Positions 1-64,000 of a DNA stretch of 64,000 bases are shown here, one piece after another. A model generated the notes under the pieces. It saw only the letters and a program-made list of their open reading frames with translations, had not been told where the DNA came from and searched no databases. Each line of letters begins with the position of its first letter. Position 1 is the stretch's first letter. The position numbers and the translations under genes are program-made. The stretch is from the NCBI RefSeq assembly GCF_002892835.1, contig NZ_PJMB01000004.1, forward strand, positions 1 through 64,000, in the 5' to 3' direction. The DNA comes from Arthrobacter sp. AFG7.2 (GTDB lineage Bacteria > Actinomycetota > Actinomycetes > Actinomycetales > Micrococcaceae).

Positions 1-580
1 TTACCGATGCGTCGGTGGCCGTGGCCTTGACGTTCTCCATGGCTTCCTGGGCCGGTTCCTTCAGGTCCTGGACCATGTCCTTCGCCGCATCGGTAACCTG
101 GGTGGCCAGGGGCTGGGCGGCGGTCTTGAGCTGGTCTGCTGCCTCGCGTTCCTTCTGGCTGGCCGGGATCAGGGAAGAGATCAGCATTCCGGCGCCGAAG
201 GCGATCAGCCCGGCGGCCAGGGGGTTGCCCTGGGTTTTGGCTTTGACCTGGTCCGGTGCCTGGGAGATCGCGGTGCCGGCATCGGAAAGCTTGGCGGCGG
301 CGGTGTCCTTGGCCCCGTGCAGGCTGTCACCGGTGGAGCTCAGGGCACCGCTGGTGTGTCCGGCGCCGGAGTGGACTTTGTCCTGGACAGTGGTGCTGGC
401 GTTGTCTGCTGCTCCCATGACTTTCTCCTTCACGCCGGTGACAGCGTCTTTGAGCTTGTCGGTCTGGCGGTTGACGATGTTGGAGGGGGTGACCTTGTCC
501 GCGACCGCGTCAACGTTGGTGCCCAGGCGTGCGCGGGTGGCTTCTATGTCTGAACGGATTGCGTCCGGGTTATCGCTCAT
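1..580 (-). CDS. DUF3618-type stress protein, C-terminus off window
   Basis: Reading left from the ATG at 580 the frame stays open to base 1 (193 codons), so the 3' end is outside the window. It begins MSDNPDAIRSDIEATRARLG, the usual DUF3618 opening, followed by helical Ala/Lys/Asp-rich segments (VADKVTPSN, GVKEKVMGAAD), a short hydrophobic stretch (GNPLAAGLIAFGAGMLISSL) that may be a membrane anchor, and a charged tail with KAT/DAA-type repeats. The start overlaps the stop of the upstream holin-like gene by four bases (ATGA), so it is translationally coupled as the last visible gene of a three-gene operon. An envelope or osmotic stress role is inferred from operon partners. Confidence 0.85.
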   Translation of the reverse strand, partial: MSDNPDAIRSDIEATRARLGTNVDAVADKVTPSNIVNRQTDKLKDAVTGVKEKVMGAADNASTTVQDKVHSGAGHTSGALSSTGDSLHGAKDTAAAKLSDAGTAISQAPDQVKAKTQGNPLAAGLIAFGAGMLISSLIPASQKEREAADQLKTAAQPLATQVTDAAKDMVQDLKEPAQEAMENVKATATDASV

Positions 581-1008
581 CGGTTTACCTCACCTGGTTT
601 TAGGGTTGGGGGAATTTCGGACAGGGTTTCGCCGGTCTGCGGCAGGCCCTTGATCTGTTTGAGTTCCTTGCGGCCGATCGAGGCCAGGACCGCGGCGATG
701 ATGCCCCAGATCACGGCGACGATCAGGGCGGCCCAGCCCAGCGGCATCAGGGCGCCCAGGGCGAACATCAGGCCCAGGGACAGGAAGACCAGGACGAAGT
801 GTCCGGCCACGCCTGCCCCGCCGAGCATGCCCGCGCCCTTGCCCGCCTTGGTGGCAGACTGCTTGGCTTCGGCCTTGGCGAGCTCGACCTCCTGGCGCAT
901 CAGCGTCGAAAGGTCACGGGTCACATCCCCGAGCAACTCACCCAATGAGGCGTTATCAGCCTTCTGGTGCGCCGCACTCGGCGCAGGTTCCGGAATTGAA
1001 CTACTCAC
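577..1008 (-). CDS. Actinobacterial holin-X/DUF1469-like membrane protein (phage holin family)
   Basis: 143 residues from a GTG start overlapping the upstream stop (GTGA). It has a soluble N-terminal helix containing LGELLGDVTRDLSTLMRQEVELAKAEAK, a signature of the Phage_holin_3_6/DUF1469 group, then two membrane helices (about residues 65-87 and 91-112) separated by a short turn, and a short cytoplasmic tail. Despite the family name these chromosomal proteins are not lytic holins; they usually occur beside DUF3618 genes, as here, in envelope stress clusters. Precise function is unknown. Overlaps on both sides show co-translation with its neighbours. Confidence 0.88.
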   Translation of the reverse strand: MSSSIPEPAPSAAHQKADNASLGELLGDVTRDLSTLMRQEVELAKAEAKQSATKAGKGAGMLGGAGVAGHFVLVFLSLGLMFALGALMPLGWAALIVAVIWGIIAAVLASIGRKELKQIKGLPQTGETLSEIPPTLKPGEVNR

Positions 1009-1862
1009 AGCTGCCGTCCTTCCGATGACCGGTAACCGCCATCAGTGGTGCGGTAGGAGCCGTCCTCGTCGCGGAACGGATCGTCCTCGTACCGGAGCGG
1101 AGTGTCTTCCGCCGTGCCACCCGGCAGGGTAGATGTTGATACGGGGGCTCCGCCGGTGACCACGGGTTCGGTGAAGAGGTCATCGTTTCCGGCCGCGTAC
1201 ACGGTCTCCTGGTGCAGTGGTGCAACGGGCTGCGGCTGCACGGCGCGGTGCGAGGGCGACCCGGTGCTGGATGCCGGAGATCCCTGGTTGCCTGCGGTGA
1301 GGCCGCGGGTGAGGCGTCCTGCCAGGATGCCGGCGCCTGCTGCGAGCAGCAGGAAGGTTCCCGGCTTGTTGCGGGCGAACCTCTGGACTTCGCCGAGCAG
1401 GTCGCCCGGCTCCTTGTTCTCAAGCCAGGACGCGACAGACTCGCTGCGCTGGGCGGCCTGCCGGATCAGGTCACTGGCCATGCCCTGCTGGTCCGGCGCG
1501 TCCGCCATGCTCTGCAGCTGGCTGGACATGGTGCGGATGCCTTCAGCGGCCTTCTGCTGCTGCGTGCCCGCCTGGGTGGTCAGGCCTGACTTCGCCTGGT
1601 GCAACAGATCCTGGGCGCTGGACTTCGCCTCGGAAGCCACATTCGCGGCTTCACTCTTCGCGGTCTGCGCCACATTCTGGGCGGACGATGCGGCCTGGCC
1701 GGCAACGTTCGATGCCTCTTCCTTGGCAGCCTGGCTCTTGGTGTTTCCGGCAGAACCGGCGGCGGGGGCAGTGCCAAAGCTTTCGTCAGCACCTACTTCG
1801 GTTGCACCGAAGGCATCGGTGGTAGCAGGGCTGGATGTCTGGGGCCATTGGTTCTCTGTCAT
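1005..1862 (-). CDS. Helical Ala/Lys repeat stress protein with C-terminal membrane anchor
   Basis: 285 residues from ATG 1862, chosen because GAAAGAGAG lies just upstream of it; an in-frame ATG at 1877 has no good ribosome site. Residues about 45-120 are degenerate 11-residue-like repeats (AKEEASNVAGQAASSAQNVAQ, AKSEAANVASEAKSS), reminiscent of LEA/YtxH helical proteins. A later segment (SVASWLENKEPGDLLGEVQRFARNKPGTFLLLAAGAGILAGRL) ends in a hydrophobic stretch typical of Micrococcaceae stress proteins next to holin-X and DUF3618 genes. The rest is low-complexity and hydrophilic. First gene of the three-gene operon, facing a MarR-type regulator across a region full of inverted repeats. Function is inferred only. 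Confidence 0.82.
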   Translation of the reverse strand: MTENQWPQTSSPATTDAFGATEVGADESFGTAPAAGSAGNTKSQAAKEEASNVAGQAASSAQNVAQTAKSEAANVASEAKSSAQDLLHQAKSGLTTQAGTQQQKAAEGIRTMSSQLQSMADAPDQQGMASDLIRQAAQRSESVASWLENKEPGDLLGEVQRFARNKPGTFLLLAAGAGILAGRLTRGLTAGNQGSPASSTGSPSHRAVQPQPVAPLHQETVYAAGNDDLFTEPVVTGGAPVSTSTLPGGTAEDTPLRYEDDPFRDEDGSYRTTDGGYRSSEGRQL

Positions 1863-1915
1863 CGGGCTCTCTTTCATGAAGGGTCAGCTGGCGATCAAGA
1901 ACCAGCAATGCTGGC

Positions 1916-2057
1916 TAGTAGTAAGCATGGTTACTAATTAGATACTAAGCACACTTTCCTTTTGATGCGCAAGGGGCCGCTGATAAATCTGCGCTGAAGC
2001 GGTCCTTTGGCCCGGTGATAGTAAGCCTACTTGCGAATTTGATGCTAAGCATGCTTA
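1916..2057. promoter_or_regulatory. Cluster of AGTAAGC-type inverted repeats between stress operon and marR gene
   Basis: Four related elements sit in the divergent region: AGTAAGCATGGTTACT at 1920-1935 (14 of 16 symmetric positions), ACTAAGCACACTT at about 1944-1956, TAGTAAGCCTACTT at 2019-2032, and the perfect 12-bp palindrome TAAGCATGCTTA at 2046-2057. Spacing and position fit operators for the adjacent MarR-family protein, controlling both directions. A related site lies at 4213-4231 before another gene on the same strand as the stress operon. Binding by this MarR is an inference. Confidence 0.6.
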
Positions 2058-2132
2058 TTGTAGAGAACGTAGCGACGCAAAAAGAGGTGATCACGCCCTG
2101 CACTTCGCCACCCACAGGAAGGCCACGGCCCG

Positions 2133-2663
2133 ATGACCAGCAATCTCGATCCAGATGCCCGGACCAGCTACCGCCTGATCACTGTGGCGGCCCGGCTGGT
2201 ACAACGGCGGCAGGACGATGCCCTGGCGCACCTGGGCCTGACCCGCGCCGCCGTCATCGCCTTGGAAGGACTCGCCGACGGACCCTTGAACCAGGAGCAG
2301 CTCGCCGAAGCCATTCGTGTGCAGAGCCAGACTCTGGGACGGGTCCTGATCAGGCTTGAAGGAGCGGGCCATATCACCAGGACGCGCCAGTCCGCCGATC
2401 GCCGGCAGTTCAAGGTGGAGCTGACGGAAGCCGGCGCCGCCATTTTGGAGGCCGCCCGCCGGGCAGAAATCAATGCCTATCCGCAGGACCCAAGCATTGG
2501 CTGGAAGGTCCTCAGCGAGGAGCTGACAAAGTTTGTGAACGCGTTGCCGGCGGACCGCGACCAGGGCGTGGTTCCGTTTGCGGCCCCTGAACACCGGACG
2601 GCAAGACGCCCGCAGGGCGGCCGCACCCCCAGCCTCCGTGGCGTGGACCAGCCCCGCCAATAA
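2133..2663 (+). CDS. MarR-family transcriptional regulator
   Basis: 176 residues. A winged helix-turn-helix spans about residues 10-115: dimerisation helix, LGLTRAAVIALEGLADGPLNQEQLAEAIRV as the first HTH helices, VQSQTLGRVLIRLEGAGHITRTR as recognition helix and wing entry, and the conserved wing signature SADRRQFKVELTEAGAAIL. The C-terminus is a longer, disordered Arg/Pro tail. GGAAGG about ten bases upstream supports the start. It is divergent from the stress operon and faces a set of palindromes that it probably binds. No ligand-binding signature was recognised. A strong terminator follows. Confidence 0.9.
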   Translation: MTSNLDPDARTSYRLITVAARLVQRRQDDALAHLGLTRAAVIALEGLADGPLNQEQLAEAIRVQSQTLGRVLIRLEGAGHITRTRQSADRRQFKVELTEAGAAILEAARRAEINAYPQDPSIGWKVLSEELTKFVNALPADRDQGVVPFAAPEHRTARRPQGGRTPSLRGVDQPRQ

Positions 2664-2706
2664 CCTGAATCCGGACCTGCCAGATATAGAAGCGGCGCCA
2701 TATGAC

Positions 2707-2743
2707 CCGGCCCCGCCCCTGGTTAGGGGCGGGGCCGGTTTTT
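2707..2743 (+). terminator. Rho-independent terminator after marR gene
   Basis: A 13-bp perfect stem (CCGGCCCCGCCCC at 2707-2719 with its complement at 2726-2738), a six-base loop and a following run of five T residues. It ends marR transcription; the baeRF gene converges from the right. Confidence 0.92.
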
Positions 2744-2840
2744 GCCGTGCCGTCAGGTTTCCAGGGCCTATTCGGCGGTGTACGTATCCTGCGGGCTGTT
2801 CAGCAGGCCCCGCTGTGCGAGGTCGGCGGCCGCGGGACTG

Positions 2841-3977
2841 CTACGACGACGGCGCAGCCGGTCCGGTGGGCCAGCGGAGCAGGGCTGCAATGTCTACGCC
2901 CTTGGGCAGGACGGGACCGGGAACCAGGAGAACCCGCGCGTCAGTCAGCGCCGCCGCACGCAACAGTGCTGCAGGGGCTGGAACCTTCCCCACGATGTTT
3001 GCGGCCAGGGACTCCTCCTCGGCGGTGGCGATCCAGGGCTCCGCGTCCAGGGCGAGCAGCGTCCGCTCGGAAAGGGCGGCGTCGTTGAAGATCAGCACCT
3101 CCACCTGCGCCTGCTGGAGCGCATGCAACACGGCGCCTGCTCCGGTGGCGGATTCCGGATTGGCCCGGCCCTCCTGCGTGGCCAGCCGCTCCATGATCTC
3201 CTGCTGCTCTGTGGCCCATTGCTCGGCGACCCGCTGGTTCACCTGGTCCTCCAGGAGCGAAGGGTCAGCACCTGCCGTGTGGGTGTGGGAATCCACAACG
3301 GACACCAATGCCTGGCTGGCTTTGGACAGCTGTTCCTGCACCAGCCTGCGGGCGTGGATGTCTCCTGCGAGGACCACCAGCCGCGCACCGCTGCTGCTGA
3401 CAACCCTGTCTATCTCGGCAGCCACCTCATCAGCGTTGCGGCGCCAGACATCCTCCGTGTGGTGCTGGAACCGGAGGTGGGCCCAGCCGCCGCCCTGGAA
3501 CTTCTTGATGTGCTCAGTGTCCCCCTGCACCTCCTCGATGCTGACGGGAGCGCCTGCGCCGGCGTAGTGCAACCGGATCTCGCCGTGTTCACGGCTCACT
3601 TCCGCCACAACATAGGGAAAGTCCTCGGGGCGGTGCTTGACCAGCGGCAGCAGGTCAGGGATGGGATCAACCGAAATACGTTCAGCTCCGGCCCGGTCTC
3701 CCGGCATGACCTCGTTGAGTTCCGCCTTGCCCTGGTGAACCAGCACGAACCTGGACACGGGGGCGGGGACCCCGGTTTCAGGCTGCAGGGCCTGCTCCAT
3801 GGCATCCAGGTCCGTTGGCGATGCCCCCTGGGCTTCCAGCGCAGCCTTGATGTTTCCCGGCCTGACATCGGCTGCTTCGAGTGTGTCCACCGTGCCTGTT
3901 CCGGCGTCCACGTACGCTGAGCACCAGGGGCCGGGAAGCCGGTAGAGATGCGCATATTCCTTCAGGCTGCCAGTCAC
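2841..3977 (-). CDS. Vms1/Ankzf1-like (baeRF family) peptidyl-tRNA hydrolase, Rv2629-like
   Basis: 378 residues. The architecture matches bacterial eRF1-like proteins of the baeRF family: an N-terminal domain (about 1-130), a central RNase-H-fold segment with the diagnostic GGWAHLRFQHHTEDVWRRNADEVA (about 163-186) in place of the GGQ-like loop of release factors, and a C-terminal domain (ARLVVLAGDIHARRLVQEQL and onward) resembling the L7Ae-like part. Relatives cleave peptidyl-tRNA on stalled ribosomes or occur in hypoxia/stress regulons (Rv2629). It overlaps the upstream 71-residue gene by four bases (ATGA), so the two are coupled. The operator-like site at 4213 links it to the stress set. 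Family assignment is good; substrate is inferred. Confidence 0.8.
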   Translation of the reverse strand: MTGSLKEYAHLYRLPGPWCSAYVDAGTGTVDTLEAADVRPGNIKAALEAQGASPTDLDAMEQALQPETGVPAPVSRFVLVHQGKAELNEVMPGDRAGAERISVDPIPDLLPLVKHRPEDFPYVVAEVSREHGEIRLHYAGAGAPVSIEEVQGDTEHIKKFQGGGWAHLRFQHHTEDVWRRNADEVAAEIDRVVSSSGARLVVLAGDIHARRLVQEQLSKASQALVSVVDSHTHTAGADPSLLEDQVNQRVAEQWATEQQEIMERLATQEGRANPESATGAGAVLHALQQAQVEVLIFNDAALSERTLLALDAEPWIATAEEESLAANIVGKVPAPAALLRAAALTDARVLLVPGPVLPKGVDIAALLRWPTGPAAPSS

Positions 3978-4189
3978 TGTTCCCCCTCCTCATCGGTCAG
4001 GGGGTCAGGTGATGCAACCGGGTTAAGCGCCTCCCGGACCTCGGCAGGATCTGTGTCATCCGGGAAAGGCTCCGTTTCCCGCCATTCCTCGGCATGGGCC
4101 GGCTGGTTTCCGTGCACCACACCCTGGGTTTCATGCTTCATCTGGTCGTCCAGATTGGAGCCGTGTTTGGTATTGCCGCGTTCCGCCAT
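3974..4189 (-). CDS. Small acidic hydrophilic protein, function unknown
   Basis: 71 residues, strongly hydrophilic and acidic, no membrane segment or signal peptide: MAERGNTKHGSNLDDQMKHE at the start, DPLTDEEGEQ at the end. I recognise no named domain. GGAGAT ends five bases before the ATG. Its stop overlaps the baeRF gene start (ATGA), so it is the promoter-proximal gene of a two-gene stress operon. Such short Asp/Glu-rich proteins are common beside stress genes in Arthrobacter and may be intrinsically disordered. Confidence 0.75.
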   Translation of the reverse strand: MAERGNTKHGSNLDDQMKHETQGVVHGNQPAHAEEWRETEPFPDDTDPAEVREALNPVASPDPLTDEEGEQ

Positions 4190-4212
4190 GACGATCTCCT
4201 TCGCGCGTGATT

Positions 4213-4231
4213 TAGTATCACAGGCTTACTA
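4213..4231. promoter_or_regulatory. AGTAAGC-type inverted repeat before the baeRF operon
   Basis: TAGTATCACAGGCTTACTA: outer arms TAGTA/TACTA, and on the minus strand it reads TAGTAAGCCTGTGATACTA, matching the AGTAAGC cores at 1920 and 2019. It lies about 25 bases before the 71-residue gene, suggesting common control with the stress operon. Confidence 0.5.
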
Positions 4232-4294
4232 GTTCGCCATTTCACCGTAGCACCAAGGCGCACGCGGCTAAAGGGGAAATTTTGCCAAGGGCTC

Positions 4295-4630
4295 CTAGGC
4301 TGCGCAGGCGTCCTGCAGCGCCTGGACGGAGTCTGCCGGCACCTGGTCCCCGGACTCCGCAATCTGGCCGAGCGGCGTCGTAATTTCCGCCGGAACACCA
4401 GCGGTACGGGCGGCGGAAACGAGGCCCGCGAGCACCTGCTTGTCCTCAACGCTGACCAGGCCATCCTGAATGACGGTGCAGATCTGCCGTTTCACTTCCC
4501 CTGCAGCGGCAGTGGCAACCTTTGAGGCGGCGTCACTGGCCGCGTTGCCGGCGGCTTCCTCAACAGCGCCGCAGCCGGCGAGCAGCAGGAACAGGGGGGT
4601 AGCGCACAGGGCGGCAAGGCGGCGGTTCAT
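4295..4630 (-). CDS. Small lipoprotein, unknown function
   Basis: 111 residues with a classic lipoprotein signal: MNRRLAALCATPLFLLLAGC, lipobox LLAGC with Cys20 as the lipidated residue. The mature part is small and helical (VEEAAGNAASDAASKVATAAAGEVKRQ), then a C-terminal region with two more cysteines (ICTVIQDG and ALQDACAA) that could form a disulfide outside the membrane. No known domain was recognised. It stands alone between the acidic-protein gene and the alditol oxidase gene, all on the minus strand. Confidence 0.78.
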   Translation of the reverse strand: MNRRLAALCATPLFLLLAGCGAVEEAAGNAASDAASKVATAAAGEVKRQICTVIQDGLVSVEDKQVLAGLVSAARTAGVPAEITTPLGQIAESGDQVPADSVQALQDACAA

Positions 4631-4733
4631 CCCTCCAGCCTATCGGTCGCCACGCACGCATGAGGATAGGTCTTCACGCTGCCGAACCTGGCGGCCACCC
4701 TTTCCTGGATTACCTGTCGCGTTACGCTGTGGA

Positions 4734-5990
4734 TTACCGGGCGCTTGCCGCGCGAACTCCCAGGATGCTGTCCAGCAGTCCGTTCCGGAACTTTCCGTCG
4801 GGATCATGTGCGGAGGCCAGCGAGCGGAAGTCGGCGAAGCGCGGGTAGAGCGACTCCCAGTCGTGGCCTGCGGTGGAGAACAGCTTGCCCCAGTGCGGGC
4901 GGGCGCCGAAGGGCCGCAGCAGGTCCTCGAGCTCGGGCAGGACTGCTTCCACTTCTGCCTGCAGGGGCTTCCACGTGAAGTGCAGGGCCACGCTCTGCTG
5001 CCGGTAGAAGGGGCTGAGCCAGAACTCGTCCGCGGCACCGGTCCGGATTTCGGAGACGAAAAGCAGCGGAGCGAGCTTCCCTGCAAGGCTCCGGACGGCC
5101 TCAATTGCGGCCGGTCCGTGCTCCAGCGGCAGGATGAACTCGCTCTGAAGTTCCTCGCCCTTGCTGGGTGTGAACTCGTGGCGGAAATGGGGAAGGCGGT
5201 CCAGCCATTGACCGGGCTCGTCCAGTTGGAGTGTGCAGTTTTCTGCGGACATGTCAGGCAGCGGGTGGCGGGGGTCCGAGGCCGCGGTGGCGCCGAACAG
5301 TTCAGTGAGCGGCTGCTCAGTATCGAGTGCCTTGAGCCAGACCTGGCTGATGGAATCGCCGGCGTAGTCGGTGAAAAGGCTGACGCTGTAGGCGCTGGAT
5401 ACCAATTGCTGGAAGTTGCCCAGCGCCCGGTCCCATGGCAGGTTTTCGAGGACGCGCTGGCGCATCCTGAAGCCTGGCTGGACGGCGAGTTCCAGGCCCG
5501 TGACGATTCCCAGGGCGCCGAGCCCCACCACGCTTGCCAGGAATTCATCGCCGTCGGCACGGGAGAGGGAGACCAGTTCGCCGGAGGGCCGCACCAGGTT
5601 GATGGCCTGGACTGCTCCCGCCAGGGACTGGTTGTCCACGCCGGAGCCGTGCGTTCCGGTCTGGACGGCGCCGGCCACGGAGATGTGGGGCAGTGACGCC
5701 AAATTGTGGATGGCGACGCCGGACTGTTCCAGGGAGCGGCACAGTGTTCCGTAACTGACGCCGCCGCTGACGTGCACGCTCTGGCGGTCGGAGGCCAGTT
5801 CGATCGTCTGGGGCAGGGCGTCCAGGAGCACGTGGACGCCATCGGTATCGCCTACGCGGTTGAACGAGTGCCGCGACCCGAGGGCCTTGACCCTGCCCGC
5901 TCCCGCCACAATTGCAGCAAGCTCCTCCACCGATGCGGGCCGGCGGACCTCAGCCGAGGCATAGTCAAGGTTCCCTGCCCAGTTCTTCAT
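4734..5990 (-). CDS. FAD-dependent alditol/xylitol oxidase (AldO family)
   Basis: 418 residues, the normal size of AldO. N-terminal FAD_binding_4 domain with GSRHSFN (His45 region, the covalent flavin site of the family) and THGSG (ISVAGAVQTGTHGSG), followed by the ALO-type C-terminal domain ending in the conserved RPHWGK and YPRFADFRSLASAHDPDGKFRN. The family oxidises the terminal hydroxyl of xylitol, sorbitol or related polyols with O2, giving the aldose and H2O2; cytoplasmic. A TGTCAGCGCTAACA palindrome 42 bases upstream is a typical LacI/GalR-type operator, so polyol or sugar control is likely. Exact polyol preference cannot be read from sequence. Confidence 0.88.
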   Translation of the reverse strand: MKNWAGNLDYASAEVRRPASVEELAAIVAGAGRVKALGSRHSFNRVGDTDGVHVLLDALPQTIELASDRQSVHVSGGVSYGTLCRSLEQSGVAIHNLASLPHISVAGAVQTGTHGSGVDNQSLAGAVQAINLVRPSGELVSLSRADGDEFLASVVGLGALGIVTGLELAVQPGFRMRQRVLENLPWDRALGNFQQLVSSAYSVSLFTDYAGDSISQVWLKALDTEQPLTELFGATAASDPRHPLPDMSAENCTLQLDEPGQWLDRLPHFRHEFTPSKGEELQSEFILPLEHGPAAIEAVRSLAGKLAPLLFVSEIRTGAADEFWLSPFYRQQSVALHFTWKPLQAEVEAVLPELEDLLRPFGARPHWGKLFSTAGHDWESLYPRFADFRSLASAHDPDGKFRNGLLDSILGVRAASAR

Positions 5991-6031
5991 AAGTGTGGCT
6001 TTCCGGTTGAGGTGGAGATGGCTCCCTCAAC

Positions 6032-6045
6032 TGTCAGCGCTAACA
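6032..6045. promoter_or_regulatory. LacI/GalR-type operator before alditol oxidase gene
   Basis: TGTCAGCGCTAACA is a near-perfect palindrome of the TGTnAGCGCTnACA class recognised by many actinobacterial LacI-family repressors. It lies upstream of the minus-strand oxidase gene and differs from the ACAACGTT sites of the arabinan regulon, so a repressor encoded elsewhere is expected. Confidence 0.6.
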
Positions 6046-6120
6046 ACCCTGCTGTCAAGGCAGCTTTGATCCTCGGGACAAGGCGCGTCCCGCCTCGCAG
6101 CCGGCTGCTGGTGCCGCAAT

Positions 6121-6134
6121 CTATATCGTTGTAA
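6121..6134. promoter_or_regulatory. Arabinan-regulon-like operator before GH27 gene
   Basis: CTATATCGTTGTAA ends ten bases before the GH27 ATG and shares CGTTGTAA plus flanking A/T positions with the ACAACGTT operators at 14688, 14810, 20375 and 24076. It may overlap the -10 region (TATATC). It suggests the LacI repressor at 22981-24027 also controls this gene. Confidence 0.5.
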
Positions 6135-6143
6135 ATTGGCAAA

Positions 6144-7433
6144 ATGACACCTGCCGGCACCCCTCCCATGGGATGGAACAGTTGGGACTGCTACGGCACG
6201 TCCGTCACCGAGGAAGAGGTCATGGCGAACGCCTCGTTCATGGCCCGGCACCTGCTGCCTTCCGGATGGGACACCGTGGTGGTGGACATCCAGTGGTACG
6301 AACCGCAGGCCCGGGCCGGAGGCTACAACGACGGCGCGGAGCTCCAACTGGATGCCTATGGCCGCCAGCTCCCGGCACCCAACAGGTTTCCGTCGTCAGC
6401 CGGAGGGCTCGGCTTCAAACCGCTCGCTGACCGGATTCACGGCCTGGGCCTCAAATTCGGCGTGCACATCATGCGGGGCATTCCCCGGCAGGCGGTAAGG
6501 GACTGTCTCCCCGTGGAAGCCACTGACCTTACGGCAGCCGACGTAGCCGACACGTCCTCCGTTTGCGACTGGAACACTGACAACTTTGGCCTGGATCACA
6601 GCAACCCCGGCGCACAGGCCTATTACGACTCCCAACTGAGGCTTTTCGCCTCCTGGGGCGTGGACTTCATCAAGGCCGATGACATGTTGGGCCCCTACTT
6701 CGCAGAGGAGATTGCAGCCTACCGCCGGGCCATCAGCCGCTCGGGCCGGGACATGGTGCTGAGCCTCTCGCCGGGCCGGGCACTCTCGCTCGGCAGGCTG
6801 GAGCACCTGCGCGGGAACGCCCACATGTGGAGGGTGTCCGACGATCTCTGGGACGTGTGGGAGGACGTGGAGGCGCAGTTCACCCGGATGGCCCGCTGGG
6901 CGCCGCACCAGCGGCCCGGCAGCTGGGCCGATGCGGACATGCTTCCGGTGGGGCGGATCGCGTTGCGTGCTGAACGGGGCAGTGAGCGGCTGACCCGACT
7001 GAGCCTGGATGAGCAGAGGACCATGCTGTCCCTCTGGAGTATCTCCCGTTCTCCGCTCATGCTCGGCTGCGACCTCCCGTCCTCGCCTCCCGAAACGCTC
7101 GAGCTGCTGACCAACGGTGACCTCCTCGCGGCCCTGAAAGAGAGCCGGAACAACCGTGAACTGCTGCGCGAGGGGAACCTGGTGCTGTGGGCGGCGGAGA
7201 GTACGACGTCGGACGACAGGTTCGCAGCAGCCTTCAACACCGGGACGGCCGGCCAGGCCCGAACACTCTTGCTGGCGGACCTGGGACTGCCGGATGACGG
7301 CGGCTGGGTTGGCCGGGAGGCGTGGAGCGGCGCCGGCGTCGTGCTCACCGAAATAAACGATGCCCCAGCGCTCGTGGTGGACCCACCCGCACACGGCGTC
7401 CGGTTCTACCGCTTCTCACGCACCGCGGTTTAA
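6144..7433 (+). CDS. GH27 glycosidase (alpha-galactosidase / beta-L-arabinopyranosidase type), cytoplasmic
   Basis: 429 residues, no signal peptide. Begins TPPMGWNSWDCYGTSVTEEE, the GH27 hallmark, with FGVHIMRGIPRQA in place of the usual (H/Y)xG loop. The nucleophile Asp lies in VDFIKADDM (about 175) and the acid/base Asp in WRVSDDLWD. The C-terminal third is the beta-sandwich. GH27 contains alpha-galactosidases and beta-L-arabinopyranosidases; the KADD motif and the operator shared with the arabinan locus favour cleavage of arabinopyranose or galactose side chains released from plant arabinan/arabinogalactan. The 5' leader is very short and no clear ribosome site is visible, so a leaderless mRNA is possible. 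Confidence 0.85.
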   Translation: MTPAGTPPMGWNSWDCYGTSVTEEEVMANASFMARHLLPSGWDTVVVDIQWYEPQARAGGYNDGAELQLDAYGRQLPAPNRFPSSAGGLGFKPLADRIHGLGLKFGVHIMRGIPRQAVRDCLPVEATDLTAADVADTSSVCDWNTDNFGLDHSNPGAQAYYDSQLRLFASWGVDFIKADDMLGPYFAEEIAAYRRAISRSGRDMVLSLSPGRALSLGRLEHLRGNAHMWRVSDDLWDVWEDVEAQFTRMARWAPHQRPGSWADADMLPVGRIALRAERGSERLTRLSLDEQRTMLSLWSISRSPLMLGCDLPSSPPETLELLTNGDLLAALKESRNNRELLREGNLVLWAAESTTSDDRFAAAFNTGTAGQARTLLLADLGLPDDGGWVGREAWSGAGVVLTEINDAPALVVDPPAHGVRFYRFSRTAV

Positions 7434-7513
7434 TCCCCGGCGCTGGCCTCACTTACGTGAGCTTGCCTGATTCCGCCTGAAAAACAGCGGTTGGGGGCCG
7501 CCGCACCTGAACG

Positions 7514-9250
7514 TCAGGCTGTTTTTGCTTCCCCTGGTGACGTGGTGCGCGGCGGCGGGACACGTCGGTTGCCGGTGGCTTCGAAGGCCGCGGCCAGGTG
7601 CAGCAGTTCCGTGTCGCTGTAAGCCCTGCCGGCGATGGTGAGGCCTACGGGCATGCTGATGTCTGCGGCCAGTCCCATCGGGACCGTGACGGTGGGGATA
7701 CCCAAATGCCGCGGGACCAGGTTCCCATTCGCCACCCACACCCCGTTGCGCCAGGCCAGGTCCGCCGACACCTCATGACGGTCGGCGTCGGCTGGTCCCA
7801 CATCGGCAACCGCAGGGAACACGACCGCGTCCAGGCCCAGCCTGTCCATCCAGTCCTCGAGGTCGATCCGGCGGGTCTCTTCCAGGCCGCTGAGCCCTTC
7901 TGCGAGGTGGGGGATATCGGTGAGCGTCGGGACGCCGTGTTCGCGGATCCAGGCGGGGTAGTCGCTGATGTCATCGTCGAAGCCGTCATAGCGGTCCGGC
8001 AGGGATCCGTCCGGTGCAGGGAAGATTTCCGCGCCGTCGACGTCGGCGAGGCGGTGGAGGTGCGGGTCCCCGTTGGCATCGAGGAAGTCATTCCATGCCC
8101 AGGCGGAGAGGTCCACGATCTCGCGGCGCAGGTATTCCGGGGAGACCAGGCCGCGGGTGGCGATGGTGGGGGCGCCGGGGCGGTCCCCCTCGTAGTTGGA
8201 GACGACAGGGAAATCGACCTCGATGACTTCGGCGCCTGCGGCTTCCAGATCATGCCTGGCCGCCTTCCACAGCTCGATGACGGATGCCCGCGTGTCGATG
8301 CGCCGGCCAGTGGGGCCGCCGATGCCGGGCGCTTCTGCGGTGCCGGCGTCCGGGTCTGCGTTGATGTAGATCCGGGGGATTCCGAGGCGTTTTCCGGTGA
8401 GCACCCGTTCTGCCGCGGCCGGGCCGGGGACCGCCAGCTCAAGGTATGAGTCCGGGCGGGTTTCCGATGCTTTGGGAAGCTGGACCCACGGCTGGACCCG
8501 CCAAAAGTCACCGCGGGTCTCGACGTCGTCTGCCACCACGACGTCCAGGACCTCCAAAAGGTCGTCCATGGTCCGGGTGTGCGGAACGACCACGTCCATG
8601 GTGGGGACCAGCGGCCAGTTCCCCCGGACGGAAATCACACCACGTGAAGGGGTGTAGGCGCACAGGGCATTGTTCGACGCCGGCGCCCGACCGGACGACC
8701 AGGTTTCCTCCGCGAGGCCGAACGCTGCGAAACTCGCTGCGGTGGCAGTTCCGGAACCGTTGGAGGATCCGGAGGCGAAGGCTGCCGTGAGGTAGTGGCC
8801 GTTGTAGGGGCTTTCCGCCCGCCCGTAGACGCCGCGCTGCATCCCTCCATTGGCCATCGGGGGCATGTTGGTCAGGCCGATCAGCACCCCGCCGCCGGCC
8901 CGCAGCCGTTCGATGGTGAAGGCGTCCTTCTGCGCCACCAGGTCCTTGAACGCCGGAGACCCTGCAGCGACAGTGAGGCCGCGCGCCTGGTAGCTGTCCT
9001 TGGCAGTGTACGGAATCCCGTCAAGCGGCCCCAGGGGGGTTCCAGCGGCACGCCGCTCGTCGGAGGCCCGGGCAGCCGCAAGCGCATCGGGATTCAGCAC
9101 TACAAGCGCGTTGAGGCATATGCCTGAAGAGTCATACTTCTCGATCCGCTGAAGGTACAGGCGCACAAGCTCCTCGCTGGTGACCTCGCCTGCCTCCAGC
9201 GCTGCCCTGAGCCGCCCGATGCCGGCTTCCACAACATTGAAGCTACTCAC
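7514..9250 (-). CDS. Amidase-signature family amidase
   Basis: 578 residues from the GTG at 9250, which overlaps the agmatine deiminase stop (GTGA); the open frame extends 58 codons further but that part is only the shadow of the upstream gene. Amidase-signature landmarks: catalytic Lys in LDGIPYTAKDSY, the cis-Ser/Ser loop in AFASGSSNGSGTATAAS, and the downstream TPSRGVISVRG. The family hydrolyses amides through a Ser-cisSer-Lys triad in the cytoplasm. Coupling to agmatine deiminase suggests it might act on N-carbamoylputrescine or another amide from that pathway, but the usual enzyme for that step is a nitrilase-type amidohydrolase, so this is only inference. Confidence 0.85.
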   Translation of the reverse strand: MSSFNVVEAGIGRLRAALEAGEVTSEELVRLYLQRIEKYDSSGICLNALVVLNPDALAAARASDERRAAGTPLGPLDGIPYTAKDSYQARGLTVAAGSPAFKDLVAQKDAFTIERLRAGGGVLIGLTNMPPMANGGMQRGVYGRAESPYNGHYLTAAFASGSSNGSGTATAASFAAFGLAEETWSSGRAPASNNALCAYTPSRGVISVRGNWPLVPTMDVVVPHTRTMDDLLEVLDVVVADDVETRGDFWRVQPWVQLPKASETRPDSYLELAVPGPAAAERVLTGKRLGIPRIYINADPDAGTAEAPGIGGPTGRRIDTRASVIELWKAARHDLEAAGAEVIEVDFPVVSNYEGDRPGAPTIATRGLVSPEYLRREIVDLSAWAWNDFLDANGDPHLHRLADVDGAEIFPAPDGSLPDRYDGFDDDISDYPAWIREHGVPTLTDIPHLAEGLSGLEETRRIDLEDWMDRLGLDAVVFPAVADVGPADADRHEVSADLAWRNGVWVANGNLVPRHLGIPTVTVPMGLAADISMPVGLTIAGRAYSDTELLHLAAAFEATGNRRVPPPRTTSPGEAKTA

Positions 9251-10356
9251 GCCGGGGAGCCATTCGTTGCAGGCGCAGGCGCTGGCTGCTGCTGGGTGAT
9301 GCAGTGGATGCCGCCCCCGAACGCGAAGATGTCGCGTGCGTCGACCAGTTCCACGGTTCGTCCCGGGTAGGCACGTTCGAGGATGCCGGCAGCTATCACA
9401 TCGTTGGGGTCGTTGAAGGCGCACAGCACGACGACGTTATTGGCCACGTAGTGATTGATGTAGGACCAGTCGACGAAGCCTTCGTCATCCTTCAGGGTCG
9501 TGGGTGCCGGGACATCAATGACCCGCAGGGGGCGGCCCTGGGCATCAGTTTCACCGGCGAGGACGGTGCGGAGTTCCCTATACACCTCATAGTCAGGATG
9601 GCCGGGGTCATCCTGGCGGTGCAGCAGGACGGAGCCGGCTCCAGCGAAGGCGGCCACGATATCAACGTGTCCACGGGTGCCAAACTCGCCGTAGTCGCGC
9701 GTCAGGCCGCGCGGCAGCCAGATGGCTTTGGTGGTGCCCAGGGCAGCGTGGATTTCGGCTTCGACTGATTCCTTCGTCGCTCCCGGGTTGCGTCCGGGGT
9801 CCAGTTGGACGGTCTCGGTCAGCAGCACCGTTCCTTCACCGTCCACGTGGAATCCACCGCCCTCATTGACCAGCGGACTGGGCCGGACGGGTACTGAAGC
9901 TTCGGCAGCCACTGCGCGTGCCACGTTCTGATCGTTGCCCCAGGAGGCCCACTCCTGGGCACCCCAGCCGTTGAAGACCCAGTCGACGGCGGCCAGCGAA
10001 CCGTCGGGCCGGTGCACGAACGTGGGGCCGCTGTCCCGCACCCACGCGTCGTCGAGGGGAACCTTCAGCACCTCGATTCCGGCACCCAGCCACTCTTTGG
10101 CCGCAGTGGCGTCACGCGGATCAGCCAGGACGGTGACGGGCTCGTACCGGGCAATGGTCCGGGCAACGTCCGACCATGCAGCACGGGCACGGTCAAGGGT
10201 TCGGCTTCCTGCTGCCCCGAACGTTTCGTTGGGCGGCGGGAAGGCCATCCACGTCCGCTGGTGGCCCTCCCACTCTGCCGGCATGTGTACGGGGATGCCG
10301 TCCGGCATCACTGCAGGAGCAGTCGGGGGAAGAAGGGGGGCATAAATGAATGACAT
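9247..10356 (-). CDS. aguA: Agmatine deiminase
   Basis: 369 residues, PAD_porph family. Signature motifs in order: MPAEWEGHQRTWMAFPP, the substrate-binding WVRDSGPTFV, NGWGAQEW, EGGGFHVDG, the catalytic GTRGHVDI, and the active-site Cys in FGGGIHCITQQ near the C-terminus. It converts agmatine to N-carbamoylputrescine and ammonia. The start at 10356 fits a leaderless mRNA: a TTGCGC/17/CATAAT promoter places the expected first base at the A of ATG. A perfect palindrome overlaps that start. It overlaps the amidase gene by four bases. A downstream ATG at 10308 is an alternative start without a ribosome site. Confidence 0.93.
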   Translation of the reverse strand: MSFIYAPLLPPTAPAVMPDGIPVHMPAEWEGHQRTWMAFPPPNETFGAAGSRTLDRARAAWSDVARTIARYEPVTVLADPRDATAAKEWLGAGIEVLKVPLDDAWVRDSGPTFVHRPDGSLAAVDWVFNGWGAQEWASWGNDQNVARAVAAEASVPVRPSPLVNEGGGFHVDGEGTVLLTETVQLDPGRNPGATKESVEAEIHAALGTTKAIWLPRGLTRDYGEFGTRGHVDIVAAFAGAGSVLLHRQDDPGHPDYEVYRELRTVLAGETDAQGRPLRVIDVPAPTTLKDDEGFVDWSYINHYVANNVVVLCAFNDPNDVIAAGILERAYPGRTVELVDARDIFAFGGGIHCITQQQPAPAPATNGSPA

Positions 10357-10363
10357 TCATTTA
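10343..10363. promoter_or_regulatory. Perfect TetR-type palindrome overlapping aguA start codon
   Basis: Arms TAAATGAATG and CATTCATTTA around a single central base: 10 of 10 pairs match. The aguA ATG (10354-10356) lies inside the right half of the palindrome on the minus strand. The geometry is typical of TetR-family operators. No TetR gene is present in the window. Confidence 0.7.
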
Positions 10364-10391
10364 TTATGAAGAAGGTCCTGCCCCCGCGCAA
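10363..10391 (-). promoter_or_regulatory. Predicted aguA promoter, leaderless
   Basis: On the minus strand: -35 TTGCGC (10391-10386), 17-base spacer, -10 CATAAT (10368-10363). Seven bases further is the ATG, so transcription would begin at the start codon, under the TetR-type palindrome. Confidence 0.5.
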
Positions 10392-10434
10392 GAGGCAGCA
10401 CATCCTGGTTACGCGGCGGCCCGGGGTCAGTTCC

Positions 10435-11154
10435 TCAGGGGGTGGCGGGTTGGCCCTTCCGGTCCACTGCGTCAAGGATGGCCTGCGCCAGTTCCCCGGG
10501 TTTGGTGAACTGCGGCCAGTGCCCGGTGGGGAGGTCCACGTACTCCACGTCCCGGACCTTCGCGAGCTCTGCCACGAAGGGATGACCGGCAGCGATCCAC
10601 TCGCGCAGCATCGCGGACGGAAACTCGCACGCAATGATGGTTGCCGGAACGTCGTAGCGCCGCTCGTCGTGGAGGTGCTGCTGGTCGTAGGCCACGCCCT
10701 TGGGCTGGGGAATGGCGCGGGCGCGAAAGGCCTCGCGGAGGCCGTCGTCCAGGTCCACCAGATCGGCATCCTCGAACGCTTCCCATGGCGGCAGCGGAAC
10801 ATCGTCGCCGTCGGCAGGCAGCTCATCGTTAATCACCCCGCCTTCGCCGAGAGGGCCGCTGTCGACGTAGATTGCCCGCTCCACCTTGTTCGGGCGGGCA
10901 TCCACCACGCCATGGATAATCGCCCCTCCGCCCGAATGTCCCACCAGGACAACCTTGCCGTCGATGGCATCGGCGGCAGCGGTAACGGCGGTGATGTGGT
11001 GATGCAGGCCGATCCCTCCGCGATTGGCGTCCACGCTGTCCAGTCCTGGCAGGGTGAGGGGATGGGTGCGGTGCCCTGCGGCCTTCAGCGCCGGCGTCAC
11101 CCCATCCCATGAGGAAGCGTCCAACCAAAAACCGGGAACCAGAATGATGTCCAT
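10435..11154 (-). CDS. Alpha/beta hydrolase
   Basis: 239 residues. Alpha/beta-hydrolase fold: strand and oxyanion segment MDIILVPGFWLDASSWDGV, nucleophile elbow VVLVGHSGGGAI (Ser about 94), acid in the later strand and catalytic His in LPTGHWPQFTKP. The short size and the lid region (VPLPPWEAFEDADLVDLDDGLRE) resemble esterase/hydroxynitrile-lyase-like enzymes of Actinobacteria; substrate cannot be told. It lies upstream of aguA on the same strand but aguA has its own promoter. Confidence 0.85.
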   Translation of the reverse strand: MDIILVPGFWLDASSWDGVTPALKAAGHRTHPLTLPGLDSVDANRGGIGLHHHITAVTAAADAIDGKVVLVGHSGGGAIIHGVVDARPNKVERAIYVDSGPLGEGGVINDELPADGDDVPLPPWEAFEDADLVDLDDGLREAFRARAIPQPKGVAYDQQHLHDERRYDVPATIIACEFPSAMLREWIAAGHPFVAELAKVRDVEYVDLPTGHWPQFTKPGELAQAILDAVDRKGQPATP

Positions 11155-11309
11155 GACGGAACCCTACTCCTGGGGGACCAGGAGCCGGCAGGGCGTCGCC
11201 CATAAATCCGGTCTGCAGCAACCAGGGGTTTCGCGAGGTGGCAGGCAGCAGTAAAGTCCGGGAGTAGCCCGTGAACTCACCTCCAACGCCAGCTGAGAGA
11301 GAGCACCTC

Positions 11310-11387
11310 ATGAACCGGCCACATCACTGCTGTTGCCAGGGGCCCGCCCTTGGTGCCCTGTCACTGATGCGGGAGGCGGTGAAATGA
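11310..11387 (+). CDS. Poly-cysteine leader ORF (candidate cysteine-responsive attenuator)
   Basis: A 25-codon ORF with ATG at 11310 and TGA at 11385-11387. GAGAGAG about seven bases upstream can serve as ribosome site. It encodes HHCCCQ (three consecutive Cys codons, TGC TGT TGC, at 7-9), and its TGA overlaps the ATG of the downstream NSS transporter gene (ATGA). GGAGG for the transporter lies inside the leader ORF. In mycobacteria, short ORFs with Cys runs whose stop overlaps the next start are known cysteine-responsive attenuators; this has the same layout ahead of a probable sulfur amino-acid importer. Confidence 0.6.
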   Translation: MNRPHHCCCQGPALGALSLMREAVK

Positions 11388-12958
11388 GCAGTTCCTCCCC
11401 GGCCCGCCCGGCCCCGCCGGTGAAACGCGAAACATTTTCTTCCCGCCGGTTGTTCATTCTGTCCGCTATCGGTTCGGCGGTGGGGCTCGGCAATATCTGG
11501 CGCTTCCCGTACATCGCCTACGACAACGGCGGCGGTGCATTCCTGATCCCGTACCTGGTGGCGCTGCTGACAGCCGGCATTCCGCTGCTTTTCCTGGATT
11601 ACGCCGTCGGGCACAAATTCCGGGGGTCGGCCCCGCTGGCGTACCGGCGGCTCCATAGGGCCGCTGAACCGCTTGGCTGGTGGCAGGTTCTGGTGTGCTT
11701 CGTCATCGCGGCGTATTACGCGGTGATCATCGCGTGGGCCCTGATGTACACCATCTTCTCTTTCACGGAGGCGTGGGGCGACGACGCGGAGGGCTTCTTC
11801 TTCGGCAACTTCCTGGGGGTGGCCGAGGCGCCGGGCCTCGGGTTCGACTTCATCCCGTCGGTCTTCTTCCCGCTGCTGCTGATTTGGGCGGCGGTCATCC
11901 TGATCATGGTGGCCGGGATCCGCAAAGGTATTTCGCGGGCAAACGCCGTCCTGCTGCCGCTGCTCGTGGCGATGTTCGTCCTGCTGGTCATCCAGGCACT
12001 TTTCCTTCCAGGTGCAGCCCAGGGCCTCAACGCTTTCTTCACGCCCGACTGGTCTGCGCTCGCCGACCCGTCAGTGTGGGCGGCAGCCTACGGCCACATC
12101 TTCTTTTCGCTCTCCGTTGGCTACGGCATCATGGTCACCTATTCCTCCTACCTCAAGCGCAGGACGGACCTGACCGGCTCCGGCATGGTGGTTGCCTTCT
12201 CCAATTCCGGGTTCGAGATCCTGGCGGGCATCGGCGTTTTTGCCGCCCTGGGCTTTATGGCGCAGGCAGCCGGTACCGGCGTGAACGACGTAGTGACCCA
12301 GGGCATCGGACTGGCGTTTGTCGCCTTCCCCACCATCGTCTCCCAGGCGCCTTTCGGGGCGGTGATGGGGGTCCTGTTCTTCGGATCCCTGGTCTTCGCG
12401 GGAATCACGTCCCTGATCTCCGTGCTCGAAGTCATCGTTGCCGCCGTACAGGACAAGCTTGGCTGGGGCAGGATCAAGGCCTCCCTGGTGGTCAGCATCC
12501 TGGTAGCCGCCGTTTCGCTGGCATTCTTTCCGACGGCCACAGGCCTGTACCTGCTCGACACGTCCGACGCATTCGTCAACAGCTTCGGCATCACCCTCGG
12601 AGCACTGGTGACCGTGGTGGTGCTTGCGTGGTTCCTGCGCAAACTTCCGCTGCTCTCCGCCCACCTGAACCGGATCTCGACGGTCAAAATGCGCGGAACC
12701 TGGATGGTGCTGGTCGCGGCCGTGGTGCCGCTCGCGCTGATCTACATGGTGGCCAATGAGTTCATCAGCAAGATCTCCACCACGTATGAGGGGTATCCGG
12801 ACTGGTTCGTGGGCGTGTTTGGCTGGGGCATGTCAGCGGCACTGGTTGTCCTGGCGCTGGTGCTGACCTTCATCCCGTGGAGCCGCAGCTCGAAGGCGCA
12901 TGACGACCCCGAGTACGACGCTGTGGTGGAGGAAGACGCAAAGGAGACAGCACTGTGA
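11384..12958 (+). CDS. Neurotransmitter:sodium symporter family amino-acid transporter (MetP-like)
   Basis: 524 residues from ATG 11384, which has GGAGGCGGTGAA immediately before it. N-terminal signature GSAVGLGNIWRFPYIAYDNGGGAFLIPYL is the NSS Na+/substrate site in TM1. About 11-12 hydrophobic segments follow, including the unwound TM6 region (FFSLSVGYGIMVTYSSYLK). Na+-coupled uptake of neutral amino acids across the plasma membrane. Overlap with a MetS-type small subunit (GTGA) points to the methionine/alanine MetPS class known in corynebacteria. It is preceded by a poly-Cys leader ORF with overlapping stop, suggesting control by sulfur amino-acid supply. Confidence 0.92.
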   Translation: MSSSSPARPAPPVKRETFSSRRLFILSAIGSAVGLGNIWRFPYIAYDNGGGAFLIPYLVALLTAGIPLLFLDYAVGHKFRGSAPLAYRRLHRAAEPLGWWQVLVCFVIAAYYAVIIAWALMYTIFSFTEAWGDDAEGFFFGNFLGVAEAPGLGFDFIPSVFFPLLLIWAAVILIMVAGIRKGISRANAVLLPLLVAMFVLLVIQALFLPGAAQGLNAFFTPDWSALADPSVWAAAYGHIFFSLSVGYGIMVTYSSYLKRRTDLTGSGMVVAFSNSGFEILAGIGVFAALGFMAQAAGTGVNDVVTQGIGLAFVAFPTIVSQAPFGAVMGVLFFGSLVFAGITSLISVLEVIVAAVQDKLGWGRIKASLVVSILVAAVSLAFFPTATGLYLLDTSDAFVNSFGITLGALVTVVVLAWFLRKLPLLSAHLNRISTVKMRGTWMVLVAAVVPLALIYMVANEFISKISTTYEGYPDWFVGVFGWGMSAALVVLALVLTFIPWSRSSKAHDDPEYDAVVEEDAKETAL

Positions 12959-13092
12959 CACCGATCGCCATCACCATGATGATTATCGCCATCCTCACCG
13001 TCTGGGGCGGACTGGTGCTCGCACTGGTCAACCTCCAGCGCCATCCGGAGGACGAAGGCGCCCTGCCTGAAGAGCACGCCCCGGAGCTCTGA
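12955..13092 (+). CDS. metS: Methionine/alanine importer small subunit (MetS-like)
   Basis: 45 residues from a GTG overlapping the transporter stop (GTGA). One membrane helix (about residues 4-28: IAITMMIIAILTVWGGLVLA) followed by a short acidic tail with RHPEDEGALPEEH, the standard form of the MetS/NSS small subunit family. In Corynebacterium the small subunit is essential for methionine and alanine uptake by MetP. Coupling to the NSS gene supports the assignment. Confidence 0.85.
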   Translation: MTPIAITMMIIAILTVWGGLVLALVNLQRHPEDEGALPEEHAPEL

Positions 13093-13131
13093 GACAGGCC
13101 GCTAAGCTGGCCCGGCGGCCAGAACTGTGGG

Positions 13132-14619
13132 TCAGGGCGTACGTTTTCCGAGGCCGTTTCCGTTGGCTGGCGGCACCTCGACGGCATCCGAGACTGCCGT
13201 GCCGTGCGCGTTATGGAACACGGCACGCACCAGGGCGCCCTGCTGTCCGGCCGTGGCCGCCGGCAGTTCGAGCGTCGAGGTATAGGTGCCTTCATCTGTC
13301 CGTTTGGTGACCGGCTGGTGGACTGCTTTTTGCCAGCCCGCACCGCCGTCGGACGATATTTCCCAGACTGCCACCGGGCCCGGGGTGCCTGTTGCGGCGG
13401 CCGTGACACTGGCCGTGCCCCCGGCTGTCCTGGCCCTGGGCTGCTTGGAAACGACGGGCAGCTCTACTGTCTGGTCGAAGGATGGCCAGCCGTCCACCCA
13501 GTCAATTTTCTGGATGCCCAGGGTGGGGAAGTAGGGGATGTCCCGGTTGGAGCCGTCGTAGTAGTGGAAGGCCAGGTAGTCACCAAAGACGGACTGTCCG
13601 CCCGGCCCGGTGACTGCACCATGGGAGTCGAGGACGACGGATCCGCCGCCGCCAAACATGTCGCGGCCGTCCTTGTCCAGGTACGGGCCCTTCACGGAGG
13701 TGGAGCGCCCCACAGCTACCTTGTAGGTGGAATCGCCGCCGCGGCAGCAGGAGTCGAAGGAGACGAACAGGTAGTAGTAGCCGTCGTGTTTGGTGATGTA
13801 GGGAGCCTCAACGGGATTTCCGGGCATGAAACGGTCCGCGATGTTCACGGTTTTGGACTGCCAGTCCGCCACGGGCTTGCCGCTCGGCCATTCGATGGGA
13901 ACCAGGAAGATTCCGTACCAGAACGATCCGATGGCCATGTAGGGGGTGCCGTCCGCGTCCTCAATGATGCCGGCGTCGATGGCATTGAATGTTTTACCGG
14001 GATTGTCCGGGTCAAGGCCGGTGGCGGGGGAGGAGACCACCAGGCCCTGGTCCACCCACTCGTAGTTCGGGTCGCCGGGATCCAGGGTGGTGTTGGTGGC
14101 AAGTGCGGTCAGGGACTTGTTTCCGCCAAAGCGCGACGCCGAGTAGTACAGGTAGTAGGTGCCGTTGTGTTCCGTGATTTCCGGCGCCCAGAGGCTGCCG
14201 GGGAGCTCGCCGTCGGCGAAGTGCTCATCGATCCAGGCCGGGATCTTGTCCCAGACCGTTCCGGTGTAGCTCCAGGTTGTGCCCTGGTCACGCGATGACC
14301 AGATCTGGATGGTGCCACCGTTCTCCCGGTTCACCAGTCCCGTGCTATAGACGTACCACGTGCCGTCGTCGTCAATAATCAGGGCGGGATCGTGGATCGG
14401 GGAGGTCTGCCCCACGACGGTCTTTCCACCGGGGAGGTCGGTGAGCCGGGGCTCACCGTTCCTGGCGGGTGGTGTTTTTGTCTCGAGCACTGCCGGGGCC
14501 GGGGCAGTTGCGCCGGCTGGGGGAGCGGCCGCTGTCGGGAGCGCTGCCGCTGTGAGGGCGATGCCGAGCGCTGCAGCGAAACCAGCAGCACGGATTGCCC
14601 ATGAACGTGACGTCGTCAT
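13132..14619 (-). CDS. Secreted GH43 endo-1,5-alpha-L-arabinanase with C-terminal Ig-like domain
   Basis: 495 residues from ATG 14619 (GTG 14622 is also possible; AAGGA lies 6-9 bases upstream of both). Sec signal peptide: MTTSRSWAIRAAGFAAALG... ending after an AAA/PAGA stretch. GH43 five-blade propeller with base Asp in SPIHDPALIIDDDG, pKa modulator Asp in TFNAIDAGIIEDADG, acid Glu in PVEAPYITKHDG, plus LWAPEI and GGNKSLTALATN. The last ~80 residues (PVAVWEISSDGGAGWQ and onward) look like an Ig-like accessory domain. It cleaves arabinan outside the cell to feed the ABC importer transcribed in the opposite direction. ACAACGTT operator lies just downstream of its promoter. Confidence 0.92.
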   Translation of the reverse strand: MTTSRSWAIRAAGFAAALGIALTAAALPTAAAPPAGATAPAPAVLETKTPPARNGEPRLTDLPGGKTVVGQTSPIHDPALIIDDDGTWYVYSTGLVNRENGGTIQIWSSRDQGTTWSYTGTVWDKIPAWIDEHFADGELPGSLWAPEITEHNGTYYLYYSASRFGGNKSLTALATNTTLDPGDPNYEWVDQGLVVSSPATGLDPDNPGKTFNAIDAGIIEDADGTPYMAIGSFWYGIFLVPIEWPSGKPVADWQSKTVNIADRFMPGNPVEAPYITKHDGYYYLFVSFDSCCRGGDSTYKVAVGRSTSVKGPYLDKDGRDMFGGGGSVVLDSHGAVTGPGGQSVFGDYLAFHYYDGSNRDIPYFPTLGIQKIDWVDGWPSFDQTVELPVVSKQPRARTAGGTASVTAAATGTPGPVAVWEISSDGGAGWQKAVHQPVTKRTDEGTYTSTLELPAATAGQQGALVRAVFHNAHGTAVSDAVEVPPANGNGLGKRTP

Positions 14620-14686
14620 CACACATGGTCCTTCCAAGAGGTGGGACGGCACCCTGGCCGTAAGCGGGGGAGTCCGCGCTGAAAAG

Positions 14687-14736
14687 CTTGCAACGTTGTA
14701 AGAGATGAATATGGCATGCGACCTGGATCACGTCAA
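14687..14736 (-). promoter_or_regulatory. Promoter and operator of the secreted arabinanase gene
   Basis: Minus-strand promoter TTGACG (14736-14731), 17-base spacer, CATATT (14713-14708), followed directly by the palindrome CTTACAACGTTGCAAG (14702-14687). The operator position over the start of transcription fits repression by the LacI protein of this locus. Confidence 0.7.
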
Positions 14737-14776
14737 GAAGGGTGCCGGGCGGCGAAAAGTAATTGTTCCCGGCCCC

Positions 14777-14825
14777 TTGACGATTCTTCTCCGGCTGTGT
14801 GAAGGTTTCTTACAACGTTGCAAAG
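14777..14825 (+). promoter_or_regulatory. Promoter and operator of the arabinan ABC importer operon
   Basis: Plus-strand TTGACG at 14777-14782, a weak -10 near 14800, and the operator CTTACAACGTTGCAAAG at 14809-14825 directly after it. It mirrors the operator for the divergent arabinanase gene. Confidence 0.65.
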
Positions 14826-14921
14826 CAGCAGCTTCGAGGACGGCCGCCACCGCGGACCGCGGAGCCGGTACCGCCCACCAATACACTTGTTTGCTCCACC
14901 CAACCCCGGAAGGACTGCGTG

Positions 14922-16256
14922 ATGATGAAGTCACGTCCCATGGCCGCAACCCTGGCATTCTTTACTGCCGCCGGCCTTATGCTCGGCGGATGCTCCGCCC
15001 CCTCTGGCGGGGACGCCGGCGGCGAAAAGAAGCTCACCTTCATGTTCCGCGGAGGTGAAGATGAGAAGAAGGCCTATGAGAAGGCCGTTGAGCAGTTCGA
15101 AGCTGCCAACGGTGTGGACGTGGACATCATTGTGACCACCGCCGACCAGTACACCACCAAGCTGAAGGCAGCCATTGCCGGCAAGCAGGTCCCGGATGTG
15201 TTCTACATCGGGCCCGGCGACGTCCAGGCCTACGTGCAGAACGGCATCGTCAAGGACATCACCGAATACGTGGAAGGCTCCGACACCATCGACCTGGAGA
15301 ACATCTGGGAATACGGCGTGGACAGCTACCGCTATGACGGCAAGCGGGTGGGCGAAGGTGCCATCTATGCCCTGCCCAAGGACGTCGGCCCGTTCTCCTT
15401 CGGTTACAACAAGACCATGCTGGAAAAAGCCGGGATTCCACTGCCGGACAAGGACAAGCCCTATACCTTCGACGAGTTCGTGGCCGCGGCCAAGAAACTC
15501 ACCGCTGACACCAACGGCGACGGCACCCTGGACCAGTGGGGCACCGGCCTGAACGTCCAGTGGAACCTGCAGCCGTTTGTCTGGTCCAACGGCGGGGACT
15601 GGCTTAACGAGGACCGCACCAAGGTCACGGTGGACACCCCGGAGTTTGCTGAATCACTGCAGTGGTTCGCTGACCTGCAGAATGTCCACGGGGTGACGCC
15701 TTCGGTGGCCGAAGCCCAGACCCTTGACACCTACCAGCGCTGGATGAAAGGCGAGATCGGGTTCTTCCCCATCGCGCCGTGGGACCTCTCCACCTACCAG
15801 AAGCTTGGGTTCGAGTGGGACGTCATTCCTTACCCGGCAGGAGACACCGGCAAGACGGCAAGCTGGATCGGAACGCTCGGCGTCGCAGTCTCCGAGAGCA
15901 CCAAGCACCCCGAGGAAGCTGTGAAGCTGGTGGAGTACCTCACGGCCAACAAGGAAGCCCAGCAGAGCCTTGTGGATGCGGGCATCCAGATCCCCAACCT
16001 GAAGGACATGGCCGAGACCTGGGCTGCCGACACCACCACCAAACCGGCCAACAAGGCGGAGTTCCTGCAGATCGTCAAGGACTACGGCCGTGCCCTGCCC
16101 GGCGGCAACACCTTCAACGGCGAGTGGTACGACGAGCTCTTCACCAACATCCAGCCGGTCCTCGACGGCAAGCAGACCGCTGCCGACTACCTGAAGGAAG
16201 CCCAGCCCAGGATGCAGGAATTCCTGGACGCCGCCAACCAGCAGGCCGGCAACTAG
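14922..16256 (+). CDS. ABC sugar-binding lipoprotein (arabino-oligosaccharide importer)
   Basis: 444 residues; ATG 14922 chosen because GGAAGGA ends seven bases upstream (the frame has an upstream extension without a site). Lipoprotein signal [18 protein letters not shown] with lipobox LMLGGC. The mature part is a family 1 extracellular solute-binding protein: [57 protein letters not shown], and a Ca-loop-like [11 protein letters not shown]. It captures arabino-oligosaccharides released by the secreted arabinanase and hands them to the two permeases downstream. No ATPase is in the operon; a shared MsmK-type ATPase elsewhere is expected. Confidence 0.92.
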
Positions 16257-16298
16257 CTCCGGTCCACCCGCAGGGCTGACAGCAGCCCTTCAAGAACC

Positions 16299-16335
16299 AG
16301 GTGCCGCGGCTCCGGCCAGCGCGGCCGCGGCACCT
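16299..16335 (+). other. Stem-loop between binding-protein and permease genes
   Basis: 11-bp perfect stem AGGTGCCGCGG (16299-16309) with CCGCGGCACCT (16325-16335), 15-base loop, no U tract. Position after the binding-protein gene suggests RNA stabilisation or partial termination, giving more binding protein than permease. Confidence 0.6.
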
Positions 16336-16400
16336 GTCCCACGCACCTTCGCGGGTGCACTTCCTGAGCGCCACCATCACGAATCAAAGAGGATCCAGCG

Positions 16401-17306
16401 ATGTCCACCATCACGCGCCCCCGCCGCTCGCGGCTTCACCGGAAGGAACACCAGGCCGCCCTTGCTTTTGTTGCCATACCGGTGATCGGGTTCCTCCTCT
16501 TTACGCTCTTTCCGCTGCTTTTCTCGGTCTACGCGTCGTTCACCAACTGGAACGGCATTTCAGCGCCGGTCTTCAAGGGCCTGGACAACTACACCAAGAT
16601 GTTCGGCGACCGCTACTTCCTCAAGTCGCTGTGGAACACGCTGTACATGATGATCGGCATCCCCATCGGGCTGGTCATCTCGCTGGCACTGGCCCTGGCG
16701 ATGAACCGGAAGATGCGCGGCACAACGTTCTTCCGCACCGTCTACTACCTGCCGGTCATCTCTTCCATTGCCGCCGTCGCAATTCTCTGGCAGTGGGCCT
16801 TCAACGGCGACTTCGGCCTGATCAACCAGGGCCTCGCCCTGGTGGGCATCGACGGCCCCAACTGGCTGCAGGACACCGCTACCGTGAAGCCGGCCCTGAT
16901 CATCATGGCGGTCTGGAAGGGGCTGGGCTATTCCATGCTGCTCTACCTGGCTGCCCTGCAGTCAGTGCCCCGCTACCTTTATGAGGCGGCGGCCCTGGAC
17001 GGCGCCACCGCCTGGCAGCAGTTCCGGCACATCACTGTTCCCATGGTCGCTCCGGTCACGTTCTTCCTGATCGTCACCAGCGTCATCGGCGGATCCCAGA
17101 TCTTCGTCGAAATCAACATCATGACCCCCACCGGCGGCCCTGAATTCGAGTCCGCTTCCATCGTTTGGTACATCTGGCAGAAAGCGTTCGACAACCTCCA
17201 GATGGGCTACGCGTCCGCCATGTCCGTGGTCCTGGGGCTGCTGGTCTTCGTCATCACCTTCATCCAGTTCCGGCTCAACCGCCGCAACCAGTTCTCGATC
17301 GATTGA
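16401..17306 (+). CDS. ABC sugar permease, MalF-like
   Basis: 301 residues with six predicted membrane helices. Contains the cytoplasmic EAA loop YEAAALDGATAWQQFRHITVPM (about 195-215) that contacts the ATPase. Starts with a basic N-terminus (TRPRRSRLHRKEH) and GGATCC-AGCG precedes the ATG. Together with the next gene it forms the membrane channel of the arabino-oligosaccharide importer. Confidence 0.92.
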   Translation: MSTITRPRRSRLHRKEHQAALAFVAIPVIGFLLFTLFPLLFSVYASFTNWNGISAPVFKGLDNYTKMFGDRYFLKSLWNTLYMMIGIPIGLVISLALALAMNRKMRGTTFFRTVYYLPVISSIAAVAILWQWAFNGDFGLINQGLALVGIDGPNWLQDTATVKPALIIMAVWKGLGYSMLLYLAALQSVPRYLYEAAALDGATAWQQFRHITVPMVAPVTFFLIVTSVIGGSQIFVEINIMTPTGGPEFESASIVWYIWQKAFDNLQMGYASAMSVVLGLLVFVITFIQFRLNRRNQFSID

Positions 17307-17317
17307 GGCAGGCAGCC

Positions 17318-18271
17318 ATGTCCGCACAGAACGTCATCACCACCCCTCCCCTGGAACCCAGCCAGGAAATCCCCGGCGGCCCGGGGGACGGCAAGCCTGC
17401 CGGCCGCGCGCGGGGCGGCCGCAGCTCACGGTCCGCCACGGAAACCCTCCGGCTGGGCAACATCCTCACCACCCTGATCCTCAGCGTCGGGGCCATCGTG
17501 ATGATCGCCCCGCTCGCGTGGACCTTCTCCACTTCCCTCAAGACCAAGGACGGCGTTTTCGAGCTTCCACCGCAGTGGATCCCGGACCCCTTCGTCTGGG
17601 AAAACTACGCCCGCATCTGGACGGCGGGCCCGCTCCTGACAGGTATCCAGAACAGCCTGATCGTGGCGTGCTCGGTGACCATCGTGGGCTCGCTCGCGTC
17701 CGCGCTCGCAGCCTTCGCCTTTGCCAAGATGCGGATGCCCTTCAAGAACGTCCTGTTCCTGGGACTCCTGTCCGGACTGATGATCCCGTTCCCCACCCTG
17801 ATGATTCCGCAGTTCACCATCTTCGCGAGCATTGGCTGGGTGGATACGCTGCTGCCGCTGATCGTGCCGGGGCTCTTCGGCAACATCATCATGATCTTCT
17901 TCCTGCGCCAGTTCCTGAACAGCATCCCGGACTCCATCGTGGAGGCAGCACGGATTGACGGCGCCTCCTACCTGCAGATCTTCTGGACCCTCATCCTGCC
18001 TGCCATCCGCCCGGCGCTCGCCGCCCAGTTCATCCTCTGGTTCATGGCAATGTGGAACGACTACCTGGCGCCCATCATCTACCTGAACTCACCGGGCACT
18101 CAGACGCTGCAGCTGGTCATCGCCAACTTCAACGCCCAGTACGCCATCCAGACGGACTACCCGCTGATCATGGCTGCATCCTTCGTGGCACTCCTGCCGG
18201 TGCTGGTCGTCTTCGTGGTCTTCCAGCGCCAGATCATCGAGTCCATCGCGCTTTCCGGATCCAAGGGCTGA
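17318..18271 (+). CDS. ABC sugar permease, MalG-like
   Basis: 317 residues from ATG 17318, 11 bases after the MalF-like gene; GAGGCAGG precedes it. Six membrane helices after a disordered N-terminus (GGPGDGKPAGRARGGRSS). EAA loop VEAARIDGASYLQIFWTLILP. The open frame extends upstream but only inside the previous gene. Second half of the importer channel. Confidence 0.92.
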   Translation: MSAQNVITTPPLEPSQEIPGGPGDGKPAGRARGGRSSRSATETLRLGNILTTLILSVGAIVMIAPLAWTFSTSLKTKDGVFELPPQWIPDPFVWENYARIWTAGPLLTGIQNSLIVACSVTIVGSLASALAAFAFAKMRMPFKNVLFLGLLSGLMIPFPTLMIPQFTIFASIGWVDTLLPLIVPGLFGNIIMIFFLRQFLNSIPDSIVEAARIDGASYLQIFWTLILPAIRPALAAQFILWFMAMWNDYLAPIIYLNSPGTQTLQLVIANFNAQYAIQTDYPLIMAASFVALLPVLVVFVVFQRQIIESIALSGSKG

Positions 18272-18274
18272 GCC

Positions 18275-19690
18275 GTGCAAACCGCTGACACAGCTGTAAA
18301 CATCACACAGGAGCTGCTGCCGCTGCCCGCGGGCACGGGCCAGGAGCCTTCCTCATGGGGAGCGCGCCACGCCCATGACCCCACGGTGGTCCAGGACGAC
18401 GACGGCATCTACTACATGTTCTCCACCGACGCTGTAGCCAATTCGAAAGATATTCCCGCAGGAGTACATATCAGGACATCCACTGACCTGGTGGAGTGGA
18501 GCTACCGGGGGACAGCCCTTGACGGCGTGCCTGAAGTGGCTGCCACCTGGTCCGGCGCACAGGGACTGTGGGCGCCGGACGTGGTCCGCTGGCCGAACGG
18601 CGACTGGCATATGTACTACTCAGCGTCAACCTTCGGCTCCAACACGTCAGCCATCGGGCTTGCTGTTGCGCCATCACCGGCAGGCCCGTGGGAGGACCGG
18701 GGGCTGGTGGTGGCAACGAGGAAGGGCGAACATTCCCAAAACGCCATAGACGCGGCAGTGACCTTTGATGCCGATGGCTTCCCCTGGCTGACGTACGGGT
18801 CCTTCTTCTCCGGCATCTACATCCTGCCGCTGGACCGGAACTCCGGGCTGCCGCTGGTGGAGGGTGACCTGGGATCTGTCATTGCCCGCCGCGCGAAGTC
18901 CGTGGAGGGGGCGGTGGAGGGTGCCTTCATTCTTTACCGTCCGGAAGATGGCCGCTATGTCCTCTTCTGCTCTTACGATTCCCTGTTCAACAGCTACAAC
19001 ATGAGGGTGGGCACAGCTGAGTCCATCACCGGGCCGTACCGTGACTTCCGCGGCAACCAGCTGACTGACCTCGCCGTGCCTCCCGCGTCCGTGGGGACCA
19101 AGGTGCTGGGCAGCTACCAGTTCGACGGCGGCACCGGCTGGCTGGCCCCCGGCCACAATTCAGTCCTCACCCGTAAGGCAGCCGACGGATCCACTGAGTA
19201 CTTTGCAGTCCACCACGTCCGCTTTGCCGAGGATCCCAGCCAGCATGTGGTCCAGCTCCGGCGCGTCTTCTTCACTGCGTCCGGATGGCCCGTGGTGTCA
19301 CCCCAGCCCTTCGCGGGGGCAGAGCGGGAAACGCTCCCCGCTTCCCTCCCGGTGGCAGGCAGCTGGCAGGTCCTCCGCTTTGCACCGGAGTCGGCGGACC
19401 TTGTCCCGGCGGTTGCCATGCAGCTGGAGTGCGCAAGCCCTGAACAGGCACTTTCCAACGGCGCTCCCGCCCAAGTGCGGCTTCGTGCCACCCCGCCTGC
19501 GGTTGACGGTGCCGTAAGGGCGGACGGTGCAGTGAACCCTCATGGTGACGCCGAACCGGACGCCGGCGTTGAACTTGACGCTGTGGTGTTCGGCTCGTGG
19601 GACTGGGCAGCAAAGCGCCCGGCCTTGTCCTTCAGCGGCATTGACCAGCATGGCGTGGCGTGGAGCGGAACCCGGGAGGGGCTGCTGTGA
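18275..19690 (+). CDS. Cytoplasmic GH43 arabinosidase
   Basis: 471 residues, GTG start three bases after the MalG stop, no signal peptide, so it acts on imported oligosaccharides. GH43 residues: base Asp in HAHDPTVVQDDDG, Asp in SQNAIDAAVTFDADG, acid Glu in AVEGAFILYRPEDG, with LWAPDVVRWPNG and STFGSNTSAIGLA. The C-terminal ~130 residues form an extra beta-sandwich-like domain ending in DQHGVAWSGTREG. Within GH43 it resembles intracellular arabinan hydrolases. It overlaps the DUF624 gene (GTGA). Confidence 0.88.
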   Translation: MQTADTAVNITQELLPLPAGTGQEPSSWGARHAHDPTVVQDDDGIYYMFSTDAVANSKDIPAGVHIRTSTDLVEWSYRGTALDGVPEVAATWSGAQGLWAPDVVRWPNGDWHMYYSASTFGSNTSAIGLAVAPSPAGPWEDRGLVVATRKGEHSQNAIDAAVTFDADGFPWLTYGSFFSGIYILPLDRNSGLPLVEGDLGSVIARRAKSVEGAVEGAFILYRPEDGRYVLFCSYDSLFNSYNMRVGTAESITGPYRDFRGNQLTDLAVPPASVGTKVLGSYQFDGGTGWLAPGHNSVLTRKAADGSTEYFAVHHVRFAEDPSQHVVQLRRVFFTASGWPVVSPQPFAGAERETLPASLPVAGSWQVLRFAPESADLVPAVAMQLECASPEQALSNGAPAQVRLRATPPAVDGAVRADGAVNPHGDAEPDAGVELDAVVFGSWDWAAKRPALSFSGIDQHGVAWSGTREGLL

Positions 19691-20337
19691 ACGACGCTCC
19701 GCTCGGGTGGGCCGGGAGGCTGATGGACTGGCTGCGCTTTTCAACCCGCCTTGTCCTGGTCAACGTGCTCTTTGTGATCGGAGCACTGGCCGGGCTGGTG
19801 GTCCTGGGCGTGTTTCCCGCCGCTGTCGCTGCCACCACCGTCCTTGGCCGGCTGCGAAGCGGTTCCGCGGGGGACAGCCTGGTGCGGGACTTCCTCACCG
19901 CGTACAAGTTCCACTTCCTGCACGCGAACCGGGTGGGGAGCGCCTTCTGGATTGCCGGCGTCGTGCTTGCCCTGGACTTCGCCACCCTGCTGGGTCCGGC
20001 CGGAAACGAGGTGCCGCCCGCCGTGCACGCTGTCCTGCTGGCGCTTTCAACGCTCGCTGCCATCGGTACGGCCGCTGCCGCGGCCACGGCCGTTGCATTG
20101 TGCAGCCGCTACCGTGATTCAGTTGCCAGGACGTGGCGGACAGCCTTTATGCTGCCGCTCGTATCACCCGTGATGAGCCTCTCCCTGCTTCTCACCCTGG
20201 CAGCAGCCGCCGTCGTGTTCTCCGGAATGACGGTGCTGGTGCCCCTGGTTGGCGCCTCGGTTCCGCTGCTCATCTCCGGCTGGCTGGTGGGCCGCAGGCT
20301 CGCCGGGATGGAGCCCGCAGTACCTTCCCCCGCCTAG
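19687..20337 (+). CDS. DUF624 (YesL-type) membrane protein
   Basis: 216 residues from GTG 19687, which overlaps the GH43 stop and has GGGAGGGG just upstream. About five membrane helices; the first segment FSTRLVLVNVLFVIGALAGLVVLGVFPAAVAA is typical of DUF624/YesL proteins, which often accompany sugar ABC importers and plant-polysaccharide loci. Its molecular role is not known; an accessory role in transport is likely from context. Confidence 0.85.
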   Translation: MNDAPLGWAGRLMDWLRFSTRLVLVNVLFVIGALAGLVVLGVFPAAVAATTVLGRLRSGSAGDSLVRDFLTAYKFHFLHANRVGSAFWIAGVVLALDFATLLGPAGNEVPPAVHAVLLALSTLAAIGTAAAAATAVALCSRYRDSVARTWRTAFMLPLVSPVMSLSLLLTLAAAAVVFSGMTVLVPLVGASVPLLISGWLVGRRLAGMEPAVPSPA

Positions 20338-20359
20338 ACCCCAAAGCATCCCCGAGAAC

Positions 20360-20388
20360 TTGTCCGCCACTTTTGTACAACGTTATAT
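20360..20388 (+). promoter_or_regulatory. abfA promoter with embedded operator
   Basis: TTGTCC (20360-20365), 17-base spacer, TTATAT (20383-20388). The operator-like GTACAACGTTATAT at 20375-20388 lies between and over these elements, so repressor binding would block polymerase. Confidence 0.65.
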
Positions 20389-20404
20389 AGAACAGGAATG
20401 AACC

Positions 20405-21955
20405 GTGACCATCACCTCCGCCGCTACTGAACAGGCCGACCTGGCTGTCGTGGCACCCACCGTCATCACCATCGACAGGGCAGCCGTTGTGGCACCCGTC
20501 AACCGCCGCATTTTCGGCTCTTTCGTGGAGCACCTGGGCCGTTGCGTCTACGACGGCATCTACGAACCGGACCATCCCACGGCCAACGAGGACGGCTTCC
20601 GGCTGGACGTCATCGAACTGGTGAAGGAGCTGGGCTCAAGCACCATCCGCTACCCCGGCGGCAACTTCGTCTCGGGCTACCGCTGGGAGGACGGCGTCGG
20701 CCCCCGGGACCAGCGCCCCGTCCGCCGCGACCTCGCCTGGCACTCGCTCGAATCCAACCAGGTGGGCCTGGACGAGTTCGCCCGCTGGTGCAAGCTCACC
20801 GGCTCCGAACTGATGATGGCCGTGAACCTGGGCACCCGGGGCATCGAGGCAGCCCTGGACCTGCTGGAATACACCAACCACCCCTCCGGCACCGCACTGA
20901 GCGAACAGCGCATCGCCAACGGAACTCCGGACCCGTACAACATCCGTATGTGGTGCCTGGGCAACGAAATGGACGGCCCCTGGCAGATCGGGCACATGTC
21001 CGCCGAGGACTACGGCAAGCTCGCCGCGCGCACCGCGTCGGCCATGAAGACGGCGGACAAGAACCTGGAGCTGGTGGTCTGCGGCTCCTCCGGGTCCGCC
21101 ATGCCCACGTTCGGCGAGTGGGAGCGCGTGGTGCTGGAGCACAGCTACAACTACGTGGACTACATTTCCTGCCACGCCTACTACCAGGAGCGCAACGGCG
21201 ACCTTGGTTCCTACCTCGCATCCTCCCTGGACATGCAGTACTTCATCGAGACCGTGGTGGCCACCGCTGACCACGTCAAGCACAAGCTCAAGAGCAAAAA
21301 GACCATCCAGCTCTCCTTCGACGAATGGAACATCTGGTACCTGGACGAGCACCAGGCCTCCGATGAGGTCAACGAGGAATGGACCCACGCGCCGCGCCAG
21401 TTGGAGGACACCTACTCCGTGGCCGACGCCGTGGTCTTCGGCAACCTGCTCATGACGCTCCTGAAGAACCACGACCGGGTTGCCGCCGCTTCGCTTGCCC
21501 AGCTGGTGAACGTGATCGCGCCCATCATGACCGAACCGGGCGGTGACACCTGGCGCCAGACCACGTTCTTCCCGTTCTCCGTCACGTCACGCCTGGCAAA
21601 GGGCGAGGTCCTTAAGCCGCGGATCGAAGCAGGCACCTACACGACGGCGGTCTATGGCGAGGCCCCACTGGTGGACTCGGTGGCAACCACCGATGCGGCC
21701 ACCGGGGAATCCGCTCTCTTCCTCGTGAACCGCAGCCAGACCGAAGCGATCGACATCACCATCAACGTCTCCGAACTCAACGCGAAGGTGATCACCGAAG
21801 CCGTCACCCTCCACGATGAGGACGTCTACGCCAAAAACACCTTCCAGGACCAGGACCGGGTGGGCATGAAGCAGCTCAGCGGCGCCGTCCTGGACGAGGG
21901 CACGCTCACGGTGACGCTGCCGCCCGTATCCTGGTCCGCCGTCGCGCTCGGCTGA
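20405..21955 (+). CDS. abfA: GH51 alpha-L-arabinofuranosidase, cytoplasmic
   Basis: 516 residues from a GTG start with AGGA eight bases upstream. GH51 motifs: FGSFVEHLGRCVYDGIYEPDHP, YPGGNFVSGYRWEDGVGPRDQRP, acid/base Glu in WCLGNEMDGPWQ, nucleophile Glu in LSFDEWNIWY, and the C-terminal beta-sandwich. No signal peptide. It removes terminal arabinofuranose from imported arabino-oligosaccharides, giving free L-arabinose. Own promoter with an operator, and followed directly by a lipoprotein GH43. Confidence 0.95.
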   Translation: MTITSAATEQADLAVVAPTVITIDRAAVVAPVNRRIFGSFVEHLGRCVYDGIYEPDHPTANEDGFRLDVIELVKELGSSTIRYPGGNFVSGYRWEDGVGPRDQRPVRRDLAWHSLESNQVGLDEFARWCKLTGSELMMAVNLGTRGIEAALDLLEYTNHPSGTALSEQRIANGTPDPYNIRMWCLGNEMDGPWQIGHMSAEDYGKLAARTASAMKTADKNLELVVCGSSGSAMPTFGEWERVVLEHSYNYVDYISCHAYYQERNGDLGSYLASSLDMQYFIETVVATADHVKHKLKSKKTIQLSFDEWNIWYLDEHQASDEVNEEWTHAPRQLEDTYSVADAVVFGNLLMTLLKNHDRVAAASLAQLVNVIAPIMTEPGGDTWRQTTFFPFSVTSRLAKGEVLKPRIEAGTYTTAVYGEAPLVDSVATTDAATGESALFLVNRSQTEAIDITINVSELNAKVITEAVTLHDEDVYAKNTFQDQDRVGMKQLSGAVLDEGTLTVTLPPVSWSAVALG

Positions 21956-21956
21956 C

Positions 21957-23000
21957 ATGGCCCGGCCAAACAGGCCCGCTGCCGGCCGCACTCCTGTCCG
22001 GCCGGCAGCGGCGCAGGTGGCAGCGGTGCTGGCCGCCGTCGTCGTACTTGTCCTCACCGGCTGCGGGTCAGCAGTACCGGCGGCTGGGACAAAGACTGCC
22101 CAGCTCACGGGCGACTTCTTCACCCACGATCCCGCACTGGTCAAGGGGGAGGACGGCGAGCCCTGGTTCATCTACTCCACCGGGAACGGGCAGGTGGCGG
22201 ACGGCAACATCCAGGTGCGGCGCTCCACGGACGGTGTGGACTGGGAGTACGCCGGGGAAGTCTGGCAGGAAAAGCCCGGCTGGCTGAACGACGCGGTGCC
22301 GGGAGTGGACAACCTGTGGGCACCCGAGCTGTACGAACACGGGGGCACCTGGTACCTCTACTACTCCGCCTCGACGTTCGGCAAGAACCGCTCCGCCATC
22401 GCCCTGGCAACCAACACCACGCTGGACCCCGCAGACCCCGCATACAAATGGGTGGACCAGGGCCAGGTCATCTCCTCAGAGGGTGAACGGTTCAACGCGA
22501 TCGATCCCGGCATCGCGGAAGACGAAAACGGCACTCCGTGGATGTCCTTCGGCTCCTTCTGGACCGGCCTGCAGCTGGTGGAGCTCGAATGGCCCACCGG
22601 CCTGCGCGCAGACGGTTCGGAACCGCTGACCATCGCGGACCGGAAGGCGCCGCCCAATGCGATCGAGGCGCCGTACGTCCTGCCGCACGACGGAAAGTAC
22701 TACCTGTTCTTCTCCCGCGATTTCTGCTGCCAGGGGCTGGAGAGCACGTACAACATCGCCGTGGGGAGGGCCGACAGCATCACCGGTCCCTACTTTGACG
22801 CGGAGGGCAAGGAACTGCTCGACGGCGGCGGCACCCCTCTGCTGTCCTCAGACGGCGGACGGGTGGGACCGGGCGGACAGTCCGTTTCCGGGAACATCCT
22901 CGCCTTCCACTACTACGCGGAAGAACTCGACGGCGCCTTCCGGCTGGGGCTCGCCGGGCTGGAATGGAAGGACGGCTGGCCTACTGCCCGGTGGGACTAG
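21957..23000 (+). CDS. Lipoprotein GH43 arabinanase
   Basis: 347 residues, ATG two bases after the GH51 stop. Long lipoprotein signal with basic start and AAVVVLVLTGC lipobox (Cys36), so it is anchored outside the membrane. GH43 catalytic set: base Asp in FFTHDPALVKGEDG, Asp in RFNAIDPGIAEDENG, Glu in AIEAPYVLPHDG; also LWAPELYEHGG and CCQGLESTYNIAVGR. Related to the secreted GH43 at 13.1 kb but without its Ig-like domain. The last 20 bases overlap the 3' end of the convergent lacI gene. Confidence 0.92.
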   Translation: MARPNRPAAGRTPVRPAAAQVAAVLAAVVVLVLTGCGSAVPAAGTKTAQLTGDFFTHDPALVKGEDGEPWFIYSTGNGQVADGNIQVRRSTDGVDWEYAGEVWQEKPGWLNDAVPGVDNLWAPELYEHGGTWYLYYSASTFGKNRSAIALATNTTLDPADPAYKWVDQGQVISSEGERFNAIDPGIAEDENGTPWMSFGSFWTGLQLVELEWPTGLRADGSEPLTIADRKAPPNAIEAPYVLPHDGKYYLFFSRDFCCQGLESTYNIAVGRADSITGPYFDAEGKELLDGGGTPLLSSDGGRVGPGGQSVSGNILAFHYYAEELDGAFRLGLAGLEWKDGWPTARWD

Positions 23001-24027
23001 GGTGGCTGCCCGCCGCCGCGCTGCCCACCGTTGATTCCCGCGGAACCACCCTGAACGCCGTCTCGACTTCCCGGGGCGGCGTTCCGGCCGGTTCCTTGAT
23101 GCGTTCGAGCAGCATCCGGATGGCGGTCTCGGCGATCTCGCTGCGGCCGGGATCCACGGTGCTCAGGGTTGGAAGGGTGTACCGGGTTTCATCCAGGTCA
23201 TCGAAGCCGATGACGGCGACGTCGCCCGGGACGCGGAAGCCGGCCTCCTGCAGGACGCGCACGGCGCCCTGAGCCAGGGTGTCATTGAGGCCGAAGACGG
23301 CGTCGAAAGAGGCGCCACGGTCAAGCAGGTCGTGCATCGCGGCTGCACCGTTGGACCGGTGCCAGTCCACAACGTAGGCAACAATGCCGTCGTCGTACGG
23401 AATGCCCCGTCCTTCCAGCGCCTCCTTGTAGCCGCGCAGGCGGAGCCCGGCGGAACCGATAACTTCACCTTCGTGGGCACCGACGACGGCGATGCGCTTC
23501 CTGCCGAGGTCCAGCAGGTGTTCGGTGGCCGCGCGGGCTGCCGGTACGTTCTGCATGGTGACATGGTCGGAGGTGCTGCCGAAGATGCGCTCGCCGAGGA
23601 GGACGATCGGCACATCGGCCTTAATCAGGTCCGCGTCCTCCTGGCCGAGGGCCAGCGGGCTGAAGATCAGGCCGTCGGACATTTTGAGGCGGGGACTCGC
23701 CATCACCTCAAGCTCACGTTTCCGGTCAGCGCCGGTCTGCTCGATCAGCACCACCAGCCCATGCTTGGCGGCGGCTTCGATCACCGCATCCGCCAGTTCG
23801 GCGAAGTACGGCAGGCTCAGCTGCGGCAGCGCCAGGGTGACGGCGCCGGTGTGCCCGGAGCGGAGGCTGCGGGCCGTCAGGTTGGGCCGGTAGTCCAGCT
23901 CCGCGATGGCCTTTTCCACCTTGGCGCGTGTGGTGTCCCGCACGTGGGGGTGGTTGTTGATCACGTTGGACACGGTCTTGAAGGACACCCCTGCCACGCG
24001 GGCCACGTCGTGAAGAGTTGCCGCCAC
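22981..24027 (-). CDS. LacI-family repressor of the arabinan locus
   Basis: 348 residues. N-terminal HTH and hinge: ATLHDVARVAGVSFKTVSNVINNHPHVRDTTRAKVEKAIAEL with the LTARSLRSGHT hinge end. Periplasmic-binding-like core, including VIGFDDLDETRYTLPTLSTVDPGRSEIAETAI. Placed at the end of the arabinan genes and preceded by its own ACAACGTT operator, so it probably represses the locus and itself until an arabinose-derived inducer binds. Operator assignment is by position and palindrome type. Confidence 0.9.
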   Translation of the reverse strand: MAATLHDVARVAGVSFKTVSNVINNHPHVRDTTRAKVEKAIAELDYRPNLTARSLRSGHTGAVTLALPQLSLPYFAELADAVIEAAAKHGLVVLIEQTGADRKRELEVMASPRLKMSDGLIFSPLALGQEDADLIKADVPIVLLGERIFGSTSDHVTMQNVPAARAATEHLLDLGRKRIAVVGAHEGEVIGSAGLRLRGYKEALEGRGIPYDDGIVAYVVDWHRSNGAAAMHDLLDRGASFDAVFGLNDTLAQGAVRVLQEAGFRVPGDVAVIGFDDLDETRYTLPTLSTVDPGRSEIAETAIRMLLERIKEPAGTPPREVETAFRVVPRESTVGSAAAGSHPSPTGQ

Positions 24028-24075
24028 CCCTGTCCCCCTTGATCGAAGCGCAGCCCGCAGGCCAGTACGCCCAGT

Positions 24076-24089
24076 TTACAACGTTGAAT
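24076..24089. promoter_or_regulatory. Operator before the arabinan lacI gene
   Basis: TTTACAACGTTGAA, with the same ACAACGTT core as the sites at 14688, 14810 and 20375. It is 49 bases before the lacI ATG, consistent with autoregulation. Confidence 0.65.
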
Positions 24090-24161
24090 CGACTCAACCG
24101 GTTCCGTGCCTGCTCCCTGGCCTGCTGACGGGACGCACTGAATGCAGGGCATCCCGCCCTC

Positions 24162-25313
24162 TTACCGCCGCTTGCGCCCCGGCCGCTCCTTCCGTTCAGC
24201 CGCGTCGCGCTCCGCCGACCGCTGCGACTTTCCGGCGGCCACCACCTTCTGGTGCCACACCCGGTGGTAGGCACGCTGGGCCGCGGCGTCGCTCCGGCGT
24301 GCCAGGGCAGCCAGTTCGCGCTGCAGCTTCAGGTAGTTGTGCCAGCGCCGTTCCTCCAGGGCACCACGGGCAAGGGCCTCCTGTACGGCGCAGCCCGGTT
24401 CGCTCTGGTGGGCACAGTCTGAGAACCTGCACTGGCCGGCCAGTACTTCCACGTCGCCGAACATCTCACCAAGGCCGTCCCCGGCGTCGAACAACCCGAA
24501 GCCCCGGACCCCGGGTGTGTCCATCAGGACGCTCCCGTTGGACAGCGGCACCAGTTCCCGGGACGTGGTGGTGTGCTTGCCCTTGAAGTCGCCGGACCGC
24601 ACCTGCCCCGTGTCCTGGACCTCCTGCCCCACCATGGCGTTGATGAGCGTGGATTTGCCCGCGCCGGAGGGACCCAGCAGGACGATGGTGCCGCCGGGAG
24701 GGATCTGCTGCAGCAGGTGGTCGACGCCGTCACCGCTTTCCGCGGATGTAGTGACCACCTCCACGCCCGCGGCCTGCAGAGCCACCTTCCCGACGACGTC
24801 GTCCGCCACCTCGGCGAGGTCGGCTTTCGTGATGATTACCAAGGGAGTGGCGCCGGAGTCCCATGCCGCCACGAGCGTGCGCTCGAGCCGGTTGTGCGTG
24901 AGGGGCCGGTCCACCGGCACCACCACGCCCACGACATCCATGTTTGCGGCCAGGACCTGCGCCGCGGAGGAATCCTCGAAAGCCCGCTTGCGACTGAGCT
25001 CCGACCGGCGCGGCAGGACACCAAGGATCTGGCGTTCACCGGCGCGGTTGGGCCCGATCCATACCCAGTCCCCGGTAACCGCAGCCTCACCGGTCAGCGG
25101 GTAGGGAAGGTGCAGGAGGTCGGTGCCGGCCGCCACCAGGACCAGGTTGCGGTCCACCCGCACCACCCGGCCGCGTTCGGAAGCTTCCGGCACGGGGTGG
25201 GCATCGAAATGCTGCGCCACGGCGGGAGAATAGCCGTAGGGGAGCGGGCCGTCGGCGGCTGGGATGTTGTTGGTTGTGTTGCTTTCCAGGGCGTCGCCTG
25301 AAGGATTATTCAC
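24162..25313 (-). CDS. rsgA: Ribosome small-subunit-dependent GTPase A
   Basis: 383 residues from GTG 25313, preferred to the first in-frame start at 25349 because GAGG lies eight bases before it. OB-fold, then circularly permuted GTPase with motif order G4-G5-G1-G3: IITKAD, TTSAESGDG, LLGPSGAGKSTLIN, MDTPGVRGFGL. The zinc knuckle CRFSDCAHQSEPGC follows. RsgA acts in late 30S maturation. Basic C-terminal tail (ERKERPGRKRR). A leader ORF and several short hairpins precede it. Confidence 0.95.
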   Translation of the reverse strand: MNNPSGDALESNTTNNIPAADGPLPYGYSPAVAQHFDAHPVPEASERGRVVRVDRNLVLVAAGTDLLHLPYPLTGEAAVTGDWVWIGPNRAGERQILGVLPRRSELSRKRAFEDSSAAQVLAANMDVVGVVVPVDRPLTHNRLERTLVAAWDSGATPLVIITKADLAEVADDVVGKVALQAAGVEVVTTSAESGDGVDHLLQQIPPGGTIVLLGPSGAGKSTLINAMVGQEVQDTGQVRSGDFKGKHTTTSRELVPLSNGSVLMDTPGVRGFGLFDAGDGLGEMFGDVEVLAGQCRFSDCAHQSEPGCAVQEALARGALEERRWHNYLKLQRELAALARRSDAAAQRAYHRVWHQKVVAAGKSQRSAERDAAERKERPGRKRR

Positions 25314-25324
25314 TGTAGTTACCT

Positions 25325-25383
25325 CGGGGAAGTCCCCGATGCACCACAAAGGCCGGATCCGGCCAGGCTGTTGAGGGCCTGGC
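25325..25383 (-). promoter_or_regulatory. Hairpin series before rsgA
   Basis: In transcript order: GCCAGGC (25383-25377) pairing with 25368-25362, the 14-base palindrome GGCCGGATCCGGCC (25364-25351), and CGGGGA/TCCCCG (25338-25325) whose foot touches the rsgA ribosome site. Together with the upstream leader ORF this looks like a translation-linked control region. Confidence 0.45.
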
Positions 25384-25391
25384 GGGTTGAG

Positions 25392-25472
25392 TCAGGCGGG
25401 GCGGGTGCGGTCGGGGGAAATGGCCTGGTTGATGGGTGCGGGGCGCGCCGGGCGCGCGGCAACTGCAGTCAT
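25392..25472 (-). CDS. Leader peptide ORF upstream of rsgA
   Basis: 26 codons from ATG 25472 to TGA 25394-25392. The ribosome site GGGAGGTGG, ending five bases before ATG, is one of the strongest in the window. The product is basic and Pro/Ala-rich (RPARPAPINQAISPDRTRP) with no membrane or export signal. It is not a member of any peptide family I recognise. The position ahead of hairpins and rsgA suggests a regulatory or leader role. Confidence 0.5.
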   Translation of the reverse strand: MTAVAARPARPAPINQAISPDRTRPA

Positions 25473-25588
25473 CAAAACCACCTCCCTTCCCTCAGATGTC
25501 CACTCCTCTGCCAGGCGGCAGCAGGGGGACCGGGTCCCACTCTAGCCCCGGCCGCCGCCGGGAACCAGAGCCCGGCGAAAGAAAAAGC

Positions 25589-25825
25589 TCAGCGCTGCAG
25601 TTCCAGCGCCCGCTTTTGCCGTGCCGTAATGGAAGAGACGTACCCGCAGTTGGTGCACGTGATGTGGTATTTCCGGGACGTGGTGAACACCGGGATGAAG
25701 AACAGCGTGAACTTGGTGGCGCGCTCTTCCAGATGGTGATGGACAAAGGAGCGGCAGTACTGGCAGGTGGCCGGCTTGCCGGGCAAGGCCTTCAACACCG
25801 TCTTGAAACCAAAGAGAAGGAACAT
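25589..25825 (-). CDS. Zinc-ribbon domain protein
   Basis: 78 residues. Two CxxC pairs, CQYC (about 21-24) and CTNC (about 57-60), form a zinc ribbon; the intervening sequence KFTLFFIPVFTTSRKYHITC is the family's characteristic segment (zinc-ribbon_15-like). N-terminus is hydrophobic (MFLLFGFKTVLK). Widespread in actinobacteria, function unknown. Confidence 0.82.
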   Translation of the reverse strand: MFLLFGFKTVLKALPGKPATCQYCRSFVHHHLEERATKFTLFFIPVFTTSRKYHITCTNCGYVSSITARQKRALELQR

Positions 25826-25970
25826 GGTCTAGCCTCCCGGGGTAGTCCTGCTGGCTGTCCTGAACAACCTTAGGCGCTGGCCTAACCGATAGTGCCATCC
25901 TGACAGGCTCCCGGAGCGGTGCAATACTGAGGGTTCGCGCGTTTTTCGGTATCAGGGGGATTTCGGAAAC

Positions 25971-27122
25971 ATGGTTCTGGACACCACAACCCTTCGGATC
26001 GCCTTCGGTCTGATGGCCCTGGTGCTGGTGTTTCTCTTCTATTTCTCCGCCTACCGGGTGACGCGCTCGCCGTACAGCGGCTGGTGGTGCCTGGCGCTGC
26101 TGTTTTTCCTCTCGGGTTCAGCGTCCTTCCTGCTGGACGGCACACAGCACCAGGTGTGGGCCAACCCGCTGGGAAACGTGCTGCTGGTGCACGGTGGTGT
26201 AGCCGTGTGGGCCGGCGCCCGCTCCCTGCGGACCGTGCCACCGCCAACCTGGGCTTTCACAGGCATTCCCCTGACCACCCTGGTTGCCTCGGTCCTGGAC
26301 AACCCGGCCACCAACACCTGGTCCGGGGGGCCTGTGTTCCTCGGTGCCATGAGCCTCACCATCGGGCTGGCGTCCCGTGAACTCTGGCGCCTGGAACCCG
26401 GATATTCCCGGGTCCGGATCCCCATGGCCGCCGCTGCCGGCGGCCTCTCCGTGTATTACCTGCTCCGCTGGGGTGCCTTCATGCTGGAAGGCCCGGGTGG
26501 GCAGATTTTCGAGAGCGTCTTCGGCTCTGCCGTCACCACCCTGGTGACCATGGTCTTGCTGGTGGTGGTTTCCTTCAGCATGGCTGCGCTCAGCAGCGAA
26601 CAGCAGACCAGGGCCCTCCGGGTGGTGGCTTCCCGCGACGACCTCACCGGGCTCCTCAACCGCAAGGCCTTCCTTGACCTGGCTGCGGAGCAGCTGGCGG
26701 ACCTCTCCATCACCAGGGGCTCCGGCGCGCTTGTCCTGGCAGACCTGGACCACTTCAAGTCCATCAACGACACGTACGGACACGCTGCCGGGGACGTCGC
26801 CCTGCAAACCTTCGCGGACGCCTGTACGGCAACTTTGCGCTCCACGGACCTGGTAGGGCGCTACGGCGGGGAGGAGTTTGTCCTCCTGATCCCCGGTGCC
26901 AGCGCTGAACGCGCGGAAATCATTGCTGAGGCCATCAGCCAGCGCCTGGCCCAGGCGGCCACGGCGGAGGGAATGGAGATGCCCACGGTCAGTTACGGGA
27001 TCTCCACCTACGCCGGGCCCGCAGCGGATGTGGAGCGCCTCATCGCCTCGGCTGACGCCGCCCTGTACATGGCCAAGTCCCTTGGCCGGAACCGGACGGC
27101 CCGCAGCGACCGGATGCTGTAG
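25971..27122 (+). CDS. Membrane-bound diguanylate cyclase
   Basis: 383 residues. Six to seven membrane helices fill about residues 1-205 (an MHYT/7TM-like sensor of unknown ligand), followed by a GGDEF domain: DDLTGLLNRKAFLDL, DLDHFKSINDTYGHAAGD, and the intact active loop GGEEF. RSTD five residues before GGEEF is a complete inhibitory I-site, so c-di-GMP feedback is likely. It makes c-di-GMP from two GTP. No EAL domain is present. Confidence 0.93.
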   Translation: MVLDTTTLRIAFGLMALVLVFLFYFSAYRVTRSPYSGWWCLALLFFLSGSASFLLDGTQHQVWANPLGNVLLVHGGVAVWAGARSLRTVPPPTWAFTGIPLTTLVASVLDNPATNTWSGGPVFLGAMSLTIGLASRELWRLEPGYSRVRIPMAAAAGGLSVYYLLRWGAFMLEGPGGQIFESVFGSAVTTLVTMVLLVVVSFSMAALSSEQQTRALRVVASRDDLTGLLNRKAFLDLAAEQLADLSITRGSGALVLADLDHFKSINDTYGHAAGDVALQTFADACTATLRSTDLVGRYGGEEFVLLIPGASAERAEIIAEAISQRLAQAATAEGMEMPTVSYGISTYAGPAADVERLIASADAALYMAKSLGRNRTARSDRML

Positions 27123-27295
27123 CCGGGCCCGGACCGGCCTCGCTCCGGACTCCGGCGCCCGTTGCCAAACTGTGGCTTCCAGGCGGGCCGTAACCCAAGG
27201 GCAGCGGGAAACCCTGCTGATAAAATGGCGGGGTTGCAGGGCGGCCTTATTGCTGGTCCAACCAGCGCCGTAACCAAGTAAGGGACCAGACACTC

Positions 27296-28915
27296 ATGAC
27301 GGCAGGCGGGTCACACCTCGGGACTTCAGAGGCCCTGCCGGGCGCGCCCGCCAAAACCCCGGGCCTGGCTACCGGCCGTGCCTACCTTGCCATCATTGAA
27401 GGTTTCATCGGCTCCCTCATGATGTTCGTCGGGTCCATCGGGACGGGGTGGATCGCCAACGGCTCTCCAATGATCCGCCAGCCCGTGGTCATTGCCCTCC
27501 GGACCGAAGGCTGGGGAGTCACGGTTTCCACCGTGCTCCTCACCGTGGGCGCCATGGTGCTGATCCGCTCCTGGCTCCGGCTGGGCCAACGGCTGGCGGA
27601 GTGGGGCCGGACCTCGCTGCGGTCGGTGGTGATCGCGGTGTCCGCCTGGTCACTGCCCCTGCTCTTCTGCGTGCCCGTATTTTCCCGCGACGTGTACGCC
27701 TACACCGGCCAGGGCAGGCTGGTGATGGAGGGCCAGAACCCCTATGAGGTGGGGATCTCCAGCCTCAGCAACTGGTTCTCGCTTGGTGCGGACCCCGCCT
27801 GGGCGGAAAACCGGACACCCTATGGTCCCTACTTTCTGTGGCTGGCCCGCGGAATCGTGGGGCTGACAGGCGCCCAGCCCGACGTGTCCGTGCTGCTCTT
27901 CCGGCTGCTGGCCGGCGTGGGAGTCCTGCTCTGCGTCATCTACGTGCCCAAGCTGGCGGAGCTGCACGGCATCAATGGGGCCAGGGCGCTGTGGATCTCC
28001 GTGGCCAACCCGCTGTTCCTGATCAGCTTTATTGCCAGCGCCCACAACGACGCCCTCATGGTGGGGCTTGCCGTTGCCGGTGTCTATTTCGCGGCCACCC
28101 GCCGCTACGTGCTGGGAATCCTCCTGGTGACCGCCTCCATCGGCATCAAACCGATCACGGTGCTCCTGCTGCCGTTTATCGGCGTGATGTGGGCGGGCCC
28201 GGCCGCCTCCTGGCCGCGCAAGTTCCTGATCTGGGGTGCGACGGCGGGCATCAGCTTTGGCGTCCTGGCCCTCAGCGGCATTCCCTACAACCTCGGGATC
28301 GGCTGGACCTGGGCCATAATGGACCCCACCCCGGGCTACACGGGATACTCCCCGTCCGGCTTCCTGGGCCAGCAGGTGGAGTTCCTGGCCAACGTGCTGG
28401 GGCTCCCCGGCGGGACGTTTGCCACGCTGCTGCGGACGGGCATGAAATGGGCCGCCATCGGGCTGGTCCTGCTGCTGATGTTCCGCGGCGACTACTCACG
28501 GGCGGTGCGCCGGATGGCGCTGGCGTTCACCGCCGTCGTGATGCTTTCCCCGATCATCCAGCCCTGGTACATCCTCTGGTTCCTGCCGTTCCTGGCCGTC
28601 ACCGGCATCCGGGATGACTGGCAGATCAGGTCGCTGTACGTGGGCGTGACGTTCTTTGTGGTGTTCGGCGCGCAGGATCAGCTCTCCGTGTGGTCCTTCG
28701 TGGAGCTGCCTATCGACGCTTCCTCGCTGGCGTTCATTACGGCCCTGGCGTTCACGTTCTACCTTCTATTCCTCGACGCGCATACACGGAAACTGCTGAT
28801 CGAAGGCAAGCCTCTGGACCTGGCCAAACGGGGCTGGAAATGGCTGCTGGCAAAGCGTGACGCGCGGCGCACCAAGGCGGAACAGCCTGGCCGCGAGCAG
28901 CTGGGAAGCCGCTAG
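27296..28915 (+). CDS. mptB: MptB-like polyprenol-phosphomannose-dependent alpha-1,6-mannosyltransferase
   Basis: 539 residues with about 12-13 membrane helices. The GT-C feature lies in the first large loop: VFSRDVYAYTGQGRLVMEGQNPYEVG (Asp after SR), typical of MptA/MptB enzymes that extend the mannan backbone of lipomannan on the outer side of the membrane using C35/C50-P-mannose. ATG 27296 is the first good start; AGGGA is 12 bases upstream. Its stop directly abuts the stop of the convergent GT87 gene with no bases between. The basic cytoplasmic tail ends KAEQPGREQLGSR. Confidence 0.8.
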   Translation: MTAGGSHLGTSEALPGAPAKTPGLATGRAYLAIIEGFIGSLMMFVGSIGTGWIANGSPMIRQPVVIALRTEGWGVTVSTVLLTVGAMVLIRSWLRLGQRLAEWGRTSLRSVVIAVSAWSLPLLFCVPVFSRDVYAYTGQGRLVMEGQNPYEVGISSLSNWFSLGADPAWAENRTPYGPYFLWLARGIVGLTGAQPDVSVLLFRLLAGVGVLLCVIYVPKLAELHGINGARALWISVANPLFLISFIASAHNDALMVGLAVAGVYFAATRRYVLGILLVTASIGIKPITVLLLPFIGVMWAGPAASWPRKFLIWGATAGISFGVLALSGIPYNLGIGWTWAIMDPTPGYTGYSPSGFLGQQVEFLANVLGLPGGTFATLLRTGMKWAAIGLVLLLMFRGDYSRAVRRMALAFTAVVMLSPIIQPWYILWFLPFLAVTGIRDDWQIRSLYVGVTFFVVFGAQDQLSVWSFVELPIDASSLAFITALAFTFYLLFLDAHTRKLLIEGKPLDLAKRGWKWLLAKRDARRTKAEQPGREQLGSR

Positions 28916-30199
28916 TTACGCCCCGGCAGGTATTGCGGCCGCGTGCTTCCGGCCCAGCTCTGCCGTCCGTTTTACCGACCACCACAGCAGCACCACCAGG
29001 AGCACGTTGCGGGTGGTGAGGATGGCGGCCATGACGGGATGGGCGTGGATGAGCGGGGTGTAGAACAGGGGATAGATCACGAACGTGGTGATGGCGATGC
29101 CCATGAGCAGCGCGGCCGGCACCTTCCACCGGTCCCAGTCGTGGGTTAGGCCGGCGATGATCACCGGGGCCAGCCAGATGATGAACTGCGGGGACCCCAC
29201 CTTGTTGAAAACGATGAACGCTGTGACCATCATGAGCGAGCCCTCGAGGAACAACTCTTCTCGTTCGGCACCGCGGTTAAGCGCACGGACCAGCAGGACG
29301 GCGGCGACGACGGCGGCGAGGATGAGGAGCGGCTGCATCAGGAAGGCGGCCGTGTCCGCGCCGGGGCCGTAGACCTCCGTGGAGTTGATGGCTGTGTTGT
29401 CCGCCATCCTCGAGCCGGCGATGTTGAAGACGCTCAGCCAGACCCAGGGGGTGGAGAACGTGGCTTCCAGCTGCATGCCGCGCTCGCCCTGGTTCAGCAG
29501 GAAGTTCAGGATGTGGGGCAGGCCGCCGGACAGCCAGGTTCCCAGTGCGACAAATGCCGTCACGGCCACGCCGGAAAGGAGTACCTGGACCCGCTTCCGG
29601 CTGGCAATCACGATGGGTACCAACACGGCCGCCGGCCACACCTTGATCCAGGTGGCGATGCTGAGCAGGATGCCGGCCACCACCGGCCGCTGGGCAGCGT
29701 ACAGGAGGGCGATCAGCACAATGGGGGCTGTGATGCCCTCTACGCGGGCGAAGCTGAGGTAGCCCATGAAGACCATGAAGAAGAGCCACCACCAGGCCGG
29801 CGCAATGCCGCCCACCTTCCGCGGCCCGCGGGTGAGGAAGGCGAGCCCGACGGCGTTGAGGGCCGTGATGACCAGGAACCAGACCAGCAGGTACAGGTCC
29901 GGCCCGGCGAGGTTGGCCAGGAAGATGGGGATCTGGGCCAGCACCGGGTAGACCCAGGGGCTGATCTTCCCGTCCAGGTCCGCGGGGTTGTACCCGTCTG
30001 TGGCCCACTGGCGGTACTGCTCGGTGTCGCTGAACGTGTCACCGTGCAGGAAGAAGGACGCCATCCAGCCCAGGTAGTAGAGGTGGACGACGGCGAAGCC
30101 CCACCACACGCTGGAAGGGCGGGCGAACCAGTCCACCACTCTGGCGGGAAGGACTTTGGTGCGGACGCTGACAAGGCGGTCGAAGAACCTCGTGGAAAT
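28916..30199 (-). CDS. GT87-like (DUF2029) membrane mannosyltransferase, probable ATT start
   Basis: 427 residues if begun at ATT 30199; GTG 30139 gives 407. Ten or more membrane helices; loop SDTEQYRQWATDGYNPADLDGKISPWVYPVLAQIP carries the family WVYP motif. It resembles PimE-type alpha-1,2-mannosyltransferases. ATT is preferred because AAGGAG sits seven bases before it, and the paralogue upstream starts with a matching ATTTCTACG after AAGGA at the same spacing. The 20 residues gained (ISTRFFDRLVSVRTKVLPAR) align with the paralogue's N-terminus. It begins one base after the paralogue's stop (TAAGATT). Confidence 0.8.
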   Translation of the reverse strand: MSTRFFDRLVSVRTKVLPARVVDWFARPSSVWWGFAVVHLYYLGWMASFFLHGDTFSDTEQYRQWATDGYNPADLDGKISPWVYPVLAQIPIFLANLAGPDLYLLVWFLVITALNAVGLAFLTRGPRKVGGIAPAWWWLFFMVFMGYLSFARVEGITAPIVLIALLYAAQRPVVAGILLSIATWIKVWPAAVLVPIVIASRKRVQVLLSGVAVTAFVALGTWLSGGLPHILNFLLNQGERGMQLEATFSTPWVWLSVFNIAGSRMADNTAINSTEVYGPGADTAAFLMQPLLILAAVVAAVLLVRALNRGAEREELFLEGSLMMVTAFIVFNKVGSPQFIIWLAPVIIAGLTHDWDRWKVPAALLMGIAITTFVIYPLFYTPLIHAHPVMAAILTTRNVLLVVLLWWSVKRTAELGRKHAAAIPAGA

Positions 30200-30200
30200 C

Positions 30201-31523
30201 TTAGGACTCCTTGAGCGCTGGAGCGGCTGCTGGTGCTTTCCTGCCCAGCAGGTAGAGGCGCCGGACGCTCCAGAGGAACAGGACCACCAGGAGGACGTTG
30301 CGGAGGGTCAGCACCAGGGCCATCCACGGGTTGTTGTGGCTGAGGGCGTCGTAGAACAGGGGATAGATGAAGTAGGTGGCTATGGCGATGACGATCAGCA
30401 TGGCGGCGGGGACACGCCATTCGCGCCAGCTGTGGGCCAGGCCGACGGCGACCGCCGGGGCGAGCCACACCATGAACTGCGGGGAACCCACTTTGTTGAA
30501 GACCACGAACGCGGTGGCCAGGCTCAGGGCGCCGGCGAGGAGCAGTTCGGTGCGGTCCACTCCGCCGCTGAGCCCGCCGTTCCGCTGGTTTCCGTTGTGC
30601 AGCGCCCAGAACGTCAGGCCGGCCACGAGCAGGGCCGCCAGGATCAGGAGGGGCTGCATCAGCACGGACATAACAGCCGTGCCCGGGCCGTCCACCTGCA
30701 TGGAGTTGATATCCGTGTTCATGTACATCCGGGACTCGCCGATATTCAGGACGGACAGCCAAAGCCAGGGCGTGGTGAAGGTGGCCTCGAGCTGCATGCC
30801 CCGGTCACCCTGCTGGGTAAGGAAGTTCAGTAGCTTGGGAAGGCTGCCCACCGCAGCGGCCAGCGCAACCACCACCGCCGTCGTCGCAAGTCCTGCCAGT
30901 ACCACCAGGACCCGGTTCCTGACGACGGCGAACAGGGCCAGCATGACGGCCGCCGGCCAGACCTTCACCCACGTGCCGATGGCCAGGAGCACGGAGGCCA
31001 CAAACGGCCGGCCCACTCCGTAGGCGAGGGCCACGAGGACCAGCGGCGCGGTGAGGCCGTCCACGCGCGCGAAGCCGAGCCAGCCCATCAGGAAGGTGAA
31101 AACCAGCCACCACCAGCCGGCGGGAATGGCGTGACGGTCCCGGCCGCGGTTGGTGAGTTTCAGTAGGGCCCAGGCGTTGAGAACCGTGGTCATCAGGACC
31201 CACAGGAAGAAGAACGGTTCAGGACCGGCGACGCCGGCGATCGCCATGGGGATCAGCGCGAGGATTGGGTAGACCCAGGGGCTGGGGCCGCCGCTGAGGT
31301 TGGCTTCGTTGAACCCGGCCATGGCCCAGTTACGGTAGATAAAGGTGTCGCTGAAGGCCTCCCCGCGCAGTGAGAGCGAGGCGGCGAAGACAAGGAAGAC
31401 CAGGTGCACCACGATGAATCCGCCCAGCAGCCCGCGGCCGGTGTTCAGCTTCTCCCGAGCGGCGGCAGGGAGAACGGTGTTGCGGATCCGGGTCAGTCTG
31501 CCGAAGAATGCGTCCGTAGAAAT
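30201..31523 (-). CDS. GT87-like (DUF2029) membrane mannosyltransferase, paralogue, probable ATT start
   Basis: 440 residues from ATT 31523. A TTG at 31565 gives 454 but has no ribosome site, whereas AAGGA lies seven bases before the ATT. Same layout as the downstream paralogue: SDTFIYRNWAMAGFNEANLSGGPSPWVYPILALIP, then LGFARVDGLTAPLVLVALAYG and a shared segment QGDRGMQLEATFTTPWLWLSVLNIGESRM. Tandem duplication is clear. Likely substrates are polyprenyl-P-mannose and a lipoglycan acceptor, by analogy with neighbours; not proven. Confidence 0.82.
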   Translation of the reverse strand: MSTDAFFGRLTRIRNTVLPAAAREKLNTGRGLLGGFIVVHLVFLVFAASLSLRGEAFSDTFIYRNWAMAGFNEANLSGGPSPWVYPILALIPMAIAGVAGPEPFFFLWVLMTTVLNAWALLKLTNRGRDRHAIPAGWWWLVFTFLMGWLGFARVDGLTAPLVLVALAYGVGRPFVASVLLAIGTWVKVWPAAVMLALFAVVRNRVLVVLAGLATTAVVVALAAAVGSLPKLLNFLTQQGDRGMQLEATFTTPWLWLSVLNIGESRMYMNTDINSMQVDGPGTAVMSVLMQPLLILAALLVAGLTFWALHNGNQRNGGLSGGVDRTELLLAGALSLATAFVVFNKVGSPQFMVWLAPAVAVGLAHSWREWRVPAAMLIVIAIATYFIYPLFYDALSHNNPWMALVLTLRNVLLVVLFLWSVRRLYLLGRKAPAAAPALKES

Positions 31524-31861
31524 GGCGGGATCCTTATCGGGTGGGGCGCGGCCAAGGGTGCGCAAGAGCGCGTGGGCCGGGCCGCGGGGCGGGTGTTTGG
31601 GGCCTTGAATGCCACAAAAAACGGCTTCCAGCCCGGGTCAACTCTAATTCACGGCGCCTTGGGGCCTGTAATCCCGCCGTCCGGCATCTTGCGCCCGCGC
31701 ACCTGACCTGCGGTTACTTGGCAGTAGATTTCTAAAGTTGCTGGTGGTCCTTTGCTAGGGCACCATGAACTGGGCATTAGAATGCCTTGGCGCCGGCAGC
31801 TTGGGGGAGCGGGCCGGTGCCGACCACTATTCCTGCACCACGAACCACTAAGGCTAGACCC
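31524..31861. other. Intergenic region without a recognised gene
   Basis: 338 bases. The left half is GC-rich upstream of the GT87 genes, the right half more AT-rich (promoter-like CTAGGG/ACTAAGG text before the 69-residue gene). A small perfect inverted repeat GGCATT-AG-AATGCC is at 31773-31786. No convincing ORF. Confidence 0.5.
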
Positions 31862-32071
31862 ATGACCGCTGACTTCCCCCTGACCCTGACCGTTTCCGAC
31901 CGCGCGAGCATGGACAGCGAGCTTGACGCCGCTGTCACCGCAGCCAAAGCCCATGCGCTCGCCGGGAAGAGCCACGGCATTCTGGTCACGCGGCACGACG
32001 TGGACAAGTTCACGGTGGCCCTCAGCGATACGGTCCCCTTCGGCCTGACCCGCGAACAGCAGGCCTGGTAA
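31862..32071 (+). CDS. Small conserved actinobacterial protein, unknown
   Basis: 69 residues from ATG 31862. Sequence like TADFPLTLTVSDRASMDSEL, then AKAHALAGKSHGILVTRHD and SDTVPFGLTREQQAW: an alpha/beta small domain without membrane segment. I have seen similar proteins in Arthrobacter but cannot name a family. Weak AAGG nine bases before ATG. Confidence 0.65.
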   Translation: MTADFPLTLTVSDRASMDSELDAAVTAAKAHALAGKSHGILVTRHDVDKFTVALSDTVPFGLTREQQAW

Positions 32072-32120
32072 CCGCGTCCGCCCCGTTTTTGTAACCGGCG
32101 CCTGGCGGTCCCCTGCCGGC

Positions 32121-32387
32121 TTAGCTGTCCCCGCTGTTGCCGGATCCGTTCCCGGACACCCTTCCGCTGCGCTCCTGCAGCCGGTCGATGTGCTTTGAGG
32201 CCTCGGCCTTGCTCAGGTCAGCGGGAAGTTCTTCACCAGCTTCGCGCGCCAGCGTGTCGAGATAGCTTCGCTGCGCTGCCGTCATTGGCTCGTCGCCCGT
32301 GACCCAGTCTTCCGGATCCCGGTTAAGGCCCGTATCCGGCTCAGGTGTGGGGCTGCCGAGTGTTTCCTGGTCATTGTTGTTGTCCAT
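32121..32387 (-). CDS. DUF3072 protein
   Basis: 88 residues. DUF3072 core: DPEDWVTGDEPMTAAQRSYLDTLAREAGEELPADLSKAEASKHIDRLQERSG. The rest is hydrophilic, ending in a Gly/Ser/Asn tail. A small soluble protein of unknown function, frequent in actinobacteria and often near stress genes. Confidence 0.88.
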   Translation of the reverse strand: MDNNNDQETLGSPTPEPDTGLNRDPEDWVTGDEPMTAAQRSYLDTLAREAGEELPADLSKAEASKHIDRLQERSGRVSGNGSGNSGDS

Positions 32388-32575
32388 GCAGAAATTCTAG
32401 GGTCAGGCGCTGACATTCTGCAGTGCAGCCCCGCCGTCGGAACCGGGAGCCGGATTTCATGACTGCGGCGGAGCAGCCCGAAGGGTTAGGCAACCGTGAC
32501 CTTCGAGTAGTTCCCTCCAGGTGCATTGCCCACTACTGTCGACAGCACCAATCCGGGCACGACGGAAGAGGCACG

Positions 32576-32866
32576 ATGAGCATCGACATCGAATTTGGTA
32601 CAAGCCTCAACAATGGGGACGCGGCGCACCTAGCGGCCACGACGGAAGCAATCACCTCCGCGATGCAGAGGGTACGGGAACAGCATGCGGCGTACAGCTG
32701 GGTGTGGACGGACGAGATCCGCTGCCGGGGGTGCAACGCCAGCCTGGACATACCGCTGCTCGCCAGCACCAAGGTGAACGCCGACAAAGCTTTCCAGGAA
32801 CATCAGGCGGTGCAGCTTGATGCCCTGCTGGCTGCTGATGGGGGCTCGGGTCCGTTGGTCCGTTAG
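32576..32866 (+). CDS. Small protein with CxxC motif
   Basis: 96 residues from ATG 32576 with GGAAGAGG upstream. It has a helical first half (AAHLAATTEAITSAMQRVREQHAA), then WTDEIRCRGCNASLDIPLL, where CRGC could bind a metal with other residues or be redox active. Unknown function. Overlaps the 3' end of the convergent VOC gene by four bases. Confidence 0.65.
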   Translation: MSIDIEFGTSLNNGDAAHLAATTEAITSAMQRVREQHAAYSWVWTDEIRCRGCNASLDIPLLASTKVNADKAFQEHQAVQLDALLAADGGSGPLVR

Positions 32867-33261
32867 GTGCTTGGGATGTGTGCGTCCCTGACCTCGGGGC
32901 GTGTTGATTCCTGGAGGACCCACCGGTTGCCGTCCGGGTCGGCGAAGTGGGCAAACAACACGCCTCCCACGTCCTGGATCTCACTCACGTCTGCACCCCG
33001 CCGCACGAGTTCTTCCCTCAAGGTGCCCAGGGCCGGCACCACGAGCTGGAGCCCTTCCAGGCTGCCCGGCGCCATGGCGGTCATGCCTGTGCCAATAACG
33101 ATCGAGGCGGCAGAACCGGGCGGCGTCAGCTGGACCACCCTCATCCCGGGAATATGCTCCACGTCGTGGTCGAGGACGAAGCCCAGCTTTTCCGTATAAA
33201 AGGATTTTGCCCGGTCCACATTCGACACGGGTACCTGGACAACCTCAAGGCGCATCTCCAT
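32863..33261 (-). CDS. VOC-family (glyoxalase-like) protein
   Basis: 132 residues, two beta-alpha-beta-beta-beta modules: LEVVQVPVSNVDRAKSFYTEKLGF at the start and DVGGVLFAHFADPDGNRWVLQESTR near the end. Typical of the vicinal-oxygen-chelate superfamily; substrate cannot be inferred. GGATGG precedes the ATG. Confidence 0.88.
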   Translation of the reverse strand: MEMRLEVVQVPVSNVDRAKSFYTEKLGFVLDHDVEHIPGMRVVQLTPPGSAASIVIGTGMTAMAPGSLEGLQLVVPALGTLREELVRRGADVSEIQDVGGVLFAHFADPDGNRWVLQESTRPEVRDAHIPST

Positions 33262-33472
33262 CCGCCCACAGTAGCCTCAGCGGACCCCGCCGACCAGGTG
33301 TTCGCCGGTGACAGTGGCCAGGTGGCCCAGGAGCTAGTTCTGGAAGGCTTCGTTGTGGACCGCTCGCTGCTGCTTCGGACGTCAGGACATGGCGCCTGCA
33401 GGGCTTGGGGGTGGCAGGGACAGTGGTGCTGCTCCGCGGCGTGCGGCTGGACTAGCCAGGCGGGAATTGCAG

Positions 33473-34051
33473 CTAGGGCAGCCGGCTTGGCCGCAGCAGG
33501 GTGGGGACGCCCGCCTGCCCTGGATCCAGCGGAACAGGGCTGACCAGGACTGCCGGGCCGCGGCACAGGGTCCCGCTGGAGACCGCCCGGCAGCGGATTC
33601 CACCCCGGCCCCGCATGGCCGCGTGCCCGCCCGGGGCGAGCACCTCGTTCATCCACGCACACGGGTGGGCGGGGCGTCCACCGTGGAACTCAACCCTCGT
33701 ACCACCCGCTTCCAGCGCAAAGTCCTGCCCCAGCAGCGGAGCCAGGTGGGCACCGCGGAGGATGACATTGCGCCGTGTTACCAGGGGATTGAACGGCCCG
33801 GCGCCCAGTCCCGCGGCCATCGCCTCGAGGGCCTCAATGGCGAACAGGGTCACCGCGGCATCCATATGTGCGGCCTTCCCGAAGAACCGGTCGCCCACGA
33901 TGCCCTTGCCCGCCACCACTTTCGCAGACCTGGCGTCCGACGTCGGCACGTCCGCTGCTCCGTCCTTCGCCCGGCCAAAGTAGGCGTGCGCGGGCGATAC
34001 GAGCAGGTGCAGGATCTCGACGTTGTACCGGTAGTGAGCCGACATGTCCAC
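33473..34051 (-). CDS. MOSC-domain protein
   Basis: 192 residues. MOSC features: LLVSPAHAYFG, VVAGKGIVGDRFFGKAAHMD, and the Cys motif HPCAWMNEV with surrounding GRGGIRCRAVSSG. MOSC domains in molybdenum sulfurases and YiiM-type proteins act on molybdenum cofactor or N-hydroxylated bases. The tail after PVPLDPGQ is longer than usual. No partner genes nearby. Confidence 0.85.
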   Translation of the reverse strand: MDMSAHYRYNVEILHLLVSPAHAYFGRAKDGAADVPTSDARSAKVVAGKGIVGDRFFGKAAHMDAAVTLFAIEALEAMAAGLGAGPFNPLVTRRNVILRGAHLAPLLGQDFALEAGGTRVEFHGGRPAHPCAWMNEVLAPGGHAAMRGRGGIRCRAVSSGTLCRGPAVLVSPVPLDPGQAGVPTLLRPSRLP

Positions 34052-34079
34052 AGCCTAAGCCAGTCTTCCCTTCGAACGA

Positions 34080-35822
34080 TCAAATATCCGGCACGTAGGG
34101 GAGGGAGACCGGTCGAAGGCAAAGAGGGCCGCGTTCGGAATCACCCGGTACTCGTGGCGACGCGCTGAACCGCCGTGTTCCAGGGCGTACAGCGATGGCA
34201 TCTTCCAACGCAGCCCAACGTTGTTCGGCTGCCGCGGAAGCCTTCGGGTAGTGGTTGCCCGGGACAGACACCAAAGACCATTCCCGTCCAAGTCTTGTTG
34301 CAGAATTCGTGGAATGCAGGGTGGAACCGGGCACCACGACTTCATCGTCGACAGGCGCGATGACGACGACGCGCCCCGTAAAGTTACCGATGTGTTGTTC
34401 GCCGTCGTCAGGGCTTTCCGCCGTCAGTGCGAAACGATCCGCCGCCCACCGCCGGAACTCCGGGTCGTCGCTGTGGAGCTGAAGGTGGCTTTGGAGATCG
34501 AATATGGGAGACATGGCCACCACTTGGCTCGCGTGGACGCGCTCGGCAAGCTGCAGTCCCATCCACGCCCCGAAGCTGACGCCGAGAATAGAGACTATTG
34601 ACGTACCGTATGAGTCCATGATCTCAGCAACTGCCCCTGCCGTTTCCCGAATTGCGGCCGGCCAGTTGTGCCATGCGCGCTCTTGGAAAGCGGAACCAAA
34701 GCCTGCCGAGCCGGGATAGTTGATAATGAGCAGGTCAAAGCCTGCGTCAAGAACAGTTCGGTAGGTGCCGCCATATCTGAGGTCGTCGAGCTCGTGGCTG
34801 TCTGGGCCACCGTGAAGACACACCACAAGTTCCTGGCAGCGCGACTGTTGGCTACGCACATAAATACATGGCAGGCCAACCGGTGTGATGTGGCGGACCG
34901 ATAGGTCACTTCTTTCGGCGGCGATCCCGGCGATAACGCCGTGCGGGGTCTGCCAGGACGATCCGATTGCGAGGCCCGTGGACCGGATGACCGGGTCAAC
35001 GCCCGCTCCCATCGAAAAAACCTGCGACGTTCCGCAGTGGGTCCCGGGTATTCGAAAGTGCTCGTCAGCGGGATCCATCTGCAGCAGGCGTTGACCCTTT
35101 TCCGCGTGAATGCCATAAGCGGTGATGCGGGTGTCGGACGCGCCGAAAGAAATCAGGGACCAGCCGGTGGGGGCGGGAAGTTCTGCCTCGCATGTGCTGC
35201 GGATAATGGAGAACCAGGCACCGGACTTATTCGACCGCTTGATGGCAATGAATTCGGATGCGACGGCAACGATCGATCCGTCACCGTGCCTTACCCGTTT
35301 CCCGTTGCGGACCAAACTCCACCCGGACTCCGATTCGGCGGCCAGGGTCCCATCATTGAGTATGCATTTGGGTGCCCCGTGCGCGGATGTGGCGGGCCAC
35401 AAGCGACCGCACCGAATATCCATGAGCAGAGTTTCATCCGCTTCCTCCAGCGGCTCGAAAACCACGCACGGTGTCGCTTTTTCCGCATTCGGGATGAGGC
35501 CGGCAACGCGGTGTGTCTGACGGGGTGGGGATGGAAAATTACGTCCAAGGGGCTGACCCAGGCCCATTGCGGCAAGGGGAAACTGCCTGACAGTCAGGGT
35601 CGCAGAAGCGTGGCCGAGGTCATAGACGAAAGGGTGTCCTGGTACACAAAAAGGAGCTGACAGGCCGGACAGCGACACCGCTTCATAAGTGCCGGTGCCT
35701 GCCTGTCCCTGGCCTGATATCCGGTAGAGGCAACCATCGAGCTGACTGAATGTGAAGAGAGTTGGGCCCACAAGGGCGATTGGGACGAGGTGGTCCTCAT
35801 CGAAAAGGGACTTGACAGGCAT
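34080..35822 (-). CDS. S9 prolyl-oligopeptidase-like hydrolase of the peptide operon
   Basis: 580 residues from ATG 35822, three bases after the MFS stop; the open frame extends another 220 codons, but this is the shadow of the MFS gene. Residues 1-330 are propeller-like, 330-550 an alpha/beta hydrolase with CLHGGPDSHELDDLRYGG, INYPGSAGFGSAFQ, nucleophile Ser416 in LGVSFGAWMG, Asp492/493 in APVDDEVV and His524 in PGNHYP. The usual GxSxGG of S9 peptidases is relaxed to GVSFGA. No signal peptide, so cytoplasmic. Last gene of a lower-GC operon (peptide, TPR, MFS, this). A role in cutting the 26-residue peptide, which has Pro8, is inferred. Confidence 0.85.
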   Translation of the reverse strand: MPVKSLFDEDHLVPIALVGPTLFTFSQLDGCLYRISGQGQAGTGTYEAVSLSGLSAPFCVPGHPFVYDLGHASATLTVRQFPLAAMGLGQPLGRNFPSPPRQTHRVAGLIPNAEKATPCVVFEPLEEADETLLMDIRCGRLWPATSAHGAPKCILNDGTLAAESESGWSLVRNGKRVRHGDGSIVAVASEFIAIKRSNKSGAWFSIIRSTCEAELPAPTGWSLISFGASDTRITAYGIHAEKGQRLLQMDPADEHFRIPGTHCGTSQVFSMGAGVDPVIRSTGLAIGSSWQTPHGVIAGIAAERSDLSVRHITPVGLPCIYVRSQQSRCQELVVCLHGGPDSHELDDLRYGGTYRTVLDAGFDLLIINYPGSAGFGSAFQERAWHNWPAAIRETAGAVAEIMDSYGTSIVSILGVSFGAWMGLQLAERVHASQVVAMSPIFDLQSHLQLHSDDPEFRRWAADRFALTAESPDDGEQHIGNFTGRVVVIAPVDDEVVVPGSTLHSTNSATRLGREWSLVSVPGNHYPKASAAAEQRWAALEDAIAVRPGTRRFSASPRVPGDSERGPLCLRPVSLPYVPDI

Positions 35823-35824
35823 GA

Positions 35825-37015
35825 TTAGGCTGCCTTCACCATCGATCCGCTGCGGACACTGCGCAGAAGCATGGGCAGAAGCACGGCGTTGAACAGTGTG
35901 ATGGCGCCGGCAGTGAGGAGCAGTCCCTCCGGACCCGCGTTGAGCCAAAGAGGGGCGCCGAGTACGCCACCCAGCGTATCTCCGACCAGGAACGCAGTTT
36001 GCGAGATCCCGAAAACAAAACCTGTTGCTCCCGCCGGGACGACAGCGTACTGGATCGTTTCCTCTGCTGCGATCGCAAGCGAAACAAAAGCCGCCCGTAC
36101 GATGAAGATGACCGCTATCCACGGAGCTCCCAGCCCCAAAGCCAGCGCAGCAGCCAGCGTAATGACCCCGGTAAGAACCTCGGACACAGCAAACAGCGCG
36201 AATGGCCGGCTGTTGGTGCTGTAGCGGGAGAAGATCCAGGTGGCGCCGATTTGGGCGACACTCATAAGCGCCATGATCAAGGCTGCCTGTGCGGCAGTGG
36301 CGCCGCCGTTGGTCAAAATCAAAGGTAGATACGGTGCCACGAGACTGACATAGAAGCCCGAGAGCAAGCCGATGGCTGCCAGCTTCACGGCTAAGACTCT
36401 GGAACGCCGCCGATCGGCGCCACAGTCCGTACCTGCCGGCACGGACTGTGGCAGGCTGCGGGTTGGGGAATTCGGCGAGAGGAGGACCCACACGAACGCT
36501 GCTGCCACAAGTGCGGGGGCGATCAGCAAAGCTGTCTTCGCCCCGTCCGCCTGCGTTGCCGAAAGCGCGAAGATGGAGGCAGCGCCGACTGTGCCCAGCA
36601 GGAGGCCAGTCTGGTTCCCGAGGTTCCGGGATCCGACAATTTTGGGGATTTCATCATCGGAGGCTATGGATCGCACCCATGGCCTGATTGCTACGAGGAC
36701 CAGGGACGCCCCAGCTCCTGCAACGCCGGAGAATATGATCACCGGAATAACATCCGTCAACAGTCGGCCGGCAATTCCAATGGCATATAAGAGCGTTCCC
36801 AGACGAACTGCGTTAAGACCCCCAAAGCGATCTGCAAAAGCACCCCAAGCGAAGGAAAAACCACCCACAACCGCCATGACGGCATAGCCAATGCCGAATG
36901 CCACTAACGCATTTAGCTGCTCGAAATAGAGAGGTTGAGCAACTTTTGACACCCACATTCCACCGGCAAATAGGACGGTGAAAACTCCGAGTTGCCCACG
37001 CAGTCCAAGCCTCAT
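35825..37015 (-). CDS. MFS transporter, probable exporter of the peptide operon
   Basis: 396 residues, 12 membrane helices. Family motif after TM2: WGAFADRFGGLNAVRLGT; central loop between halves contains SPTRSLPQSVPAGTDCGADRRRSRV. No lipobox or fusion. It overlaps the TPR gene by four bases (ATGA) and precedes the S9 hydrolase gene, so it is co-translated in the operon. Substrate is unknown; exporting the peptide or a processed form is an inference from context. An intragenic 12-bp stem-loop lies in the loop-coding part. Confidence 0.85.
   Translation of the reverse strand: MRLGLRGQLGVFTVLFAGGMWVSKVAQPLYFEQLNALVAFGIGYAVMAVVGGFSFAWGAFADRFGGLNAVRLGTLLYAIGIAGRLLTDVIPVIIFSGVAGAGASLVLVAIRPWVRSIASDDEIPKIVGSRNLGNQTGLLLGTVGAASIFALSATQADGAKTALLIAPALVAAAFVWVLLSPNSPTRSLPQSVPAGTDCGADRRRSRVLAVKLAAIGLLSGFYVSLVAPYLPLILTNGGATAAQAALIMALMSVAQIGATWIFSRYSTNSRPFALFAVSEVLTGVITLAAALALGLGAPWIAVIFIVRAAFVSLAIAAEETIQYAVVPAGATGFVFGISQTAFLVGDTLGGVLGAPLWLNAGPEGLLLTAGAITLFNAVLLPMLLRSVRSGSMVKAA
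36419..36452. repeat. Intragenic 12-bp stem-loop in the MFS gene
   Basis: GCCACAGTCCGT (36419-36430) is perfectly complementary to ACGGACTGTGGC (36441-36452) around a ten-base loop. It encodes part of the central hydrophilic loop of the transporter. Such a perfect stem in coding sequence is unusual and may be a small inserted repeat or an RNA control element. Confidence 0.6.
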
Positions 37016-38544
37016 ACCTGCATGTCCGAAAGTGCTTTACGGTTTGCGATGAGGACCTGCGAGTCGGGGAATAACGCCAGTCCTGCTTCTACTTGTTCCA
37101 ATGCTTCAGCGCAACGGCCCTGCCGTACTGAAATCTCTGCTCCGAGGGATGCGCGGCGCTCGGCATCTTCTTTCAGCAGAGCACTGTGGATCCAGCCGGC
37201 AGTGTGATCCCTGGCTTCATCGAGGCGCTCCGCAAGGATAAGGCTGTACACCACATTGGTGATGTGCGTATAGGAACCGGGATCGAGCGCAGCGGCCCGT
37301 GCATGGGCCTCCGCTGCTGCCCCGTGTGAATCGAGTTCCCCTTCGTATACCCCGATCATGCCCCACGCCGAGGCCAGGTTGTCATCCAGGTCAACTGCTT
37401 CTCTGCACGCACTCAGTGCGGCACCAAAGTTACCGGCTGACGCATGGCATTTTGCTGCTTCCAAGTGGTATTCGGGCATGTAGGGGTCGACGTCCAGGAG
37501 CTCAGTGTAGGTTGCAATGGCAGCAGTCAAGTTCCCGGTTTGCTTGTAGCACTGAGCAAGGTTGTAGATGAGCACGGACCGGTGAATTGCCACTTTTTCG
37601 CCGGTCTGCGTGAGTCTTTTGATGCCCCAGCGAAGGAGTCGGATGGCCTCGTCTACTTGGCCGCGACGGAAGAGTATCAGTGCATAGCCGTTCCTGTTGA
37701 AGACCTCGTCAAAGACGACGCGGTCGTCCGAGCGCTGCTGGGCATCCAGCTGCTGGACCAAGGCATAGGCCTCGTTCAGCAACTCTTCGCTGCGATCCAG
37801 GCTTCGGAGACCGTCCGGGTGGTGGCGGGCATACAGCATGGCTTTTCCGTAAAGGGCCCGTATTGCGTCGAGGGGATCTTCGGACGTGCTCCAGCGGTCA
37901 TAGTAATACTCGGCCTGGACTGTCTCATCCACCATGGCATGGGCAATGGCCATGAGGTTCCACACCCTGGGTGACTGTTCAACGTCCTGCAGCAGATGTC
38001 CGAGATTCAAGGCTGTCCATGCATCTCCCGAGTTGACGTAGTCGAAGGCCGCGGAGACGATGTGTCCGGCGTGGTCCTTTCTCGAGGACGCCGGAAGCAT
38101 TGCCAGCAAGGCCTGTTCCTCGGGCATGAAGCGCGGGCCGGACGCATTGGCATCGCTGTCGAAACGGAGTTGGACTGACCAGCCGCCCAGGCGGACTGCT
38201 GCGTCCAGGAATTCACGGCTCGGCCGGTCCAAAGCCCCGGCGTCTGCCACCTGGATATCTATGGGACCAAAATTTTCGCGGATGTACTTGGCAATTTTGA
38301 TATAGCTTCGTCGGGCCCGCTGATGCTGGAAGAACCGGATCTGCTCGTTGGACGTCGCAGCATCAGTAAGGCTGGTGGTGCCTGCCCGCACTTTGCCGGC
38401 CAGTTTGGTATCCAAGGGGTAAAGAAGCCGAAGGCTCAGGGACAGGTCGTTGGGGTGCTCATTCGGGGTCAGGTTGAAATGTTGCAGAACGGTTTTTATA
38501 ACACCGAATGAGAGTGGGTGGACTGGGGCTTTAACGCAGATCAA
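37012..38544 (-). CDS. TPR protein of the peptide operon (degenerate STAND-like N-terminus)
   Basis: 510 residues from a TTG with AAGGA five bases upstream. Residues ~1-150 are an unusual domain; IQVADAGALDRPSREFLDAAVRLGGWSVQLRF resembles the Walker B-to-sensor region of STAND ATPases, but no Walker A is visible. Residues ~150-500 are helical repeats: SVLIYNLAQCYKQTGNLTAAIATYTELLDVDP, EYHLEAAKCHASAGNFGAALSACREAVDLDD, TPR consensus. No DNA-binding domain is seen. TPR proteins bind peptides in Rap/RRNPP systems, and this one follows a 26-residue peptide gene directly; that parallel is an inference. Confidence 0.85.
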   Translation of the reverse strand: MICVKAPVHPLSFGVIKTVLQHFNLTPNEHPNDLSLSLRLLYPLDTKLAGKVRAGTTSLTDAATSNEQIRFFQHQRARRSYIKIAKYIRENFGPIDIQVADAGALDRPSREFLDAAVRLGGWSVQLRFDSDANASGPRFMPEEQALLAMLPASSRKDHAGHIVSAAFDYVNSGDAWTALNLGHLLQDVEQSPRVWNLMAIAHAMVDETVQAEYYYDRWSTSEDPLDAIRALYGKAMLYARHHPDGLRSLDRSEELLNEAYALVQQLDAQQRSDDRVVFDEVFNRNGYALILFRRGQVDEAIRLLRWGIKRLTQTGEKVAIHRSVLIYNLAQCYKQTGNLTAAIATYTELLDVDPYMPEYHLEAAKCHASAGNFGAALSACREAVDLDDNLASAWGMIGVYEGELDSHGAAAEAHARAAALDPGSYTHITNVVYSLILAERLDEARDHTAGWIHSALLKEDAERRASLGAEISVRQGRCAEALEQVEAGLALFPDSQVLIANRKALSDMQV

Positions 38545-38567
38545 ACGGATCCTTAATGTAGCCGAAG

Positions 38568-38598
38568 CAGGGGTGCCGATCCGTGACCGGCACCCCTG
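38568..38598 (-). other. Stem-loop between peptide gene and TPR gene
   Basis: 11-bp perfect stem CAGGGGTGCCG (38598-38588 on the minus strand) with CGGCACCCCTG (38578-38568), nine-base loop, no U tract after it. It lies nine bases after the peptide stop. In peptide operons such a structure commonly lets most transcripts end or be stabilised there, giving excess precursor over the rest. Confidence 0.75.
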
Positions 38599-38606
38599 AA
38601 ACGGAA

Positions 38607-38687
38607 CTAGATAGTGGTCGCTTTACCGCCGTAAAGAACGGCGAAATCGATCTTCTGTTCCTTCGGCTTTTCGATCTTGAGCTGCAT
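38607..38687 (-). CDS. 26-residue peptide, candidate precursor or signal peptide
   Basis: ATG 38687, TAG 38609-38607; GGGGA six bases before ATG. The peptide starts MQLKIEKPKEQ (basic/acidic, with Pro8) and ends IDFAVLYGGKATTI. It has no signal peptide or Cys. A GG pair at 20-21 leaves a C-terminal KATTI pentapeptide, reminiscent of GG-leader cleavage or of Phr-type pentapeptides. Alternatively the core begins after Pro8 if the S9 hydrolase cuts there. Codons look real: AT-rich surroundings but a GC-biased third position. It matches no RiPP family I know. The first gene of the operon with TPR, MFS and S9 genes. Confidence 0.7.
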   Translation of the reverse strand: MQLKIEKPKEQKIDFAVLYGGKATTI

Positions 38688-38738
38688 TAATTTCCCCAAT
38701 CAATTAATGAGAACAGCCTCGCGCCGCCCTCCATGAGG

Positions 38739-38766
38739 AAAGTAACACAACTTTATTTACCGGCAA
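38739..38766 (-). promoter_or_regulatory. Possible promoter of the peptide operon
   Basis: Minus strand TTGCCG (38766-38761), 16-base spacer, TACTTT (38744-38739), in an AT-rich stretch 50-80 bases before the peptide ATG. A weak match to consensus; other hexamers are possible. Confidence 0.3.
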
Positions 38767-38855
38767 AGTCATATAACGGAATGGTCCTGTCAGGGCGCGT
38801 CGCAGTGTCCCGTAATACGCGCTGCTGCTGCGCCAGCCGGTGCGAGTCAACCGGT

Positions 38856-41246
<2,391 letters not shown>

Positions 41247-41292
41247 GGGGTCTCCATCTGTTGGGCTGCGTTCGCCGTCGTTGGGTATCAGC

Positions 41293-41712
41293 CTAGGCCT
41301 GCTGGTTGATGCGGACGGTGTTGCCCGCGGGGTCGCGGAAGGCGCAGTCACGGATGCCGTAGGGCTGGTCGACTGGTTCCTGGACGACGTCGACGCCGGC
41401 AGCCTCAACTTTGGCGAACGCTTCGTCCACGTCCGGGGCGGAGAGGATGACGGCGGCGTAGGTGCCCTTGGCCATCATTTCGGCGATGGTGCGGCGCTCG
41501 GCGTCGGTGATGCCCGGGTCCACGCCCGGCGGGTGCAGGACGATGGAAACGCCGGGCTGGCCGGCAGGGCCGACGGTGATCCAGCGCATGGTGCCGCGAC
41601 CGACGTCGTTGCGGACTTCGAAGCCGAGGGCGTCGCGGTAGAACGTCAGGGAGGCGTCGGGATCGGTGTGGGGGAGGAAGCTTGAGCTGATGGTGATGTC
41701 CATGGCAGTCAT
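41293..41712 (-). CDS. VOC-family (glyoxalase-like) protein
   Basis: 139 residues. Two VOC modules: ISSSFLPHTDPDASLTFYRDALGF and YGIRDCAFRDPAGNTVRINQ. Overlaps the stop of the AraC gene (ATGA), so the two are a regulatory pair; the AraC/VOC arrangement is frequent in actinobacteria. Substrate unknown; drug-binding or lactoylglutathione-like activities are possible. Confidence 0.9.
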   Translation of the reverse strand: MTAMDITISSSFLPHTDPDASLTFYRDALGFEVRNDVGRGTMRWITVGPAGQPGVSIVLHPPGVDPGITDAERRTIAEMMAKGTYAAVILSAPDVDEAFAKVEAAGVDVVQEPVDQPYGIRDCAFRDPAGNTVRINQQA

Positions 41713-42158
41713 GCTAGTTGCGGCTCCGGAGCGGGCGCTTCTCGATTCCTGACCGGTCTGGTGACCTGTTTCGCCACGCAGGCGGGGATGCCCGCCGTCG
41801 AGTTTTCCGCTTTCTGTTTGTAGACGCTGGGCGGCATTCCCACGAGTTCGTTAAAGCGGGTGCTGAAGGTTCCCAGCGAGGAGCAGCCGACGGCGAAGCA
41901 CACCTCCGTGACGGAGAGGCCGCCTTTGCGGAGGAGTGCCATGGCCCGTTCGATGCGGCGGGTCATGAGGTAGCTGTAGGGCGATTCCTGGTAGGCGTCC
42001 TTGAACCGGCGGCTGAAGTGGCCGGCGGACATGTGGGCGTCCCTGGCGAGGGATTCGACGTCGAGCGGCTGCGCGTATTCCCTGTCGATCCGGTCTTTGA
42101 CGCGGCGGAGCTGGGTCAGCTCGCGCAGGTAGGGGTCGGTGGGGGACGTGGTGATCAC
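41709..42158 (-). CDS. AraC-family regulator (DNA-binding domain only)
   Basis: 149 residues. Contains just the double HTH: RIDREYAQPLDVESLARDAHMSAGHFSRRFKDAYQESPYSYLMTRRIERAMALLRKGGLSVTEVCFAVGCSSLGTFSTRFNELVG. No N-terminal sensor domain; Ser/Ala/Pro-rich tail. Probably controls itself and the coupled VOC gene, perhaps also UvrA2. Confidence 0.9.
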   Translation of the reverse strand: MITTSPTDPYLRELTQLRRVKDRIDREYAQPLDVESLARDAHMSAGHFSRRFKDAYQESPYSYLMTRRIERAMALLRKGGLSVTEVCFAVGCSSLGTFSTRFNELVGMPPSVYKQKAENSTAGIPACVAKQVTRPVRNREAPAPEPQLA

Positions 42159-42376
42159 ACCTCAGATCGTGCTACCTGGCGGGGGTCTTGTCCAGAGTCC
42201 GGGGTCCTGCTTCCCGGGTCAAAACCGCACTTCGCAGCGGGGTATGATTATGCCGCCGGCCAGCAGAAGGTCCTCGCCCGAACAGGGCTCGAGTCAACGC
42301 AGCACCCGGCAAAAACCCTTGAATGACTGTCCAACCCCCTGCCCGGATACTGTGCCGGGACCCTTGAGAGGACGCT

Positions 42377-42763
42377 ATGGAATTGCTGTGGGAAATCGCC
42401 GGCTGGACGGGAGCGGCTGCGATTCTCAGCGCCTACCTCTCGGTTTCCATGGGCTGGCTCAAGGCCGGCAAGGGATTTCAAACGGCTAATCTCTTCGGTG
42501 CCGTCGCCTTCATCATCAACGGCACACTCCATGGCGCCTGGCCGTCTGTGGTGACCAACGTGGCGTGGTTCCTGATCTCCGCCGTCGCGCTGGTGAGGAT
42601 GCGCGCTGCCGAGGCTCCCGCCGTGCCTGCTGACGCCGGCCAGGTCCAATACCCCGGGGTGCCGGACAGCACTGGGCAGATGGCCGTCGTCGAGGTGCTC
42701 ACCGGTTCCCTGCCTGCCGTGCCGTCCCTGCCTGTCATGGACGGGCAGCGCCTGGCCCACTGA
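42377..42763 (+). CDS. CBU_0592-like membrane protein (copy 1)
   Basis: 128 residues: MELLWEIAGWTGAAAILSAYLSVSMGW, NLFGAVAFIINGTLHGAWPSVVTNVAWFLISAVALVRM, a CBU_0592-type three-helix membrane domain, then a tail with PGVPDSTGQMAVVEVLTG. A second copy at 53955-54368 is identical at 70 of the first 77 residues. Function is unknown. GAGAGGAC lies before the ATG. Confidence 0.85.
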   Translation: MELLWEIAGWTGAAAILSAYLSVSMGWLKAGKGFQTANLFGAVAFIINGTLHGAWPSVVTNVAWFLISAVALVRMRAAEAPAVPADAGQVQYPGVPDSTGQMAVVEVLTGSLPAVPSLPVMDGQRLAH

Positions 42764-43014
42764 GGGATGGGTCATTCGCCGTACGCAGGTAAAGGCCATT
42801 CCGGGAAACAGGTACCCGCTACCCGGGTGCCGTTCAGCCTACGGCCGTACTGTGGACACCGGAGCCGGCGGCGAGGGTGTACGGCTGAGACCACGTGCAC
42901 CACCCCCCAGCCGCCGCCGGCCCCACTCATCTTGCGGTCAAACGATTGATAGGCTCTCGACGACCCTTGGAGCACCCGAACGCTCCATCCGTACGACGAG
43001 ATCGAGCGCCCCGC

Positions 43015-44220
43015 ATGACACCGGACTCCCGTCCCGCGCCGCAGACAACTGTGACTGACAGCCCCGTGATCCACGTACAGCGCGAGCAGGGGATGGATTT
43101 GTTCTGGCGGGGGGCCCTGGTCTTCGCCATCCTCTTTAATGCGGCGATCGTCGCGGTCTTCATCGGTGTCCCGGCCGTGCTGATGGTGAAGTTCTGGAAC
43201 CCCTGGCTGTTGTTCACGCTGATCTTCGTCGCTGCCGGCGTCCTGCTCCTGGTCAAGTTCGTGGCCGCACTGCGGAAGGGGGCCTGGTACGGGCGCCACC
43301 GCTCGCTCTTCGTTTTGCATGAGACCGGCATCGAGACGACAGAGTGGAACACTGTGGGCTCTGAAGCTCCGTTGCGGCGGGTGATCCCGCTGGAGGCAGT
43401 GGCCGGAGTGGTCGCCTCCTACCGGATCGTGCGGCGCACCCTCCGGACTCGATTTGGCGGCGGAATCCTGACCGAGACGGCACCTGTCCTGCACGTCCTG
43501 TTTGACGACGACGACGGACGCCGCCGTATCAGCAGCGTCCCCTTCACCTCACACGAGGACCCCGCAGTGGACACGTGGATCAGGCAGTTGCGGGCAAACG
43601 GCGTTGAGCTGGGCTACACCGCCCGGCCGCTGTTGTGGAAGGAGGAGGACTACCTCAGCGACGAGGCCCGCCTCGAGTACTTTGCTGCCACCGAGGAGAT
43701 TATCGACTTTCCTTCCGAAGGCAGCTGGCTGGAGAACACCGCCCGGGCGGAGAACCGGTGGCACCACAACTCCAAGCGGCTCCAGGAAGAGGCGGAGCAG
43801 CGTGACCCTGCGCTGCGGGCCGCCCGTCTTAAGCCCACCGGACGCCACTGGATTCTCGGAGCCTGGTTCGCCGGCATGTATACGAGCGGTAGCGGATACC
43901 TCCTGCCCTACCTCGTGCAGCGCGGGGTGCTGCCGGTCGCCGCGTGGCCGCTCGAATTGCTGGTGGTTCTGCCGGCGGCAGCGCTCTTCTTCCTGCCGCT
44001 GCGGCACGGCCTGCGGTGGTACCACGCCCTGGTGTGCTGGCTGCTTTTGGTGGTCATCGCTTTTACGGTTGTGGTGGGCACTGCGGCGTTGTGGCCAGCC
44101 GCCGAGGAAATGGCCATGATCGGTCTTGGGGTGACCGTCCTCGCCGCGGCCCTGCTGTGGGTCCCGTACCAGCTGGTGAAACGCAGCGTACCGTTGTCCG
44201 AGCAAACCCACTCACGGTAG
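43015..44220 (+). CDS. Large membrane protein, unknown
   Basis: 401 residues from ATG 43015. Two N-terminal membrane helices (LVFAILFNAAIVAVFIGVPAV and PWLLFTLIFVAAGVLLLVKFVA), a cytoplasmic domain with a PH-like beta segment (LFVLHETGIETTEWNTVGSEAPLRRVIPLEAVAGVVASYR), then a helical section and about four more helices at the C-terminus. A soluble-plus-membrane layout without a recognisable named family. A strong bidirectional terminator follows. Confidence 0.7.
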   Translation: MTPDSRPAPQTTVTDSPVIHVQREQGMDLFWRGALVFAILFNAAIVAVFIGVPAVLMVKFWNPWLLFTLIFVAAGVLLLVKFVAALRKGAWYGRHRSLFVLHETGIETTEWNTVGSEAPLRRVIPLEAVAGVVASYRIVRRTLRTRFGGGILTETAPVLHVLFDDDDGRRRISSVPFTSHEDPAVDTWIRQLRANGVELGYTARPLLWKEEDYLSDEARLEYFAATEEIIDFPSEGSWLENTARAENRWHHNSKRLQEEAEQRDPALRAARLKPTGRHWILGAWFAGMYTSGSGYLLPYLVQRGVLPVAAWPLELLVVLPAAALFFLPLRHGLRWYHALVCWLLLVVIAFTVVVGTAALWPAAEEMAMIGLGVTVLAAALLWVPYQLVKRSVPLSEQTHSR

Positions 44221-44365
44221 TCCGGCGATGTCAGGTTTACGTTTAAGACCGTGACCCGGACGCGTCCAGGAACTGCCTTCGCCGCCCTATTCTGACGCTC
44301 TTTTCCCTACTGCCTGACGTCAGGTTGGGGTGTGCCTCATCTTGGAGCCGGCCCCCGGCCGGGAA

Positions 44366-44405
44366 GGGGAAAGCCCTCGACCGGAGCGGGTCGAGGGCTT
44401 TCCCC
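44366..44405. terminator. Bidirectional terminator between convergent genes
   Basis: 17-bp perfect stem GGGGAAAGCCCTCGACC (44366-44382) and its complement (44389-44405), loop of six. AAA/TTT steps inside the stem and its location between the plus-strand membrane-protein gene and the minus-strand MHS gene fit termination in both directions. Confidence 0.85.
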
Positions 44406-44434
44406 ATGCGCAGTGTTGCGGAGGAGATGGAGGT

Positions 44435-45847
44435 CTACGGCTTGGAACCCTTCGCCTGGGTCCCGCCGTGAGGAGCCTCGAAGAGCAGGTGCTCGCCTTC
44501 CAGTACTTCGGGGTCTGCCGGTGCGACGGTGGCACGCCCGCCCTTGCTGCCGGTCTCGGGGAGCGTGAAGTACACGATGAGGGAGAGGGCGACGATGGCG
44601 ATCATGTAGTACGCAACGAACATGGGCTGTCCGGCGCCGACGAAGGCAGCGGCGATAAGTGGTGCGGTGCCACCGAAGACGGCGATGACGATCTGGTGCG
44701 CGAAACCGATGCCTGCTACCCGGACTGAGGCCGGGAACAGCTCGGCCTGGATTGTCGGGTAAACGGCCTGCCAAATACCGAGAACTACCCACCCGGATGC
44801 CGAAACCAGAACGTAGACCCAGAAGCCTGGCTGGTTCAGCAGCAGAAGCAACGGGTAGAAGAGCACGATCATGCCGATGGCGCCGATGATGGGGAAGATC
44901 TTGCGTCGGCCGAGGCGGTCGGAAAGGTATCCGCAGACCGGCACGATGACCACGAGCAAGACCAGCCCGATAACACTTCCGGCCAGGGTGGAGGACAGGT
45001 CCCGGCCGGTGGTCAGCTTGGCATAGGTGGGGAGGAACGTGGCCCAGGTGTAGTAGGCCACCGCCGGGGCAGAGAGTGCCGCTGCCTGGAGCAGAGCCTT
45101 CGGGTGTTCGCGGAGCAGGTCCTTCAGCCGCGTCCAGGCGGACTTTTGATCGACGAGGGCAGCTGCCTCAAACTCAGGGGTCTCATCCGAGCGGGCCCGC
45201 AGGATGAGACCGGCGACGCCGAGGACGCCGCCGATGACGAACGGGATTCGCCAACCCCAGGCTGCGAGTTCGGCGGGAGCAAAGGATGCTGTCACGATTG
45301 CGGCCGAACCGGTCGCTGCGAGGGTAGCAAGGCCGCTTGCCATGTTGGAGAACGAGCCGAACAGGCCCCTCCGGTTCGCGGGAGCGTGTTCGACCATGAA
45401 CGCGATGGCGCTTTGCTGCTCGGTGCCGGCCGAGATTCCCTGGAGGATGCGTGCAACCAGGAAGAGAACAGGTGCTGCGTAGCCGATCGTCGCGAATGAA
45501 GGGGTGAGGCCGATGATCAGAGAGCCGAGCGCCATCCCGGAGATGGACAGCGTCAGGATGAGCCGGCGGCCGTAGCGGTCAGCCAGCGGCGAAATGATGA
45601 TTCCGCTGAGCGGGCGTATAACAAAACCGACCGCGTAGGTGAGCAGCGCTGCGACAAGGGACGCGAACGGGTTCTCGCTTGGGAATATCTGTCCCGCGAA
45701 CACCGCTGCCAGCAGTCCGTAAATGTACCAGTCGTACCACTCCACAAAGTGGCCGATCGTGCCTGCCACCATGTTGACGGAGCGCCGGGGCGGCTCGGGC
45801 ACTTCAGGAAGGCCCGAGCTGTCGAGCGCATCTTTTGAGGTCTTCAT
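44435..45847 (-). CDS. MHS-family MFS transporter (ShiA/ProP-like)
   Basis: 470 residues from ATG 45847, which has GGAG six bases upstream; a first ATG at 45859 is weaker. Twelve helices. MHS (metabolite:H+ symporter) signature: GHFVEWYDWYIYGLLAAVFA, FVIRPLSGIIISPLADRYGRRLILT, GISAGTEQQSAIAFMVEHAPANRRGLFGS. Family members carry shikimate, citrate, proline betaine and similar organic acids. It faces three tandem AGATCGGTTGC repeats. Probably brings the substrate of the eda/oxidoreductase locus. Confidence 0.9.
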   Translation of the reverse strand: MKTSKDALDSSGLPEVPEPPRRSVNMVAGTIGHFVEWYDWYIYGLLAAVFAGQIFPSENPFASLVAALLTYAVGFVIRPLSGIIISPLADRYGRRLILTLSISGMALGSLIIGLTPSFATIGYAAPVLFLVARILQGISAGTEQQSAIAFMVEHAPANRRGLFGSFSNMASGLATLAATGSAAIVTASFAPAELAAWGWRIPFVIGGVLGVAGLILRARSDETPEFEAAALVDQKSAWTRLKDLLREHPKALLQAAALSAPAVAYYTWATFLPTYAKLTTGRDLSSTLAGSVIGLVLLVVIVPVCGYLSDRLGRRKIFPIIGAIGMIVLFYPLLLLLNQPGFWVYVLVSASGWVVLGIWQAVYPTIQAELFPASVRVAGIGFAHQIVIAVFGGTAPLIAAAFVGAGQPMFVAYYMIAIVALSLIVYFTLPETGSKGGRATVAPADPEVLEGEHLLFEAPHGGTQAKGSKP

Positions 45848-45935
45848 TGAACTCTCCATACTTTCACGTTTGCTGCGGAGGGGTTAGGGATTGAACCGGA
45901 GGCAATCGGTCTTCCGGCTTTCACCGGAGCCAATA

Positions 45936-45972
45936 AGATCGGTTGCTGAGATCGGTTGCAGAGATCGGTTGC
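45936..45972. promoter_or_regulatory. Three tandem AGATCGGTTGC repeats, 13-bp period
   Basis: Identical 11-mers begin at 45936, 45949 and 45962, separated by TG and AG. The reverse-complement form GCAAYCGATCT recurs twice at the same 13-bp period before the eda gene. They are candidate operators for the local LacI regulator. Confidence 0.65.
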
Positions 45973-45980
45973 AACAACAC

Positions 45981-46193
45981 TAAGGGCGACAAAAGAGACT
46001 TGTCAACGTCTTTTTGTGAGCCGCGTCGCAGGTTCTGGCATTGCCGCCTCCGGGGGAGGGCATCCACTTTGTGCACTGGAGGCAGACGTGCTGCCGCGGT
46101 CGATTTAGGGGTTGTGTGGCCCATTCATGCTGCGGGCTGTAGGAGCGTCCCGCGTGGAACTGGCCGAAATGAGCTGTTCTGCCGGTTGAGCCG
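45981..46193. other. Intergenic spacer after the kinase gene
   Basis: 213 bases between the tandem operators and the end of the P-loop kinase gene; no convincing ORF or structure seen. Confidence 0.5.
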
Positions 46194-46742
46194 TCACCCC
46201 TCCGCCGGAAGGGGTGTTTCGTTGTTGAAGTCCAGGTACTGCACGCCGGACCACGCGCATTCCAAACTCCCGTAGACGGACCAGTACTCATCCCAGTGGG
46301 AAAGTTTCCACTGGTCCCGTTCCAGGCCGCGGCGGGTTAGCCGGTCCCGTAGGACGTCTTGGGGGACCCTTACCCGGACCACCGTGGTCGCAGAAGGTGG
46401 CCAATGGAACTTTTCTGCCGCCTGTGTCAGAAAATCCGGTTCGTCGAAGTAGGCTCCGAAAGGGGCGTCGAGCACGACGGAGCGGCCCAGGCGAAGGTTC
46501 GCCCCGGCGACGTCCATGAGTGTCTCGTACTCGAGGGGCAGCAGGTTGTCGCGGTAGTAGTCGTTGGATTCCCGGTCGGTGGGGTCGTGTCCGGTTGCCT
46601 TCAGCGCGAACTCGACGAAGCGTCCGCATACCCGGTCCTTGTCCAGGTATGCCGCGTTGTGTTCTTTTGCTGTTTTCTGCGCGACCGTCGTTTTACCTGA
46701 CCCGGCCGGGCCAATAACAATATAGACGCGGTGGACCGTCAT
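46194..46742 (-). CDS. P-loop kinase-like ATPase (AAA_33 type)
   Basis: 182 residues from ATG 46742, overlapping the eda stop (ATGA). Walker A GPAGSGKTTVAQKTA in the first strand, then YLDKDRVCGRFVEF, SVVLDAPFGAYF and an arginine-rich C-terminal part (RVPQDVLRDRLTRRGLERDQW). This is the AAA_33/gluconokinase-like small kinase fold. In an eda operon it may phosphorylate a keto-deoxy or gluconate-like sugar acid, but the sequence alone does not say. Confidence 0.78.
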   Translation of the reverse strand: MTVHRVYIVIGPAGSGKTTVAQKTAKEHNAAYLDKDRVCGRFVEFALKATGHDPTDRESNDYYRDNLLPLEYETLMDVAGANLRLGRSVVLDAPFGAYFDEPDFLTQAAEKFHWPPSATTVVRVRVPQDVLRDRLTRRGLERDQWKLSHWDEYWSVYGSLECAWSGVQYLDFNNETPLPAEG

Positions 46743-47386
46743 CGGCGGGCCTCTGCCACGGCTGACAGGAACTCCTCGGCAGCTTTGGTGACGCGGGTAA
46801 AGTCGCCGTCCGGCTGCCATGCTTTTGTCACGTAGCTGCCGACGCCGACACCTGCAACGCCCGCCGCGAACCACTCACCGACGTTCTGCACGGTTACGCC
46901 GCCTGCCGGCATGATCGGCAGGTGTGCAAGCGGGGCGAGCACGGACTTGGCGTAGGGGATGCCGCCGGCCTCGGTGGGGAAGAGCTTGAGGATGTCAGCG
47001 CCCGCCTCGGCGGAGTTAACGAGCTCGGTCGGCGTGTAGGCGCCGCTCACGGTGGGTATCTGGTACCGGTTTGCTGTCCGGATCATTGCCGGGTTCAGCT
47101 GGGGACTGACCAGGAATTCAGCGCCGGCGCGGATGCACTCATAGGCTGAGTGCTCGTCCAGCACTGTTCCGGCGCCGATCGCTACTCCGTTGGCCCCATG
47201 TTTGGCGGACAGCCGGCGGATTACCTCGACGGCGCCCGGGATCGACAGTGTGATTTCAAGGGCGCGGAAGCCTCCGGCGATGGCAGCTTCAGCAACGCGT
47301 TCTGCCACGTCGGCGTTCTCGAGGCGGACGATGAGGACGGCGCCGGATTCGTCGATGGTCTGCAGGGTGCGGAGTTTCTTGTACAT
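46739..47386 (-). CDS. eda: KDPG/KHG aldolase
   Basis: 215 residues. Family landmarks: VLIVRLENADVAERVAEAAIAGGFRALEITLS (Glu of EITLS), GAGTVLDEHSAY, the Schiff-base Lys in ADILKLFPTEAGG, PAGGV. It cleaves 2-keto-3-deoxy-6-phosphogluconate or KHG, giving pyruvate. Coupled to the kinase-like gene downstream, so a kinase-aldolase pair for a 2-keto-3-deoxy sugar acid is likely. Confidence 0.92.
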   Translation of the reverse strand: MYKKLRTLQTIDESGAVLIVRLENADVAERVAEAAIAGGFRALEITLSIPGAVEVIRRLSAKHGANGVAIGAGTVLDEHSAYECIRAGAEFLVSPQLNPAMIRTANRYQIPTVSGAYTPTELVNSAEAGADILKLFPTEAGGIPYAKSVLAPLAHLPIMPAGGVTVQNVGEWFAAGVAGVGVGSYVTKAWQPDGDFTRVTKAAEEFLSAVAEARR

Positions 47387-47487
47387 GGTGGTGGCCTTTC
47401 TTGGGGCCCAGACGTGTTGCGTTCCTTGTTACCTGGGCCACTGTTGAAGTGTCGTTGACAAACTCTCCCACCATCCATACTGTTATT

Positions 47488-47529
47488 GCAACCGATCTCA
47501 GCAATCGATCTCACTGGGATCGTTAGCAA
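47488..47529. promoter_or_regulatory. Operator array between eda and the Gfo/Idh gene
   Basis: GCAACCGATCT at 47488 and GCAATCGATCT at 47501 (13-bp period), followed by the inverted relative GGGATCGTTAGC near 47517. They are the reverse complement of the repeats before the MHS gene. Both divergent genes would be under the same control. Confidence 0.6.
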
Positions 47530-47558
47530 GACCCACACTTGGCAAAGGAGCTGGCAGG

Positions 47559-48539
47559 GTGAGCAAAACACGCACGATCATTCTCGGTGCCTCACACTGG
47601 CACGTTCCGCTGTATGCCCGTGCAATCAGCGAAGAACACCAGGTTGTCGGTGTCAGTGACGACGACGTGTCCCTCGTGCAGGGGCTAGCCGATGGCTGGG
47701 GAGCTCCGGTGGAAGCTGACTGGCGGAAGCTGGTTGACCTTCCCGATATTGGCCTGGCCTACGTTTTTGGCCCGCACGATGGCATGGCAGAGAAGTGTCT
47801 TGCCCTAATCGAACGCGGTATCCCGTTCGTGGTGGAAAAGCCACTGGGAACGTCCCTTGCCGAACTTACTGCGGTGCGCAAAGCCGCCGAGGCCGCCGGT
47901 GTCCCTGCCACCGTCCCGCTGATCCAGCGGGGCGGCCCCACCGACCGGTGGCTCGCCAAAGCCGGCCGGCCGACATATCAGCGGATCGCATTTATTGCCG
48001 GACCGCCCTCCCGCTACCTCGATAACGGCAATGCGTGGATGCTGGACCCGGCCAAGGCCGGCGGAGGGTGTTTGGCGAACCTGGGTCCACACTTCGTGGA
48101 CCTGTTCCTGCAGGGCTGTGACGAGACCTCGGTTCGTGTGCAATCCCGGCTTTCGTCAACGTTGCACGGCGGAGATGTGGAGGACCACGCCAGCCTCATC
48201 ATTACTACGCCGGAGGGACGCGAAGCCATCGTGGAGGTCGGATACGCCTTCCCTGGCTCCCCGCTGAAGCGGTACTGCAGCTACACCTCGGTCGGTGAAG
48301 CAGGATACGCCTCCGTTGACTCCGATGGTTCTGCTACCTTCACCGCAGCCGATGGCATCACGGAGTCCGCCACTATCGACGTGGACAGCGACCCTCTTTA
48401 CGATCCGTTCGTGCGGCGGGTCGCCCAGACGCTGGAAGATGGATTCCAGGGCTTGCCGACGCTGGCCCAGCTCGAAGACGTTATGCGCCCCATTTGGCAG
48501 GCCTATGACGACCAGCACGGAGGAAGAGAACATGCCTGA
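47559..48539 (+). CDS. Gfo/Idh/MocA oxidoreductase (1)
   Basis: 326 residues from a GTG with GGCAGGG before it. Rossmann start TIILGASHWHVPLYARAI, NAD-binding EKPLG in PFVVEKPLGTS, C-terminal substrate domain with the conserved GGGCLANLGPHFVDLF. The first strand has GASHW in place of the usual GxGxxG, so NADP use and activity need checking. Typical of inositol/sugar-acid dehydrogenases. Overlaps the lacI gene by eight bases. Confidence 0.88.
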   Translation: MSKTRTIILGASHWHVPLYARAISEEHQVVGVSDDDVSLVQGLADGWGAPVEADWRKLVDLPDIGLAYVFGPHDGMAEKCLALIERGIPFVVEKPLGTSLAELTAVRKAAEAAGVPATVPLIQRGGPTDRWLAKAGRPTYQRIAFIAGPPSRYLDNGNAWMLDPAKAGGGCLANLGPHFVDLFLQGCDETSVRVQSRLSSTLHGGDVEDHASLIITTPEGREAIVEVGYAFPGSPLKRYCSYTSVGEAGYASVDSDGSATFTAADGITESATIDVDSDPLYDPFVRRVAQTLEDGFQGLPTLAQLEDVMRPIWQAYDDQHGGREHA

Positions 48540-49527
48540 TCTGAGTATCGACGTCGTTGCGAAAGCCGCCGGTGTGCACCGGTCCACGGTCTCCCGGGCA
48601 TTCTCCCGCCCGGAGGCGGTGAAAAGTGAAACCCGCGAGCACATCCTCCGGGTCGCCGAGGGGCTGGGCTATACGATGAGTCCACTCGCCCAGGCGCTTC
48701 GGACAAAGACCAGCACTTTCATCCCGCTGATCGTCCCTGACATCACCAACCCGTTCTTCGCAGAACTTGCCAAGACGATGACGCAGGCGGCGGACGAGCG
48801 CGGCTACCAGCTGCTGCTCTGCGTCACCAATGGGGACCCTGCCAAGACTGAGGGATACTTCATCGCCATGCAGGCCATGTATGCCCCCTTCGGGGTCGTC
48901 GCGCCCTCCACGAAGGTCGATACCGAGGCGCTGAAACGCTTCGATTTTGGCCACAAGGTGGTCGTGATTGACCGGGTGGACGGCGACGATGCGGCCCCAA
49001 CGGTTACCGTCGACAGCCGCCGCGGAATCATGCTCGCGCTGGACCACCTGCATTCGCTGGGGCACACGTCGATTGGCTATGTTTCCGGCATCGCCGGAAC
49101 GCACACCGCCCAGGACCGGATGGACGCGTACCTGGAGCTGTCCGCCGAGAGCGGCAGCGCACCTGTGGTGCTGGACAGCGGGTCGGATCTGGATGCGGGC
49201 ACGCGCGGGGCCGAGCATTTCCTCGAGATGGAGAATCCGCCGACCGCCATCATCGCGGCAAATGACATGGTGGCCTTTGCGGTCATCTCGGCCCTCGGCA
49301 AAAGCGGCGTGCGTGTACCGGAGGACGTCTCGGTCATCGGTTTCGACGGTCTGGCGTTGGGGGCGCGGTTCAACCCTCCCCTGACGACCATCCGGCAGCC
49401 CATTGCCGACATGGGACACATCGCCATCGAACTGGCCGAGAAGCAGAACATCGACGGCTCCGTGGACCACATCGTCCTCGAACCTGAACTTCTGGTCCGT
49501 GCCTCCACTTCAGGACCGCGTACATGA
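48532..49527 (+). CDS. LacI-family regulator of the sugar-acid locus
   Basis: 331 residues from ATG 48532 (GGAGGAAG upstream). HTH: LSIDVVAKAAGVHRSTVSRAFSRPEAVKSETREHILRVAE, hinge PLAQALRTKTS. Effector domain with DITNPFFAELAKTMTQAADERGY and SVIGFDGLALGARFNPPLTTIRQPIADMG. Likely binds the 13-bp-period sites at 45936 and 47488. Overlaps both neighbours. Confidence 0.9.
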   Translation: MPDLSIDVVAKAAGVHRSTVSRAFSRPEAVKSETREHILRVAEGLGYTMSPLAQALRTKTSTFIPLIVPDITNPFFAELAKTMTQAADERGYQLLLCVTNGDPAKTEGYFIAMQAMYAPFGVVAPSTKVDTEALKRFDFGHKVVVIDRVDGDDAAPTVTVDSRRGIMLALDHLHSLGHTSIGYVSGIAGTHTAQDRMDAYLELSAESGSAPVVLDSGSDLDAGTRGAEHFLEMENPPTAIIAANDMVAFAVISALGKSGVRVPEDVSVIGFDGLALGARFNPPLTTIRQPIADMGHIAIELAEKQNIDGSVDHIVLEPELLVRASTSGPRT

Positions 49528-50108
49528 CCGCGCAGACTAACGGTGCCCCGGCGGAAACACTGCGGCGGCTGCCGGGGCTCCAGCACACGGACCACGTGGG
49601 CCTGACCGTCCCCAACCTCGAGGAGGGTATCCGGTTCTTCGTCGACGTGCTCGGGGCCGAGGAACTGTACCGCTCAGAGCGGGGTCCCGACGAAGAATTC
49701 ATGCCGACAAACTTCGACGTCCCGGCAGATGCGAAGCTCACGCTCGCCATGCTGCGCCTGCCCCCGAACCTCAATATTGAGCTCTTTGAGTGGAGCAGCG
49801 CTGAGCGGCGCGAAACCCCGCCACGGCATTGCGATGCCGGCGGGCACCACCTGTGCTTCGTCGTGGACGACGTCGATGAAGCGATCACCGTGCTCCAGGA
49901 AACACCTGGGGTACGGGTGCTCGGTGAGCGCAAAGAAGTCGCAGGCGACAGCCCGCGCGTAGCCGGCAACCGCTGGACCTACTTCCTCACCCCCTGGGGC
50001 CTGCTGATGGAGATCGTCGACCGGTCCCGCGTCGCCGCCCCACCCCGGCTGGTCGGTCCCTCGGACTGGACAGCGGCTCCAAACACTTCCAGAAAGGACA
50101 ACCAATGA
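49524..50108 (+). CDS. VOC-family protein beside TIM-barrel enzyme
   Basis: 194 residues. VOC modules with metal-type ligands: GLQHTDHVGLTVPNLEEGIRFFVDVLG (His), HHLCFVVDDVDEAI (His) and GLLMEIVDRS (Glu). Both ends overlap neighbours by four bases (ATGA with lacI; ATGA with the TIM-barrel gene), so it is co-translated with the sugar phosphate isomerase-like protein. In Pseudomonas QuiC a TIM barrel is fused to an HPPD-like VOC domain; here the two are separate genes. Confidence 0.87.
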   Translation: MTAQTNGAPAETLRRLPGLQHTDHVGLTVPNLEEGIRFFVDVLGAEELYRSERGPDEEFMPTNFDVPADAKLTLAMLRLPPNLNIELFEWSSAERRETPPRHCDAGGHHLCFVVDDVDEAITVLQETPGVRVLGERKEVAGDSPRVAGNRWTYFLTPWGLLMEIVDRSRVAAPPRLVGPSDWTAAPNTSRKDNQ

Positions 50109-51010
50109 TGCGGCTTGCAGGTCACACACTCGGAACCCCGGACCACACGGTTCCCCAGGCACTGGCGCTCTTCAAAGCCGCCGGCCTCGACGCCGCGGAA
50201 GTCATCTACCAGGACGACTACACCTCAGGGTTGCCTCTGGGAGACCGGCGCGCCGCGATGGAGGCGTTGAACGCTGCCGACAGCGAAGGCGTACCGATCG
50301 TAGGCCTTACGCCCTACACCACAGCCATCAACTCCCTCGATGACGCAGAGTGGCGCGGCGCGGTCGATGAATTCCGCGGCGCCATTGAAACCGCCCATCT
50401 GGTCGGAGCTGACCGGGTCCGTGTCTACGCCGGATCCTGGCATGCCGGAGACTCCGACCACGCCCCGCGATGGGCAAGACTCGTGGATGCGCTGCAAACC
50501 CTTGCACCCGAAGCTGAACAGGCAGGCGTACGGCTGTGCGTTGAGAACCACTTCGGCACCATGACCCAGTCCGCGGCCGAAACTGCAGCCCTGGTCCGCG
50601 AAATCGCGCACCCGGCCATCCGCGTTCTGTACGATCAGGCGAACCTGACATTCACCCATGACGAAAAATTCGAACAGGCCCTCGCTGTCCAAGGCGACCT
50701 GATCGGCCACGTGCACGTGAAGGACCTTGTCTTCACCGATCCCAACGCGGCCTTCCGCGCAACCGAAACGGCGCGCGTCAACGCTTCCGAGCGGGCCGTA
50801 CGGTCCCGCGTCGTGGGAAGCGGCGTCGTTCCCTGGCCCCAAATTCTCGCCGGGCTGGTGCAGCACGGCTATGACGACGTGCTCAGCATCGAACTTGAAT
50901 ACCGCTGGCACCGGCAAGACCTTCCCAAGCCCGAGGACGGATTTCGTAAATCAGCCGACGTCCTGCGCGCCATGCTCGCTGATCCCGCCCATGTAAGGAA
51001 CGCCCGATGA
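50105..51010 (+). CDS. Sugar phosphate isomerase/epimerase-like TIM barrel (AP_endonuc_2)
   Basis: 301 residues. Four metal ligands of the family are visible: Glu in RLCVENHFGTM, Asp in RVLYDQANLTF, His in IGHVHVKDLV, Glu in LSIELEYRW. Relatives include inosose dehydratase IolE, 3-dehydroshikimate dehydratase and epimerases. Its partner genes (VOC, shikimate-dehydrogenase-like, Gfo/Idh) leave both cyclitol and shikimate-type substrates open. Confidence 0.9.
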   Translation: MMRLAGHTLGTPDHTVPQALALFKAAGLDAAEVIYQDDYTSGLPLGDRRAAMEALNAADSEGVPIVGLTPYTTAINSLDDAEWRGAVDEFRGAIETAHLVGADRVRVYAGSWHAGDSDHAPRWARLVDALQTLAPEAEQAGVRLCVENHFGTMTQSAAETAALVREIAHPAIRVLYDQANLTFTHDEKFEQALAVQGDLIGHVHVKDLVFTDPNAAFRATETARVNASERAVRSRVVGSGVVPWPQILAGLVQHGYDDVLSIELEYRWHRQDLPKPEDGFRKSADVLRAMLADPAHVRNAR

Positions 51011-52005
51011 ACACCAAGCGCCTCCGCGTCGGCGTCATCGGCGCCGGAAACATCGCAACCATTGCCCAGCTGCCCACACTCGTCCAGCGGGATGACGTTG
51101 AGCTGGTAGCCCTGGTGTCCCGCCGTGAGGATCCGGGCAGCCTGGTCCGACGCTGGGGCTTCGGCTCCGCATACACGTCGGTAGAGGACATGCTGGATGC
51201 GCAGGACCTGGACGCAGTCTTCGTCCTGACGCCCCGATCCGAACACGCCCACGCGGTCCAACTGTGCTTGAGCCGGGACGTTGATGTGTTCTGTGAAAAG
51301 CCTCTGGCCCCGGCCACCGAGGAGGCAGAACGTTTGGCGGACCTGGCCGACGAGCGCGGCCGCATCCTGATGGTCGACTTCAACCGCCGCTTTGCCCCGG
51401 TCTACACCGCCGGCCGTGAGCTGTTCGGCTCGAATGGCGCTACCTTCTGCGTCGCGCAAAAGAACCGCCCCGGGTCGGAATACCGCGCCACGTTCGAGAA
51501 CGCCATCCACATGGTCGATCTGCTCCGCTGGTACTGCGGCGGCGAACCGGTGGACGTGGCCGCACACGCAGCCGGTGACGACCCGTGGGAGGAAGACGGC
51601 GTCGCAGCCGTGATCCGATTCAGCACCGGCAACACCGGAGTGCTCATGGCAGCCCGGACAGCAGGTGCCTGGAGCGAAAAACTCGACGCCTACGGCGACG
51701 GCAAGACCGTGGAAGTCAGGGCACCGGAAACCGTCTCGACCACCGTCCAGGGAGTCACCACCTCACGCGAGCTCAGCGCCGAGGCCTACGGCTGGGCAAC
51801 AGCGACCGACACGCTCGGATTCTCCGCCGCCGTCCACCATTTCCTGGACCGGGTCGCCGACAGGGCCCAGCCGCTGACCTCCGGCCGCGAAGCCGTCCAT
51901 ACCCAGCGGCTGCTAGACCGGATCCTCGCCGCCTCCGGACTGCCCACAGAAGAACAAGAAGGCCGGCAATGGGCAAGCCACGCCACCAGCGCGAACAACA
52001 GCTAG
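51007..52005 (+). CDS. Gfo/Idh/MocA oxidoreductase (2)
   Basis: 332 residues. Rossmann GVIGAGNIATIAQLPTL with complete GxGxxA, EKPLAPATEEAE for the nicotinamide site, HMVDLLRWYCGGEP in the C-terminal domain. Inositol-dehydrogenase-like. Overlaps the TIM-barrel gene (ATGA). Unlike the first oxidoreductase, its nucleotide motif is intact. Confidence 0.9.
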   Translation: MNTKRLRVGVIGAGNIATIAQLPTLVQRDDVELVALVSRREDPGSLVRRWGFGSAYTSVEDMLDAQDLDAVFVLTPRSEHAHAVQLCLSRDVDVFCEKPLAPATEEAERLADLADERGRILMVDFNRRFAPVYTAGRELFGSNGATFCVAQKNRPGSEYRATFENAIHMVDLLRWYCGGEPVDVAAHAAGDDPWEEDGVAAVIRFSTGNTGVLMAARTAGAWSEKLDAYGDGKTVEVRAPETVSTTVQGVTTSRELSAEAYGWATATDTLGFSAAVHHFLDRVADRAQPLTSGREAVHTQRLLDRILAASGLPTEEQEGRQWASHATSANNS

Positions 52006-52166
52006 GCAGCCCGGGCACGTTCGCGACCCTGGACCGGGGGATTGCAGACAACAGGCTTCAACAGTGCAGCAGCAGGTCAGGGCACGGGAGCGATGCGCAC
52101 TGAAGCAGCCGCGCCCGGAGCCATGGCACACCCTTTGGGGAACACCTCAAGTAAGGACCTAAAAAG

Positions 52167-52423
52167 ATGAAACGAGCGGATCAAGTCGTTTTGGTGGCCG
52201 GATCAAGTGGCGGAATCGGCTATGCAGTCGTCGACGCACTCACAGCCGAAGGGGCCCTCGTCGTCGTAGGTGCCGACCGTGGCCCGAAGGAGGGCCAGGA
52301 ACTGGCCGGCTTCTTGTCATCGAAGTCGTCCAGGTCCGCGTGGCTCCCGATCTCTTGCAGGACGGGCTGTGCAAGCGAGGCCTCGAGCGCGAGCTGGGTG
52401 CACCGCGCAAACGGGCGAACCCG
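52167..52423 (+). pseudogene. Truncated SDR remnant joined to foreign reading frame
   Basis: Starts ATG KRADQVVLVAGSSGGIGYAVVDALTAEG: a normal SDR Rossmann opening with GSSGGIG and 50 good residues, then the sense is lost after about 52315. In another frame a plausible tail RLLVIEVVQVRVAPDLLQDGL continues without stop into the next gene. The SDR active site (YxxxK) is missing, so it is broken by a deletion or frameshift. Confidence 0.65.
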
Positions 52424-53257
52424 ATGATCAGCGGAACGACGACGATCATCGCGCACCTGGGATACCCCACGCACACGTTTAAGTCGTCTCTGATCTGCAA
52501 CCCATGGTTTGAAACGCACGCGATCGATGCAGTCGTCGTCCCCATGGGGATCAAACCGGAGAACTACCCCGACTTCTTCCGCTCCGTCTTCACGCTAACC
52601 AACATCCGAGGTGCGCTTGTCACCATGCCGCACAAGGTGGTCACCATGAACCTCGTCGACGAGGTCAGCCCAACCGCCCAGATCGCCGGTGCCACCAATG
52701 CCGTCCTCAGGCGAGATGACGGATCACTGTTGGCCGAGCAGTTCGACGGAGCAGGCTTCGTCCGCGGCGCCCTGCGCAAAGGATTCGACCCTCACGGCAA
52801 GCGGGCCCTGGTCGTCGGCAACGGCGGCGTGGGCTCGCCGATCGCCGCCTCACTGGCCGGGCTCGGACTTGCCGGCATCGGCTTGTTCGACCCCGATACA
52901 GGCGCCTCCGACACGCTCGCCCAGCGCATCAGCGCGCACTACCCTGACGTGCAGATCACTATGGGGTCCAAAGATCCCGAGGGCTACGACCTGATCGTCA
53001 ACGCCACCCCGCTCGGTATGAGGGACGGTGACCCCATGCCTGTCGACATCGACCGGATCACCCCCGGCTCCTATGTCGGGGACGTCGTGCTTAAGGTTGG
53101 AATGACCCCATTCCTGCAGGCCGCCAAGCAGAAGGGGTGCACCGTTCAGGTGGGCAGCGACATGCTGTTCGAGATGATCCCCGCTTACCTCGAGTTCTTC
53201 GGATTCGGCACTGCGACAGCCGAAGAACTGCGTACAACAGCGCAACTACCCTTATGA
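52424..53257 (+). CDS. Shikimate/quinate dehydrogenase-like protein (AroE family)
   Basis: 277 residues from ATG 52424; upstream in-frame sequence continues into the broken SDR region, so the true N-terminus is uncertain. Motifs: LGYPTHTFKSSLICNPWF, catalytic Lys in ALVTMPHKV, GATNAVLRRDDGSLLAEQFDGAGF (Asp ligand), Rossmann RALVVGNGGVGSPIAASLAG, VNATPLGMRDGDPMPVD. A stand-alone copy in a catabolic locus, more likely quinate/shikimate or amino-shikimate-related oxidation than aromatic biosynthesis. Confidence 0.87.
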   Translation: MISGTTTIIAHLGYPTHTFKSSLICNPWFETHAIDAVVVPMGIKPENYPDFFRSVFTLTNIRGALVTMPHKVVTMNLVDEVSPTAQIAGATNAVLRRDDGSLLAEQFDGAGFVRGALRKGFDPHGKRALVVGNGGVGSPIAASLAGLGLAGIGLFDPDTGASDTLAQRISAHYPDVQITMGSKDPEGYDLIVNATPLGMRDGDPMPVDIDRITPGSYVGDVVLKVGMTPFLQAAKQKGCTVQVGSDMLFEMIPAYLEFFGFGTATAEELRTTAQLPL

Positions 53258-53954
53258 AGAAAGGCCTCCGTGACGATGAGGTGGGTGTGAGTCGATCCAA
53301 GGCATCCCTTAACCGATAGGATCCTTTGCGGCATGACCGCCCGAAGCCGGCCTAGGGTGGCCACCCCGACAGTGGTGGCCTACTCGGTTCTGGCGATCGT
53401 CTTAAATTGCTTTGGAGAGAGCAGGCGCCGCTTTTACCCGCTGGTATCAAAATAGAGCGAAGTTTCGCTTCCCTGACAGTGGCTCCATGATGTTCGCAGA
53501 ATCCACCCTGTCAGTCGTCGGAAGCTCGAAAACACCGTAAGTCCATGGAATTGCACCTTATGAAGTCCGTTTCGGGCAACGGCGGCGATGTAACCCGATC
53601 CCGATGTGACTGGTCGGACGTCGAGAACAACCCATAGCCCTACCCCACAGCACGAGTCCTCCCTTGTCAGCACGCCTCGACGTCAGGTTGAGGTGTAGGT
53701 CAATGAAACTGCCCTGCTGCCGTCGCCAAGAATGTGTGTGCGCACACCACCGAAGGCGGGAGTAACTGCGCATCGCATAGAACTGCGATCACCTTACGTT
53801 CGTTTGTTGAACGGAGCGTTCGGTGATGTCACAATGGGGGCATTATTGCAGGAGGGATTGTCTGCGCCGGACTCCGGCGAAAACACACTCCTAAAAGCAC
53901 CATTAAAACCCCTGCCAGCCACTGGCATCCCGGGCCCATCCCTGAAAGGAAACC
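53258..53954 (+). other. 697-base intergenic region
   Basis: No convincing ORF. Lower GC than the genes around it. Contains CTGACAG...CTGTCAG (53473-53522) and the CGTTC-N7-GAACG palindrome at 53797-53813 just before the second CBU_0592 gene. May hold decayed sequence at the boundary of two accessory loci. Confidence 0.5.
53797..53813. promoter_or_regulatory. CGTTC-N7-GAACG palindrome (IclR-type site)
   Basis: CGTTCGTTTGTTGAACG. It shares CGTTCG....TTGAACG with the site at 61630, seven kilobases away on the other side of the catabolic operon. Confidence 0.5.
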
Positions 53955-54368
53955 ATGGAGCTGCTGTGGGAAGTCGCCGGCTGGGCTGGCGCGGTTGCGA
54001 TCCTCAGTGCCTACCTCGCCGTTTCTATGGGCTGGTTGAAGGCCGGCAAGGGATTCCAGACCGCGAATCTTTTTGGCGCCGTTGCTTTCATCATCAACGG
54101 TACCGTCCATGGGGCATGGCCTTCCGTGGTTACGAACGTGGCTTGGTTCCTTATTTCTGCGATCGCGCTTTTCCGCATGCGCGCGGCGAGCCCGCAGCCT
54201 ATTGCGCCGGCTGAGGACCCGCAGGTTCATTTCCCTGGTGTCCCCGACACAACCGGCCAGATCGCTGTTGTCGAGGTCATCACGGGTGCCGTGCACCGTG
54301 AGGCTAACGGGCAATGCTTTTCCGCTGAATGCATGACGGCTTTCAGGCAGGCTGAGGTGCCCCGCTGA
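53955..54368 (+). CDS. CBU_0592-like membrane protein (copy 2)
   Basis: 137 residues, starting MELLWEVAGWAGAVAILSAYLAVSMGW. Three-helix membrane domain nearly identical to the copy at 42.4 kb (70 of first 77 residues), tail diverged except PGVPDTTGQIAVVEVITG. AAAGGAAACC precedes the ATG. An IclR-type palindrome upstream suggests a link to the catabolic operon. Confidence 0.85.
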   Translation: MELLWEVAGWAGAVAILSAYLAVSMGWLKAGKGFQTANLFGAVAFIINGTVHGAWPSVVTNVAWFLISAIALFRMRAASPQPIAPAEDPQVHFPGVPDTTGQIAVVEVITGAVHREANGQCFSAECMTAFRQAEVPR

Positions 54369-54569
54369 CCTCGGTCCTCCAAGACTTACAACGAAAGCGT
54401 GCTGCGGACCTTCGGGACCCTGCGGCCCCTCGGAGTGAAAGCCAGGCTGCGAGACTTCTGTCAGCGCTCGTTGAACGGAAATGTCCGGCGGTTTCCATCG
54501 CGACATAGTTGACATCCTCATGCGCTATCGCGACGTGGCGGTTTTAGAAAATATTGTCCATCCGGATGG

Positions 54570-55355
54570 TCAGGCCGCGACGTCGAATTCAACGGTGCCC
54601 CACCCCTCGAAGGTCCCGGACCAGCGGCCGGCTTCGTTCATGGGGACGGCTTGGAGGCAACTGCCTGGAAGGATGACGTGGCCTGGTTCAAATTCCACGT
54701 CGTAGTCTGCGAGGCGGTTCACCAGCCAGGCGACGGCGGCCAGCGGGTTGCCGAGGATGTTCCCGGTGGTGCCGGAGATGACTTCGCGCTGGTTGAAGGA
54801 AAGGACACCGCGGATGTCGCGGAGGTTCAGATCGATGATCTTCCGGGGTGTGCCGCCAAGGATGACGGCGCCGGTGGAACCGTTGTCTGCGAGGGTGTCA
54901 GGTAGGCCGATGGCCCAGTCCTTCACGCGGGAGTCGATGATTTCGATGGCGGGCAGTGCATAGTCGACGGCGTTGATGACGTCCGCGATGGTGGTGTTCC
55001 GCCCGCCCAGCCGGGAACGGAGCACGAACGCCGGCTCGAGCTCCACGTGTGGTGCGATGAAGTTGTCCCGCTTCAGGGTGGTGCCTTCGAACTCGAAAAT
55101 GCCTGCCAGCAAGTGGCCGTAATCTGGCTGGTCCAGGCCGAACGTGTCCTGCATGACCTTGGCGATGTTCCCGAGCTTGTAGCCTACGAGCCGGTCGCCG
55201 CCGGCAACAGCATGCTCAATATTGATCTTCTGGACCTGGAACGCGGTTTCGGCGTCAAGCGCGGGCCAGGTCTTGGTGGGGGCGGTGACGGGCTGGCCTT
55301 GCAGCCGCGCAGCGCGGAGAGTATCAGCGACGGCTTCGAGGGTGATGACAGACAT
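54570..55355 (-). CDS. 2-oxopent-4-enoate hydratase-like (MhpD family)
   Basis: 261 residues from ATG 55355 (AAGGG five bases upstream; frame extends upstream only as shadow). MhpD/fumarylacetoacetase fold: VGYKLGNIAKVMQDTFGLDQPDYGHLLAG, EPAFVLRSRL, AVDYALPAIEIIDSRVKDW, GNPLAAVAWLVNRL. It hydrates 2-oxo-4-enoates or decarboxylates 4-oxalocrotonate in aromatic/heterocycle breakdown. Last gene of the catabolic operon. Confidence 0.9.
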   Translation of the reverse strand: MSVITLEAVADTLRAARLQGQPVTAPTKTWPALDAETAFQVQKINIEHAVAGGDRLVGYKLGNIAKVMQDTFGLDQPDYGHLLAGIFEFEGTTLKRDNFIAPHVELEPAFVLRSRLGGRNTTIADVINAVDYALPAIEIIDSRVKDWAIGLPDTLADNGSTGAVILGGTPRKIIDLNLRDIRGVLSFNQREVISGTTGNILGNPLAAVAWLVNRLADYDVEFEPGHVILPGSCLQAVPMNEAGRWSGTFEGWGTVEFDVAA

Positions 55356-55449
55356 GGGGCCCTTACTTGGAGGGTTGATTGGGGATCCGGCCCCGGGCGA
55401 CTCGTTGCGGGAGGCAGGCCCGGGGCCGGAAGATACGGGGAAGCGGGGC

Positions 55450-57030
55450 CTAGCCGTGTTCCGGTTTGCCGTCGACGAGGCGGTTAACCTTCCAGGGGTT
55501 CTCGTCCTGCAGTGGGGCGGGAAGGAGTTCCTGGGGGATGTTCTGGTAAGCGACGGGGCGCAGGAAGCGGTTGATGGCGAGCGTTCCGACCGAGGTGGTC
55601 CGGGAATCTGAGGTGGCGGGGAATGGCCCGCCGTGGACCATGGCATGGCCGACTTCGACGCCGGTGGGCCAGCCGTTGATGATGATGCGGCCCACTTTCT
55701 GCTCCAGCACCGGGATAAGAGGCGCGGCGGTGGGGTAGTCCTGCTCTGTGAGTTGCAGCGATGCGGTGAGTTGACCTTCGAGCCTGTTGATGGCCTCGAT
55801 CAGGTCTTGGCTGCTGGTATAGCGGATGACCAGGGACGCAGCGCCGAAGATTTCCTCATGCAGGACGTGGTTGGTCACGAAGTCCCTGACCTGGGTGCCG
55901 AAAATGGCAGGCGCCGGGGCGTTCCTGGTCGCACCTTCCAGCCCCTTCCCGATCAGGTCGACACCTGTTGCGCTGCCGAGTGCTTCGGTTCCTGCGTTCC
56001 AGGAACCTGCGATGCCTTCGGTGAGCATGGTCTGCCCGGAACAGGCGGAAACAGCGCGTGCGACGGCGGCAGCGAGTTTGTCCCCTGCCTCACCTTCGGG
56101 GGCGAACAGCAGCCCGGGGGAGGTGCAGAGCTGGCCGGAGCTGCCGGTGACGGCGGTGACATACTGCTGTGCCACGGCATCGATGTCGCCCTTGAGGGCG
56201 CCCTCGAAGACGAATACCGGGTTCAGCGAGGACATCTCCGCGTAGACCGGAATGGGCTCGCGGCGGGCAGCGGCGGTCCGCATCAGGGCGATACCGGCAG
56301 CCTGGGATCCGGTGAAACCGACGGCCTTGATGGCGGGGTCGGCGACGAGGGCCTGGCCGATGCTGGCGCCGGGCCCGTAAACCAGTGCAAAGACGCCCGG
56401 GTGCAGGCCGAAGTCCTTGACTGCCTTGACCACTGCCTGACCGACGAGCTCACCGGTACCGGGGTGGGCGTTGTGGGCTTTGAAGACCACGGGGCAGCCT
56501 GCGGCCAGGGCCGAGGCCGTGTCACCACCTGCCGTGGAGAAGGCGAACGGGAAGTTGCTGGCTCCGAACACGGCGACGGGTCCGAGCGGGATCTGGCGCT
56601 GACGGATATCGGCGCGGGGGAGGGGAGTGCGCTCGGGCAGCGCGGGATCGATGCGGACGCCGCGGAAGTCGCCCTGCCGGACCATATTCGCGAAGAGCCG
56701 CAGCTGGCCCGTGGTGCGGGCGCGTTCGCCTTGGAGCCGGGCAGCGGGAAGCCCGGTTTCCTGGCCGGCACGGGTGATCAGTTCCTCGCCGATGGCCTCG
56801 ATGTTGTCAGCGACGGCTTCCAGGAAAGCGGCGTGGATTTCCGGTTCCAGGGTGCTGAACGAGGGGTAGGCCTCAGCGGCCGCTGCTGTCGCGGCCTTGA
56901 CCTGGTCCTCGGTGAGCAGCGAGTAGGCCGGCTCGAGCTGTTCGTTGGTGGCGGGGTTCATTCCGTATGTTGTGCCGCCAGTTCCGGCGGTGGTCTTCCC
57001 CGCAATGAGGGAGTGTCCGTTAAGCGTCAT
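55450..57030 (-). CDS. Alpha-ketoglutarate semialdehyde (2,5-dioxovalerate) dehydrogenase
   Basis: 526 residues from ATG 57030 (AGGAG nine bases upstream). ALDH motifs: FGASNFPFAFSTAGGDTASALAAGCPVVFKAHNAHPGT (NADP-binding, Ser/Lys), FTGSQAAGIAL, general-base Glu region YAEMSSLNP, catalytic Cys in GSSGQLCTSPG. The SSGQxCTxPG form belongs to KGSADH-type enzymes, which give 2-oxoglutarate. With MhpD-like hydratase it could channel a C5 keto acid into the TCA cycle. Confidence 0.88.
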   Translation of the reverse strand: MTLNGHSLIAGKTTAGTGGTTYGMNPATNEQLEPAYSLLTEDQVKAATAAAAEAYPSFSTLEPEIHAAFLEAVADNIEAIGEELITRAGQETGLPAARLQGERARTTGQLRLFANMVRQGDFRGVRIDPALPERTPLPRADIRQRQIPLGPVAVFGASNFPFAFSTAGGDTASALAAGCPVVFKAHNAHPGTGELVGQAVVKAVKDFGLHPGVFALVYGPGASIGQALVADPAIKAVGFTGSQAAGIALMRTAAARREPIPVYAEMSSLNPVFVFEGALKGDIDAVAQQYVTAVTGSSGQLCTSPGLLFAPEGEAGDKLAAAVARAVSACSGQTMLTEGIAGSWNAGTEALGSATGVDLIGKGLEGATRNAPAPAIFGTQVRDFVTNHVLHEEIFGAASLVIRYTSSQDLIEAINRLEGQLTASLQLTEQDYPTAAPLIPVLEQKVGRIIINGWPTGVEVGHAMVHGGPFPATSDSRTTSVGTLAINRFLRPVAYQNIPQELLPAPLQDENPWKVNRLVDGKPEHG

Positions 57031-57121
57031 TGATAGGTCTCCTGAAGACAATGAAGGGGTGCGGGCAGCCCGCCGGAATTTTTTGCCGCCTAGGTGGCAG
57101 GCGGTGTGGTGGGCTGGGCTT

Positions 57122-57541
57122 TCAGGCGTTGCCTGCCCCGAGGTGCCAGATGCCGAGGGCGGATAGCAGCTCCCGGGGGTCCCAAACGACGAATTCTTCG
57201 GCAATTTTGCCGCTTTCGAAGCGGAGGAAGGACGCGCCGGTGACGGTGATGCTCCGTCCGGTGGCGGGCACGTCCATGAATGAGCCCTGGTGGGTTCCCT
57301 GGCTTTGCCAGTGAATGGCAGCGGTTTCGCCGTCCTCGACGATGTGCAGGATGTCGGTACTGAAGTCCGGGAATGCTTCATGGGTGGCCTTTATGGTCTC
57401 CACGACGCTGTGGGAGTCCTCGCTGCCTGATTTTGAGCGGCGGAGGTAACCGGGAGCGATGATCTGTTCAAATGCTGCCACGTCGCCGTTGCCCCAGGCC
57501 CGGTTCCACGCGTTGAGGAGTTCTTGTCGACGGTTGCTCAT
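57122..57541 (-). CDS. SnoaL-like (ester cyclase type) protein
   Basis: 139 residues. Cone-shaped NTF2-like fold: LLNAWNRAWGNGDVAAFEQIIAPGYLRR, VETIKATHEAFPDFSTDI, HWQSQGTHQGSFMDVPATGRSITVTGASFLRFESGKI. SnoaL-like proteins act as cyclases, isomerases or hydrolases in aromatic metabolism. Overlaps the flavin reductase gene (ATGA). Confidence 0.87.
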   Translation of the reverse strand: MSNRRQELLNAWNRAWGNGDVAAFEQIIAPGYLRRSKSGSEDSHSVVETIKATHEAFPDFSTDILHIVEDGETAAIHWQSQGTHQGSFMDVPATGRSITVTGASFLRFESGKIAEEFVVWDPRELLSALGIWHLGAGNA

Positions 57542-58155
57542 GATGCGCTCCTTGCGGATATTGATTCAGCGGGAACTGTGACCGTGGGAACGGATTCCGG
57601 GGCCGCGGGTGCTGCCACCTCTTGCGTCGGGGCCGGGATTTCAATGGGCAGGTACTGGCCGAACTTGCCGCCGCGGAACAGCAACGCGTCGCCGGTGCCG
57701 TCCTCCATGTTGGTGACGGCACCAACCACCATGTAGTGGTCGCCCACGACGACCTCTGCGGTGACGACACAGTCGATGTAGGCGGTGGCGCCGTCCAGGT
57801 GTGGGGTGCCCAGCGGACCTGAAGTGCAGGGCAGGCCCTCGAACTTCTGCGGCCCCTTCCGGGACAGCGAGCGGCAGATGCTGATCTGGTCATCGGAGAG
57901 GATGTTGGCCGTGAACTTCTGCAGCTTGCGGAGCTTCGGCCAGCTGGAGGATGACTTGTCCACGCAGAACATAACAAGCGGTGGTTCGAGCGAGAGGGAC
58001 TGGAACGTCCCGACGACGAGGCCGAGCTTTTCATCGTCGTCGTTGACGCCGGTGATGGCCGTGACGCCGGTGGGCAGCTTGCCCAGGATCTGCCGGTAGA
58101 ACGCGGGGGTGATGCCGCTGTCCGGGGTCTTTCCAGGGGTTGGGGTAATATCCAT
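57538..58155 (-). CDS. Flavin reductase (HpaC/PheA2-like), copy 2
   Basis: 205 residues. LPTGVTAITGVNDDDEKLGLVVGTFQSLSLEPPLVMFCVDKSSSSWPKL is the flavin reductase core, FTANILSDDQ, and GTPHLDGATAYIDCVVTAEVVVGDHYMVVGAV. It supplies FMNH2/FADH2 for a partner monooxygenase. A long Ala/Pro tail is unusual. A tandem relative of the next gene, so one of them may serve the LLM monooxygenase. Confidence 0.9.
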   Translation of the reverse strand: MDITPTPGKTPDSGITPAFYRQILGKLPTGVTAITGVNDDDEKLGLVVGTFQSLSLEPPLVMFCVDKSSSSWPKLRKLQKFTANILSDDQISICRSLSRKGPQKFEGLPCTSGPLGTPHLDGATAYIDCVVTAEVVVGDHYMVVGAVTNMEDGTGDALLFRGGKFGQYLPIEIPAPTQEVAAPAAPESVPTVTVPAESISARSAS

Positions 58156-58186
58156 GTCAATCTTCCTTGATCGAGGAGGAGCGGTT

Positions 58187-58702
58187 TTAGGCGGCTTCGC
58201 GGAAGCTGCCGAAGCGGCCGCCGTGGAAGATGAGCGGTGAGGATGCCCGCTCGGCGGGTGTCATGTCCAGCACGCCGGCGATGACGACGACGTGGTCCCC
58301 GGCGGTGAACTGCTGCTCGATGCGGCAGTCGAACCAGGCGAGGGAACCGTTCAGGTGGGGGGTGCCCCACGCGGATTCGGACCAGGCGATGTTACGGAGT
58401 TTGTCCTCGCCTTTGGCGGAGAGGGCCTTGCAGACCTGCTGCTGGTCCTCGGCGAGCAGGCTGACGCTGAACGTTCCGGATGTGGCGATTTTGGGCCAGC
58501 TGGCGGAGGAGTGCATCACGCTGAAGGTCACCAGTGCCGGTTCCATGGACAGTGAGGCGAACGTCCCTACCACCATGCCGTTCTGGACACCGGTGATGGG
58601 GTCGGTGGCGCAGACCGCGGCGACGCCGGTGGGCAGGTGCCGCATGACGGCTCGGTAGGTGTCGGAAACGATCCGGCTGCTTTCGAGTGCGGGGGCGCTC
58701 AT
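58187..58702 (-). CDS. Flavin reductase (HpaC/PheA2-like), copy 1
   Basis: 171 residues from ATG 58702, overlapping the amine oxidase stop (ATGA). HLPTGVAAVCATDPITGVQNGMVVGTFASLSMEPALVTFSVMHSSASWPKI, SVSLLAEDQQQVCKALSAKGEDK, GDHVVVIAGVLDM. NAD(P)H-dependent FMN/FAD reduction. Translational coupling to the oxidase is notable, since amine oxidases need no reductase; the LLM enzyme upstream does. Confidence 0.9.
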   Translation of the reverse strand: MSAPALESSRIVSDTYRAVMRHLPTGVAAVCATDPITGVQNGMVVGTFASLSMEPALVTFSVMHSSASWPKIATSGTFSVSLLAEDQQQVCKALSAKGEDKLRNIAWSESAWGTPHLNGSLAWFDCRIEQQFTAGDHVVVIAGVLDMTPAERASSPLIFHGGRFGSFREAA

Positions 58703-60003
58703 GCCTGTGCCTCCTTTAGTTCTGCGTGGACGTTGCGGGACGCGCGGAGGCCGCTTTCGATGGCGCCGTCGAAAAAGCCGGCCCAGATGTTGGCGGTGTC
58801 GCTGCTGGCGAAGTGCAGTGCGCCTTCGCTGGCCTGCTGCGCTGCGTGGTATTTGCTGAGCTGGCCGGGGCGCTGGATCTGCCAGGTTTCCTCGGCGTAG
58901 GGGTCTTCGCCCCATTTGTGTCCCGTGACTTCCAGGACTTCAAGATCGTCGCGCCAGACCTTGATGGCGTCCTGGATCTGGCCGATGTCGGTGACGTCAA
59001 TGCGGTTGGCGTCGGCGCCGAAGCCCACCAGGACGGCGTCGGTGTCGCTGACAAATTCGGTGCGGATCACGGACAGCGGCTTGTCCTGGGCCGAGTAGGC
59101 GAAGAACGGCTTGATCGGGCCCTTGACCCGGACCCAGGCCTTGACGCCCTGGGAAGCGGTCTTTTCCCGGCTGGCCGCGAGCTTGCCCTCGGACAGGGAG
59201 GGATGAACATCGAGCTTGTGCAGGATGTTCTGCGGCAGGGTAATGACTACCTTTTTGGCCTGGATTTCCCGGCTGTCGCCATAGGTGACAGTCGCGCCGT
59301 CGCTGTTGTGCCTGACGGCCGTCACCGGGGCTTCAAAACGGATGTCAGCGTTGGTGTCGGCGGCGATGGCCCTGGGCAGCGTGTCATTGCCGTTCTTCAG
59401 GCGGAAGATGGCGGAGGCCTCGTGCATCAGGTGCCAGTGCCCGGAAGATCCGGCGGTCCAGCGCAGGGCGTTGACGTAGGCGCACTGGTCCAGGGGGGCG
59501 TTGAAGTGTCCCACCCATGCGGCTTCGTTGGCGTTGCGCTCGTCCTCGGACAGGTCCAGCTTGTCCAGCATTTCCTGCAGGTTGTACTGGTCGGCTTCGG
59601 CGAGGTTGGGGTTGGTCAGAGGGGCATCGGGACGGGGCAGCCACTTCATGGTGTCCTCGAGCAGGCGTGTCATGCCGGGATCGATCAGCTTCATGAAGTC
59701 GTCCAGGTTGCCGCGGCGTACTTCATTGCCGGCCAGCCAGTAGGTTTCTTCGGAGCGGGGACCGCGGGAGACTTCGAGTCCATAGCGGGTGACCTCTGCC
59801 CAGACGTGGGGCTGGGTCCAGTGCAGCCAGTTGCCGCCGAGTTCCAGCTTCTGGCCCAGACGATTTTCCGTCCACAGGCGGCCGCCGATACGGTCGCGCG
59901 CTTCGAGGACGACCACGTTGTGGCCGCGGCTGCCGAGCTCCCGGGCTGTGATGAGGCCGGCGAGGCCGGCACCGATGACGACGACGTCAGTTTGTTCAGT
60001 CAT
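58699..60003 (-). CDS. Flavin monoamine oxidase
   Basis: 434 residues. FAD-binding VVVIGAGLAGLITARELGSRGHNVVVLEARDRIGGRLWTE, then the ELGGNWLHWTQPHVW segment, substrate domain with AKKVVITLPQNIL, and C-terminal FAD contact FASSDTANIWAGFFDGAIESG. MAO/nicotine-oxidase-like. It oxidises a primary or secondary amine to the imine/aldehyde with H2O2. No signal peptide. The GGNWLHW motif differs from typical putrescine oxidases. Confidence 0.92.
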   Translation of the reverse strand: MTEQTDVVVIGAGLAGLITARELGSRGHNVVVLEARDRIGGRLWTENRLGQKLELGGNWLHWTQPHVWAEVTRYGLEVSRGPRSEETYWLAGNEVRRGNLDDFMKLIDPGMTRLLEDTMKWLPRPDAPLTNPNLAEADQYNLQEMLDKLDLSEDERNANEAAWVGHFNAPLDQCAYVNALRWTAGSSGHWHLMHEASAIFRLKNGNDTLPRAIAADTNADIRFEAPVTAVRHNSDGATVTYGDSREIQAKKVVITLPQNILHKLDVHPSLSEGKLAASREKTASQGVKAWVRVKGPIKPFFAYSAQDKPLSVIRTEFVSDTDAVLVGFGADANRIDVTDIGQIQDAIKVWRDDLEVLEVTGHKWGEDPYAEETWQIQRPGQLSKYHAAQQASEGALHFASSDTANIWAGFFDGAIESGLRASRNVHAELKEAQA

Positions 60004-60045
60004 TGAGGGATCCTTCGTTGATGATTCCGTTTGTGGCAGCTGCGT

Positions 60046-61443
60046 TTAGCGGGCGGCGTCGCTAAGGTGCTTGGCGCGCTGGACCGTGGCAGGGTGGCCG
60101 GACAGCGTGTACTTCTGGCCAAAGAGCTTTTCGCGCAGGGTGACCGGCTCCTGGTCCGTGGCGCGGGCCGGGGCGACGATGCCCTGGGCTCGGAGCTCCG
60201 GAAGGGCTAGTTCGATGAACTCTTCCCAGCCGCCGGGTTTAGTGATGTAGCTGAGGTTGACGCCGTCGATGTCGGCCTCGTCGCGCCAGCGGCGCAGTTC
60301 CGCCGCAACCGTCTCCGGGGAGCCGATGATCGTGGATCCGGTGCCGCCGACGGCGAGGAATTCTGCGATCTGGCGCGGGGTCCAGTCGCGGTCCGGATCA
60401 GCCTTGGAGAACATGTCCACCATGGACTGCCCGGCCTTGGTGCCCACGGACCGCAGCGGGGTGTCGAGTTCGTATTCGGACATGTCGATTCCGGTCCAGC
60501 CGCTGAAACGGGCCAGGACGGCGTCGACCGGTGCGTTGTCCACGGCCTTTTGGTACTTCGCCTGGGCTTCCTCGTCGGTGGGCGCGACGACGACGGTGAG
60601 CAGGATGACGATCTTCACGTCTCGGGGATCGCGGCCGGCGTCGGCCACGGCCTGGCGGAGCTTCGCCACCGTGCGCTTTGCGCCTTCCACCGAGGTGCTC
60701 TGGATGAAGACTGCTTCGGCGTGCTTGCCGCCGAACTCCATGCCGCGTGCGGAGGAGCCGGCCTGGAACAGTACCGGGGTGCGCTGCGGGGAAGGCTCGC
60801 ACAGGTGGAAGCCGGGAACGGTAAAGTGCTCTCCGGCATGCTCGATCGGGTGCACCTTGGCGGGGTCGATATAGGTCGCGGATTCGGCGTCGCGGACCAC
60901 GGCGTCCTCTTCGAAGGAGCTCTCCCAGAGCTTGTACACAACGTCCATGTACTCGTCGGCCATGTCATAGCGCTCGGCGGGGGTGAGCTGCTGCTGCTTG
61001 CCCAGGTTGCGGGCGGCTGCCTCGGAGTAGGAGGTGACGATGTTCCATCCCACGCGGCCGGAGGTCAGGTGGTCCAGCGAGCTGAACTTGCGGGCCAGAA
61101 GGTACGGCGGCTCATACGTCGCCGAAACGGTCACGCCGAACGTCAGGTGCCTGGTGACGGCCGCCATTCCGCTGATCAGCACGGTGGGGTCGTTAATGGG
61201 GAACTGTGCAGCATCGCGGAGGGCGGCGTCGCCGTTTCCGCGGTAAACGTCGTGGTAGCCGACGTTATCGGCAAAGAAGATCCCATCGAATCCGGCTTTT
61301 TCGAGCATCTGCGCGATGCCGGTCCAGTACTGCAGATCGGTGTACCGGTAGCCCTGGTCTGCTTCGTTGCGCCAAGACCCGGAAGTCAGGTGGGAGGGGG
61401 CAAAGACGTCGAAGGCGAAGAGGCTAAGTGGCTCGTTTTTCAT
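60046..61443 (-). CDS. LLM-class flavin-dependent monooxygenase (NtaA/SnaA/DszA type)
   Basis: 465 residues from ATG 61443; an ATG at 61500 would add 19 unlikely residues. Motifs: FDVFAPSHLTSGSWRNEADQGYRYTDLQYWTGIAQMLEKAGFDGIFFADN, SGRVGWNIVTSYSEAAARNLG, VLFQAGSSARGMEFGGKHAEAVF, DWTPRQIAEFLAVGGTGSTIIGSPETVA. This two-component FMNH2-using subgroup attacks EDTA/NTA, pristinamycin, dibenzothiophene sulfone, pyridine and others. First gene of a seven-gene operon; operators lie upstream. Confidence 0.92.
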   Translation of the reverse strand: MKNEPLSLFAFDVFAPSHLTSGSWRNEADQGYRYTDLQYWTGIAQMLEKAGFDGIFFADNVGYHDVYRGNGDAALRDAAQFPINDPTVLISGMAAVTRHLTFGVTVSATYEPPYLLARKFSSLDHLTSGRVGWNIVTSYSEAAARNLGKQQQLTPAERYDMADEYMDVVYKLWESSFEEDAVVRDAESATYIDPAKVHPIEHAGEHFTVPGFHLCEPSPQRTPVLFQAGSSARGMEFGGKHAEAVFIQSTSVEGAKRTVAKLRQAVADAGRDPRDVKIVILLTVVVAPTDEEAQAKYQKAVDNAPVDAVLARFSGWTGIDMSEYELDTPLRSVGTKAGQSMVDMFSKADPDRDWTPRQIAEFLAVGGTGSTIIGSPETVAAELRRWRDEADIDGVNLSYITKPGGWEEFIELALPELRAQGIVAPARATDQEPVTLREKLFGQKYTLSGHPATVQRAKHLSDAAR

Positions 61444-61835
61444 GGCAGCGGTGCTTCCTTGGACTGGTGCCGGACAATGCGACAAGTGAGAGCTAATCAC
61501 GTTCAGGATATGAACACTGCGTTCAATTTAGGTTGTAACCCAGCTCACTGTCAAGAGGTGTCTTCGAGCAGCACTCCCCAGGGTCACTTTTGACAGCGAT
61601 GTGGCGCATGCCATAATTTTTGACCATCTCGTTCGAACATTGAACGATCCCACGCCGCTGTTGCCAGTGCTGCAGTGCGACGACGCGACCCGCCGTTAGT
61701 GCGCACGCTCTACAAAGAAGAGCGTTGGCGGAAGCGGCAAAACCCGGTTTGCGTGTCCGCCTCCGGTGGCCCTAAGTACCCGACGGGCGCTGTGCAACCA
61801 ACAAAAACGCTTCCATTCCCACGGAAAGAAGGACA
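61444..61835. promoter_or_regulatory. Divergent control region of the catabolic locus
   Basis: 392 bases between the LLM monooxygenase and MHS genes. Two CGTTC-N7-GAAC elements: 61500-61516 (CGTTCAGGATATGAACA) and 61630-61646 (CGTTCGAACATTGAACG), and TGAACACTGCGTTCA at 61511-61525. These are likely IclR-family sites. Nothing gene-like is visible. Confidence 0.6.
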
Positions 61836-63353
61836 ATGATGTTCGATCAGCTCGGTACGAGGCGTTCGATACCGCCCGCCGCGACGCGTCGACTGCGGGC
61901 CGAGGACTGCATCGTCATCGACAACCGCGACCTGCGCAAGGCCCAGGTTGGTGCCGGTGTCGGTAACTTCATCGAGTGGTACGACATCGGTATTTACGGT
62001 TATCTCGCGGTTACCATGACCTCGGTCTTCACCGAGGGCATGGACGAGCGGATGGGCCTGCTGGTCACGCTTCTGGGATTCGCCGTCTCCTTCGTGGTGC
62101 GGCCCCTCGGTGGAATGATTCTCGGTGCGCTGGGCGACAGGATCGGACGCCGGAGAGTGCTCTTCTTTACGATGGCATTGATGGCAGCCGCCACCACCAT
62201 CATTGGCTTGCTGCCCACGGCCGGGCAGGTAGGGCTGTGGGTCATCATTCCTCTGTACCTGTTGAAGATGCTGCAGGGTTTTTCCACTGGTGGCGAGTAT
62301 TCAGGCGCCGCAACCTACATCTCCGAGTTTTCCCCGGACCGCCACCGTGGGTTTATGACTGCCCTGCTGAACTCAGGGTCGATGCTCGGTTTCGCTGCGG
62401 GCGCGGGAGTAGTGGCTGTGACGACAGCGGTGACGACGTCGGCGTGGGGTGCTTCGGCCATGCTCGACGGCGGCTGGCGCATTCCATTTCTGATCGCCCT
62501 GCCCCTGGGCATCCTTGCAGTCTGTCTCCGCAGCCGGATCCCGGAGTCCCCAAGTTTCGAGGTGGCCCAGGACAAAGCCGAGGATAAGGACGTCAACCCT
62601 ATCTTCGTCCGGCACAACCTGCGAAATATCCTGAAGCACTACTGGCCCCAGATCCTCATTGGCTTCGCGCTGATCGCCGCCGACGGAACCTCGTCCTACA
62701 TGCTGACGAGCTACATGCCAACGTATCTGGAAACACAGATAGGGTCTCCAACGGTCCATACCGCCGTGGCGGCAGTGGTCGTGCTGGTCCTGCAGGCCGT
62801 CCTGATTCCTCTGATTGGGCACTGGTCGGACCGCATTGGCCGCCGCCCCATCTACATCATGGCCACGGTGGGCAACCTCGTCCTGCTGGTGCCGGCATTC
62901 TGGCTGATGCATTTCGGCACCCTCTGGTCGCTGTACCTTGCCATGTTCCTGGTTATGGTGCCCAGCGCTTTGTTCCTGGCGATGACCGGCGCGGTAATGT
63001 CCGAGCTGTTTCCCACGGCCTCACGCTTTGGCTGCGTCGGCCTCACCCACAACTTGGCCATCTCAATCTTTGGCGGCACAACGCCACTGGTCAGCCAGGT
63101 CCTCGTTGAGGTCAGCGGCAACTCTTATGCCCCGGCGTTCTACATCATGTTTTTCTCTGCCGTCGCGTTCATGGCGACGCTGAAAATGCGCGAATCGGCA
63201 GCTCGGCCGCTACTGGGTTCAGTGCCGGTCGTTACCAGCGTTGAGGAGGCAGCCGACCTGGCCAAGGGGCAGGATTCCAACGAACGCATCGACACTGCGA
63301 CTATGCTCCTTGTCCGGGAACCTGCATCCCGCCAGGCGGCCAGGATCAGCTGA
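61836..63353 (+). CDS. MHS-family MFS transporter of the catabolic locus
   Basis: 505 residues; GAAGGAC precedes ATGATG. Twelve helices, MHS motifs GNFIEWYDIGIYGYLAVTM, FVVRPLGGMILGALGDRIGRRRVLFF, QGFSTGGEYSGAATYISEFSPDRHRG, and the second-half GHWSDRIGRRPIYIM. Proton symport of an organic acid or betaine-like compound; probably imports the substrate of the divergent operon. Non-homologous C-tail with SNERIDTATMLL. Confidence 0.92.
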   Translation: MMFDQLGTRRSIPPAATRRLRAEDCIVIDNRDLRKAQVGAGVGNFIEWYDIGIYGYLAVTMTSVFTEGMDERMGLLVTLLGFAVSFVVRPLGGMILGALGDRIGRRRVLFFTMALMAAATTIIGLLPTAGQVGLWVIIPLYLLKMLQGFSTGGEYSGAATYISEFSPDRHRGFMTALLNSGSMLGFAAGAGVVAVTTAVTTSAWGASAMLDGGWRIPFLIALPLGILAVCLRSRIPESPSFEVAQDKAEDKDVNPIFVRHNLRNILKHYWPQILIGFALIAADGTSSYMLTSYMPTYLETQIGSPTVHTAVAAVVVLVLQAVLIPLIGHWSDRIGRRPIYIMATVGNLVLLVPAFWLMHFGTLWSLYLAMFLVMVPSALFLAMTGAVMSELFPTASRFGCVGLTHNLAISIFGGTTPLVSQVLVEVSGNSYAPAFYIMFFSAVAFMATLKMRESAARPLLGSVPVVTSVEEAADLAKGQDSNERIDTATMLLVREPASRQAARIS

Positions 63354-63384
63354 CGACGAACCTGCGGAAGTAGAGGCTGTTCGC

Positions 63385-63432
63385 GGCACCAGGTGTCCCC
63401 TCCCGGCGCCCCTTCGGACAAGTCCTGGTGCC
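63385..63432 (+). other. Inverted repeat after the MHS gene
   Basis: GGCACCAGG (63385-63393) pairs with CCTGGTGCC (63424-63432) over a 30-base loop; no T run. May be a weak terminator or an RNA structure before the IclR gene. Half-sites TTGAACG lie near 63477. Confidence 0.3.
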
Positions 63433-63580
63433 CCTGCCACCCTTCCAGCGACGGCATGGACGGGAACGTTGAGGTCTTGAACGCCTTGTTCGCTCCTTGA
63501 AGAGGCATAAGATGGTCAACAGACCAGTCAGGGCCGCTGAGCCGTGGCAGAAGTGAACCGAACCGGGACCGGGAGCTGAT

Positions 63581-64000
63581 GTGGCAGCGGAAACAGACGT
63601 GGACGAACAGGCAGCAACAGGAAGCGATGACACGGCGTCTGGTGAGACTGTTGACCTCACCAACAAGTCCGTCATAAAGGCAACGGTCCTGCTCAGCGAG
63701 CTTGGCCGGCACAGGGCGGGCATCACTGTAACCGAGCTGGCCCAAGCCGTCGGAATGACCCGCCCCACGGCTTTCCGCCTGTTGCTGAGCCTGGAACAAA
63801 CTGGATTTGTTGACCGGGTAGACAACCGCTACACGCTCGGTTGGGAAATGGCACGACTGGGCCGACTGGCAGATCCCTATACCGGTGCGGTGGCAAGGGT
63901 GCAACCCATCCTTGAGGAGTATGCAACAGCCCTCAAGGAGACGCTCAGCTTTGCCATGGTGCGGGAAGCGTTGGAATACGACGTTATTGCTGAAGCGTCC
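63581..64000 (+). CDS. IclR-family regulator, C-terminus off window
   Basis: 140 codons visible from GTG 63581 (GGGAG five bases upstream); the frame runs past base 64000. After a disordered acidic start it has the IclR winged HTH: SVIKATVLLSELGRHRAGITVTELAQAVGMTRPTAFRLLLSLEQTGFVDRVDNRYTLGWEMARLGRL, then the first part of the effector domain ILEEYATALKETLSFAMVREA. Position and palindromes suggest it controls the catabolic operon and MHS transporter. Confidence 0.9.
   Translation, partial: MAAETDVDEQAATGSDDTASGETVDLTNKSVIKATVLLSELGRHRAGITVTELAQAVGMTRPTAFRLLLSLEQTGFVDRVDNRYTLGWEMARLGRLADPYTGAVARVQPILEEYATALKETLSFAMVREALEYDVIAEAS

Follow-up and report, generated by a model that had tools for sequence, protein, structure and literature searches.

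Our analysis of a 64,000-nucleotide stretch of DNA from Arthrobacter sp. AFG7.2 (hereafter the window) showed a minus-strand operon in which a gene for a 26-residue peptide is followed by genes for a TPR protein, an MFS transporter and an S9-like hydrolase (Table 1), and operons that pair such a peptide with such a TPR protein form an apparently undescribed family. Peptide-TPR operons have so far been found in members of four phyla, on both plasmids and chromosomes. We consider it an evenly balanced proposition that the operon encodes a RiPP-like precursor with the TPR protein as its constant partner, the MFS protein for export and the S9 hydrolase for trimming. Of the features that mark a RiPP in the broad sense, the operon has a ribosomal precursor gene under coding selection.

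Table 1. Features of the peptide-TPR operon in the window.
Feature	Position	Strand	Remarks
Conserved block, possible promoter region	38735..38772	-	Similar block, by eye, ahead of the peptide genes of L002, L003 and L004
Peptide gene	38607..38687	-	MQLKIEKPKEQKIDFAVLYGGKATTI; 26 residues; conserved in 3 congeners, with relatives beside homologous TPR genes
Stem-loop, attenuator-like, between peptide and TPR genes	38568..38598	-	MFE -32.2; z -5.3 vs shuffles
TPR protein	37012..38544	-	510 aa, with the start at TTG 38544 if that is right; Pfam TPR matches
MFS transporter, probable exporter by sequence	35825..37015	-	396 aa; PF07690, E 2.2e-13
S9-like alpha/beta hydrolase, probable maturation peptidase by sequence	34080..35822	-	580 aa; PF00326, E 4.3e-5, just above cut-off

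The earlier note on this DNA had proposed the tiny peptide gene with a ribosome site of its own, and the gene proved to be real: it is under strong coding selection and recurs in congeners. The site, GGGGAAA, lies at 38697-38691 on the minus strand, ahead of the gene. The peptide is composed of a basic leader, Tyr19 and the tail GGKATTI, and no family in NCBIfam or Pfam matches it. It is present in three congener loci (L002, L003 and L004), and among the Arthrobacter peptides residues 1-22 are almost fixed, the tail being different in L004. The peptide genes of the window and L002 differ by six synonymous and no non-synonymous changes. Since the peptide recurs in three congeners and related peptides stand beside the homologous TPR gene elsewhere, the gene is not a chance reading frame. 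The pattern of substitutions, which the earlier note had put up for checking, is dominated by synonymous change in Arthrobacter and also across 53 actinobacterial loci, where pS was 0.485 and pN 0.145 from codon 7 on (361 non-independent pairs, the loci having been selected on the first six residues alone); per-type pN and pS understate the change, because the loci were picked by motif.

The other expectation, that homologous operons carry the small ORF, was borne out as well. A peptide gene of 20-33 residues adjoins the TPR gene in all 15 distinct named operons fetched, and is absent from L202, a broken copy. The strict motif placed a peptide upstream of the TPR gene in 52 of 67 actinobacterial loci and at 0 of 515 control genes, a comparison that is not blind, because the motif, used also for the controls, was derived from those same loci; a looser, after-the-fact reading gives 64 of 67. 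The 67 are those loci among 80 fetched with a TPR score >500, and the 13 under 500 include L175-L178, which have a fourth peptide type. From the replicon matches, 17 regions were fetched, chosen for a match beyond the general repeats or for a new genus, and Streptomyces NBC_01450 and Nostoc-type matches, for example, were left out. No peptide gene is listed in any of the annotated plasmid stretches fetched.

Common to the peptides are the basic leader and a residue, mostly Tyr (His in some types), ahead of a short tail. In all 13 type I peptides there is a Tyr, and the tail varies, with a length of 4-11 residues; their leader likeness is partly due to the search pattern. At all 13 type I loci a membrane-protein frame with an HExFH motif lies between the peptide and TPR genes, which are 1.4-1.7 kb apart; an RRE-like nature of this protein might be read from the motif and from its best PDB match, the lasso-peptide protein TfuB1, which was not significant (E 0.17). 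The GG at residues 20-21, put forward earlier as a leader site, does not hold as a general one: of the peptides from Arthrobacter and the named replicons, only those of Arthrobacter and Pantoea agglomerans have GG behind the Tyr, and the others end in YNR, YAGK, YSGN, YNG, YTGTV or YQAA. For Pro8, which the earlier note had named as a possible S9 cleavage site, the evidence is divided. The peptides of Arthrobacter, Klebsiella and both Pantoea plasmids have it, each together with a homologue of the S9 protein of this operon; the Acinetobacter peptide also has Pro8, yet the stretch fetched there contains no such homologue. The peptide of Streptomyces NBC_00503 has no Pro, and the operon there has a different prolyl oligopeptidase.

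The TPR protein comprises a short N-terminal domain and TPR repeats with an FNRNG motif, which is invariant in the TPR region of the family. Its structural model (mean pLDDT 70) is poor in the N-terminal part and a TPR fold in the remainder, and a fold search with it gave general TPR superhelices among the best 50 of 1621 matches. A STAND or AAA ATPase with TPR was considered and rejected: an intact Walker A was found in 0 of 70 TPR proteins (first 350 residues) and in 0 of 12 rows of alignment A5, and the AAA_16 matches to TPR proteins were weak and below cut-off (E 0.0018 and 6.6e-4).

The complete peptide-TPR-MFS-S9 operon is also present on a Klebsiella plasmid and two Pantoea plasmids, the homology of the MFS and S9 proteins having been tested for Klebsiella. 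A two-sequence comparison showed the window and Klebsiella MFS proteins to be homologous (E 5e-21), and the S9 proteins are likewise related. Ser416, Asp493 and His524 are retained in six of seven aligned S9 rows, the window included; the seventh, the L200 prolyl oligopeptidase, has Arg in the His column with GH nearby. With an alpha/beta hydrolase domain that has this predicted Ser-Asp-His triad, the protein of the operon is assigned to Peptidase S9. Its model (pLDDT 55) was too poor for a fold search. An S9 profile matched 55 of 395 genomes of the family at E <= 1e-6, but the matches other than those of the window genome and G052 span just part of the catalytic domain, as expected of general S9 peptidases. 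An exporter occurs within the same gene run in 12 of the 15 named operons (11 MFS, 1 LysE), whereas a TM-rich ORF stands right behind the TPR gene at only 5 of 67 actinobacterial loci, so that export cannot be generalised to most of these; in this exporter check the gene end for Nonomuraea is a guess. L087 has an additional MFS fragment of 268 residues.

The earlier proposal that exporter and peptidase belong to a peptide system is thus supported. In the RiPP-like reading, what the operon makes would be a small peptide of ribosomal origin. Its precursor would be the 26-residue peptide, with a basic N-terminal leader, a short segment with the conserved Tyr and a C-terminal tail; the TPR protein, as a dedicated constant partner, may bind this precursor and either present or modify it. 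The S9-like peptidase would remove the leader or trim the product, and the MFS protein would export the product, small once mature. Elsewhere the peptide-TPR pair is found together with a different exporter (LysE) and with partners of redox, methyl-transfer, ThiF, ATP-grasp or membrane-protease-like type. Counted in favour of this reading are the purifying selection, the peptide-TPR adjacency, the Tyr and tail pattern, the tandem copies (three in Exiguobacterium), the stem-loops, the exporters, the four-gene plasmid operons and the tailoring-type partners at some loci, namely ThiF, O-methyltransferase, ATP-grasp, flavin reductase and old yellow enzyme. Against it stand the tails of types II and III, which are conserved, unlike a variable core, the rarity of TM-rich ORFs behind the actinobacterial TPR genes, the non-significant TfuB1 match behind the RRE-like reading, the modest quality of the TPR and S9 models, and the modifying enzymes, none of which is common to all loci, minimal clusters having no recognised one at all. 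A bolder version, which we hold only tentatively, is that of a new cross-phylum class of ribosomal peptide natural products, in which the TPR protein itself would be the modifying or core-presenting enzyme, acting on the conserved Tyr or, in some types, on the His in its place. Plasmids would have carried this class between Actinomycetota, Pseudomonadota, Bacillota and Fusobacteriota, and about half of the sampled genomes of one large actinobacterial family would have it.

RiPP classes are defined by maturases such as LanM/LanB, YcaO, radical SAM and MNIO. As the earlier note had remarked, the window operon has no recognised modifying enzyme: in Pfam and NCBIfam only TPR, MFS and S9 or alpha/beta hydrolase families were above cut-off, and the known classes were rejected on the lack of a class-defining maturase among these. 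The operon resembles RiPP operons in general in its short precursor gene placed first with a stem-loop behind, its leader and tail and its exporter and peptidase, and the Exiguobacterium operon does so in its tandem precursor copies as well; the differences are the lack of a known RiPP modifying enzyme in the window operon and a TPR protein as the constant partner. FxSxx-COOH systems are likewise actinobacterial peptide systems that include a TPR protein, but they have a radical SAM maturase, and none of the proteins scanned here was assigned to a family of that kind in NCBIfam. AmmC2 of the ammosamide system is a TPR protein without an assigned role. The cluster of biphenomycin, an MFS-exporter RiPP, has a precursor with a short C-terminal core; behind it come an MFS gene and one whose first annotation was TPR (PMC12707348). 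The operon of the window differs in that none of its four genes is of the MNIO, radical SAM or TldD-like kind. According to the same paper (PMC12707348), the 'TPR' protein BipC is an arginase of the UPF0489 superfamily; publications connect both BipC and PbsE with TPR but describe them as arginase-like, and we discounted the two.

Peptide signalling, in which an unmodified peptide would be exported, trimmed, taken up again and sensed by the TPR protein, is the strongest alternative, and we consider it rather unlikely. The RRNPP receptors Rap, PlcR and NprR resemble the present system in the pairing of a small peptide gene with a TPR protein, and Rap-type TPR receptors sense linear peptides without a DNA-binding domain; the exporter and peptidase of the operon and the invariant FNRNG would fit such a role. 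However, neither PF18768 (RNPP_C) nor an HTH is among the families shown for the TPR proteins of the window, of two actinobacterial loci and of L200, and membership of RRNPP (by RNPP_C, or by an HTH with an RNPP-type TPR) was rejected. The leader of the peptides is basic, inspection by eye shows no secretion signal, and tailoring-type enzymes recur at several loci. RNPP-family regulators do occur near the Priestia and Exiguobacterium operons, which favours signalling, but as separate proteins (PF18768 for two neighbours).

It is improbable that the peptide is itself active or toxic, bacteriocin-like or as part of a toxin-antitoxin pair, with the TPR protein as its neutraliser or immunity partner. 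A small basic peptide beside a single dedicated protein would suit this, as would the rarity of the system in the genus and its place on plasmids elsewhere. By eye, however, the peptides are not hydrophobic toxins, an intracellular toxin would need no exporter, and gene order and hairpin resemble a precursor with its machinery; a PADLOC-DB search with the TPR, MFS and S9 proteins gave just one match, a weak one to the repeats of a single TPR protein (E 6.2e-4).

Folding of 15 loci in which the peptide and TPR genes are same-strand neighbours gave a stem-loop behind the peptide gene in all 15; three of these loci are close relatives from Arthrobacter, and two are close relatives from rhizobia. 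The stem-loop of the window agreed with the earlier note, and its predicted stem has 14 pairs rather than 11. The hairpin would probably allow more of the precursor than of the partner proteins to be made. That the small ORF is instead a cis-acting leader, with the TPR operon regulated by attenuation at the hairpin, agrees with a short ORF and a stem-loop right ahead of the next gene, but is very improbable and was rejected, because residues and not position alone are conserved, the HExFH frame separates the two genes at the type I loci, Exiguobacterium has its tandem copies, and in Acinetobacter the peptide is encoded on the other strand and has a separate hairpin.

Among 150 genomes sampled from one actinobacterial family, 71 have a member of the TPR family at E <= 1e-100 and 79 at E <= 1e-20, eight of them weak. 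Relatives were present in 5 of 206 genomes of the genus sample (one weak), 7 of 297 of the order sample (five weak), 20 of 394 of the class sample (at least one weak) and 4 of 296 of the phylum sample. Replicons of Acinetobacter, Bacillota, Streptobacillus, rhizobia and Vibrio carry the family too, as do actinobacterial chromosomes, where the neighbours include putative UvrA-like, MOSC, SARP and prolyl oligopeptidase genes, named in part by eye. Viral contigs gave 43 pattern matches with no true relative, nothing matched in the phage records searched, and none of the E. coli genomes has DNA close to the Klebsiella operon. In the open PMC literature, searched also by the letters of the peptides, no description was found, most subscription papers lying outside that scope. 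If our reading is true, small-peptide systems of an entire class have been overlooked, because the precursor genes are too short for annotation and the partner is labelled merely 'tetratricopeptide repeat protein' or 'hypothetical protein'. Its occurrence in 71 of 150 genomes and on plasmids of other phyla therefore opens the family to immediate genome mining, and since the S9-MFS form takes up only four genes and <5 kb, its product and function are directly testable.

The TPR and MFS genes of the window overlap by four bases, as noted earlier, and the gap between the MFS and S9 genes is two bases, not three. The GC content of 34080-38687 is 59.2% vs 64.6% in the rest of the window, and the lowest value among 251 same-size segments elsewhere in the stretch is 62.4%. 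In 7 of 29 congener loci both flanking genes sit 2-92 nt apart. The lower GC, which the earlier note had seen, and the closely spaced flanking genes in congeners support its suggestion that the operon was gained.

The earlier note had described a real peptide gene heading an operon of lower GC in the window, and both points stood: the operon has 59.2% GC, against 64.6% for the remainder of the window, and the peptide is present in all three relatives of its TPR gene (n = 3) that a scan of genome contigs yielded, namely Arthrobacter sp. ISL-48 (L002), Pseudarthrobacter polychromogenes (L003) and Arthrobacter sp. MA-N2 (L004). The peptide of L002 is the same as that of the window, that of L003 differs by one residue and that of L004 reads MQLTIDKPKEQKIDFAVLYGGKSVF; the order peptide-TPR-MFS-S9 is preserved in L002 and L004. 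The check for coding selection on the peptide was also positive, with synonymous changes at 6 of 16 sites and non-synonymous changes at 0 of 62 sites between the window and L002, and, over the first 22 codons, at 5 of 12.7 and 2 of 53.3 sites, respectively, between the window and L004.

Coordinates of the window operon and of the regulator genes, and peptides found beside TPR genes
Feature	Position	Strand	Peptide	Remark
Peptide gene	38687-38607	minus		first gene of operon
Hairpin	38598-38568	minus		between peptide and TPR genes
TPR gene	38544-37012	minus
MFS gene	37015-35825	minus
S9-like hydrolase gene	35822-34080	minus
RNPP-family regulators (PF18768)	L195:4607-5491; L196:2586-3476			near two Bacillota operons
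Type I			MKKIKIRKAGPVRLTAAACSIYKNPN and similar	13 loci
Type II			MKKIIVRKPGTVKLTGTSSVIHKG and similar	23 loci by pattern
Type III			MKKVIVHKPGTVALSGAASPKHVG and similar	13 loci by pattern
Fourth type			MRKMTVRRKGALRLLSGARRLWIEWCW and similar	four loci
Klebsiella			MKMIKRKPAAKRVDFSVMYNR	adjoins TPR gene
P. agglomerans			MKMIKRKPSAKRVDFSVMYGGTN	adjoins TPR gene
P. soli			MKMIKRAPKAKRVDFSVMYAGK	adjoins TPR gene
Streptobacillus			MKKLIKKKIELKKVNFSVMYCYKDGCLAF	adjoins TPR gene
B. badius			MKKVKVKATPVKAANAVVYSGN	adjoins TPR gene
Priestia			MKTVKITKKVVKASNAVMYSGN	adjoins TPR gene
Listeria			MEKIMKPVPTRKTKSIGYNG	adjoins TPR gene
Exiguobacterium			MKTVVIKKNSVRAKVVLGYN, x3	adjoins TPR gene
Rhizobium			MKKKIAETNTVIRTTTPYTGTV	adjoins TPR gene
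Mesorhizobium			MKKKIAETTTVIRTTTPYTGTV	adjoins TPR gene
Agrobacterium			MKKKVALSKASIRTTTPYTGTV	adjoins TPR gene
Vibrio			MKKSMLKKLPKLNKKVRTTTPYQAA	adjoins TPR gene
Streptomyces NBC_00503			MKVKVSEKQDTVRTTTSYVAG	adjoins TPR gene
Nonomuraea			MKKLVVHKPGTVKPTAGAAPRHSS	adjoins TPR gene
Acinetobacter		other strand	MKLLVSSPAIVKVSYKTAYALKVEA	between TPR and MFS

Of 394 genomes of the class, 20 had a match to a first TPR profile; with a broader profile, 79 of the 150 genomes of the actinobacterial family f24 matched at E <= 1e-20, including 71 at E <= 1e-100. A peptide gene lies upstream of most TPR genes in the 80 stretches fetched, and the 67 with a TPR score >500 were used for the counts that follow. 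By a strict motif, a peptide occurs <=1.8 kb upstream of TPR in 52 of the 67 loci, and none of the 515 other genes of these loci that have at least 150 residues has it upstream; a looser reading adds 12 loci, and even by this reading no peptide was found upstream of TPR in L078, L164 and L173 (3/67). A selection pattern that covers only residues 1-6 gives a peptide in 61/67 loci; among peptides chosen in this way, pS was 0.485 and pN 0.145 from codon 7 on (361 pairs, 53 loci). The values by type (type I, first 18 codons, pS 0.430, pN 0.116; type II, 0.535 and 0.124; type III, 0.424 and 0.159) have pN biased downwards because the loci were selected by the peptide motif. The type II pair holds a conserved chromosomal position in loci such as L083, L087 and L130-L142, and a gene resembling prolyl oligopeptidase by eye lies near its TPR gene on the opposite strand (blast cluster spanning 18 loci).

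Searching a plasmid collection with the window TPR protein (tblastn) gave 19 records, including Acinetobacter, Klebsiella, Pantoea, Streptobacillus, Bacillus, Listeria and Priestia; further searches added Exiguobacterium, rhizobia, Agrobacterium, Vibrio and another Streptomyces, together with many matches to general repeats alone. The 17 regions fetched comprise 15 distinct operons, a second Acinetobacter operon record (L205) and a broken Acinetobacter copy (L202). The earlier note had asked whether homologous operons carry the small ORF: a peptide gene, chosen by eye from short ORFs having a ribosome site, stands beside TPR in 15/15 distinct operons, and none was found in L202. Tyr is located 1-9 residues before the C-terminus in 14 of the 15, and His in Nonomuraea. 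In Exiguobacterium alkaliphilum pE73 (L196), the same 20-residue peptide is encoded three times in tandem ahead of TPR, at about 5636-5931, and genes for ThiF, an O-methyltransferase and a protein of 84 residues diverge from TPR. The TPR of Vibrio coralliilyticus (L203) is seemingly annotated as two overlapping ORFs (4628-5899 and 5875-6897), which would be a split gene or two subunits.

A stem-loop follows the peptide stop codon in 15/15 folded loci that have peptide and TPR adjacent on one strand (z -2.3 to -7.4) and in 7 of 8 folded type I loci (z -2.3 to -4.6; L077, z -0.8). The stretch behind the peptide folds too in three more operons, with an MFE, calculated without shuffles, of -20.5 in Acinetobacter, -28.8 in Agrobacterium and -36.6 in Nonomuraea.

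Beside the observed genes, conservation, selection and gene partners of the peptide-TPR family, the combination of a short conserved precursor, a hairpin, a dedicated partner, a peptidase and an exporter makes a RiPP-like operon the simplest reading. The TPR partner would bind the precursor, which would be modified and cleaved, and the product exported. A peptide signalling system instead of a RiPP is a less probable reading. That the small ORF is a cis-attenuator is unlikely, because the peptide occurs in tandem copies, lies on the opposite strand in Acinetobacter and is spaced from TPR in type I loci. No description of the family was found in the open PMC literature.

The TPR protein was modelled as a TPR superhelix preceded by a poorly predicted N-terminal part. 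Walker A is absent from 70 actinobacterial TPR proteins (first 350 residues) and from the 12 rows of an alignment of TPR proteins, throughout which FNRNG (282-286), S58, T60 and R70 (window numbering) are invariant; a degenerate F-x-x-N-G motif occurs in 63 of the 70.

Among the 15 named operons, MFS shares a run of genes with TPR in 11 and LysE in one, the unannotated Nonomuraea stretch standing outside these positive counts. MFS lies two genes beyond TPR in B. badius and Priestia, ABC transporter genes lie about 5 kb off on the same small plasmid in Streptobacillus, and no exporter was found beside TPR in Mesorhizobium. Since a TM-rich ORF directly follows TPR in only 5/67 actinobacterial loci, export as a universal part is disfavoured. 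In the Streptomyces sp. NBC_00503 plasmid operon, the MFS transporter carries a fused flavin reductase domain (L200:7107-8945), and genes for a prolyl oligopeptidase and an ATP-grasp protein come after it. RNPP regulators were detected near the Priestia and Exiguobacterium operons (E 2e-20 and 1.7e-43).

An exact or nearly exact HExFHALAGRRLG frame lies between peptide and TPR in 13/13 type I loci (such as L072, L073, L077, L129, L161 and L165), and 11 of the 13 encode membrane proteins that blast places in a single cluster. Their N-terminal stretch is possibly PqqD- or RRE-like, judging from sequence; the best PDB profile match was TfuB1 (E 0.17, not significant), and the two proteins scanned against Pfam and NCBIfam matched no family there. 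By blast cluster, old yellow enzyme genes follow type I TPR in six loci and flavin reductase genes in three, with Pfam confirmation for one locus each (L072 and L161).

The order peptide-TPR-MFS-S9 or alpha/beta hydrolase recurs in Klebsiella, P. agglomerans and P. soli. The window and Klebsiella MFS proteins are homologous over the greater part of their length (26% identity, E 5e-21) and the S9 proteins across 149 residues (28%, E 6e-9). The alignment columns of the catalytic residues Ser, Asp and His are conserved in the rows from Arthrobacter, Klebsiella and Pantoea. A tree was built from 32 TPR proteins, and in it the rows from Arthrobacter group with Acinetobacter (support 98/99) within a larger group that also holds Klebsiella, Pantoea, Streptobacillus and Listeria (100/99); the Listeria row is long and unsurely placed, and 25/32 rows deviate from the alignment in letter make-up. 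This larger group is separate from the actinobacterial chromosomal rows, and the comparison indicates movement of the operon between phyla by transfer.

The system is rare in the genus, because matches occur in only 5 of 206 sampled genomes, one of them weak. UvrA-like and MOSC genes (named by eye) flank the operon in the window and L003, and the neighbours in L002 and L004 differ. We searched 61 genus genomes, 57 with a MOSC gene, and obtained 30 loci including that of the window. Among the 29 others, the flanking genes are 2-92 nt apart, an empty site, in seven and 0.5-1.1 kb apart in ten, and in 12 the UvrA-like end was not seen inside the short stretch available. The operon was most likely gained between these flanking genes, in agreement with the gain that the earlier note suggested from its lower GC. 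The L003 operon (7900-12170) is decaying at the same site as that of the window: its TPR frame is without a start and its MFS frame is truncated, and the peptide gene is still intact.
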